Of a stretch of DNA of 45,632 bases, positions 1 through 45,632 are shown piece by piece. How positions within the stretch are numbered: position 1 is the first letter of the stretch; each line of letters begins with the position of its first letter. The notes beneath the pieces were generated by a model, which worked only from the letters and a program-made list of their open reading frames with translations, was not told where the DNA came from and did not search any database. This stretch comes from Vicinamibacteria bacterium. Lineage in GTDB: Bacteria; Acidobacteriota; Vicinamibacteria; Fen-336. The stretch is taken from assembly GCA_035570235.1 (NCBI GenBank), contig DATMML010000076.1, forward strand, positions 1 to 45,632, in the 5' to 3' direction. A program made the position numbers and the translations under genes.

Positions 1-67
1 AGGAAGAGCAATATTCCGGGCCGCTCGGTGCGTGAACAGAGTGAAGGCAAGGCTTCCCGGCCGGCCG

Positions 68-694
68 CTAGGGTCCTGCGGTCCCCTCGCTCAACGCGCC
101 TCCCGCCGCGGCCCTTGATCGCGGTATTCGAGGCGAGAAAAGGCGCACCGCGAAGAGCCCGGCGAGCACGACGCCAAAGATCGTCGGCTGCAGAAGATCC
201 GCCTTCACCCGCCACACGAAGTGAATCACGCCGCACACTGCCGCGAGGTATGACAATCGGTGCACACGTTTCCATCGCACGAACCCCAGGCGCCGCACCC
301 AGCGGTCCGTGGACGTGATCGCGAGAGGCACCAGGAGGAGGAAGGCCAATAGGCCGATCGTGATGAACTTGCGCTTCACGATGTCCGCGGCGATGGCGGG
401 CAAATCGAAGAATTGGTCGACGGCGACGTAGGTGGTCAAATGGAACGACGCGTAGAAGAACGCGAAGAGGCCGGCCATGCGCCGGAAGCGCACGGGTGAG
501 GACCACCCGAAGAGCATCTTGAGTGGAGTAGCGGCCAGCGACAACAGGAGAAAAAACAGGGCCCAGAACCCGAGGCGATTCATGAGGTTGGCGATCGGGT
601 TCGCGCCCAATCGACCGCCGAGGCCCTCAATCCCCATGAGGGCAAGGGGTAGACAGAAGCCCGCGAATACCGCCGAGCGCACGAGCCGGTTCAT
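68..694 (-). CDS. msrQ: MsrQ, heme-binding membrane subunit of the MsrPQ methionine sulfoxide reductase
   Basis: MsrQ (YedZ) is an inner-membrane b-type cytochrome that passes electrons from the respiratory chain or flavin reductase to periplasmic MsrP, which repairs oxidised methionines in envelope proteins. The 208-residue product has about six hydrophobic segments. Its histidines H85, H145 and H158 have exactly the spacing (60 and 13 residues) of the heme ligands of E. coli MsrQ (H91, H151, H164). It begins 19 nt after the msrP stop codon, so the two form an operon. The length is normal for the family. Nothing recognisable lies between its stop and the window edge. Confidence 0.93.
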   Translation of the reverse strand: MNRLVRSAVFAGFCLPLALMGIEGLGGRLGANPIANLMNRLGFWALFFLLLSLAATPLKMLFGWSSPVRFRRMAGLFAFFYASFHLTTYVAVDQFFDLPAIAADIVKRKFITIGLLAFLLLVPLAITSTDRWVRRLGFVRWKRVHRLSYLAAVCGVIHFVWRVKADLLQPTIFGVVLAGLFAVRLFSPRIPRSRAAAGGALSEGTAGP

Positions 695-713
695 CGGCGG
701 GCCAGGCTCGTCC

Positions 714-1712
714 TCAGTAGGACCTCCTCAAGTCCATCCCCTCGTAGAGACGCGCAACCTGGTCCGCGTAACCATTGAACGGCAGCGTCTTCCGCTTGAA
801 GAATTCGCCGATACGGCGCTCCTTGGCCTGGCTCCAACGAGGATGATCTACCTCGGGATTGACGTTCGCGTAGAAGCCGTATTCGTTGGGGGCCATGCGG
901 TTCCACGTCGTCGGAGGCTCTTTCTCGACGAACCGCACTTTCGTTATGGCCTTGATCCCCTTGAAGCCGTACTTCCACGGCACGACCAACCGCAGCGGGG
1001 CCCCATTCTGGTTAGGAAGGACGCGCCCGTACAACCCGACCGCCAAAAGCGTCAGCGGGTGCGTGGCCTCGTCGAGGCGCAGGCCCTCGACGTATGGCCA
1101 GTCCAGCACAGGCCGCCGCTGTCCCGGCATCATCGTGGGATCCAGCCGACTCGTGAAGGCGACGTACCTCGCACGCTGAGTCGGCTCGAGCTTGCGGATG
1201 ATATCTCCGAGGGGGAGGCCTACCCAGGGGATGACCATGGACCAGGCTTCGACGCATCGCATGCGGTAGACTCGCTCCTCAAGAGGGAACCACTTCAGGA
1301 GCTCGTCGACCTCGACTGACTGGGGATTCTTGATCTCTCCCTCGAACGCGATCTTCCAAGGGCGGGTCGGGAACGCCGAGGCATTAGCCGCCGGATCGGT
1401 CTTGTCCGTGCCGAACTCGTAGTAGTTGTTGTAGTGCGTGATGTCTTCGAAGGAATTCTGACGCTCATCGGTGCTGAAGGGCCCCTTCTTAAGGTTGGGC
1501 AGCGGGGGCAGCGACGGTCCGCCGTCCGACCGCGCAGACCGCGCTAACGACAGCGACATCGCCGCTCCACCGACGACGCCCCCCGCTCCGAGGGCCAGGA
1601 ACTCGCGACGCCGGAGGTACAACGGCAGAGGAGTGACTTTCATAGCTCCCACGCAAGGCAGGCTCTGAAGTGGGTCCTTTCGAGAATGGCAGGGGGTGAA
1701 GCCGCTCGACAT
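714..1712 (-). CDS. msrP: MsrP, periplasmic molybdenum-dependent methionine sulfoxide reductase
   Basis: MsrP (YedY) is the molybdopterin catalytic subunit that reduces methionine sulfoxide in periplasmic proteins with electrons from MsrQ. The protein is very like E. coli MsrP along its whole length: a twin-arginine signal ([10 protein letters not shown], about residues 33-42), the YNNYYEFG motif, the molybdenum-ligand cysteine C153 in the [10 protein letters not shown] motif, and the [20 protein letters not shown] block near the C terminus. The start is uncertain. The 1712 start has a strong AGGAGG about 10 nt upstream. An ATG at 1643 would place the Tat motif nearer the N terminus (309 residues) and has a GGGAG only 2 nt away. 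msrQ follows in the same operon. The divergent ABM gene shares the upstream region, which contains an inverted repeat. Confidence 0.95.
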
Positions 1713-1737
1713 CGCGCCCCCAACCTCCTACCATTAT

Positions 1738-1760
1738 TTTCGACCCTATGTAGGTCGAAA
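1738..1760. promoter_or_regulatory. 8-bp inverted repeat between msrP and the ABM gene, candidate operator
   Basis: The arms TTTCGACC (1738-1745) and GGTCGAAA (1753-1760) are perfect inverted repeats separated by 7 nt. They lie between the divergent msrP and ABM-domain genes, directly before the ABM ribosome binding site (AAAGGAAGG, 1758-1766). The position suits a repressor or activator site acting on one or both genes. A small RNA hairpin is the alternative. A minimal ATG-TAG start-stop sits in the spacer, possibly by chance. Confidence 0.45.
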
Positions 1761-1772
1761 GGAAGGTCCATC

Positions 1773-2075
1773 ATGGTTCGTGTTGGCATTCTTGCGCAGC
1801 TGCAGGCCAAGCCTGGGAAAGAGGCCGAGGTGGCGAAGTTCCTCGCGGGCGCTCTTTCCCTTGCCAATGAAGAGCGCGGCACCACCGTGTGGTTCGCCAT
1901 TCGCCTCGGGCCAGCCACCTTCGGCATCTTCGACGCGTTTCCGGACGAGGCCGGGCGCGAGGCCCACCTGAAGGGTCCGATCGCCGCGGCGCTCATGGCA
2001 AGAGCAGGCGAACTACTCGCCGCGCCGCCGAAGATCGAGAAGGTGGACGTCCTGGCCGCCAAAATCCCTGGCTGA
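1773..2075 (+). CDS. Antibiotic biosynthesis monooxygenase (ABM) domain protein
   Basis: This is a 100-residue single-domain protein of the dimeric alpha-beta barrel ABM superfamily (YgiN/ActVA-Orf6-like). It opens with a VRVGILAQLQAKPGKEAEV strand-helix unit typical of the family, and FGIFDAFPDEAGREAHL matches the second half of the fold. Family members include cofactor-free quinol monooxygenases and heme-degrading enzymes; the exact reaction cannot be read from the sequence. The ATG at 1773 is chosen because AAAGGAAGG lies 6 nt upstream and the domain begins at once; the reading frame is open further upstream but without support. It is divergent from msrPQ and may share its redox control. 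Confidence 0.82.
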   Translation: MVRVGILAQLQAKPGKEAEVAKFLAGALSLANEERGTTVWFAIRLGPATFGIFDAFPDEAGREAHLKGPIAAALMARAGELLAAPPKIEKVDVLAAKIPG

Positions 2076-2223
2076 CGGGCTTTCGCCGCCGCGGGGAGTT
2101 CGCGGTCCATGGTCCCTGCGAAGCTGGGATTGCCTCGTGAACCCTTGTGAGGCCCCTGAAAACCGGACTTGAACCCAAGGCGATCCCAAGGCCTCGCGGC
2201 CTCGCCCCCCCTACAGCTGACGT

Positions 2224-2748
2224 TCATGGGAAGGACCTTAGCCTGTCGCGCAGCAAGTGCATGGCGGTGCGTATCCGCGTTTTGATTGTGCCCAAGGGCG
2301 CGCCGAGCTTCCGGGCGATCTCGGAGTGGCTCAGTCCTTCGTAATAGGCGAGCTCTAACGCTCTCCGCTGGTCCGGCGAGACCACGTCCAAGGCATTCCG
2401 CACCGCGATCTCTTCTTCGCTCCGGGGCCACTCGCCGATACCAAGAAGCGGATCCCCCAGTTCCTCGCGGCGCACCACGCGCCGTCTCAAGCGGTCGATG
2501 GCGCGGGTGCGGGCGATTGTGCACAGCCACGCCTGGGGCGATCCCCGCGAAGGATTGAAGCGCGCGGCCTGGCTCCAGACTTGGACGAACACGTCCTGGA
2601 CCACGTCCTCGGCCTCGGAGCTGTCCCGGAGGATCCTCAGCGCCAGGCGCTTTACGACGCTCGCATAGCGGTCGTAGAGCTCGGCCAGGGCGTGACCGTC
2701 GCCGTCGGCCAACTGATGGAGAATCTCCTCGGCTCCGTCGGAGGTCAA
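2224..2748 (-). CDS. ECF-family RNA polymerase sigma factor (second in operon)
   Basis: This 174-residue product has region 2 (LYDRYASVVKRLALRI, then SEAEDVVQDVFVQVW at about residues 44-58) and region 4 (ALELAYYEGLSHSEIARKLG at about 130-150, followed by GTIKTRIRTAMHLLR), joined by a short linker. This is the minimal ECF layout, resembling the SigK group. Its ATG overlaps the stop of the upstream anti-sigma gene by 4 nt (ATGA), indicating translational coupling and co-transcription with the anti-sigma factor and a second sigma factor. The target promoters are unknown. Loss of a nearby anti-sigma partner is not evident, since the zinc anti-sigma factor directly upstream is the obvious candidate. 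Confidence 0.92.
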   Translation of the reverse strand: MTSDGAEEILHQLADGDGHALAELYDRYASVVKRLALRILRDSSEAEDVVQDVFVQVWSQAARFNPSRGSPQAWLCTIARTRAIDRLRRRVVRREELGDPLLGIGEWPRSEEEIAVRNALDVVSPDQRRALELAYYEGLSHSEIARKLGAPLGTIKTRIRTAMHLLRDRLRSFP

Positions 2749-3476
2749 TGGCTGTCACCCGCAATCACCAGGGTCGCCATCCTGGTCGCGAAGAGCCGCT
2801 GGAACGTCTCCACTTGGGCCGGGTTCTCGCTGACCAGGGCCAGGGTCGAGTCATTCATGGTGAGCATGCCAACTCTGGTGCCGCGCGTCGTCGCGACAAA
2901 AGAGCCCTTGAGGCGGAGCCGGCGAGGAATCAAGAACACGGACAGCTGACCTTCCGCCGACGAGTAGTAGACGTGCGGCACAAGAGTGGCATCGGGAAAC
3001 GGACAGTAGCGAGCACCGAGGAGTTGGAGTCCCCCAGCGCCCACCGGCAGTGGCGGCATCGCCGTGCCCTGTCTCTCAAACCATGCGCTCACGGTAGCGG
3101 GGTCGTTGCTCCACACCTGGGCCGGGAGCCTCTTCTGGCCGAAACAATGCGCGTGGTCGCGAGAGGCCTCCCAGGCCACCACGGTAGGGCTGCCTCGGCC
3201 GAGCAGCGCGAGGGCCGTGAGGCCCGCGGCCAAGGGCACGAGCCACAGCCCGCGTCGCCGCCGAGACGACCGAATGCGCTGCCGCACCTCGCCTTCTAAG
3301 GCTGGCCGCGGCTCTGGCGCCGGCAGGCCCTTGAGGCGCGCTCGTAACTCCCGCTCCGCTTCTGCCTGTTCACGGCACGCCGGACAGTCCGCGAGGTGCG
3401 CCTCCATGCGGGCGAGGTCAGCACCATAGAGGAACCGGTCGACGTAGGCGGTAACGCTCTCAGGGTCGCAAGTCAC
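2745..3476 (-). CDS. Membrane anti-sigma factor with N-terminal zinc-binding domain
   Basis: The 243-residue protein starts with a ZAS/zf-HC2 anti-sigma domain: H27-x3-C31-x2-C34, with an additional C3. A single membrane segment lies at about residues 77-93, after an arginine-rich stretch, and a periplasmic domain fills 95-243. In this family the cytoplasmic part holds an ECF sigma factor inactive until stress, often thiol oxidation with zinc release, disrupts binding. The outer domain contains DHAHC (C111) and RYCPF (C158), cysteines that might sense redox state or metal; that is inference. It overlaps the preceding sigma gene by 4 nt and the following sigma gene by 4 nt, so it may control one or both. 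Confidence 0.88.
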
Positions 3477-4075
3477 GCTTGTCTGCTTCCCAAGGCCTGC
3501 CGCAAGAGCGCTCGCCCGCGGTGGATCCGAGACATTACCGTGCCTATCGGCACCTCAAGGATCTGAGCAATCTCCTCATAAGAAAACTCGTCGATATCCC
3601 GCAGAAGGACCGCCACCCGAAAGGACTCGGGGAGCCGCGCCAGGGCCGGGGCGACGTCCTCACGCTCGCTGCCCAGGTCGTCCTGGGCCGGAGGAGCAGC
3701 GAGCGTGTCTTCGAGCAGTTCGACCGCCTCCGGCCTGCGGGCCAAACGGCGGACGGCATCGGTCCGCACTCGATGGAGGATCGTGTAGAGCCACGCGCGG
3801 ATATTTGTGCCGGGCGTGTAGCGGTCGAATGACCGGTAGGCGCGCAGGTACGTCTCCTGCACGAGGTCCTCGGCGTCGTGAGCGTTACGCGTCATGCGGT
3901 AGGCGGTCCTGTAAAGAACCTTCAGGTGAGGGAGCGCCTCGGCCTCGAATCTCTCTTGACTCACTCGTGCGGGGCGGTCCCTGTAAGCTGAAACGCCGCC
4001 TACCGCCTCCTTATTCCCCGCCCCCCTTTGGGGACGCTGGATTTTGGCACAACTCTTTCTTGGGATTGGCGGCAC
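3473..4075 (-). CDS. ECF-family RNA polymerase sigma factor (first in operon)
   Basis: The product (200 residues from the farthest start) carries sigma region 2 ([29 protein letters not shown], described here by its [10 protein letters not shown] core) and region 4 ([31 protein letters not shown], core [10 protein letters not shown]). It resembles SigE/SigR-type ECF factors that pair with zinc anti-sigma proteins. The start is unsure: the listed GTG at 4075 lacks a clear ribosome site, and an internal GTG at 3964 gives a 163-residue protein starting just before region 2. An AAGGAGG at 4006-4012 has no in-frame start codon at a useful distance. The gene heads a sigma/anti-sigma/sigma operon. 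Confidence 0.88.
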
Positions 4076-4160
4076 GGGGACGCGCGTTAGCGGATACGGC
4101 GCCCAGCTGAAACGCGGTGGGTTGCCTTACGGGCAGGTGTCGCCAACTTGTTGATTCATC

Positions 4161-4177
4161 GGGAGCAGGTTGCTCCC
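4161..4177. promoter_or_regulatory. Perfect 7-bp inverted repeat upstream of the sigma operon
   Basis: GGGAGCA (4161-4167) and TGCTCCC (4171-4177) are perfect inverted arms with a 3-nt centre, about 90 nt upstream of the farthest start of the first sigma gene. It could be a protein binding site or a small hairpin in a leader transcript. No run of T follows on either strand, so it is not an obvious terminator. Confidence 0.35.
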
Positions 4178-4298
4178 ACCCGCCTTCCAGTTGAGTGGGT
4201 ACGAACGGGCCTTGTTTCATGAAATTCAGGGACGTGGAGCCCGTGGCAAGGCCGAGTTGCTGCCACCCCGAATGCGCCCGGGCGGAAAGACCTAAGAG

Positions 4299-4577
4299 TC
4301 ATTGCAAGGGGCAAAGCCGGAAGGTCACCACAACCAGTCCAAGACTGCGCTCGTGGCGATAGCGGTCGTTGGCGAAGTCCAGCCGCCGTGCCGTCTTGTA
4401 GTTCGAGCCAGAGTGGCTGTAGCCGGCACGAATGGTTCGCTCCACCAGGAGGCGCGGACGAACTCCGAGTCGACCTGTCCTCGGTCCGGTCTGCCGCCCT
4501 TGAGAAGATCCAAGGAAGAGACCCCCGCGCGCTGGCGGCCGCAAGTCAACGCTCTGAACGATCCCCGAGCGCGACAT
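4299..4577 (-). pseudogene. Possible remnant of an outer-membrane beta-barrel protein C terminus
   Basis: The minus-strand frame ending at 4299 translates to alternating hydrophobic and polar strands (TIRAGYSHSGSN, then FANDRYRHERSLGLVVVTFRL) followed by a stop. This pattern resembles the last strands of outer-membrane beta-barrels, which often end with an aromatic strand such as VTFRL or TYRF. No signal peptide or upstream barrel portion is found in any frame, so if real it is a decayed fragment. It could equally be chance coding in GC-rich DNA. Confidence 0.22.
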
Positions 4578-4807
4578 TGTCTCGTCGCTCTCCTCACTGA
4601 CACGACCGATGGCGCGGGTTGTCTATTCCCTACCGCATGGGGTGGCATTCGCCGCCCGGCCCTGCCATCAGGTTCGTGATCGCGGCGGCCCGGGAATATT
4701 CACTTCGGTTCCTCGGTCTGGATACGCAAGGGGCGCGGGTGACGAAACGGATCGTCACCAGACCAGCTCTGCAGCTGTCGCGCCATAAGGAGAGGGGATA
4801 GTCCTCG

Positions 4808-6088
4808 ATGAGAAGGATGCTGGCCGTCCTTGGGTTCGCCGGTATCGCGGTCCTTGCCAACGAGTCCGCGGCGCAGTCGGTCAACCCCGTTCTACTTTGG
4901 AACGGAACGCTACTCATGATCGTCCGCACGCCGGGCGCACAGCCGGCAACGATTCACCCGACCCGCAGCCTTGCGATCATGCACGCCGCTATCTACGACG
5001 CGGTGAACGCCATCGACAAGGGACACCGCCCTTACGCGATTGAGCTGACGGGGGTTTCACGATTCGCTTCGCAGGATGCAGCCGTGGCTACGGCCGCGCA
5101 TGAAGTCCTGGTCACCCTTTATCCGCAGCTCCAGGGGATGCTTGACCTCGAGCTTCAACAGTCGCTGGCAGCCATACCGGAAGACGAGCACAAGGCCGAG
5201 GGAATCAGCGTAGGCCAGACCGTTGCTGGCCGCATACTGAAGCTGCGGAGCCAGGACGGGTCCGGGGCTCGGCCGCGCCCGTACGTATTTGGCGACAAAC
5301 CCGGCGATTACCAATCAACGCCTCCGAATTTTCCCCCGCAGCCTCAATTCACGCATTGGAGCGGCGTGACGCCGTTTGCGCTCGCGCGTGCCGATCAGTT
5401 TCGTCCCGGCCCTCCGCCCGCCCTCTCCAGCCACCAGTACAGCCGCGCGGTCAACGAGGTGCAGGTATTCGGGGTCGCCGCCAGCACCGCCGCTTCACCG
5501 GACCAGGCCCTGACGGGTCGCTTCTGGAATGGTGCCATCCAGAACTACTGGAACGAGATCGCACAGACCGCGAGCCTCGTACACGGACTCACGACTGCGC
5601 AGAACGCGCGCCTGTTTGCACAGCTAAACCTGACCTTCGCGGATGCCGTGATTGCCTTCTACGACGCGAAATACACCTACAACTTCTGGCGGCCGGTCAC
5701 GGCGATCCGCGCTGGTTCGGACAACAACCCCGACACCATCGCCGATCCGAACTGGCTTCCGGAAGTCGTCAAGACGCCCCCGGATCCTTCTTACCCTGGC
5801 GCGCACGCGGTCATCAGCGCGGCCGGCGAAGTAGTACTGAATGAGTTCTTCGAGAAGGATCACTTCGACTTTGCCGTCACCTCTGAGGTTCTGCCGTCGG
5901 TCCAGCGCTCATTCGACAGCTTCGCCGCCGCCGCGAAAGAAGCCTCGTTCAGTCGTATCTTCGCGGGTGTTCATTTCCGCTTCGACCTCACCACCGGGCG
6001 ACGGCTAGGCCGCGACGTCGCACACTTCGTCGTTCAGAACTTCCTGACGCCGCTGCGCCGCGACGACGACGGCGACGCTGACCGTTGA
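4808..6088 (+). CDS. Exported vanadium-dependent haloperoxidase / PAP2-type acid phosphatase family enzyme
   Basis: The 426-residue protein has an N-terminal signal peptide (cleavage likely after SAAQ, near residue 23) and the vanadate or phosphate binding set of the haloperoxidase/PAP2 superfamily: K288 and R295 in KYTYNFWRP, a YPGAH block ending at H333, and R383 with H389 in SRIFAGVH. Spacings match fungal vanadium chloroperoxidase (K353/R360, S402-G403-H404, R490/H496). The usual S-G-H is here G331-A332-H333, so the serine that bonds vanadate is missing. Likely role is H2O2-dependent halide oxidation outside the membrane, or phosphatase activity; sequence alone does not decide. A strong AAGGAGAGGGG ribosome site precedes the ATG. 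The C-terminal tail is Asp/Arg-rich. Confidence 0.85.
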   Translation: MRRMLAVLGFAGIAVLANESAAQSVNPVLLWNGTLLMIVRTPGAQPATIHPTRSLAIMHAAIYDAVNAIDKGHRPYAIELTGVSRFASQDAAVATAAHEVLVTLYPQLQGMLDLELQQSLAAIPEDEHKAEGISVGQTVAGRILKLRSQDGSGARPRPYVFGDKPGDYQSTPPNFPPQPQFTHWSGVTPFALARADQFRPGPPPALSSHQYSRAVNEVQVFGVAASTAASPDQALTGRFWNGAIQNYWNEIAQTASLVHGLTTAQNARLFAQLNLTFADAVIAFYDAKYTYNFWRPVTAIRAGSDNNPDTIADPNWLPEVVKTPPDPSYPGAHAVISAAGEVVLNEFFEKDHFDFAVTSEVLPSVQRSFDSFAAAAKEASFSRIFAGVHFRFDLTTGRRLGRDVAHFVVQNFLTPLRRDDDGDADR

Positions 6089-6505
6089 GCGTTGAGGGCA
6101 GGTCCGGCCCGATCGAAGAGGGTAAGCTCATCCGGCTCGCTCGAGGCTCCCTCTCAGAGTGGGTCGGTCGTTGCGGCGGTGGCGGCAGACCTCAACACAT
6201 TCAAAAAGGCCTCCGAGCCTGGCGCACCATCGCCGTTGCCAGAGTCCGAGCGGGGGCGGCGATGGGCGCCATCACGGTGGTCGCGGGATGCGCCCTCGCC
6301 TCAACCCCCGGCCCTCGAGCCCACCCGATTGCTGACGTGGCCCAGGTGGACAGGGATTGCCGTTGCCTCGATCGGCGCGGCGGTGAACTCTGGCCGTCTG
6401 GAGGGGACGCTCGGCGGGGTCGTTGACCTCCCACATCCGTAAAGGGATGCGCAGTTCGCGGTCGCGGCAAGGCGAGCCGAACAACAAACAAGAAGGGAGA
6501 CACGG
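6089..6505. other. Intergenic region without a recognisable gene
   Basis: This 417-base stretch between the haloperoxidase and the cupredoxin lipoprotein contains short open frames, but their translations are Arg/Gly/Ala/Pro-rich with no domain or ribosome site, as expected for random frames in GC-rich DNA. The only clear signal is the AGAAGGGAGA ribosome site for the next gene at its end. Confidence 0.55.
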
Positions 6506-6928
6506 ATGCGTGGTTTTGTGATGGTTGGTGCGGTGGTCGCAGTCGGCCTGGGCATGTGGGGCTGCGGCGGGGGCTATTCCAGCGGAAGCAGCGGGAACCC
6601 GAACAGTCCGACGCCGTCGACCGCGGCCGGCGTCGTGACGGTCAACGTGGTCGCGGTCAACGGCGCACAGTCATTCTCACCGAATCCGGCGACGTTGCCG
6701 GCAGGTCAGATGATCGTGTGGCACAACGTCGACAACGTGACTCACCGCGTCTTGCTGAACGATGGCTCGGTGGACACGGGTGATCTCCTCCCCGGAGCCT
6801 CGAGTCGACCCATGCCAGTCGAAGGCGGTGGTGGCCCCTATCACTGCGCAATCCATCCCGTCATGGTCGGAAGCATCAATCAAAGCGCGGGTTTACAGCA
6901 GCCCTGCACGGGAGCGTATTGCCAGTGA
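6506..6928 (+). CDS. Plastocyanin-like cupredoxin lipoprotein
   Basis: This 140-residue protein has a lipoprotein signal with lipobox LGMWGC (modified Cys C20), a Gly/Ser/Pro linker (about 21-40) and one cupredoxin domain. The type 1 copper ligands are visible: H80 in WHNVDNVTHRV, then C114, H117 and M120 in YHCAIHPVM, the C-x2-H-x2-M arrangement of plastocyanin/amicyanin-like proteins. It is therefore probably a membrane-anchored periplasmic electron carrier. AGAAGGGAGA sits 7 nt before the ATG. Its donor and acceptor are unknown; the neighbouring haloperoxidase and polyketide synthase give no direct partner. Confidence 0.9.
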   Translation: MRGFVMVGAVVAVGLGMWGCGGGYSSGSSGNPNSPTPSTAAGVVTVNVVAVNGAQSFSPNPATLPAGQMIVWHNVDNVTHRVLLNDGSVDTGDLLPGASSRPMPVEGGGGPYHCAIHPVMVGSINQSAGLQQPCTGAYCQ

Positions 6929-6980
6929 ACGTCGAGTTCGCGGCAGCCATTCGCCATATTCTCGGCCGCTCCTGAGGCTC

Positions 6981-8051
6981 ATGACGACGCTCCTATCCAT
7001 TGAACGGTTTCTACCGCCTTACCGCTACACCCAGGACGTCGTCACGCACTGGGTGCGCTCGTGGCTCGAGGAGAAGGACGACGCCAACGCCACCCGCCTG
7101 CTCTCGGTATACGCCTCGGCGGGGGTCAAGACCCGCGCCAGTGTCGTCCCCATCGAGGAGGTCTTCCGCCCCGGGGACTTCGAGACGCAGAACGACCGCT
7201 ACAACGCAATCATCCGCGACACCGGGATCGAGCTCGCGCGGCGGGCCCTAGGCTCGGCGGGCCTCGGGCCGCGCGAGATCACTCTGGTCGTCACAGTCTC
7301 GTGCACCGGCTTCATGATCCCTGCCGTCGACGCCTACGTGGCCGACGCCCTGAGCATGGGGCCGCGCCTGGTGCGGTTGCCGATCACCGAGAGCGGTTGC
7401 GCTGGCGGCGTCGTCGCTTTGGCCCGCGCTGCCGACTACCTCACCGCGCATCCACGCGAAGCGGCGTTGGTCCTCGCCCTGGAGTTCTCGAGCCTCACCT
7501 TCCAGCGCTGGGACCGCTCGGCCACCAACGTCGTCTCGACGGCCATCTTCGGCGACGGGGGTGCGGCGGTGGTTCTGGTGGGTCCCGAGCACCCCCGGGC
7601 CCGCGGCGGAGCCCTGGCTCGTCTTACCGAGGCCGACAGCGTCTTCTTCCCGAAGACGACCCACTTGATGGGCTTCCACCTGCGCAACCAGGGATTCCAG
7701 ATCATCCTCGACCGCGGCCTGGCGCCCTTCGTCCGCCGTGAGATCGTGCGGTCCGTCGAGGGGTTCCTCGCCCCACGGGGCCTGGGCCGTCGTGACATCG
7801 CGCGCTGGATCCTGCACCCGGGGGGGAGGCGCATCATCGAGGTCATGACCGAGCAGCTCGGCCTCGGCCCCGAGGACCTCTCGCCCACCGAGGCAGTCCT
7901 CTCGGAGCACGGGAATATGAGTTCGGTCACGGTGTTCTTCGTCCTCGAGGAGATCATGCGGCGGCACCGGCCCCGGGCGGGTGCCCGTGGCCTCCTGGGG
8001 GCCTTCGGTCCAGGATTTGGCGCGGAGCTCGCGCTGCTGGAGTTCTGCTGA
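6981..8051 (+). CDS. Type III polyketide synthase (chalcone/stilbene synthase family)
   Basis: The 356-residue enzyme has the full thiolase-fold catalytic triad: C140 in the ESGCAGG motif, H279 in LHPGG and N312 in EHGNMSS. The family signature CTGFMIP (108-114) and a C-terminal FGPGFGAE loop are also present. Such homodimeric enzymes extend an acyl-CoA starter with malonyl-CoA to make pyrones, alkylresorcinols or related aromatics. ATG 6981 is chosen because the domain begins there and a GAGG precedes it; the frame is open upstream through the cupredoxin gene. No methyltransferase, oxidase or acyl-activating gene adjoins, so the product cannot be predicted. A GC-rich palindrome follows the stop. 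Confidence 0.93.
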   Translation: MTTLLSIERFLPPYRYTQDVVTHWVRSWLEEKDDANATRLLSVYASAGVKTRASVVPIEEVFRPGDFETQNDRYNAIIRDTGIELARRALGSAGLGPREITLVVTVSCTGFMIPAVDAYVADALSMGPRLVRLPITESGCAGGVVALARAADYLTAHPREAALVLALEFSSLTFQRWDRSATNVVSTAIFGDGGAAVVLVGPEHPRARGGALARLTEADSVFFPKTTHLMGFHLRNQGFQIILDRGLAPFVRREIVRSVEGFLAPRGLGRRDIARWILHPGGRRIIEVMTEQLGLGPEDLSPTEAVLSEHGNMSSVTVFFVLEEIMRRHRPRAGARGLLGAFGPGFGAELALLEFC

Positions 8052-8064
8052 ACCGATGACCCCG

Positions 8065-8082
8065 CCGCGCGAGCTCGCGCGG
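8065..8082. terminator. 18-bp perfect palindrome after the polyketide synthase gene
   Basis: CCGCGCGAG and CTCGCGCGG form a perfect palindrome that can fold as a 7-bp GC hairpin with an AGCT loop. It lies between the convergent ends of the polyketide synthase and oxyR genes and may stop or protect both transcripts. No T run follows, so intrinsic termination is uncertain. Confidence 0.35.
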
Positions 8083-8193
8083 GATCGCGACCTACAGCTG
8101 TGAATCGCCCACGTACAAGTCACTAACCGCTATCGCGCTGGGTACGTGAAGCCTGGGTAGTCGATCGTGGATCGGGCGGTCGGCCGTCACTCG

Positions 8194-9105
8194 TCACCCT
8201 CGTGGCGGCCGCCAGTGCTGAATGACGAAGTCGGCGAGGAGGTCCGCGTCCCGGCGGCGGGACGAGGTGTGCCGCGCGACCAGCGCGAGCGTGCGAGACG
8301 GCGCAGGCCGTGCGAACGGGCGCGCCACGAGCCGGGTGCCCTTGAGTATGCCCGCCTCCAGCGTGATCGCGGGGAGCAGCGTCACGCCCCATCCGCCTTC
8401 GATCATCTGGATCAGCGTGGTCAGACTTGTGGCCTCGACGCGGGGCTCCCACGTGCGGCGCGGCCCGCACGCGGCGATCGCGTGGTCGCGCAGGCAGTGC
8501 CCTTCCTCCAGCAGCAGCATGTCGCCGGTGTCGATCTCCCGCATCGCGACCTCCTTGTCGCGGGCGGCGGGCGAATCCTTGCGCGCCACGAACCAGAACT
8601 CGTCCTTGAAGACCTCGCGCACGTAGAGGTCGCCGGTGTCGAAAGGCAGCGCGATCAGCGCTACGTCGAGGCTGCCCGCGCGCAGCCGCTCGAGCAGGCG
8701 CTCCGTGAGATCTTCCCGAAGGTGCAGCTTCAGCTCCTTGTGCGCGCGCCGCAGGGCCGGAAGCACGCTCGGCAGCAGGAAGGGCGCGATGGTTGGAATC
8801 GCGCCGAGGCGAAGGAGGCCGGACAGGGGCCGCGCCGCGGAGCGGGCCGTCTCCGCCAGGTCGGTCGCGGCGGCCAGCAGGTCGCGCGCGCGCGCGGCGA
8901 TTTCCCCACCCACCGCGGTCAACTGCACGTGGCGCTGGTCGCGCTCGACGAGCTGCACGCCCAGCAGCGTCTCGAGCTCCTTAAGTCCCGCCGACAGCGT
9001 GGACTGCGTGACGAACTGCGCTTCGGCAGCGACGCGGAAGTTCAGGCGGTGGGACAGCTCGACGAGGTAGGCGAGCTGGCGCAGGGTGGGCAACGCGGGC
9101 ATCAC
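8194..9105 (-). CDS. oxyR: OxyR, LysR-family hydrogen-peroxide sensor
   Basis: The 303-residue LysR-type regulator has an N-terminal winged helix (about residues 6-65; QLAYLVEL, then TQSTLSAGLKELE) and a periplasmic-binding-like effector domain. The peroxide-sensing pair is present: C204 and C213 in HCLRDHAIAAC, nine residues apart like C199 and C208 of E. coli OxyR, where H2O2 forms a disulfide. GTG 9105 and ATG 9102 are both possible starts. It diverges from katG across about 250 nt that contains an inverted repeat, the classic arrangement for OxyR control of catalase. Confidence 0.94.
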   Translation of the reverse strand: MMPALPTLRQLAYLVELSHRLNFRVAAEAQFVTQSTLSAGLKELETLLGVQLVERDQRHVQLTAVGGEIAARARDLLAAATDLAETARSAARPLSGLLRLGAIPTIAPFLLPSVLPALRRAHKELKLHLREDLTERLLERLRAGSLDVALIALPFDTGDLYVREVFKDEFWFVARKDSPAARDKEVAMREIDTGDMLLLEEGHCLRDHAIAACGPRRTWEPRVEATSLTTLIQMIEGGWGVTLLPAITLEAGILKGTRLVARPFARPAPSRTLALVARHTSSRRRDADLLADFVIQHWRPPRG

Positions 9106-9220
9106 GCGCTCCGCGCCCAGGAGAAAGCCCGAAGACGGAAGGCAGAAGGCATGGCCCGCTCCGCGGAACCCCTTTCAGTGGTCACATGGCACCCCTCGGG
9201 CGCGATCGACCAGCTCGATC

Positions 9221-9234
9221 ATTGTAATCACAAT
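9221..9234. promoter_or_regulatory. Inverted repeat in the oxyR-katG divergent promoter region
   Basis: ATTGT (9221-9225) and ACAAT (9230-9234) are perfect inverted arms with a 4-nt centre in an AT-rich island within otherwise GC-rich DNA. It lies 116 nt upstream of oxyR and 122 nt upstream of katG. Position and symmetry suit a LysR-type (OxyR) binding site, but it does not match the E. coli ATAG consensus, so assignment to OxyR is inference. Confidence 0.45.
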
Positions 9235-9292
9235 TAGTCGTTGGATCGATCACGAGGCCTGCGTCACACTGGTGAGGTGGGAGACCAGTTAA

Positions 9293-11545
<2,253 letters not shown>

Positions 11546-11751
11546 ACTTGGGTGATTTGCTCGACAGCCATCGGGGCATGAACAGAGTCGCTTCGCCAAT
11601 CGAATGCTGGACGCAGGCCGGGACCATGATACGGCGGTTGGCCGCCATGACCACATTACAGATAAGGAGAGAGGTGACCGCCATTTTGCTCGCCGGGGTG
11701 GACTTGTTCGGAGGCCTGCCAACTCGAGGATAATGGCCACAAGGGGGACTC

Positions 11752-12774
11752 ATGCCGAAAATGCGCGCCGCCCGGGTCCGCGATGCGAAGGGACCGTTCG
11801 AGCTCATCGAGCGCGAGATTCCCGAGCCCGATGCCGGGCAGGTGAGGATGAAGGTCCAGGCTTCCGGCATTTGCCACAGCGATTCCTTGACCAAGGAGGG
11901 ACTGTGGCCGGGCATTCAGTACCCGCGCGTGCCGGGACACGAGGTCGCCGGAGTCATCGACGCCGTCGGTCGTTCGGTCCCCGTGTGGAAGGTCGGCGAC
12001 CGGGTAGGAGTGGGCTGGCACGGTGGGCACTGCGGCTACTGTGAGTCCTGCCGGCGTGGGGACTTCGTGACCTGCCGCGTGGCTCCCCAGATCCCCGGCA
12101 TCACCTACGATGGAGGCCACGCGGACTACATGATCGCCCCTGCCGTCGCCCTGGCGCGGATTCCGGATGGCCTCTCGGCCGCTGACGCGGGGCCGCTGAT
12201 GTGCGCGGGGATCACGACCTACAACTCGCTGCGCCATGCCGGCGCCCGCCCTGGCGATCTGGTGGGGGTCCTTGGGATCGGAGGCCTCGGCCATTTGGGC
12301 GTCCAGTTCGCGGCCAAGATGGGGTTTCGCACCGTCGCCATCGCCCGGGGGAAGGACAAGGAGGCTCTGGCGCGGAAGCTCGGGGCGCAGCACTACATCG
12401 ACAGCCAGACCCAGGACCCGGCCCAGGAACTGACCCGGCTGGGCGGCGCCCGCGTCGTCCTCGCCACCGTGACCTCCGGCAAGGCCATGACCGCGGTTCT
12501 GGGAGGCCTCGGCATTGACGGCAAGCTCATCGTCCTGGGTGCCGCTCACGAGCCGCTTGAGGTCTCCGCCCTCCTGCTCCTTGGCGGGCGGCGGTCGATC
12601 GTGGGCTGGCCTTCGGGCACCGCCGCCGATTCGCAGGACACGATGGACTTCAGCGCGCTCGCCGGAGTGCGGTCCATGAACGAGGTGTTTCCGCTGGAGC
12701 GCGCGGCCGAGGCCTACGACCGGATGATGAGCGGCAAGGCCCGTTTCCGTGTCGTCCTTACGACCGGAAACTAG
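11752..12774 (+). CDS. Zinc-dependent alcohol dehydrogenase (MDR superfamily)
   Basis: The 340-residue protein is a medium-chain dehydrogenase/reductase oxidising alcohols with NAD(P)+. Catalytic zinc ligands are C41 (GICHSD), H63 with E64 (GHE) and C151. The structural zinc site has C94, C97, C100 and C108 in a CGYCESC...C loop. A Rossmann nucleotide-binding motif GIGGLGHLG lies at about 175-183. It resembles the AdhP/AdhA group; substrate and cofactor preference cannot be read. GGGGG precedes the ATG. It stands alone, 206 nt after katG, with a hairpin after its stop. Confidence 0.93.
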   Translation: MPKMRAARVRDAKGPFELIEREIPEPDAGQVRMKVQASGICHSDSLTKEGLWPGIQYPRVPGHEVAGVIDAVGRSVPVWKVGDRVGVGWHGGHCGYCESCRRGDFVTCRVAPQIPGITYDGGHADYMIAPAVALARIPDGLSAADAGPLMCAGITTYNSLRHAGARPGDLVGVLGIGGLGHLGVQFAAKMGFRTVAIARGKDKEALARKLGAQHYIDSQTQDPAQELTRLGGARVVLATVTSGKAMTAVLGGLGIDGKLIVLGAAHEPLEVSALLLLGGRRSIVGWPSGTAADSQDTMDFSALAGVRSMNEVFPLERAAEAYDRMMSGKARFRVVLTTGN

Positions 12775-12860
12775 AGGTCGGGCTCCTCCGCGGAAGCAGT
12801 AGGCGAGGCAGTCTCGCCAACCGGAGAAAGGGTCCGGCGACCGGGTCTTGCCGGCGGTCC

Positions 12861-12886
12861 AAAAAAGCAGGCGGCCCCTGCTTTCT
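12861..12886. terminator. Hairpin with T run between alcohol dehydrogenase and glycosyltransferase
   Basis: AAAGCAGG (12864-12871) pairs with CCTGCTTT (12877-12884) around a 5-nt loop, preceded by further A residues. On the plus strand it ends in TTTCT and probably stops alcohol dehydrogenase transcription. On the minus strand the hairpin is followed by six T, so it would work better there, perhaps blocking antisense transcription coming from the convergent gene at 14017-14787. Confidence 0.5.
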
Positions 12887-12919
12887 CCATCCTGTCTCCG
12901 GCCTCACAATCAAGCCGGC

Positions 12920-14020
12920 ATGATCGTCGCTTACGTCTCGGGGCATGGCTTTGGGCATGCGACCAGGGTGGGGGAAGTGCTGCGGGAGGTGCGGCAGCAC
13001 TCGCCCGGGATTCCCCTCGCCATCGTCACCTCCGGGCCGGAGGCGCTCTACCGGGAGGCGATCCCGGGCCCTTTCGAGTTCCGGGCGCGTGAATGCGACG
13101 TCGGCCTCGCTCAGCGGGGCGCCCTCGTGTTCGATACCGGGGCCACGGCGGCCCGATGGAGGCGGTTCGCCGCGAGCTATCCCGGCCGGGTGGAGGCCGA
13201 GGCGGCCTGGCTAGGTCGGGTTCGGGCCCAGTTGGTGCTGGGCGACATCCCGCCTCTGGCCTTCGACGCCGCGGCCGCGGCCGGGGTGCCTGGAGTGGGC
13301 CTCGCCAACTTCTCCTGGGATTGGGTCTACCGGCATCTCGCCCTTGATGAGCCCGAGCTAGGGGCCGCGGCGTCGGCGGCGGCGTCCGCTTACGGGCGCG
13401 CGCACTTGCTGCTCGAGCTCCCTTTCGCCGGCGATCTCTCCGCCTTTCCGCGCCGGGAGGCGATCCCGCTCGTGGCCCGGCGGCCCCGCGCGGATGGGGA
13501 GGAGACCCGCGAGCGGCTCGGTCTACCCGAGGGTCCGCTCGTGCTTCTGTCCTTCGGAGGCCTGGGCTTGCCCGGCTTCGACCCGGGAGTGCTGGGCGGG
13601 CTCAGCGGGATCCAGTTCCTCATGGAAGCAGGGCCGGGGACGTTCCCCGACAACGTAACCGCGCTGCGAGCGGAGCGCTGGCGAGGTCTCGGGCTGGGGT
13701 ACCAGGACGTGGTGGCGTCGGCGGACGTGGTCGTGACCAAGCCCGGCTACGGCATCGTCACCGATGCCATCGCGGCCCGGACGCGGCTCGTGTACACGGA
13801 GAGGGGGGACTTCCCGGAATACCCCGTTCTGGTCGCGGAGATGCCACGCTACCTGCCCTGCGCGCACGTCAGCAACGCGGATCTGCTGGCCGGGCGCCTG
13901 GGGGAGCCGATCCGGTCCGTGCTGGGCCAGCCCTTCCCGGAGCCGCCCCTCTTGGACGGGGCACGGGTGGCGGCCCGCCGGCTATCTGAGTTGGCCTGCG
14001 GGCCGCGCGACGCAGGCTAG
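12920..14020 (+). CDS. MurG-like (GT-B) glycosyltransferase family protein
   Basis: The 366-residue protein begins MIVAYVSGHGFGHATR, the glycine/histidine-rich first loop of GT-B enzymes related to MurG and to the N-terminal part of plant L-arabinokinase. A second half with LLSFGGLG (about residues 209-216) and VVTKPGYGIVTDA (about 272-284) matches the nucleotide-sugar binding C-terminal domain of that group. No membrane segment is seen. The ATG at 12920 starts exactly at the domain; an upstream in-frame extension of 24 codons looks non-coding. Donor and acceptor are unknown, and no sugar kinase adjoins. Its stop codon shares bases with the stop of the convergent next gene. Confidence 0.8.
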   Translation: MIVAYVSGHGFGHATRVGEVLREVRQHSPGIPLAIVTSGPEALYREAIPGPFEFRARECDVGLAQRGALVFDTGATAARWRRFAASYPGRVEAEAAWLGRVRAQLVLGDIPPLAFDAAAAAGVPGVGLANFSWDWVYRHLALDEPELGAAASAAASAYGRAHLLLELPFAGDLSAFPRREAIPLVARRPRADGEETRERLGLPEGPLVLLSFGGLGLPGFDPGVLGGLSGIQFLMEAGPGTFPDNVTALRAERWRGLGLGYQDVVASADVVVTKPGYGIVTDAIAARTRLVYTERGDFPEYPVLVAEMPRYLPCAHVSNADLLAGRLGEPIRSVLGQPFPEPPLLDGARVAARRLSELACGPRDAG

Positions 14021-14787
14021 AGGCCCAGGAAAGCCAGTCCGCTCATCGCGTATTGCTTGATGTCCGCCTCGTACTTGCGGAAGAGGTCCATGTTGGCCTG
14101 GGGTACGGCAAGGCCTCCTGCATTCCCCGCGAGCTGCTTCATCACGTCGCCGGCCTGCTTCTGGTCCTCCGCGGAAGGCGCCGCGGGGAGCGAGACTCCG
14201 GCCTGCTGGGCCCTCTGCATTGCCTCCTGGGTGGCGTCGCCCGCCTGTTTCAAGGCTTGCTCCATCAGCTGCGCGGGCTGCTGGCCCGTCTCCTTCTGAA
14301 TCTGAGAAGCCCAGGCCGTCTGGTACACGGCCTGCTGGAGGTAGCGGTACTCGCGGTCGCTCATGCCCGTCCCGGCCAACGCCTTGGCCTGGGCCAGCCG
14401 GATGTCGGAGGTGAGGCGGGCGAGCTTGCCGCCGAGTTCCATCACGTCCCCCAGGCCCGGCTGCTTACTGTCCTTCGGGCGGTGCTGGAGCTCGTCGATC
14501 TCAGCCTTGTGCTGCTCGTAGACGGCGTAGATCGCCTTGCGCACATCCAGGAACTTGAGCAGGCGGGGCTCGGCGATCACACCGTCCGGAGGGGGGCTGA
14601 AGGTGTTGCGGTTGGCCTCCTTCTCGTACTTAGCGATCTCCTGCGCTTTGGCCGTGATGTCGCCCGCGAACTGCTGGGCCTTGCCCTTCACCCAGTAGGC
14701 GCCGGCGCCCAGGCCAACGATAACGACCGCTCCGCCCACGAGCACGGCGATTCCACAGCCGATGGCGATCTTGGTTCCAGTGCCCAC
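14017..14787 (-). CDS. Uncharacterised protein with one N-terminal membrane segment
   Basis: I do not recognise a family. The 256-residue product (GTG start) has a very hydrophobic Gly/Val/Ala segment at about residues 7-27, then a soluble domain rich in Lys, Gln, Ala and Glu that looks mostly helical (AQQFAGDITAKAQEIAKYEKEA; later many AQ and QQ pairs). It may be an anchored cytoplasmic or periplasmic helical protein. GTG 14787 is chosen because AAGGAG lies 5 nt upstream and a promoter just beyond; the open frame extends further but antisense to the next gene. Its stop overlaps that of the glycosyltransferase in a shared CTAG. Confidence 0.72.
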   Translation of the reverse strand: MGTGTKIAIGCGIAVLVGGAVVIVGLGAGAYWVKGKAQQFAGDITAKAQEIAKYEKEANRNTFSPPPDGVIAEPRLLKFLDVRKAIYAVYEQHKAEIDELQHRPKDSKQPGLGDVMELGGKLARLTSDIRLAQAKALAGTGMSDREYRYLQQAVYQTAWASQIQKETGQQPAQLMEQALKQAGDATQEAMQRAQQAGVSLPAAPSAEDQKQAGDVMKQLAGNAGGLAVPQANMDLFRKYEADIKQYAMSGLAFLGL

Positions 14788-14816
14788 GTGTTCTCCTTCT
14801 TGAAACTGTCCGCGCG

Positions 14817-14845
14817 AGTATAGCGGTCCCCGCAAACGGTCGCAA
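14817..14845 (-). promoter_or_regulatory. Sigma70-type promoter for the 14017-14787 gene
   Basis: Read on the minus strand, TTGCGA (14845-14840) and TATACT (14822-14817) are separated by exactly 17 bp, matching four and five of six consensus bases. Transcription would start near 14810, about 23 nt before the GTG start. Confidence 0.6.
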
Positions 14846-14917
14846 AGGGGCGGGGAAAGAGCTATGATGGCCGGTCGCCCGGGAACGACACCTCGAGGAC
14901 AGGGCGAGGAGGGAACC

Positions 14918-15187
14918 ATGGAACCCACGTGGCATGACGGTCTCAGCCGGACGGCGCTCGTGGAGCTCGTTGAAGGCCTGCTCTTGGCCATGGACAAAGC
15001 CGTGCCCCGTCTGGATGCGGTGGCCCACCACCTTTCGCTCATCGCGCAGCAGGGAGAGGACTTCGAGGTCCTGGGTGGCATCAGCGACCAGGTTGCTGAC
15101 ATCGGGGATGAGCTGTACTCGGCCAGTGACCGTGACAAGCTGCGTGAGTGGGGGAACCAGATCGATTCCCCGGAGAAGGCCCACTGA
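14918..15187 (+). CDS. Small uncharacterised protein upstream of rimO
   Basis: This 89-residue acidic protein (begins MEPTWHDGLSRTALVELV) is not recognised. It looks entirely helical with leucine spacing that would suit a helical bundle or coiled coil (LVELVEGLLLAMDKAVPRL), and has no membrane segment. A strong GCGAGGAGGG lies 3-8 nt before the ATG, and a TATGAT -10-like hexamer is found at 14863-14868. It diverges from the anchored uncharacterised gene and ends just before or within the start of rimO, so it may be co-transcribed with rimO. Confidence 0.62.
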   Translation: MEPTWHDGLSRTALVELVEGLLLAMDKAVPRLDAVAHHLSLIAQQGEDFEVLGGISDQVADIGDELYSASDRDKLREWGNQIDSPEKAH

Positions 15188-16596
15188 GCCAACCCCGCGA
15201 CCCCGCGAGCGGGGAGGGGAGCGAGCGCCCATCCGGGGGGGCCCCTGTTCCCGGGCTAGCGTCCGCCCGCGCCACCAAGGTGGGCCTGGTCAGCCTGGGC
15301 TGCCCCAAGAATCTGGTGGATGGGGAAGTCATGCTCGGCCGCCTGCGTGCCCGGGGCTACGAGTTGGTTCCGGACGCCCGGGAGGCGGAGGTGATCGTGG
15401 TCAACACCTGCGCCTTCATCGAGCGCGCCCGACAGGAATCGGTGGACGCAATCCTGGAAATGGCCCAGCTGAAGGAGAAGGGCAAGGCTCGGCGGCTGGT
15501 CGTCACCGGCTGCCTGGCCCAGCGCTACGACGAGGAGCTTCGCCGCGAGATTCCCGAGATCGATGCCACCCTGGGCACGGGGCAGGTGGACGACATCCTG
15601 CGCGCCGTGGAGGGCGTACCCACATCCCTAGCCGACGCCCCCGCGGGGTCGCCCGTCTGGATATACGACCACACCACTCCCCGCGTCCTCTCCACCCCCT
15701 CCTACCTGGCTTACGTGAAGATCAGCGAGGGGTGCGACTACAACTGCTCGTTCTGCATCATCCCCACCCTGCGCGGTCGGCACCGGAGCCGAACCGTGGA
15801 GGACATCGTGGCCGAGGTCCGGTCTCTGGCCGCGAGCGGGGTCAAAGAAGTCGTGCTCGTGGCCCAAGACTCCACCCGCTATGGTCTCGATCTCGGGGTG
15901 CGCGACGGTCTTGCCTACCTGCTCAGGCGCCTGGGTAGGATCGATGGCCTGCGCTGGATCCGCATCCTCTACGCTTATCCGGCGACCCTCTCCGACCCCA
16001 TCCTGGACGCCATCGCTAGCGAGGAGAAGGTGGTCAAGTACGTGGACATCCCCCTGCAGCACGCGAGCGAACCGGTCCTGAAGCGAATGAAACGGCCCAC
16101 CGGCCGCGGGAACCTGCTCGGCATGGTCGAGCGCATCCGCGCCCGGGTGCCCGGGGTGGCCATACGGACCTCCTTCATCGTGGGGTTCCCGGGGGAGACG
16201 GAGTCCGATTTCCAAGGGCTGCTCCGGTTTGTGGAGGAGGGGGAGTTCGAGAGCGTGGGCGTCTTCACCTTCTCCGACGAGGAGGGCACGACGTCTTTCG
16301 GCCTGCCCGACCGGGTCCCGCCGCGGGTCAAGGAGAGCCGGCGGCGCCGGCTGATGGCCCGGCAGAAGCGGATTTCGTCCCGGAGGAACCGGAGCCGGTT
16401 GGGGGAGCGACTCGAGGTGCTTGTGGAGGGCGTGCATCCCGAGACCGAGTTGCTCCTGCGGGGACGACTGGCCACCCAGGCCCCCGAGATCGACGGACAG
16501 GTGCTGATCAACGACGGCACCGCCGAGCCCGGCAACTTCGTGACCTGCGAGATCACCGCGACCCACGCCTACGACCTGGTGGGCCGCATCGTCTAG
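15148..16596 (+). CDS. rimO: RimO, ribosomal protein S12 methylthiotransferase
   Basis: RimO is a radical SAM enzyme that adds a methylthio group to Asp of ribosomal protein S12. The protein has the N-terminal MTTase cysteines C52 (SLGCPKN), C88 (VNTCAF) and C122 (TGCLAQRY) that hold one [4Fe-4S] cluster, the radical SAM C196-x3-C200-x2-C203 (CDYNCSFC), and a C-terminal TRAM domain. SLGCPKN and SEGCDYNCSFC point to RimO rather than MiaB. The start is uncertain: GTG 15148 overlaps the previous gene by 40 nt and gives about 40 extra Pro/Gly/Ser residues, while a CTG at 15184 or GTG at 15280 would give more usual lengths. Confidence 0.94.
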   Translation: MGEPDRFPGEGPLSQPRDPASGEGSERPSGGAPVPGLASARATKVGLVSLGCPKNLVDGEVMLGRLRARGYELVPDAREAEVIVVNTCAFIERARQESVDAILEMAQLKEKGKARRLVVTGCLAQRYDEELRREIPEIDATLGTGQVDDILRAVEGVPTSLADAPAGSPVWIYDHTTPRVLSTPSYLAYVKISEGCDYNCSFCIIPTLRGRHRSRTVEDIVAEVRSLAASGVKEVVLVAQDSTRYGLDLGVRDGLAYLLRRLGRIDGLRWIRILYAYPATLSDPILDAIASEEKVVKYVDIPLQHASEPVLKRMKRPTGRGNLLGMVERIRARVPGVAIRTSFIVGFPGETESDFQGLLRFVEEGEFESVGVFTFSDEEGTTSFGLPDRVPPRVKESRRRRLMARQKRISSRRNRSRLGERLEVLVEGVHPETELLLRGRLATQAPEIDGQVLINDGTAEPGNFVTCEITATHAYDLVGRIV

Positions 16597-16599
16597 GGC

Positions 16600-16627
16600 T
16601 TGAATACTCTCTAGCTCTTGGTATAAA
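16600..16627 (+). promoter_or_regulatory. Sigma70-type promoter of the rimP-nusA-infB operon
   Basis: TTGAAT (16600-16605) and TATAAA (16622-16627) are separated by 16 bp in an AT-rich patch just after the rimO stop codon. Transcription would begin near 16634, leaving a leader of about 84 nt before rimP that contains a strong terminator. Confidence 0.62.
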
Positions 16628-16654
16628 GTAAGTTCCAGCTCCGGGTGTTGCACC

Positions 16655-16682
16655 AGAGTGGGTTCGCCCCACTCTTTTTTTT
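16655..16682 (+). terminator. Strong intrinsic terminator in the leader of rimP-nusA-infB
   Basis: AGAGTGGG (16655-16662) pairs perfectly with CCCACTCT (16668-16675) around a 5-nt loop and is followed by an eight-base T run. A smaller upstream stem (GGTG-TTG-CACC, 16644-16654, extendable with CTC 16639-16641 to GAG 16656-16658) would compete for the first four bases of the terminator stem, an attenuator-like layout. It may act both as the rimO terminator and as a leader control for the downstream operon. Confidence 0.78.
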
Positions 16683-16717
16683 GGGGCGTCGACGGGGGCG
16701 ACCTGAGGCAGGAGGAG

Positions 16718-17176
16718 ATGGTCGAGCGGGTCAGGGCGGTCGCCGAGCGGGTGACCGGGGGGCGTGGGTTCGAGCTCACGGAGGTCGAGGTCAAGCGCGA
16801 CCGGGAGGGGCAGATCGTACGTCTCTACGTGGACAAGGAGGGCGGTATCGGCATCGCGGAACTGCAGTCCGTCTCCGAAGAGGTCTCCGCCATCCTGGAT
16901 GCGGAGGACCCCATCGCTTCCTCCTACACCCTCGAGGTGTCTTCCCCCGGCCTGGATCGGCCCTTGAAGACGGAGGCCGACTACCGGCGGTTCGCGGGCC
17001 GGCTGGCTAGGCTCTCGAGCTACGAGCCGGTGGAGGGCCGGCGTCACTGGACGGGCCGTCTGCTGGCCATAGAGGAGGGCGTGGTGAGCTTGAGCCTGGA
17101 GAAGGAGGGCGCCATAGCCCGGATCCCCTTGGCCAAGATCTCCCATGCCCGACTGGAAGTGGAATTTCCGAGATGA
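16718..17176 (+). CDS. rimP: RimP, 30S ribosome maturation factor
   Basis: RimP assists late assembly of the small ribosomal subunit. The 152-residue protein has the two family domains: an N-terminal alpha-beta part (GFELTEVEVKRD, then VRLYVDKEGGI) with the family motif VSSPGLDRPL at about residues 82-91, and a C-terminal SH3-like barrel (WTGRLLAIEEGVVSL). ATG 16718 follows AGGAGGAG directly; a start at 16658 would lie inside the terminator. It is first in the nusA operon, the standard order in bacteria. Confidence 0.94.
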   Translation: MVERVRAVAERVTGGRGFELTEVEVKRDREGQIVRLYVDKEGGIGIAELQSVSEEVSAILDAEDPIASSYTLEVSSPGLDRPLKTEADYRRFAGRLARLSSYEPVEGRRHWTGRLLAIEEGVVSLSLEKEGAIARIPLAKISHARLEVEFPR

Positions 17177-17296
17177 GCCATGGCCACCGAGAGCGGCCGG
17201 CCACGGGCTGTGGGAGACGCGGGCTTCGTCCCCGGCGCGGACTCGGGGGGTCCGGGGGGTACGCCACCGCGTCCCCGGGCGTGAATTGAAGGTCCC

Positions 17297-18832
17297 ATGG
17301 CAAATCAGCTGCGACAACAAATCGAGCAGATCAGCCGGGAGAAGAACATCAACCCGGACGTGATCATCGCCGCCATCGAAGACGCCATCCTCACCGCCTC
17401 CAAGAAGTACTACAAGAGCGCGGAGGACCTGCGCAGCCGCTTCAACAACGAGAGCGGCGTGATCGAGGTGTTCGCGGTCAAGCAGATCGTGGAAACGGTG
17501 GAGGAGCCCGATCTTCAGATCGGCCTGGAGGAAGCGCGGAAGCTGATCCCCGAGGCCGAGGTGGGGCAGGAGATCGAGTTTCCCAAGCCCACCGACATCC
17601 TGGGCCGCATCGCCGCCCAGACCGCCAAGCAGGTGATCTTCCAGAAGGTGCGGGAGGCGGAACGGGACAACGTGTTCGCCGAGTACTCGGGCCGTGTCGG
17701 CGAGGTCATCAACGGGATCATCAAGCGCCAGGAGATGGGTGACTTCATCGTGGACATGGGCCGGGCGGAGGCGGTGCTCCCCCGCAAGGAGCAGAGCCGG
17801 GCCGAGACCTACCAGACGGGGGACCGGGTGCGGGTGGCCATCGTCAAGGTCCTGAAGTCCGCCAAGGGTCCGCAGGTGGTGGTGAGCCGGACGGACCCCG
17901 CCCTCCTCATGAAGCTCTTCGAGATGGAGGTGCCGGAGATCTACGACGGCACCGTCCAGATCAAGGGCTGCGTCCGGGAAGCGGGGGAGCGGGCTAAGGT
18001 GGCGGTGATCTCCCGCGAGCGGGATGTTGACCCGGTGGGGGCCTGCGTGGGCATGAAGGGAACCCGCGTCCAGTCCATCATCCGGGAGCTGCGGGGCGAG
18101 AAGATCGACATCGTGGAGTGGAATGAGGATCCCACCACGTTCGTGATCAACGCCCTCTCGCCCGCCAAGGTGAGCCGGGTCTCCATCCTGGACGAAGAGC
18201 AGAAGATCATGGAGGTGGTGGTAGAGGACAAGCAGCTCTCCCTCGCCATCGGCAAGAAGGGTCAAAACGTTCGGCTGGCGGCCAAGATCGTGGGCTGGCG
18301 AATCGACATCAAGAGCGAGGAGGAAAAGCGCCAGGAAGTCGAGGCGGAGATGGCGCGCATGGCGCGCATCGTGGACGAGCTACGCAGCTTGGACGGGGTC
18401 GGAGAGAAGACCATTCAGAAGCTGATCGATTCGGGGGTGGCCGGCCTCAACCACCTCCTAGAGATGCCGGACGAGGAGCTCACCTCCATCGAAGGCATCG
18501 GGCCCAAGACGGCGGAGAAGATCCGCGAGTCCGCGGCGGCGGCCAAGGTCGTGTGGGACGAGCGCGACGCAGCCGCGGAGGCGGAGCGACAGGCGGCCCA
18601 GCAGGCGGCGGAGGAAGAGAGCCGTCGGCTGGCGGAAGAACAAGCGGCCCAGGAACAAGCCGCCCAGGAACTGGCGGCCAAGGAACAAGCGGCAGAGGAG
18701 CAGGCGGCCCAGGAGGCGGCGGCCGAAGAGCCGCCGGGCTCCGAGGCGGCGGCAACAGCCGCGCCGGAGCCGGAGGTCGCGCCCGCGGGTGAGAGGACGG
18801 GTCAGGGAGGGGAGTCGGATGGTCAACGTTAG
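17297..18832 (+). CDS. nusA: NusA, transcription termination/antitermination factor
   Basis: NusA binds RNA polymerase and nascent RNA, promoting pausing, hairpin-dependent termination and antitermination. The 511-residue protein has the N-terminal polymerase-binding domain (about 1-130), an S1 domain (about 134-198; [18 protein letters not shown] core), two KH domains ([14 protein letters not shown], then [13 protein letters not shown]), and one helix-hairpin-helix region (about 368-412; [20 protein letters not shown]). After about residue 420 comes a 90-residue Ala/Glu/Gln tail with repeats such as AAQEQAAQE, not part of the usual fold. It is 120 nt after rimP, and its stop overlaps the infB start by 14 nt. 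Confidence 0.97.
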
Positions 18833-21578
18833 GGTCTTCCATCTGGCGAGGGATCTGAACCTCTCCAGCCAGGAAGTCATCGAGCGCCTCAAACGCCTCG
18901 GGGTCGAGGTGAAGACCGCGTCTAGCTCCGTGGACGAAGACACCGCGGACAAGCTTAAGCGGGCCCTGAAGATCGACGCCCTGACCGCCCGCAAGAAGCG
19001 CATTTACGGCAGCGAGGAGGACGAGGCGGAGCGGGAGCTTGAGGAGCGCGAGCGGGCGGCTCGGATCGCCGCCGAACGCGCGGCCCGGGAGCAGGCAGCG
19101 GCGGAGGCCAGAGCGGCCGCGGAGGCGCGCAAGGCGGCCAAGGCGCGCGGCCACAAGGCCGAGAAGGAGACGGAGGCGGAGAAGAAGGCCAAAGGGGTGG
19201 TCGTGGAGGAGCCCCCGCCCGCCCTGCTCCACGCTCCTGGCGCGCCGCGCCTAGCCCCGAAAACCGCGGCGCCCCCTCTGCTGGAAGAGGAGGCCGAGCT
19301 CCCGGAAGCGGAGGAGGAAGCGCCGGTGAGCCCGGCCGCGCCGCCGCCGGCTCCCTCGGCGGCTGTTGCCCCCCCGCCTCCGCCCGTGCGTCCTCCGGTG
19401 GTGGCGCCGCGGGTGACCGGCCCCGTCCGCCCCATAGCACCCCCGGGGGCGCCCGCCCCACCCGCCGCCGCTCCCTTGGCGATGGGGGGGGCGGTGGCCA
19501 CGCGTCCGTCGCCCGTCGGGCCCTTGACTCCCCGCCCGGTTCGCCCCATCGCGCCCCCGCGGCCCATCGGGCCCCATCCCACGAGCCCGCACAGTATCGC
19601 CGGCGCGTCGCCCCTCCCCCGCTCGCCCCACCCGGTCGCACCAGGGCGCCCGGGCGTCACCGTGCCCCTGCGGCCCATGTCGCCGATCCCGAGCCGTCCG
19701 GCCCCCGCTCCCGCCCCGCGTCCGGTGGGACGACCCGCGCCGAAGCGGCAGGATCGTGACCGCGCCAAGAGCCAGATCGCCCCTCCCGTCCGGGAGGAGC
19801 GTCCGGTCTACACGGGGCCGCCCCGGAAGATCACCCTGACCGAAGGGGTGACCGTCAAGGAACTGGGCGAGAAGATGGAGGACGTGAAGTCGCGGGACAT
19901 CATCAAGACCCTGATCTCGCGCGGCATCATGGCCACCCTCAACCAGACCATCGAGCCCGCCCTGGCCATAGAGATCTGCAAGGAGTTCGGTTACGAGGCC
20001 TCCATCCAGTCCTTCGAGGACGAGGTCGTGCAGGTGCAGACGGTGGAGTCGAAGCCGGAGGACCTGGTCCCCCGCGCCCCCGTGATCACGGTCATGGGCC
20101 ATGTCGACCACGGCAAGACGTCGCTCCTGGACGCCATCCGGGAGACCCGGGTGGCGGCGGGCGAGGCGGGGGGCATCACCCAGCACATCGGGGCCTACCA
20201 CGTGGACGTGGGCACGCGAAAAGTGGTCTTCCTCGACACCCCCGGCCACGAGGCCTTCACCCTGATGCGGGCCCGCGGGGCCAAGGTCACCGACATAGTG
20301 GTGCTGGTGGTGGCCGCGGACGACGGGGTGATGCCGCAGACTGTGGAGGCTCTCGACCACGCCAAGGCGGCGGGTGTCCCCATCGTGGTGGCCGTCAACA
20401 AGATCGACAAACCCGAGGCCCAGCCCGACCGGGTGAAGCAGCAACTCTCCGACCGCGGCCTCATGCCCGAGGAGTGGGGGGGCACCACCGTCTTCGTGAA
20501 CGTGTCCGCCAAGAAGCGACAAAACCTGGACCAGCTCCTGGAGATGCTGCTGCTGGTGGCCGATTTGCAGGAGCTGAAGGCCAACCCCAAGAAGCCGGCG
20601 GTGGGGACGGTGCTGGAAGCGCGCCTCGACAAGGGGCGCGGCCCCGTGGCCACCATCCTCGTTCAAGACGGGCACCTCGAGGTGGGGGACACGGTGGTGG
20701 CCGGGGCGGTGGCGGGCAAGGTGCGCGCCCTCGTGGACGACCACGGGGACCGGCTCAAGTCCGCGGGCCCGGCTACCCCCGTCGAGGTCCTGGGCCTGGC
20801 CGCGCTGCCCGAGCCGGGTGACCAATTCCTGGTGGTGACAGACAACCTGAAGGCGCAGTCCATCGTGGCCTTCCGGCAGCTCAAGCTCCGGGAGAAGGCC
20901 ATGTCCGCCTCCTCCAAGATCAAGCTGGAGGACCTGGGCCGGGCCATCGCAGAGGGTCAGCTCAAGGAGCTGCCCCTGGTGGTCAAGGCCGACGTCCAGG
21001 GTTCGGTGGAGGCGGTCACCGACCAGCTCATGAAGATCCCGCAGGAGAAGATCAAGCTGCGGATCATCCGCTCCGGAGCGGGCGCGATCACGGAGGGCGA
21101 CGTGCTTCTGGCCGCCGCCTCCAACGCGGTGGTCATTGGTTTCAGCGTGCGTCCGGAGCGCAAGGCCGCCGAAGCCGCGGAGCGGGACAAGGTCGAGGTG
21201 CGGCTGTACACCGTGATCTACGACGCGGTGGAGGACATGCGCAAGGCCTTGGAGGGCCTGTTGGAACCCACCCTCCGCGAGGTGCGCCTGGGCTCAGCCG
21301 AGGTCCGGGAGGCCTTCCGCATCTCCAAGGTCGGGACGGTGGCGGGCTGCTTCGTGGTGGACGGAAGGGTGAACCGCAACGCGCAGGTCCGCCTGCTGCG
21401 CGACAACGTCGTCATCCACACCGGCAAGGTCTCCTCCCTGAAGCGATTCAAGGACGACGCGGCCGAGGTGAAGGCCGGCCTCGAGTGCGGCATCGGGATC
21501 GCCAACTACAACGACATCAAACCCGGGGACGTGATCGAGTTCTTCACCACCGAGAAGGTGAAGGAGACCCTGGAGTAG
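18819..21578 (+). CDS. infB: InfB, translation initiation factor IF-2
   Basis: IF-2 is the GTPase that brings initiator tRNA to the 30S subunit and promotes 70S formation. The 919-residue protein has an N-terminal IF2_N domain ([17 protein letters not shown]), an Ala/Glu then long Pro/Ala-rich linker (about 75-330), a second IF2_N (about 337-395), and the GTPase: GHVDHGKT (427-434), DTPGHEAF (from 473) and NKID (from 527), followed by domains II to IV. ATG 18819 is chosen because the family N terminus starts there and GGGAGGGGAG precedes it; it lies 14 nt inside nusA. The long proline linker has no stop codon interruption. Confidence 0.98.
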
Positions 21579-21664
21579 TCCCGGGAAGGGAAGCGAGCGC
21601 AGAGGCCCGGAATGCCGCTTTTCGCTCTGCCCGTTCTTGCTGCTCCCCTTTGCCCTCCCTTGCC

Positions 21665-21952
21665 ATGGCCATGGTCATCGGGCTGCTGACGCTGGAGCTG
21701 CACTTCCCGGGAGCGAGGTCCCTCAAGGACAAGCGCCAGGCCCTGCGCAGCCTGGAGACCCGCATCCGAAACCGGTTCAACGTCTCCGTGGCCGAGGTCG
21801 AGCATCAGGATCTCTGGCAGCGGGCCCGGCTGGCGGTGGTCTCCGTCAACACCGACCACAGCCATCTGGAGTCGACCCTCTCCAGCATCGCGGGGGAAGC
21901 GGGCAGGGCCCGCGACATCCTGCTCGTAGACTCCCAGACGGAGATTCTATGA
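21665..21952 (+). CDS. ylxP: YlxP/DUF503 family protein
   Basis: This 95-residue protein belongs to the DUF503 (YlxP) family, found between infB and rbfA in many bacteria and linked to ribosome or RNA function without a firm assignment. Visible family features are LTLELHFPGARSLKDKRQ near the start and RFNVSVAEVEHQDLWQRA in the middle. ATG 21665 or 21671 can serve as start; no clear ribosome site is seen 86 nt after infB. Its TGA overlaps the rbfA ATG by 3 nt (ATGA), showing translational coupling. Confidence 0.9.
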   Translation: MAMVIGLLTLELHFPGARSLKDKRQALRSLETRIRNRFNVSVAEVEHQDLWQRARLAVVSVNTDHSHLESTLSSIAGEAGRARDILLVDSQTEIL

Positions 21953-22311
21953 TCGGGCGCCGGAAGGAGCGGCTGGACGAGGAGATCCGGGAGGAGGTGG
22001 CGGTGATCATCGGCCGCGAGCTCAAGGACCCTAGGATCGGCTTCGTGACCGTGACCCGGGTCGATCTCACGGGCGACCTGCGGACGGCACGCATCCACGT
22101 GGGAATCCTCGGGGACGCGACCCAGCGGGAGAAGACGCTGGGGGGGCTGCGGCAGGCCTCGGGGTTCCTGCGCCGGGAGCTGGGGCGGCGGATCCGATTG
22201 CGCCACACCCCGGAACTGCAATTCCAATACGACGAGGGCCTGGACGCTACCGAGCGGGTGGCGGAGCTGCTCGATGAGAACCGCTCGCGGCCCGAGGAGC
22301 CGAAAGAGTAG
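21949..22311 (+). CDS. rbfA: RbfA, ribosome-binding factor A
   Basis: RbfA binds the 30S subunit and aids 16S rRNA 5'-end maturation, notably in the cold. The 120-residue protein shows the KH-like core: EEVAVIIGRELKDPRIGFVTVTRV near the start, LRTARIHVGILG in the middle, and RIRLRHTPELQFQYDEG towards the end, the most conserved family stretch. It overlaps ylxP by 4 nt and truB by 1 nt, placing it inside the nusA-truB operon. Confidence 0.96.
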   Translation: MIGRRKERLDEEIREEVAVIIGRELKDPRIGFVTVTRVDLTGDLRTARIHVGILGDATQREKTLGGLRQASGFLRRELGRRIRLRHTPELQFQYDEGLDATERVAELLDENRSRPEEPKE

Positions 22312-23243
22312 TGGCCCTGGACGTCGACGCGCCCCACGGCGTCCTGGTGGTGGACAAGCCCGCGGGGCCGACCTCCCATGACATCGTCAACCGGGTGCGG
22401 GTGGCGCTTGGAACCCGGCGTGCGGGTCACACGGGGACCCTGGATCCCTTCGCCACCGGTGTCCTGGCCGTTTGCCTGGGCAAGGCCACCCGGCTGGTGC
22501 GCTTCCTCACCCAGGGGGACAAGGTCTACCGCGCCACGGTCCGCCTGGGCTTCGCAACCACGACCGACGATCTCATGGGAGAGCCCTTGGGCGCTCCCCG
22601 ACTGGTCTCCTACCCGCCCGACGCGCTGGCCGACGCCGTGCGCGGCCTGACCGGCACCTTCGACCAAGTTGCCCCGTCCTTCTCGGCCAAGCGAGTCGAG
22701 GGACGGCGCCTCTACGAGCGAGCCCGGGAGGGGGAAGCGGTGCCGAGGACGGTGGCCCGAGTGACCGTTCACGCTCTCGAAGTTCTGTCCGCGGAGGAGG
22801 ACTGCCTCGAGGTGGAGGTCGTTTGCTCGCCCGGGACCTACGTCCGGGCCCTGGCCCGGGATCTGGGCGAGGCCCTGGGCAGCGGAGCCCACCTCACCGC
22901 CCTCCGGCGCCTCCGCTCGGGGGCCTTCGGCCTGGAGCAGGCCGTGCCCGGGGACGGCCTGAGCGGCTCCGCGCGGGGGCGGGTGTTGCCCCTCTCCGCC
23001 CTCCTCACCGACTTCCCGGAGGTGCGGGTGGGCTCGGAGGGCCGGAACGCTCTCCGACATGGGCGCGACCTCAACCGTCGTCTGATCCTCTCGGGCTTTC
23101 CCGAGTCCCCCCCCGCCCGGCTCCGGGTGCTGGACGAGGAGGGAGGGCTCTTGGCTCTGGCCGTTCCGCGGGGGTTCGGTGTCGAGGTGGGTGGCCTGCC
23201 CGTCGAGCCCATCCTGCATCCGGATGTGGTGCTCTTCGGCTAG
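22311..23243 (+). CDS. truB: TruB, tRNA pseudouridine-55 synthase
   Basis: TruB makes pseudouridine 55 in the T loop of tRNAs. The 310-residue protein carries the catalytic motif GHTGTLDPFATG with nucleophile D45, the GTSHD-like TSHDIVN N-terminal motif, and VVCSPGTYVRALARDLG in the middle. The C-terminal part (about 240-300) resembles a PUA-like domain. The GTG start at 22311 shares a base with the rbfA stop (TAGTG). It appears to be the last gene of the nusA operon, as rpsO is more than 3 kb further on. Confidence 0.96.
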   Translation: MALDVDAPHGVLVVDKPAGPTSHDIVNRVRVALGTRRAGHTGTLDPFATGVLAVCLGKATRLVRFLTQGDKVYRATVRLGFATTTDDLMGEPLGAPRLVSYPPDALADAVRGLTGTFDQVAPSFSAKRVEGRRLYERAREGEAVPRTVARVTVHALEVLSAEEDCLEVEVVCSPGTYVRALARDLGEALGSGAHLTALRRLRSGAFGLEQAVPGDGLSGSARGRVLPLSALLTDFPEVRVGSEGRNALRHGRDLNRRLILSGFPESPPARLRVLDEEGGLLALAVPRGFGVEVGGLPVEPILHPDVVLFG

Positions 23244-23295
23244 CGAAGGGCTACCACCGGCGGGGGATGCCTGTTTGAGCACCCCAAGGAAATGG

Positions 23296-23324
23296 TGGAC
23301 AGCCGGCGCGCTTCACGCTAAAAT
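23296..23324 (+). promoter_or_regulatory. Sigma70-type promoter upstream of the duplicated-domain lipoprotein
   Basis: TGGACA (23296-23301) and TAAAAT (23319-23324) are separated by exactly 17 bp, each matching five of six consensus bases. Transcription would start near 23331, giving a leader of about 195 nt before the GTG start of the lipoprotein gene. I see no known riboswitch in that leader. Confidence 0.62.
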
Positions 23325-23525
23325 GCCGCCGGTTTTGACAGCGGGATGTTCCCCCGGTCTCTTTCCGCCCCTGGGCGTTCACGGGACCTTGGCGCCGCGT
23401 GGGTGGTTGGCTTTGCTCGTCGCGTAGGTCAGAGGGAGGGGAAACGGAAGACGGCTCTTCCTGGGGGCGGGGCCGAGATGACTCGATGTGGACTCCCCGC
23501 AGGGCCGGGGGTCGGGAGGTAGACA

Positions 23526-24416
23526 GTGGGAAAAACCAGATCGCCCCAGGTTTCCAGAATTGCCGTGGCCGGGCTGGCCGCCTTCCTCGGGTCCTGCGGC
23601 GGCAACTCGCCCTCTAGGCCGGCTCCCGCCCCCACCCCCACGCCGCTGCCCGCGCCCACGCCGACGCCTGTGCCGACCACTCCGGCGTCCCTCAACAAGA
23701 CTTGCGACCGCCTCGGGCCGGGAGCGCAGGCCTTCCGGTGTCCCTACGAGGTCCCCAGCTTCCTGAACGACATCGAGACCGCCATCGGTCAGGTGCGGCA
23801 GCAGAAGCCGGAGCTCTTCGACGGCGATCAGATCAAGAACATCGGCCCGTTCTACGTGCAGCTCCTGAAGAACCTCGACGCCGCGGGGCTCTGCGGGTAC
23901 TACGACGGCTCGGAATTAGGGATCAAGAACGCGAACGACTTCAACGATCAGTACGCGGTCACCACCAGCCAGGCGAAACTCCGCCACGGTCTCCCGTCCT
24001 ACCAGTCCACCTGCCACCCCGCCGCCATCCCCGTGGCCCCGCCTCCGCCTATCATCACTGCCGGTTGTCCGCTCGGCCCCAGCGACTGCATCGCCTGCGA
24101 CGACCGCGCACAGTCCTACTTCAACGCCCAGGTCGACGCCGCCATCCAGAAGCTGCTCGACGAGCAAAAGCAGCTCTTCGACTTCACCGACGTGAAGCAG
24201 GACGGCTGGCCCCGGGTCGTGAACAAGGACGCCTATACCCAGGGCATTGTCCAGTACCTGAGCTCCCAGGGACTGTGCGCACGCTTCGACGGCAAGGAAA
24301 TGGCGGTCAAGAACACCAACGACTTCAACGAGCAATGGGCTGTCTTCTACAGCGAGAACTGGGTGCGCCGGGGCACGGGCAGTTTCCGGGGGAGCTGCTA
24401 TCCGTCGTGCTTCTGA
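23526..24416 (+). CDS. Uncharacterised lipoprotein with two copies of one domain
   Basis: I do not recognise a family. The 296-residue protein has a lipoprotein signal (FLGSC, modified Cys C24), a Pro/Thr-rich spacer with a repeated PAPTPTP pattern (31-55), and two homologous domains, about residues 78-163 and 198-291. Both share the order: helix with a KPELFD or QKQLFD end, AGLCGYYDG or QGLCARFDG, then KN-x-NDFN-(D/E)-Q-x-AV and a closing Cys after a Ser. Two further cysteines (C181, C188, C191 region) lie between them, so disulfides are likely. It is probably exposed on the cell envelope. GGGAGG lies 6 nt before the GTG start. Confidence 0.75.
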   Translation: MGKTRSPQVSRIAVAGLAAFLGSCGGNSPSRPAPAPTPTPLPAPTPTPVPTTPASLNKTCDRLGPGAQAFRCPYEVPSFLNDIETAIGQVRQQKPELFDGDQIKNIGPFYVQLLKNLDAAGLCGYYDGSELGIKNANDFNDQYAVTTSQAKLRHGLPSYQSTCHPAAIPVAPPPPIITAGCPLGPSDCIACDDRAQSYFNAQVDAAIQKLLDEQKQLFDFTDVKQDGWPRVVNKDAYTQGIVQYLSSQGLCARFDGKEMAVKNTNDFNEQWAVFYSENWVRRGTGSFRGSCYPSCF

Positions 24417-24449
24417 CCCTCGGGGGAGCGAGCGGTCAAGCCCGGGTCT

Positions 24450-26339
24450 TCAGGGCGCCTCTGGGTTGATGCGGTAGAGGCGGACCCCGGGTTCCTCGTA
24501 GAGCGGCTCGAGCATCGCCAGGGCCTCGAAGCGGATGCGGTCCCCCCCGTAGAGGCAGAGAAAGCGCGCGCCCAGACCACGGGCGATCTCCCGGGCCTCC
24601 GCACCGTCGGGCGTGCGGAAAAAACGGAAGACGGTCTCGTGGCGCGCCTCCAAGGCCTCGCGGCTCGCGAACTGCGTCAGATAGGGCGTGAAACGCTCGT
24701 AGGGAACCCGTCGCCCGATCAGGATCACGGGAGCGGGCGGATAGCGGGCCCCGGGGCGCTGGAGGACGACCTCGCCCGGCCGGCTCGAGCGCGCGAGCAC
24801 GTTCATGGCTCGCACGGTGGCGGCGGGAAGCCGGTCGGGAGGCAGCCCCGCCTTCTTGACCACGAATTGGACGGTGGCGGGCAGGGCCAGGGCCGTGACC
24901 ACGACGCCGACGAAGACCGCGCGGAGGCGGGACGCTCCGAGCCCGGCCAGGGTCAGAGAGGTGAAGATCCAGAGCAGCGGCCCGCCCTGCTCGATGAGAT
25001 ACGCGGCGTCGTTCACGACCTTCTGGCCCTCCAAAACCTCGGGGGCGGACACGCGGAAGAGCAAGCCCAGCGGCCAGGCGGCGAGGGCCATCGCCGAGAG
25101 AGCCACCGCGGGGGCCTGGTCCGACCGGAGGGCCCGGAACGCCGCGGGCAGACCCAAGAGGCGGAGGCCCAAGGAGCAGGCCACCCAGAACAGGCTGAAG
25201 AGGAGGAGGGAAGGGCCGGGGAGGGGGGCCAGCTCCAGGCTCTCGCGCGTGACGCGCACGAGGTCGAGGGGTTCGAGCACTACCGCCACCGTCTGTGCGC
25301 CCTGCCCCAGCACGAGGGCGGCGGTCCCCAGCGCGCAGGCCAGAGCGGTAGTGAGCAGCGGCCCCCGGCGGTGGCGGCGGTGGAGGACGGCGGCGGCTCC
25401 GAGGCCCAAGAGCAGGTGCGCGCCCAGGAAGACCTTGAAGAAAGGCACGGCCAAGGCCTGTACCGCGGCCAGGGCCAGCCACCCGCGGCCCTCGCCGGCT
25501 TGGTGCCGCCCGAGAGCGATCAGGGCGCCGAGGGCCAGGGCGAGGGCCGGCACCACGGGGTTGGCCAGGAAGAGCGAGATCAGCAGGTTCGCCCGCAGCA
25601 GGTCCGTCCACCAGTGGGCGGAGGGGTTCGCGGCAAAGACGAACGAGAAATCGGTGAGGAGCAGCGTCCAGGGGACGAGGGACACCGCCGCCGGGCTTCC
25701 GCGCAGGCAGAAGACGACGCCGCGGAGGGCCAGGACGAGGGCGAGGGCGCCGAGGGTGACGTCGAGCCGGGTGATGGAGTCATAGGGGTCGATCCCCGCC
25801 CAGCGCAGGGCCGCCGCCCGCACCAGGTCGATCCCGAGGTGGTAGCGGACGGGGAAGCCGGAGACGCCGGGAAGCTGGGGGGGGTAGCCGAGGGTGAGCT
25901 CGCGCGCCAAGCCCGCGTGGAAGCCGGTGTCGTAGGTGACGAGCGGGTCCATGAGGAACTCGCCCGTCGGTCCGATCCGGTTCCAAGGGTATTGGGTGAG
26001 GGCGAGTAAGGCGACGAGGACCAAGAAGGGGGCGACCGCCCCCCGGGCGGACGGCCCTTCGGCCAGGCGCCAGGGGCCACGGGGGAGGAGCATCAGGAGG
26101 TCGAGCGCGCCTACGCCGAGAGGGAAGATCCAAGGCTGCCCCAGGACCAGGCTCAGCCAGTAGAGGCCGGCGGCCAGCGCCGTGCCCAGGGGGAGGACCA
26201 GGGCGGGGTCCATCTTCAGCCGGAGGAGCCGGTGGAGGGCGATTCCGGGCCCGGCGATCGCCACGGCCGCGAAGGCCAGATAAGAGAACGCGGGTCCGGG
26301 CGTGCCGAGCTCGGTGAGGGCGAAGGGGCTCAAAGTCAA
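24450..26339 (-). CDS. Large polytopic membrane protein, possibly GT-C-like
   Basis: The 629-residue protein has roughly twelve or more hydrophobic segments through about residue 480, then a soluble domain of about 130 residues (ATVRAMNVLARSSRPGEVVLQRP, later RFLCLYGGDRIRFEAL). The layout, with an extracytoplasmic loop containing DPLVTYDTGFHAGLARELTLG after an early membrane segment, resembles integral-membrane GT-C glycosyltransferases or their relatives, but I see no decisive motif. The listed TTG start is simply the farthest in frame and has no good ribosome site. It is convergent with the lipoprotein gene and diverges from rpsO. Confidence 0.6.
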   Translation of the reverse strand: MTLSPFALTELGTPGPAFSYLAFAAVAIAGPGIALHRLLRLKMDPALVLPLGTALAAGLYWLSLVLGQPWIFPLGVGALDLLMLLPRGPWRLAEGPSARGAVAPFLVLVALLALTQYPWNRIGPTGEFLMDPLVTYDTGFHAGLARELTLGYPPQLPGVSGFPVRYHLGIDLVRAAALRWAGIDPYDSITRLDVTLGALALVLALRGVVFCLRGSPAAVSLVPWTLLLTDFSFVFAANPSAHWWTDLLRANLLISLFLANPVVPALALALGALIALGRHQAGEGRGWLALAAVQALAVPFFKVFLGAHLLLGLGAAAVLHRRHRRGPLLTTALACALGTAALVLGQGAQTVAVVLEPLDLVRVTRESLELAPLPGPSLLLFSLFWVACSLGLRLLGLPAAFRALRSDQAPAVALSAMALAAWPLGLLFRVSAPEVLEGQKVVNDAAYLIEQGGPLLWIFTSLTLAGLGASRLRAVFVGVVVTALALPATVQFVVKKAGLPPDRLPAATVRAMNVLARSSRPGEVVLQRPGARYPPAPVILIGRRVPYERFTPYLTQFASREALEARHETVFRFFRTPDGAEAREIARGLGARFLCLYGGDRIRFEALAMLEPLYEEPGVRLYRINPEAP

Positions 26340-26352
26340 ACCGGCCTTAGAG

Positions 26353-26382
26353 TTTACACGGTATGAGCGGGTGTGCTAGAGT
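26353..26382 (+). promoter_or_regulatory. Sigma70-type promoter of rpsO
   Basis: TTTACA (26353-26358) and TAGAGT (26377-26382) are separated by 18 bp, 45 nt upstream of the rpsO start codon. Matches are five and four of six consensus bases. No other promoter is evident in the 87-nt gap. Confidence 0.5.
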
Positions 26383-26426
26383 AGCCGCTTGGATAAAGAG
26401 AAAGAGGAGATAGAGGAGGTCAGTCG

Positions 26427-26696
26427 GTGAGTTTCAGCAAGGCGCAGAAGGCGTCGGTCATCTCAGGCCATCAAACCCACCCTGCGGACACGGGATCACC
26501 CGAGGTGCAGGTGGCCATCCTGAGCGAGCGCATCAACTACCTGACGGTACATTTCAAGACCCACGCCAAGGACCATCATTCGAGGCGGGGCCTGATGATG
26601 CTCGTCGGACAGCGTCGGCGCCTGCTAGACTATCTGAAGAGCAAAGACCTCGCGCGGTACCGCGGCCTCATCGACAAGCTTGGCATCCGGAAGTAA
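26427..26696 (+). CDS. rpsO: Ribosomal protein S15 (uS15)
   Basis: S15 is a primary 16S rRNA-binding protein of the small subunit. The 89-residue product has the full family pattern: [16 protein letters not shown], then [18 protein letters not shown] and the C-terminal [27 protein letters not shown] block (core KLGIRK). The GTG start is supported by AGAGGAGGT 7 nt upstream. It precedes pnp, the usual pair, with 234 nt between them containing a 6-bp hairpin (TCCGAG 26718 to CTCGGA 26736) but no T run. Confidence 0.98.
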
Positions 26697-26930
26697 ATCG
26701 GACGACCCGCACCCTAATCCGAGGCCCCAACTCGGAAGGGCAGGGGCGGTTCTGCGTGTCCCAAGACCAGAGAGCGTGCTCCGCTGGGCCTTCCCCAGCC
26801 CCCGGCGTTTGCACCCAGCCCTCATCCGCCCTCATTTTTCTGCGGCGAGCGCCGCGGGCGGGATGGACGTACAGCGGCGCGCTCTCTCATTTGGGTCCCC
26901 GAGAGGGGCCCTTGGAGAGAAGCGGAGACC

Positions 26931-29210
26931 ATGATGCAACGGCAACGAGTCGAGATGCCCCTCGGCCGCCACACCCTTTCCATCGAGACCGGGCACCTGG
27001 CCAAACAGGCGGACGGAGCGGTTCTGGTGCGCCTTGGTGACACGGTGGTCCTGGCCACGGCCTGTGCCCAGAGGGAGCCGCGGGCGGGGGTGGACTTCCT
27101 GCCCCTGACCGTGGACTACCGCGAGAACACCTACGCGGGGGGCAAGATCCCCGGCGGGTTCTTCAAACGGGAGGGACGACCGAACGAGAAGGAGATCCTC
27201 ACCTCCCGCATGATCGACCGGCCCCTGCGCCCGCTCTTCCCCGAGGGGTACTCCTGCGAGACGCAGGTGATCGGCCTCCTTCTCTCCGCGGACATGGAGA
27301 ACGACTCCGACACCCTGTCCATCATCGGCGCCTCCACCGCCCTCTGCATCTCCGACATCCCCTTTACCACCCCGATCGGGGCGGTGCGGGTGGGCTTCTG
27401 GGACGGAGAATGCGTGGTGAACCCCACCTCCAACGATCTGCGGACGAAGAGCCGGCTGAACCTGCTGGTGGCGGGAACGGAAGACGCCATCGTGATGGTG
27501 GAATCGGGGGCGGCGGAGATCTCCGAGGCCGAGATGGTGCGCGCCCTCAGCGAGGGGCACGCGGTCATCAAGCAGATCGTGGGGCTGCAGAAGCAGCTCC
27601 AGGGCAGCGTGGGCAAGCCGAAGAGGGTGGTGGTCAAGAAGGAAGTGGCTCCCGCCCTGGCCGCGGAGATCGAAGCCGCCCTCACCGCGCCCCTCCTTTC
27701 CGCCATGCGCACGCCGGGCAAGCTCGAGTCCTACGCGCGGATGAAGCAGGTGCGGGACGAGTACCTGGCCGGCATCCCCGAGGACCAGGCGGAGAGGCGG
27801 GCCGCGGTCGGCCCCGCGTACGACGGTCTCCGCGAGAAGCTGCTGCGGGGGGAGGTCCTGGGCCACAGCAAGCGGCTGGACGGACGACGCTTCGACGAGA
27901 TCCGCGCGATCTCCAGCGAGGTGGGGGTGCTCCCCCGCACCCACGGCTCCGCCGTCTTCACGCGGGGCGAGACCCAGGCCCTGGTCACGGTCACCCTCGG
28001 GACCTCCGAGGACATGCAGATCATCGACACCGTGCAGGAGCCCGACCACAAGAAGCGCTTCATGCTCCACTACAACTTCCCCCCCTTCTCGGTGGGGGAG
28101 GTGAAGTTCCTGCGCGGTCCCGGACGACGCGAGATCGGGCACGGAGCGCTAGCGGAGCGGGCCCTGCGGGGGATGCTTCCCGACGAGGAGGGCTTCCCCT
28201 ATACCATCCGCATCGTCTCCGACATCCTCGAGTCCAACGGCTCCTCTTCCATGGCTACCATCTGCGGGGGCACCCTCGCCCTCATGGACGCGGGCGTGCC
28301 CATCAAGAGCCCGGTGGCGGGGGTGGCCATGGGCCTTGTCAAGGAGGGGGAGCGGTGGGCGGTCCTCTCCGACATCGCGGGCGAGGAAGACCACTACGGC
28401 GACATGGACTTCAAGGTGGCGGGCACCCGCGAGGGCATCACCGCCCTCCAGATGGACATCAAGATCGGGGGCGTCACCCCCGAGATCATGACCGCGGCCC
28501 TGGAACAGGCCCGCCGGGGCCGCCTCCACATCCTGGACTGCATGGCGGCGGCCATCGGGCAGCCACGGCCCAGCATCAGCGCCTATGCCCCGCGGATCCT
28601 CACCATCAAGGTCCCGGTGGACAAGATCCGCGACATCATCGGGCCGGGGGGCAAGATGATCCGGTCCATCGTGGAGCGGACCGGCTGCAAGATCGACGTG
28701 GAGGATGACGGCCGGGTGTCCATCGCTTCCGTGGACGAGGCGGCGGCCCGCAAGGCCATCGCCATCATCGAGGAGCTGACCGCCACCGCCGAATTGAACA
28801 AGACGTACCTGGGCAAGGTGGTGCGGGTGGTCGATTTCGGGGCCTTCGTGGAGATCCTGCCCGGCACCGACGGCCTCTTGCACGTCTCGGAGATGGCCCA
28901 CCACCGGGTGCAGGACGTGCGGAGCGAGGTCAAGGAGGGGGACCAGATCCTGGTCAAGGTGGTGAGCATCGACCCCTCGGGCAAGATCCGGCTCTCCCGC
29001 AAGGCCCTGCTCGAAGAAGCCCAGGGGGGGGCCCCGGGTCCGGACGGCGGGGGCTCCCACTCGGGCGGCCCGCCGCGGCACGACGAGCACCGTCCCCGCG
29101 GCGAGAACCGGGGGGGGCAGCGCGGAGAGTACCGGGGCGGGGAGCACCGCGGCGGGGAGCACCGCGGCGGGGCCGACCGGGGGCGCCGGGATCACGGTCG
29201 GCAGCGCTAG
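26931..29210 (+). CDS. pnp: PNPase, polyribonucleotide nucleotidyltransferase
   Basis: PNPase degrades RNA phosphorolytically from the 3' end and can add nucleotides. The 759-residue protein has two RNase PH domains (about 10-140 and 320-470; FFKREGRPNEKEILTSR, later RTHGSAVFTRGETQAL), a KH domain (DIIGPGGKMIRSI, about 566-578) and an S1 domain (LGKVVRVVDFGAFVEILPG, about 626-644). After about residue 697 comes a Gly/Arg/His-rich tail encoded partly by 15-nt tandem repeats. ATG 26931 or 26934 can be the start; GGAGAGAAGCGGAG precedes it. The tail is longer than in E. coli PNPase and may bind RNA or partners. Confidence 0.98.
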   Translation: MMQRQRVEMPLGRHTLSIETGHLAKQADGAVLVRLGDTVVLATACAQREPRAGVDFLPLTVDYRENTYAGGKIPGGFFKREGRPNEKEILTSRMIDRPLRPLFPEGYSCETQVIGLLLSADMENDSDTLSIIGASTALCISDIPFTTPIGAVRVGFWDGECVVNPTSNDLRTKSRLNLLVAGTEDAIVMVESGAAEISEAEMVRALSEGHAVIKQIVGLQKQLQGSVGKPKRVVVKKEVAPALAAEIEAALTAPLLSAMRTPGKLESYARMKQVRDEYLAGIPEDQAERRAAVGPAYDGLREKLLRGEVLGHSKRLDGRRFDEIRAISSEVGVLPRTHGSAVFTRGETQALVTVTLGTSEDMQIIDTVQEPDHKKRFMLHYNFPPFSVGEVKFLRGPGRREIGHGALAERALRGMLPDEEGFPYTIRIVSDILESNGSSSMATICGGTLALMDAGVPIKSPVAGVAMGLVKEGERWAVLSDIAGEEDHYGDMDFKVAGTREGITALQMDIKIGGVTPEIMTAALEQARRGRLHILDCMAAAIGQPRPSISAYAPRILTIKVPVDKIRDIIGPGGKMIRSIVERTGCKIDVEDDGRVSIASVDEAAARKAIAIIEELTATAELNKTYLGKVVRVVDFGAFVEILPGTDGLLHVSEMAHHRVQDVRSEVKEGDQILVKVVSIDPSGKIRLSRKALLEEAQGGAPGPDGGGSHSGGPPRHDEHRPRGENRGGQRGEYRGGEHRGGEHRGGADRGRRDHGRQR
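29136..29172 (+). repeat. 15-nt tandem repeat encoding GGEHR units in the PNPase tail
   Basis: GGCGGGGAGCACCGC occurs twice in perfect tandem (29136-29150, 29151-29165), followed by a partial third copy. It encodes repeated Gly-Gly-Glu-His-Arg. Slipped-strand change in copy number would lengthen or shorten the tail without a frameshift. Confidence 0.8.
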
Positions 29211-29220
29211 AGGAGGGAGC

Positions 29221-29571
29221 ATCCGCGGTCTGCTTTGTCTGGCCGTCGGCGCGGGCGTGCTCACCGCGGGGGCGGAACCCGCGACGAGGGCCGCGGCCGG
29301 CAGTGATCAGGTGGAGCTGGTGGCCTCGCGGGAGGGGTTCCGACCCAAGACCCTGAACGCCCGCAAGGGAGAGACCCTGCGCCTCGTCCTGCGCACCGCG
29401 GACGTGGAGCACTGCTTCGCCCTCGACGCTCTCCGCATCGAGAAGCGTATCCTCCCTGGCCGGACCACCAGCGTCGACCTCACCCCCGACCGGGTGGGCA
29501 GCTTCCCCTTCCACTGCTGCCTGGAACCCGGGAACGAGGCGTTGCGCGGGCGGTTGGTCGTCTCCGAGTAG
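29221..29571 (+). CDS. Exported cupredoxin-like protein with probable ATC start
   Basis: The 116-residue frame gives a signal peptide (RGLLCLAVGAGVLTAGA) and a cupredoxin fold (FRPKTLNARKGETLRLVL, then LPGRTTSVDLTPDRVG). The only ribosome site, AGGAGGG at 29211-29217, places translation at ATC 29221; no ATG, GTG or TTG is at a usable distance, and the next candidate, GTG 29257, would cut the signal peptide. Either ATC is the start or one base is misread. Copper ligands are partial: H64 and C99 (FHCC) are present, but the expected His and Met after the Cys are replaced by LEPGNEALRG. It lies 10 nt after pnp, before an FeS/NrfD enzyme. Confidence 0.7.
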   Translation: MRGLLCLAVGAGVLTAGAEPATRAAAGSDQVELVASREGFRPKTLNARKGETLRLVLRTADVEHCFALDALRIEKRILPGRTTSVDLTPDRVGSFPFHCCLEPGNEALRGRLVVSE

Positions 29572-29615
29572 AAGCTCCACCGCGCGTCCCGCGGATCGGC
29601 TAGAATCCGCGATGT

Positions 29616-31067
29616 TTGAACTACGCCTTTCTCATCGATAACCGCCGCTGCATCGGCTGCCACGCCTGCTCCGTGGCCTGCAAGGCCGAGCACGAGGTCC
29701 CCCTGGGCGTGGCCCGCACCTGGGTCAAGTACGTCGAGAAGGGGGTGTTCCCGGAGACCCGGCGGACCTTCACCGTCACCCGCTGCAACCACTGCGAGGA
29801 CGCGCCCTGCGTCGAGATCTGCCCGACGACCGCGCTCTTCACGCGGCGGGACGGAATTGTGGACTTCGACCCCCGCCGCTGCATCGGCTGCAAGGCCTGC
29901 ATGCAGGGCTGTCCCTACGACGCGCTCTACATCGACCCCCGCACGGAGACCGCGGCCAAGTGCAACTTCTGCGCGCATAAGGTGGAGGTCGGCCTCGAGC
30001 CCCCCTGCGTCGTGGTCTGCCCCACCCAAGCCATCGTGGCTGGAGACCTCGACGCCCCCGATTCCACGATCGTGCGCCTGGTCGGCCGCGTTCCCACCCA
30101 GGTCCGCAAGCCCGAGAAAGGCACGCGGCCCAAGGTCTACTACATCGACGCCGATGCCTCGGCTCTGGTACCGGCCGCGGCCCCGCCCCTCTCCGATTAC
30201 ATGTGGTCGCAGGCCCCCCCCGCCCTCGCCCTGCCCCCCATGCCTCTGACCGAGGAGGCGGGCGCGCCTCGCAGGACCTACGGCGTGAAGGAGCAGCACC
30301 GGAACTCCTGGGGGGCGAAGGTCTCCGCGTACCTCTGGACGAAGTCGCTGGCCGCGGGCGCCTTTCTGGTTCCGGCCCTGCTCTCCTGGCTCGATCCTGC
30401 GGGGTTCCCCCTGCGCTCGCGGGCGGCCCTTCTCGCCCTCCTCTTCCTGGCCGTGACGGGCCTCCTGCTGATCTCCGACCTGCGCCAGCCGAAGCGCTTC
30501 CTCTGGACGCTGACCCGGCCGCAATGGCGTTCCTGGCTGACCCGGGGCTCCTACATCATCACCGCGTATGGAGGCCTGCTCGGCCTTCAGGTCCTCCTCG
30601 GCCTCGGCGTCCTCCGCCTGCCCCTGCCCGGGGCCCTGGTCGCGCTGACCGTCCTCCTGGCCGCAGCCACCGCCGTCTACACCGCCTTCCTCTTCGGCCA
30701 GTCGAAGGGGCGGGACCTCTGGCAGTCGGCCCTCCTCGCCCCCCACCTGATCGTGCAGGCCCTGGTGGCGGGCGCGGCCGTCTTCGCCCCCGCCTGGCTC
30801 ATCGGGTTGTTGCCAGTGAGCGGCCTCCTGGTGGCGGGAGAGGTGTGGGGACACCACTCCACGGAGGACGCCCGGCGGGCGGCCCGCCTCATCCAAGAGG
30901 ACCCCCGCTTCACCACCGTTGTCCTGGCCGGGGGCCATCTCCTGCCGCTCGCCCTCCTCTGGGCCTCCATAGCTAACCCCTTCCTGGTGGGGGGCCTCGC
31001 CCTCCTCGGCCTCCTCACCTGGGAACACCTCTACGTCCAGGCCCCCCAGCGGATACCCAACGCGTGA
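29616..31067 (+). CDS. Four-cluster ferredoxin fused to an NrfD/PsrC-type membrane subunit
   Basis: One 483-residue protein combines two subunits usually made separately. Residues 1-180 form a DmsB/PsrB-like ferredoxin with sixteen cysteines in four groups (C12/15/18/22, C57/60/65/69, C89/92/95/99, C116/119/131/135), enough for four [4Fe-4S] clusters. Residues 230-483 have about eight membrane segments and match NrfD/PsrC (WGAKVSAYLWTKSLAAGAF). It would carry electrons between quinone and the molybdopterin subunit encoded directly after it with a 4-nt overlap. The start is TTG 29616 without a clear ribosome site; a TAGAAT -10-like hexamer at 29601 hints at a very short leader. Confidence 0.88.
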   Translation: MNYAFLIDNRRCIGCHACSVACKAEHEVPLGVARTWVKYVEKGVFPETRRTFTVTRCNHCEDAPCVEICPTTALFTRRDGIVDFDPRRCIGCKACMQGCPYDALYIDPRTETAAKCNFCAHKVEVGLEPPCVVVCPTQAIVAGDLDAPDSTIVRLVGRVPTQVRKPEKGTRPKVYYIDADASALVPAAAPPLSDYMWSQAPPALALPPMPLTEEAGAPRRTYGVKEQHRNSWGAKVSAYLWTKSLAAGAFLVPALLSWLDPAGFPLRSRAALLALLFLAVTGLLLISDLRQPKRFLWTLTRPQWRSWLTRGSYIITAYGGLLGLQVLLGLGVLRLPLPGALVALTVLLAAATAVYTAFLFGQSKGRDLWQSALLAPHLIVQALVAGAAVFAPAWLIGLLPVSGLLVAGEVWGHHSTEDARRAARLIQEDPRFTTVVLAGGHLLPLALLWASIANPFLVGGLALLGLLTWEHLYVQAPQRIPNA

Positions 31068-33835
31068 CCATCGAGCGCCTTTCCCCCGGCTCCGGCCTGC
31101 AGGCCTACCCCCCGCCCGAGAAATGGGACGACTGGCGGGAGTACGACCCTAGGCAATGGCCGCGCCGCGTCGAGAGGCGCTACCAGCTGGTGCCGACTAT
31201 CTGCTTCAACTGCGAGGCCGCGTGCGGTCTTCTGGCTTACGTGGACCAGGAAACGATGACGGTCCGCAAGTTCGAGGGCAACCCGCTGCACCCGGCGTCC
31301 CGGGGCCGCAACTGTGCCAAAGGCCCCGCCACCATCAACCAGATCCAGGACCCGGAGCGGATCCTCTACCCGCTGCGCAGGACGGGGAAGCGGGGGGAGG
31401 GGAAGTGGGCCCGGGTCACCTGGGAGGAGGCCCTGGACGAGATCGGGGGTCGGATCCAGAAGGCGTTCCGGGAGGGGCGACGGAACGAGGTGATGTACCA
31501 CGTGGGTCGGGCCGGCTACGAGCGAACCATGGACCGCATCCTGCGGGCCTGGGGGATCGACGGCCACAACTCGCACACCAACGTGTGCTCCGCCTCCGCC
31601 CGCTTGGGCTACGCCCTTTGGTCCGGCTACGACCGGCCCAGCCCCGACCACGCAAACGCGCGGGTGATCCTGCTCCTCTCCTCGCACCTCGAGTCCGGCC
31701 ACTACTTCAACCCCCACGCCCAGCGCATCATCGAGGGCAAGCTCAAGGGCGCCCGCCTCGTGGTCATGGACCCACGCCTTTCCAACACCGCCTCCATGGC
31801 CGACCATTGGCTGCCCACCCACCCCGGAAGCGAAGCGGCCGTGCTCCTGGCCATGGCCCGACTGATCCTGGAGGAGGGCGCGGCCGACCTCGCCTACCTG
31901 GAGCGCTGGACGAACTGGCGGGAGTACATGGCCGATCGGCTTCCCGGGGAGGAGCCGAGCTTCTCCTCTTTCCTGGCCGCCCTGAAGCACCTCTACCGGG
32001 AGTACACCCCCGAATTTGCGGAAGGAGAGAGCGGCGTCCCCCGCGAGAAGATCGTGGCCGTGGCGCGCCTCATCGGGGGGGCGAAGGGGGGTCTGGCCTC
32101 CCACGTCTGGCGTGGCTCCGCCAGCGGCAACCTCGGGGGCTGGCAGGTCGCGCGCGCCCTGCAGCTCTTGACCGTGCTCACGGGCAGCGTGGGCACCCCC
32201 GGCGGCACCTCCCCCCACGGATGGAACAAGTACAAGCCGGTCTTCTGGGAGGAGCCGCCGCCGGCGAAGGAGTGGAACGAGCTTCTCTTCCCGCGCGAGT
32301 GGCCGCTCAGCCACTACGAGATGTCGTTCCTGCTCCCGCATTTCCTGAAGGAGGGCCGGGGCCGGCTGGACGTCTACTTCACCCGCGTCTACAACCCGGT
32401 GTGGACCAACCCCGACGGCATGGCCTGGATGGAGGTCCTCCAGGACGAATCGCTCGTGGGCCTCCACGTTGCCCTGACCCCGATCTGGAACGAGACCGCG
32501 GGCTTCGCGGACTTCGTGCTCCCCATGGGCCACGCCGGGGAGCGCCACGACATCCAGAGCCAGGAGACGCAGTCGGGCCGCTGGGTGAGCTTTCGGCAAC
32601 CGGTGCTGCGGGCGGCGCGCGAACGGCGGGGGGAGGTGTTCCGGGCCACCCACGAAGCGAACCCGGGCGAGGTCTGGGAGGAGGACGAGTTCTGGATCGA
32701 CCTCTCCTGGCGGATCGACCCCGACGGGTCCATGGGCATCCGCCACTTCTTCGAGTCGCCCTACCGGGGGGGGGAGAAGCTCACCGTCCACGAGTACTAC
32801 CGCTGGATCTTCGAGAACGCCGTGCCGGGACTGCCGGAGAGGGCGGCTAAGGAAGGGCTCGCCCCCCTCGACTACATGCGGCGCTACGGCGCCTTCCTCA
32901 TTGAAGAGAACGTTCACGGCCTGGAAGAGAAGCCCCTCACCGTGCCCGCGGGCACGGGGCCCCTCCGTAAGGATGGGAAGGCGCTGGGGGTGGAGGTGGG
33001 GGGGAAGCGCCTCGCGGGGTTCCCGACCCCGTCCGGCAAGCTGGAAATCTATTCCCGCACCCTCGTGGAGTGGGGCTGGCCCGAAGAAGCGCTCCCCGGC
33101 TACATCCGCAGCCACGTCCACCGCCAGGCCCTGGACCCCGAAAAGGGGGAGATGGTCCTGCTTCCCACCTTCCGCCTCCCCACCCTCATCCACACCCGCA
33201 GCGGGAACGCCAAATACCTGAACGAGATCTCCCATCGGAATCCCCTCTGGGTGCACACCCGCGACGCGAAGAGGCTCGCCCTGGAGACGGGAGACCTGGT
33301 GCGCGTCACCACCGAGATCGGTCATTTCGTCAACCACGTCTGGGTCACGGAAGGCATCGCGCCCGGGGTGGTGGCCTGCTCGCACCACTTGGGTCGCTGG
33401 CGGCTCCACGAGGGGGAGGGGAGCCGCTGGTCGGCCGCCCGGGTGGCTCTGGAGCGGCGGGGCACGACCGTGCTCATGCGGCAGATCGAGGGCGTGGGCC
33501 CCTTCCCGAGCCCGGATCCCGACTCCAGCCGCATCTGGTGGAGCGACGGGGGCGTTCACCAGAACCTCGCCTTCCCCGTCCACCCCGACCCCGTTTCCGG
33601 GATGCACTGCTGGCACCAGAAAGTCGTGGTCTCGCGGGCCCGCGCGGAGGATCGCTACGGGGACGTGCTCGTGGACACCGCGCGCTCGGGGGCGGTCTAC
33701 CGCGAGTGGCTGGCCAAGGCCCGTCCGGGGCCGGGCCCGGGCGGGCTGCGGCGGCCCCTATGGCTGGACCGGCCCCTCCGCCCGGCGGAGGAGATGTTCG
33801 TCATCCCCGCAGAGTCCCCCCCTAAAAACGAGTGA
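31064..33835 (+). CDS. Cytoplasmic molybdopterin oxidoreductase, catalytic subunit
   Basis: This 923-residue member of the DMSO reductase superfamily has an N-terminal [4Fe-4S] site (C47, C50, C54 and C84), a likely molybdenum-ligand Cys C175 in HTNVCSASA, and the usual bis-MGD domains, ending with the C-terminal molybdopterin-binding domain (NPLWVHTRDAKRLALETGDLVRV). No Tat signal is present, so the enzyme should be cytoplasmic, like SoeA sulfite dehydrogenases and unlike most polysulfide or tetrathionate reductases. Substrate cannot be decided. GTG 31064 overlaps the stop of the FeS/NrfD fusion (GTGA), so the two genes are coupled and form one complex. Confidence 0.9.
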   Translation: MTIERLSPGSGLQAYPPPEKWDDWREYDPRQWPRRVERRYQLVPTICFNCEAACGLLAYVDQETMTVRKFEGNPLHPASRGRNCAKGPATINQIQDPERILYPLRRTGKRGEGKWARVTWEEALDEIGGRIQKAFREGRRNEVMYHVGRAGYERTMDRILRAWGIDGHNSHTNVCSASARLGYALWSGYDRPSPDHANARVILLLSSHLESGHYFNPHAQRIIEGKLKGARLVVMDPRLSNTASMADHWLPTHPGSEAAVLLAMARLILEEGAADLAYLERWTNWREYMADRLPGEEPSFSSFLAALKHLYREYTPEFAEGESGVPREKIVAVARLIGGAKGGLASHVWRGSASGNLGGWQVARALQLLTVLTGSVGTPGGTSPHGWNKYKPVFWEEPPPAKEWNELLFPREWPLSHYEMSFLLPHFLKEGRGRLDVYFTRVYNPVWTNPDGMAWMEVLQDESLVGLHVALTPIWNETAGFADFVLPMGHAGERHDIQSQETQSGRWVSFRQPVLRAARERRGEVFRATHEANPGEVWEEDEFWIDLSWRIDPDGSMGIRHFFESPYRGGEKLTVHEYYRWIFENAVPGLPERAAKEGLAPLDYMRRYGAFLIEENVHGLEEKPLTVPAGTGPLRKDGKALGVEVGGKRLAGFPTPSGKLEIYSRTLVEWGWPEEALPGYIRSHVHRQALDPEKGEMVLLPTFRLPTLIHTRSGNAKYLNEISHRNPLWVHTRDAKRLALETGDLVRVTTEIGHFVNHVWVTEGIAPGVVACSHHLGRWRLHEGEGSRWSAARVALERRGTTVLMRQIEGVGPFPSPDPDSSRIWWSDGGVHQNLAFPVHPDPVSGMHCWHQKVVVSRARAEDRYGDVLVDTARSGAVYREWLAKARPGPGPGGLRRPLWLDRPLRPAEEMFVIPAESPPKNE

Positions 33836-33856
33836 CGGGCCCCCGGGTCGCGGGGG

Positions 33857-35533
33857 CTAGCCCGCGGAGGGCACGGGTAGGGTGATGCGGAAGGTCGTGC
33901 CCACATCGGGGGCGGTCGTGAAGTCGATGCGCCCCTTGTGGCGCTCGACGACCATGAGGACGTTGGAGAGGCCCAGACCCGTCCCCTTCCCCTCGGGCTT
34001 GGTGGTGACGAAGGGCTCGAACACGGTCTGGCGGATCGACTCCGGGATGCCCGGGCCCTCGTCCGAGATCGCGATCTCGACCCCGTCACCCTGCCGGGCC
34101 GACCGGACGGTGAGGCGGCCGCCCGTCCCCGCCATGGCGTGGAGGGCGTTGACGGTGAGGTTGATGAGGGCCATCTCGAGCTGGCTGGAAACCCCCATGA
34201 CGGGGGGCAAGGAGGGGGCGAGGTCCTTCTCCAGCTGGACCCCGCTCTTGACGATCTGGTAGCGGCACATCTCCAGGCTGCGCTCGATTAGCTCGTTGGG
34301 GGAGAGGGGGGTCATCTCCTCCTGGGACGGCCGGCTGAAGGCGAGCAGGCTGTGGGCCAGGGTCTTGAGCCGGTCCGCTCCCCGTGCCACCGACGCGAGC
34401 ATCTCGCTCTGGGGGGCGCTCAGGTTCTGGGCCTCCAGGAGCTCCACGTTGCCCATGATGTAGGTCAGAGGCGTGTTCAGCTCGTGGGCAATGCCCGCCG
34501 CCATTTGGCCGATGGTAGCCAGCTTCTCGGACTGCAGAAGCTGCTTCTGGGCCTCCTTCAGCTCCTCGATCGTGTGCTGCTCGCGCTCGAAGAGCTGGGC
34601 GTTCTCGATGGCGAGGGCGGCGTGACGGGCCAGGGCCTCCGCGGCTTTGAGACCGTCCGGGCTGAAGGGGACGGATGTCTCCTGGTTGTCGACGTAGAGG
34701 GCCCCCAGGGCCCGGGGATAGCCGCCGTTGCTGTCCGCCTCCGTCCGCGGGGAGCGCAAAGGGATGCAGACGATCGTGCGCAGGTCCATGGCGATCACGC
34801 TGGGGGCCGACCCCAGGTTGGGGTCGGCAAGCGCGTTTCCGGTGGCCACGATCTCGCCCGTGGCCAGGGCCTTCTTAACCACCGAGTTCGAGATGCCCCT
34901 GACCTCCGTGAGGGGGGCCTCGTCACCCTTGCCGCGCGCCACCCGCAGGCGAAGGCCGGCCACGGGTGGATAGCGCTCGGCGTCGGCGGAGTTGTCGGCC
35001 AGGAGCAGGAAGCCCCGCTCCGCGCGCGTGATGCGCATGACCGCGTCCAAGACCTGCTCCAGCACCTGGCTCAGGACGAGGGTGGAGTTGAGGGTCTGGA
35101 CCAGGGAAAGCAAGAGCTGCTGCTGCTCGATCCAGGGGAATTCCGCGATCTGGGCGGTGGAGTGATCGGAGCCCAGGGAGGAGAACTTCAAGGTCAGGTT
35201 GCCGAGCTGCACCTGCGCTCCCGGCGTCAGCTCCGTCTTCTGCACCTTGGCCGCGTTCACGTAGACGCCGTGCAGGCTCCCCTGGTCCTCGACGAAGAAC
35301 CGCTCTTTCTCGTACAGAATTCGCGCATGCACCTTGGAGATCGACGGCTCGTTCAGGCAGAGGTCATTTTGCCGGGCCCGCCCCAGGGTGTAGGAGCGAC
35401 TGCGCAGGAAGTGGATCTTCTCGGCCACGTTGCCCCGAATCACCTCCAGAAGGGCCACGGCCAGGCTGCTGCCGCAATGCAGGCAGCGGACGGCGTCGGG
35501 GTGGTTCTCCTTCGAGCACTTCGGGCACCGCAT
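33857..35533 (-). CDS. Orphan histidine kinase with zinc ribbon, FHA and GAF domains
   Basis: The 558-residue cytoplasmic protein has a zinc ribbon (CPKC, then CLHC; residues 3-20), an FHA phosphothreonine-binding domain (about 47-115; GRARQNDLCL, ISKVHARI), a GAF domain (about 140-312), and a histidine kinase core: H350 in GIAHELNTP, N458/N462 in INLTVNALHAM, D491 in DEGPGIP, and GKGTGLGLSN. No membrane segment or response regulator gene is near. ATG 35533 is used because the zinc ribbon starts there and AGGGA lies 5 nt upstream. The FHA domain suggests regulation by Ser/Thr phosphorylation. It diverges from the next membrane protein. Confidence 0.92.
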   Translation of the reverse strand: MRCPKCSKENHPDAVRCLHCGSSLAVALLEVIRGNVAEKIHFLRSRSYTLGRARQNDLCLNEPSISKVHARILYEKERFFVEDQGSLHGVYVNAAKVQKTELTPGAQVQLGNLTLKFSSLGSDHSTAQIAEFPWIEQQQLLLSLVQTLNSTLVLSQVLEQVLDAVMRITRAERGFLLLADNSADAERYPPVAGLRLRVARGKGDEAPLTEVRGISNSVVKKALATGEIVATGNALADPNLGSAPSVIAMDLRTIVCIPLRSPRTEADSNGGYPRALGALYVDNQETSVPFSPDGLKAAEALARHAALAIENAQLFEREQHTIEELKEAQKQLLQSEKLATIGQMAAGIAHELNTPLTYIMGNVELLEAQNLSAPQSEMLASVARGADRLKTLAHSLLAFSRPSQEEMTPLSPNELIERSLEMCRYQIVKSGVQLEKDLAPSLPPVMGVSSQLEMALINLTVNALHAMAGTGGRLTVRSARQGDGVEIAISDEGPGIPESIRQTVFEPFVTTKPEGKGTGLGLSNVLMVVERHKGRIDFTTAPDVGTTFRITLPVPSAG

Positions 35534-37243
35534 GGGATCCCTGGGATCATGCCCGATCGTGCTTCCGGGCGTCAATCCGGGAGAGGAAGGCGGGCCCGAG
35601 GTAGGATTCCCGGGTGAGCGCGAAGCCGACCCCGGCCTGGGCCGCTCCCGCCGCCGCGTTGGCCTGGGGAGTCGGCCTCATCGCGCTCGCCCGCGTTCCC
35701 CCGATCGTGGAACGGCTGCCCTGCCTGGGCGTGCTCAACGGGCCTCTGGGCCCCGTGCTCATCGTCTTGGCCCTGGCCGTCGCCCTCGCGCCCAAGGTGG
35801 GGGGATGGGGACGCGGGTTGCGCCCCAGCCCCCCTTGGCTCTTCGCCGTCTCCGCGGGTCTACTCATTCTCGCCGGCCTCTCCTACACGACCCGCCTCAG
35901 CGCGTCCGGGGACGAGCCGCACTACCTGCTCATGGCCCAGAGCCTGTGGCGGGATCACGACCTCGACCTGGAGAAGGGCCTGGCCCGTGGGGACTGGCGG
36001 GAATACTCGGCGGGGCCCCTCACCCCGCACTACGGCAGCCCGCGACGCGACGGCCGGCCCTACCCCGCGCACAGCGTGGGTCTCCCCGTGCTGCTGGCCC
36101 CGCTCTACGCGGCGGGGGGGCGCTCGGCCTGCGTGGTGGTGATGGCCCTGCTCGGGGCCGCCCTGGCCCTCCAGGTGCGGCGCCTCGCGCTCGGCTTAAC
36201 GGGGGACGAGGGGGCGGCGCTCTGGGCTTGGGCGGCCACGGTCGGGCCTCCGGTGGCTTTCTACTCCTTCCACCTCTACACGGAGGTGCCCTCCGCTCTT
36301 GCTCTCGCCTTGAGCCTCGGCCTGCTCCTGAGCGCCCCGGGCCCCGGGGGGGCGGCGGCGGCGGCGCTCCTGGCCGCCGCCTTGCCTTGGTTGCACGTGA
36401 AGATGATCCCGGCCGCGGGTGTCCTCGGCCTTTTGGGTCTTCTCCGTCTGCGGGGTCGTTCCCTCGTTGTCTTCCTGGGGATCGCGGGGGCCATGGCCGC
36501 GGTCTACCTGGCCTACTTTCAGCACATCTACGGCCATCCCAACCCCCTGGCCATCTATGGGGGGGCCGCCCCCGCGGAGCCGGGCGGATCGCCGCTGCGC
36601 GCGGCTCTCGGCCTCCTGCTGGACCGCTCCTTCGGCCTCCTGCCCTGCGCGCCCGTGTTCCTGCTCGCCCTGGCCGGGATCGGCCTGTTCGCGCGACGGC
36701 CCTGGGCAGAGACTCTCCCCGCGGCTCTCCTCGCGGTTTCGGTGTTGGCTCCGGTCCTTGGATGGCGGATGTGGTGGGGAGGGCAATGCCCTCCGGGTCG
36801 TCTGCTCGTGCCCCTCATGCCGTTCCTGGGCCTCGCGCTCGCCTTCCGCGCGGCGGGTCCTGCCCGCGGCCTCATGCGCTGGCGATGGCCCCTTATCTCG
36901 TCGGGGCTCGCGCTGGCCGCATTCATGATCGCGGAGCCGACACGGCTCCTCCTCCTCAACCGGGGGAATCGCCCCACGCGGGTGTGGGCCGCGCTCTCCG
37001 GGGCGTGGCCGGTCGGCCGCTACCTCCCTTCCCTCACCGCCCCCGATCCGGCGGAGACGCGGGTCGCTCTCCTCTGGGTGGTGGCGGTAGGAGGTGTCAT
37101 CATCCTCGATCAGCTGGCCCGGCGGAGTGATGCCATCGACCGCCTCTTCCGCGGCCTGGGGCTGCCCCTGCTGCTGGCCCTGACGGCGGGAGGGCTGGTG
37201 GATGGGTGGGCGCGTGCGGGATCGGCGCCGGTCAAAGACGGGG

Positions 37244-37271
37244 CCTCCCTCCTCCCCGAAGGAAGGGAAGG
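37244..37271. terminator. Hairpin between the membrane protein and lon
   Basis: On the minus strand CCTTCC and GGGAGG pair around a stable TTCG tetraloop, and the stem extends imperfectly to about 11 bp. It lies 23-50 nt beyond the lon stop codon. No T run follows, so it may protect or weakly end the lon transcript. Confidence 0.35.
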
Positions 37272-37293
37272 CGTGGAGGGAGACCCCGCGGGG

Positions 37294-39738
<2,445 letters not shown>

Positions 39739-39752
39739 TCGGTCTCTCCCGG

Positions 39753-40184
39753 TTAGCGGACGGCCACCGAGAACTCCTTCTGGAAGCGCGCGAAGGCGCG
39801 GGCCTCGCGCTCGGCCTCGGTCTTCATCTCCTCCTGCTCCTGGCAGCTCCGGCAAAGAGCGGCGAAGGGCAGGGCCTTGAGGCGGGCTTCCGCGATCTCG
39901 GAGCTGCACTCCGCGCACGATCCGTAGGTGCCGGTCTCCAGGCGCTGGATGGCTTCGTCGATCTTGCTCAGGGTCTCCGACTTCATCTGCATGAGAGCAA
40001 AGTCCACTTCCTGCACGAAGTCATCGACGCTCTGCTCCTCGGCGTCCTTGACCTCGGTGACCTCGGCGGGCAGGGTCTCCCGGAGAGAGCGGAGCTTCTG
40101 CTGAATCTCGTTCCGCCGCTCTTCGAGCATGCCCTTCAGCACCTCGTAACGCTCGCGATCCACGACGCCTTTCTTCCTTGCCAT
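39753..40184 (-). CDS. DksA/TraR-family zinc-finger protein
   Basis: The 143-residue protein has a long helical coiled-coil part (about 10-85) and a C-terminal C4 zinc finger: C90-x2-C93-x17-C111-x2-C114, as in DksA. DksA proteins enter the RNA polymerase secondary channel and modulate promoters with ppGpp. The coiled-coil tip region here reads DDFVQEVDFAL. AAGGGAGG lies 6 nt before ATG 40184. It is between htrA (36 nt upstream) and lon (14 nt downstream), a stress-gene setting. Whether it acts as true DksA or a related regulator cannot be settled by sequence. Confidence 0.9.
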   Translation of the reverse strand: MARKKGVVDRERYEVLKGMLEERRNEIQQKLRSLRETLPAEVTEVKDAEEQSVDDFVQEVDFALMQMKSETLSKIDEAIQRLETGTYGSCAECSSEIAEARLKALPFAALCRSCQEQEEMKTEAEREARAFARFQKEFSVAVR

Positions 40185-40219
40185 CGGATGCCTCCCTTCT
40201 TGGTGAGGTTCCTTCTCCT

Positions 40220-41719
40220 TCACGATACCTTCAGGACCACGAACCGGAACCCGTTGGAATCACGCACGCGCAGGCGCGCGACTCCTTCCTTGCGGGCCGC
40301 TTCGATCGCCTGCTCGAATTCGTCGACGCCACCCACCGGGCTGCCGTTGACGCTGACGATCACGTCCCCTCTCTTGAGGCCGGCCTGTTCCGCGGTCTCG
40401 CCCGCTTCGACATCCCGGACCACCACCCCCTTGGTCGCCCGCGGCAGCTCCAGCCGCTCGGCCAGGGTGGGGTTCAGGTCCTGGAGGGTCATGCCCAGCT
40501 TGCCCTTGCGGGCCTCTCCGCCCTCCGCTTCCGCGGGCTCGTCCGGGAAGGTTCCGAGGGTCACGGAGAGCGCTTTCTCCTCCCCGCTCCGCAACAGGTT
40601 GAGGTGCACGGTGGTCCCCGGTGGCTTGGATGCGATGTAGCGGGAGAGGTCGCCGTTGTCCTGGATCTTCCGGGCGTCTGCGGTGAGGATCACGTCCTCG
40701 GCCTTGAGCCCGGCCTTCTCCGCCGGACCTCCCGGCGTGAGCTGGTTGATGATGGCTCCCTTGGCCTCCTTCATCTTCAGGCTCTTGGCCATGTCCTCGT
40801 CCACGGACTGGATCTGGATCCCGAGCCAGCCGCGCGTGACCTTACCCTTGTCGCGAAGCTGGGGAAGGATGTCCCGGGCCACGTTTATGGGCACGGAAAA
40901 GCCCACCCCCGACGACTGGTGCTCGCCCCCGGTGATGATCAGGGTGTTGATGCCCACCACCTGCCCGCGCGTGTTCAGAAGCGGGCCCCCGGAGTTGCCG
41001 GGGTTGATGGCGGCGTCGGTCTGGATCATGTCCACGGTGGTGCCTTGCACGCCCAGCGCGAGGGCCCGCCCCTTGAAGGAGATCACGCCCACCGTCACGC
41101 TGTTGCCCCCGAGGCCGAACGGGTTCCCGACCGCCATCACCCACTCGCCGACATCGATCTGGTCCGAGTCGCCGAGCTCCAGGGTGGTCAGCGCCTCCTT
41201 GGGCTCGATCTTGAGCAGGGCCACGTCTGTCCGGGCATCCTTCCCCACCAGCTTCGCCTCGTAGGTCTTCCCGCTACTGAGGGTGACCGAGATCTGGTCG
41301 GCGCCCTCCACGACGTGGCGGTTGGTGAGGATGCGCCCCTCCTTGTCGATGATGAAGCCCGAGCCCAGGCTGGTCTGGGTCTGGCGCTCGGTCCCGCTGC
41401 CCCCCCGGGGGAGGAAGCGGTCCATCATGTCGTCCCCGAAGAAGTCCCGGAAGGGATCCTGGAAGCGCTGCCGTTTAACGACTTTCCGGGTGTTGATGTT
41501 CACGACCCCCGGCGTCTCCCGGCGCGCGATGTCCCGGAAGGTGTCGAGGGTGAGCGCACCGGAGGCCCGGGCGGGGAGGTCGGAGGACACCGCGGCCTCG
41601 GGGGGCTTGGCCATGGCCGTCTCCGGCCTCTGGATCTGGGTCGTGACCAGGGCGCCGAGCAGCATGGCGGCCATGGCCACGGAGAAAAATGAAGCGATCG
41701 CCTTGCCGCGCGTATTCAT
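40220..41719 (-). CDS. HtrA/DegP-DegQ-type periplasmic serine protease with two PDZ domains
   Basis: This envelope quality-control protease cleaves misfolded exported proteins. The 499-residue product has an N-terminal membrane or signal segment (about 8-26), a trypsin-like domain with catalytic H135 (TNRHVV), D165 (TDVALLK) and S243 (GNSGGP), and two PDZ domains (about 295-385 and 410-495). Two PDZ domains match DegP/DegQ, rather than DegS. A palindrome (41804-41819) lies about 85 nt upstream. It heads the htrA-dksA-lon operon, downstream of groEL on the same strand. Confidence 0.96.
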   Translation of the reverse strand: MNTRGKAIASFFSVAMAAMLLGALVTTQIQRPETAMAKPPEAAVSSDLPARASGALTLDTFRDIARRETPGVVNINTRKVVKRQRFQDPFRDFFGDDMMDRFLPRGGSGTERQTQTSLGSGFIIDKEGRILTNRHVVEGADQISVTLSSGKTYEAKLVGKDARTDVALLKIEPKEALTTLELGDSDQIDVGEWVMAVGNPFGLGGNSVTVGVISFKGRALALGVQGTTVDMIQTDAAINPGNSGGPLLNTRGQVVGINTLIITGGEHQSSGVGFSVPINVARDILPQLRDKGKVTRGWLGIQIQSVDEDMAKSLKMKEAKGAIINQLTPGGPAEKAGLKAEDVILTADARKIQDNGDLSRYIASKPPGTTVHLNLLRSGEEKALSVTLGTFPDEPAEAEGGEARKGKLGMTLQDLNPTLAERLELPRATKGVVVRDVEAGETAEQAGLKRGDVIVSVNGSPVGGVDEFEQAIEAARKEGVARLRVRDSNGFRFVVLKVS

Positions 41720-41803
41720 CGAAGCTCTTGTCTCCCTCCCCTCTGCGGGGAGCTACGAAGGGTCCGGCCCGCGGCGCCCCTACCGACCTCTATCGGCTTT
41801 CGA

Positions 41804-41819
41804 TCGGGAAAATTCCCGA
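41804..41819. promoter_or_regulatory. Perfect palindrome upstream of htrA, candidate operator
   Basis: TCGGGAA (41804-41810) and TTCCCGA (41813-41819) are perfect inverted arms with an AA centre, about 85 nt upstream of the htrA start. The AT core flanked by GC suits a dimeric regulator site. No CIRCE (HrcA) sequence was found in this gap. Confidence 0.45.
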
Positions 41820-41955
41820 GCCCGCGGATGAAACCCTTCAAAATGCAAGCAAAAACCGTACCGAGCCTGAGAACTGGGAAGATGTCCCGAACGACCCTTA
41901 ACCGGTCGACCCGGGCCCAGGCCGCCCGGGATGTACGCCCCTTCCACCTAAGTTA

Positions 41956-41987
41956 CGTTGGGAGCGAGTAAAAAGTTGTACCCAACG
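41956..41987. promoter_or_regulatory. Long-spaced inverted repeat in the groEL-htrA gap
   Basis: CGTTGGG (41956-41962) and CCCAACG (41981-41987) are perfect 7-bp arms with an 18-nt AT-rich spacer. It could fold as a hairpin in the transcript beyond groEL or serve as a paired protein site. Function unknown. Confidence 0.35.
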
Positions 41988-42105
41988 CCCGGCTCGGGAC
42001 CCCCGGACTGTCCGTTCTGGCGTCCGGGGCGTCCTCTGCCAATGTCACTCCCCTGGCCGGCAGGGGGCCCTGGAGAGGCAATTTTCCGGGCCCCCGGCCG
42101 GGTCA

Positions 42106-43782
<1,677 letters not shown>

Positions 43783-43828
43783 TCACCCGGACGGGCCGCG
43801 TCACGGGCGTGCGCCGGGCACCGCTTGC

Positions 43829-44119
43829 TCACTGAAGAATCCCGAGGACCTCGTCCTCCTTGAGAATCAGGTACTCCTCACCGCCGATCTTGACGTCCGT
43901 CCCCGACCATTTGCCGACCAGCACCTTGTCTCCTGGCTTGAGGGTGAGGGGGACGCGGCTGCCGTCCTGCAGGATCCTCCCCGAGCCCACCCCCATCACC
44001 TCGGCCTTCTGGGGCTTCTCCTTGGCGCTGTCGGGGATGATGATCCCGCCGACCTTCTGTTCCGCTTCCTCCAGCCGGCGCAGCAAGACCCGGTCCCGCA
44101 GGGGTCTCACGTTTGGCAT
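43829..44119 (-). CDS. groES: GroES, chaperonin 10
   Basis: GroES caps GroEL. The 96-residue protein shows the family's NVRPLRDRVLLRRLEEAE start, the mobile-loop region (EEAEQKVGGIIIPDSAKEKP) and the LKPGDKVLVGKWSGTDVKI core, ending LKEDEVLGIL. ATG 44119 has GGGAGG 7 nt upstream. The same frame is open further upstream to a GTG at 44230 that overlaps the hsp20 stop (GTGA), which would add 37 basic Lys/Arg/Pro/Ala residues; the internal ribosome site favours the shorter form. Operon order is hsp20, groES, groEL. Confidence 0.97.
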   Translation of the reverse strand: MPNVRPLRDRVLLRRLEEAEQKVGGIIIPDSAKEKPQKAEVMGVGSGRILQDGSRVPLTLKPGDKVLVGKWSGTDVKIGGEEYLILKEDEVLGILQ

Positions 44120-44226
44120 CGCTTTGCCTCCCGAGTGATGAGCACGCGCGGGAGCCGGCCGGGCGGGGGCGGCGGACCGCCCCTTCGCCTTCGGCCGGGT
44201 CCCGCTTTTCTTCGGTTTTGGCCGCT

Positions 44227-44685
44227 TCACTTGGCCACGTTGATGGAGATCTGCTTCGGCTTGGCCTCGTCCTTCTTGGGGAGGGTCATCCTCAGCAGGC
44301 CATCCTTGTACTCGGCCTTGATCTTCTCGGTGTCCACGACGTTGGGCAACGTGAAGGACCGGGTGAAGCTCCCGTAGGCCCGCTCCACGCGGTGGTAGTT
44401 CTCGCGCTTCACCTCGTTCTCGAGCTTGCGCTCCCCGCGCAGGGTCAGGATGTTGTTCTCCACCCGCACGTCCACGTCCTTGGGATCGATTCCAGGCAGC
44501 TCGGCCTTGAGGACGATGTTGCCGTTCTGTTCGTAGATGTCCACGGCGGGGGCCCAGGAGCCTCCCACCCAGTCTTCCTCACCGCCCGTACGGTTGATCC
44601 CCCGGAACGACTCGTCAAACAGCCGATTCATCCGCTCCTGCAAGCCGATCAGGTCGCGGAACGGCTCCCAGCGAACAATAGCCAT
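44227..44685 (-). CDS. Hsp20 family small heat-shock protein
   Basis: Small heat-shock proteins hold unfolding proteins until DnaK or GroEL refold them. The 152-residue product has an N-terminal arm (WEPFRDLIGLQERMNRLFDE), an alpha-crystallin domain (about 45-135; AVDIYEQNGNIVLKAELPGI, the GLLRMTLPK strand) and a short C-terminal end. ATG 44685 is chosen for its AAGGAGG at 8 nt; a GTG two codons earlier is possible. A stable hairpin precedes the ribosome site. It lies between dnaK and groES, so client handover within one stress operon is plausible. Confidence 0.95.
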   Translation of the reverse strand: MAIVRWEPFRDLIGLQERMNRLFDESFRGINRTGGEEDWVGGSWAPAVDIYEQNGNIVLKAELPGIDPKDVDVRVENNILTLRGERKLENEVKRENYHRVERAYGSFTRSFTLPNVVDTEKIKAEYKDGLLRMTLPKKDEAKPKQISINVAK

Positions 44686-44704
44686 ACTCACTTCCTCCTT
44701 CCTC

Positions 44705-44731
44705 AGGCCCGTCCCTCGGCGGGACGGGCCT
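44705..44731. promoter_or_regulatory. Stable hairpin between dnaK and hsp20
   Basis: AGGCCCGTCCC (44705-44715) pairs perfectly with GGGACGGGCCT (44721-44731) around a 5-nt loop, directly upstream of the hsp20 ribosome site on the minus strand. No T run follows on that strand, so it is more likely a processing or stability element than a terminator. On the plus strand a T-rich stretch follows, but no plus-strand gene ends here. Confidence 0.5.
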
Positions 44732-44743
44732 CTTGATCTTTTC

Positions 44744-45632
<889 letters not shown>

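Follow-up and report, generated by a model that had tools for sequence, protein, structure and literature searches.

A conserved leader terminator of the rimP-leader type ahead of the rimP-nusA-infB operon in an Acidobacteriota genome

The analysed window is a stretch of 45,632 nucleotides, one contig of a 5.7-Mb draft genome, and the named genomes closest to it are metagenome assemblies from the Acidobacteriota, several of them labelled Vicinamibacteria. Its forward strand carries rimO, rimP, nusA and infB. The rimO open reading frame (15148-16596, stop codon at 16594-16596, start codon uncertain), which contains the Pfam domains UPF0004, Radical_SAM and TRAM_2, lies just 5' of the leader considered here, on the same strand as rimP. 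The latter gene, with the Pfam domains RimP_N and DUF150_C, extends to 17176 and, according to an alignment of starts, begins either at a CTG codon at 16703 or at an ATG at 16718. The open reading frame of nusA occupies positions 17297-18832, and relatives of it were found by tblastn; infB was assigned to 18819-21578, with a putative start within an open reading frame spanning 18789-21578, its identity being based on sequence and operon order. No tRNA genes were found in the window, nor in the Acidobacteriota loci scanned.

The region upstream of rimP contains an intrinsic terminator (16655-16682, forward strand), made up of the hairpin AGAGTGGG-TTCGC-CCCACTCT at 16655-16675, in which the arms 16655-16662 and 16668-16675 form eight perfect pairs around the loop 16663-16667, and of eight T at 16675-16682, the leading T being the partner of A16655 in the stem. 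About 20-35 nt separate the T run from the start of rimP. The run is the only one of at least 7 T or A in the whole 45.6-kb window, and a hairpin with T tract comparable to this one occurred in none of 200 dinucleotide shuffles of the entire window; the leader fold is also more stable than those of shuffled sequences (z -2.5). The hairpin is not a chance pattern, and the perfect 8-bp terminator with eight T, which a preliminary description had placed before rimP-nusA-infB, is indeed present. A strict pattern (GTGGG-N3..10-CCCAC-NN-TTTT), searched in the 5.7-Mb genome, found a single match.

A promoter had likewise been proposed ahead of the terminator. The -35-like hexamer TTGAAT (16600-16605) and the -10-like hexamer TATAAA (16622-16627), both on the forward strand and separated by a 16-nt spacer, predict a transcription start at about 16633-16635. 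The pair was missed by a stock promoter scan, because the scan demands a T at the end of the second hexamer. Comparison with other leaders supported the proposal: the best -10-like box exceeds the threshold in 93% of 96 Acidobacteriota leaders, against 7% of shuffles, and starts 36-41 nt ahead of GTGGG, a nearly fixed spacing, in 76 of the 96. In the window the distance is 36 nt, and the hairpin therefore begins some 20 nt into the predicted transcript; the terminator would thus sit inside the leader, unless the predicted promoter is unused.

Conservation of the structure, which had been suggested as a check, is extensive. The 12 family members read, the window included, all have a hairpin with the same core before rimP, and hairpins of the same kind are found before rimP widely in Acidobacteriota, Bdellovibrionota and Desulfobacterota; most Burkholderia leaders lack such a hairpin. 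Not only the pairing of the stem but also its sequence is conserved. A search of 193 genomes from the class with the strict GTGGG..CCCAC motif gave 86 matches, 69 of which (in 69 genomes) lie before rimP, while a reversed control pattern gave 16 matches. Of the 17 matches away from rimP, three genomes account for 12, and the sites retrieved from these genomes are palindromes. Since a search by exact motif is circular with respect to the conservation of GTGGG, a sequence-blind scan was added, which accepted hairpins of whatever sequence, provided that they had at least 7 bp and a T tract. It detected a terminator in 46 of 61 distinct Acidobacteriota leaders, 43 of these 46 with GGG on the 5' side and CCC on the 3' side of the stem and one with the reverse arrangement, and in 27 of 50 leaders from other phyla, with GGG/CCC in 26 and the reverse in 4; these counts do not represent independent events, because many of the rows are related. 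In most of the Acidobacteriota leaders examined, the leader terminator forms part of a compact promoter-plus-terminator module, present close to once per genome.

The gene content upstream of rimP bears on the role of the hairpin, which could merely end rimO, while rimP-nusA-infB would depend on a different start or on read-through for its transcription. Such an account is suggested by the distance of 59 nt between the end of rimO and the hairpin, both on one strand, and by the many relatives in which rimO precedes rimP. However, the hairpin is kept behind other same-strand genes (for a sensor kinase in L010, for a tannase in L007), and also where the upstream gene is divergent and cannot need the terminator, encoding a FTR1 permease (L059, L075), a member of the beta-lactamase family (L064), HlyD (L063) or a cytochrome (L091). 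In addition, the -10 box lies just 5' of the hairpin at a nearly fixed distance. A function as terminator of rimO only is ruled out by those loci whose upstream gene is unrelated or divergent, and for the window this account appears very improbable. Since the hairpin persists whatever the upstream gene and the spacing from the -10 box is nearly fixed, it belongs to the leader of rimP-nusA-infB, as originally proposed for the NusA operon. It may, in the window, also stop rimO transcripts or read-through from rimO.

The element very likely belongs to rimP-nusA-infB as its rimP-leader attenuator, a type that Naville and Gautheret (2010; Genome Biol 11:R97, PMC2965389) described as more ubiquitous than any other transcription attenuator in their survey. 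The rimP-leader is described there as a GGGc..gCCC terminator, located 4-130 nt from the gene start before rimP-nusA-infB, in its general form without a visible antiterminator, and with NusA as the best effector candidate (PMC2965389). The window element lies before the same operon, within the same 4-130 nt and near the start codon, and shares the intrinsic terminator, whose 5' and 3' arms carry GGG and CCC, respectively, ahead of a U stretch; in the window this is a GGG/CCC core followed by T8. It differs in the c and g closing the loop, which do not form a pair in the window (GGG-UUCGC-CCC); most relatives, unlike the window, have GGGC..GCCC. A further difference may be an upstream pairing specific to the window's family. 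It is a genuine and deeply conserved control element, here found in an Acidobacteriota genome, and its type is known from many bacteria. Although the leader is that of the same operon, the Rfam covariance model for rimP (RF01770, 102 positions) gave no match in the window, either at the gathering threshold or at E up to 5, and a search of 30 relatives at E up to 1 likewise gave none. The Acidobacteriota form escapes this model.

The operon of E. coli, said in the preliminary description to be controlled differently, has the hairpin GGGC-TTTAG-GCCC followed by T7 just before rimP (also PMC2965389), besides metY and another upstream terminator. The contrast is therefore only partly right: metY and the extra terminator are found there and no tRNA gene here, but the same hairpin stands directly before rimP in E. 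coli.

At a probability of roughly 0.75, the window element would serve for rimP-leader attenuation of rimP-nusA-infB through NusA-stimulated termination, no antiterminator being needed. RNA polymerase would start near 16634 and transcribe about 20 nt; the GUGGG/CCCAC hairpin and the U tract would then form, and some polymerases would terminate there. NusA bound to the polymerase would, by analogy with other bacteria, aid the folding of the hairpin, so that high NusA would lead to more termination and less nusA mRNA, and low NusA to read-through. This feedback had already been proposed for the rimP-leader, and hence is not new; it is probably the best mechanism and has published precedents (PMC2965389, PMC4448216, PMC12288461).

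In B. subtilis NusA is autoregulated via NusA-stimulated intrinsic termination in its own 5' leader (reviewed in PMC12288461). The window similarly has an intrinsic terminator between a promoter, with predicted start site, and the operon; stimulation by NusA was shown by experiment in B. subtilis, whereas it is presumed for the window. In the RimP-NusA-IF2 operon of Streptococcus agalactiae (gbs0413-gbs0418), the terminator is found 31 nt after the start site and NusA feedback was suggested (PMC4448216). The terminator is very close to the start site in both cases, the start and the end of the S. agalactiae leader having been mapped by RNA-seq, while those of the window are predicted from sequence. 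A feedback by NusA via termination as an old and general circuit fits the spread of the hairpin over Acidobacteriota, Bdellovibrionota and Desulfobacterota.

With a strong 8-bp hairpin and a good U tract, termination might be efficient even when NusA is absent. Work in B. subtilis is said to indicate that NusA matters most at weak terminators. The near-invariant GUGGG/CCCAC stem raises the question of whether a protein recognises its sequence or just the hairpin. The effector might be another product, for example RimP, or a protein reading GUGGG/CCCAC, rather than NusA as a general termination factor, which would agree with a stem conserved in its sequence and not in pairing alone; RimP was raised as a possible effector in PMC2965389. 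On the other hand, NusA is reported to act on the rimP-nusA-infB operon in E. coli, in older work as cited in PMC2965389, and on its own operon in B. subtilis (PMC12288461), and an effector other than NusA is considered very unlikely.

A competing stem upstream of the terminator, reported along with it, can form at 16634-16662 on the forward strand, according to folding and energies, and is largely kept in the family without covariation. UCCA (16634-16637) pairs with UGGG (16659-16662) and CUC (16639-16641) with GAG (16656-16658), around a core in which GGUG (16644-16647) pairs with CACC (16651-16654) across a TTG loop; the 3' arm of this stem shares positions with the 5' arm of the terminator. 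The pairing might constitute an antiterminator switch, in which UCCA-N-CUC at the RNA 5' end pairs with GAGUGGG of the terminator 5' arm and a signal picks the fold. It is, in fact, the best fold before the 3' arm of the terminator is made. The main helix is paired in 88% of cells in the 12 family members, against 31-54% for slid structures, the first value (88.4%) referring to the main helix alone and the controls to the whole structure, inclusive of one pair of a spurious second helix. However, not a single pair of the competing helix is changed on both sides in the 12 members, and just two upstream pairs survive in the automatic consensus fold, neither of them with covariation. The finished terminator fold, within which the small GGUG/CACC stem is still in place, is also more stable than the competing fold (-16.5 kcal/mol versus -11.0 kcal/mol, the latter for RNA up to the loop), and the switch is regarded as unlikely.

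In other families, GTGGG is not generally occluded while the 3' arm is still to be made. The antiterminator was rejected as a general feature, because neither covariation nor a consistent excess of pairing was detected across families. What holds of the original proposal is that the stem can form; a regulatory antiterminator role was not upheld, the stem being weaker, devoid of covariation and not common to other families. In the window's family an antiterminator is possible.

A small hairpin adjoining the rimP terminator was observed in family f5 (L019, L029, L182, L184, L186-L195), in the form GGAG..CTCC or, in sister genera, TCTGG..CCAGA: the sequences differ and the pairing is kept. An adjacent stem thus recurs, varying in sequence and in overlap with the terminator.

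The position of the first rimP codon is occupied by CTG in the window (16703-16705) and in L004, L005, L006, L007, L010 and L012; the other family members have ATG (L003, L011), GTG (L002, L008) or TTG (L009). A GGAG directly follows the T tract, and CTG is usually found 7-9 nt after it. Since L004 and L007 have no in-frame ATG, GTG or TTG before the conserved block, rimP may start at CUG in the family. Judged from the alignment, a conserved CUG start is possible, and the ATG at 16718 remains as an alternative start in the window. That the family leader combines a real antiterminator (5'-end UCCA-N-CUC with GAGUGGG) with a CUG start of rimP seems hardly probable; if both were true, two limits would act on the NusA operon, termination and the weakness of a start codon that is sensitive to initiation factors.

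Two minor observations concern other genomes. In the family f8 genomes L203, L204 and L205, the GTGGG..CCCAC pattern turns up outside the rimP region, at palindromic sites where it is read on either strand; these may be dispersed repeats or else terminators acting in both directions. A tRNA-Gly(CCC) gene is located just 5' of the rimP leader hairpin at three loci from deltaproteobacteria (L109, 3202-3277; L110, 2979-3054; L111, 3197-3272), of which two are Desulfobulbaceae-type, an arrangement which recalls metY before rimP in E. coli.
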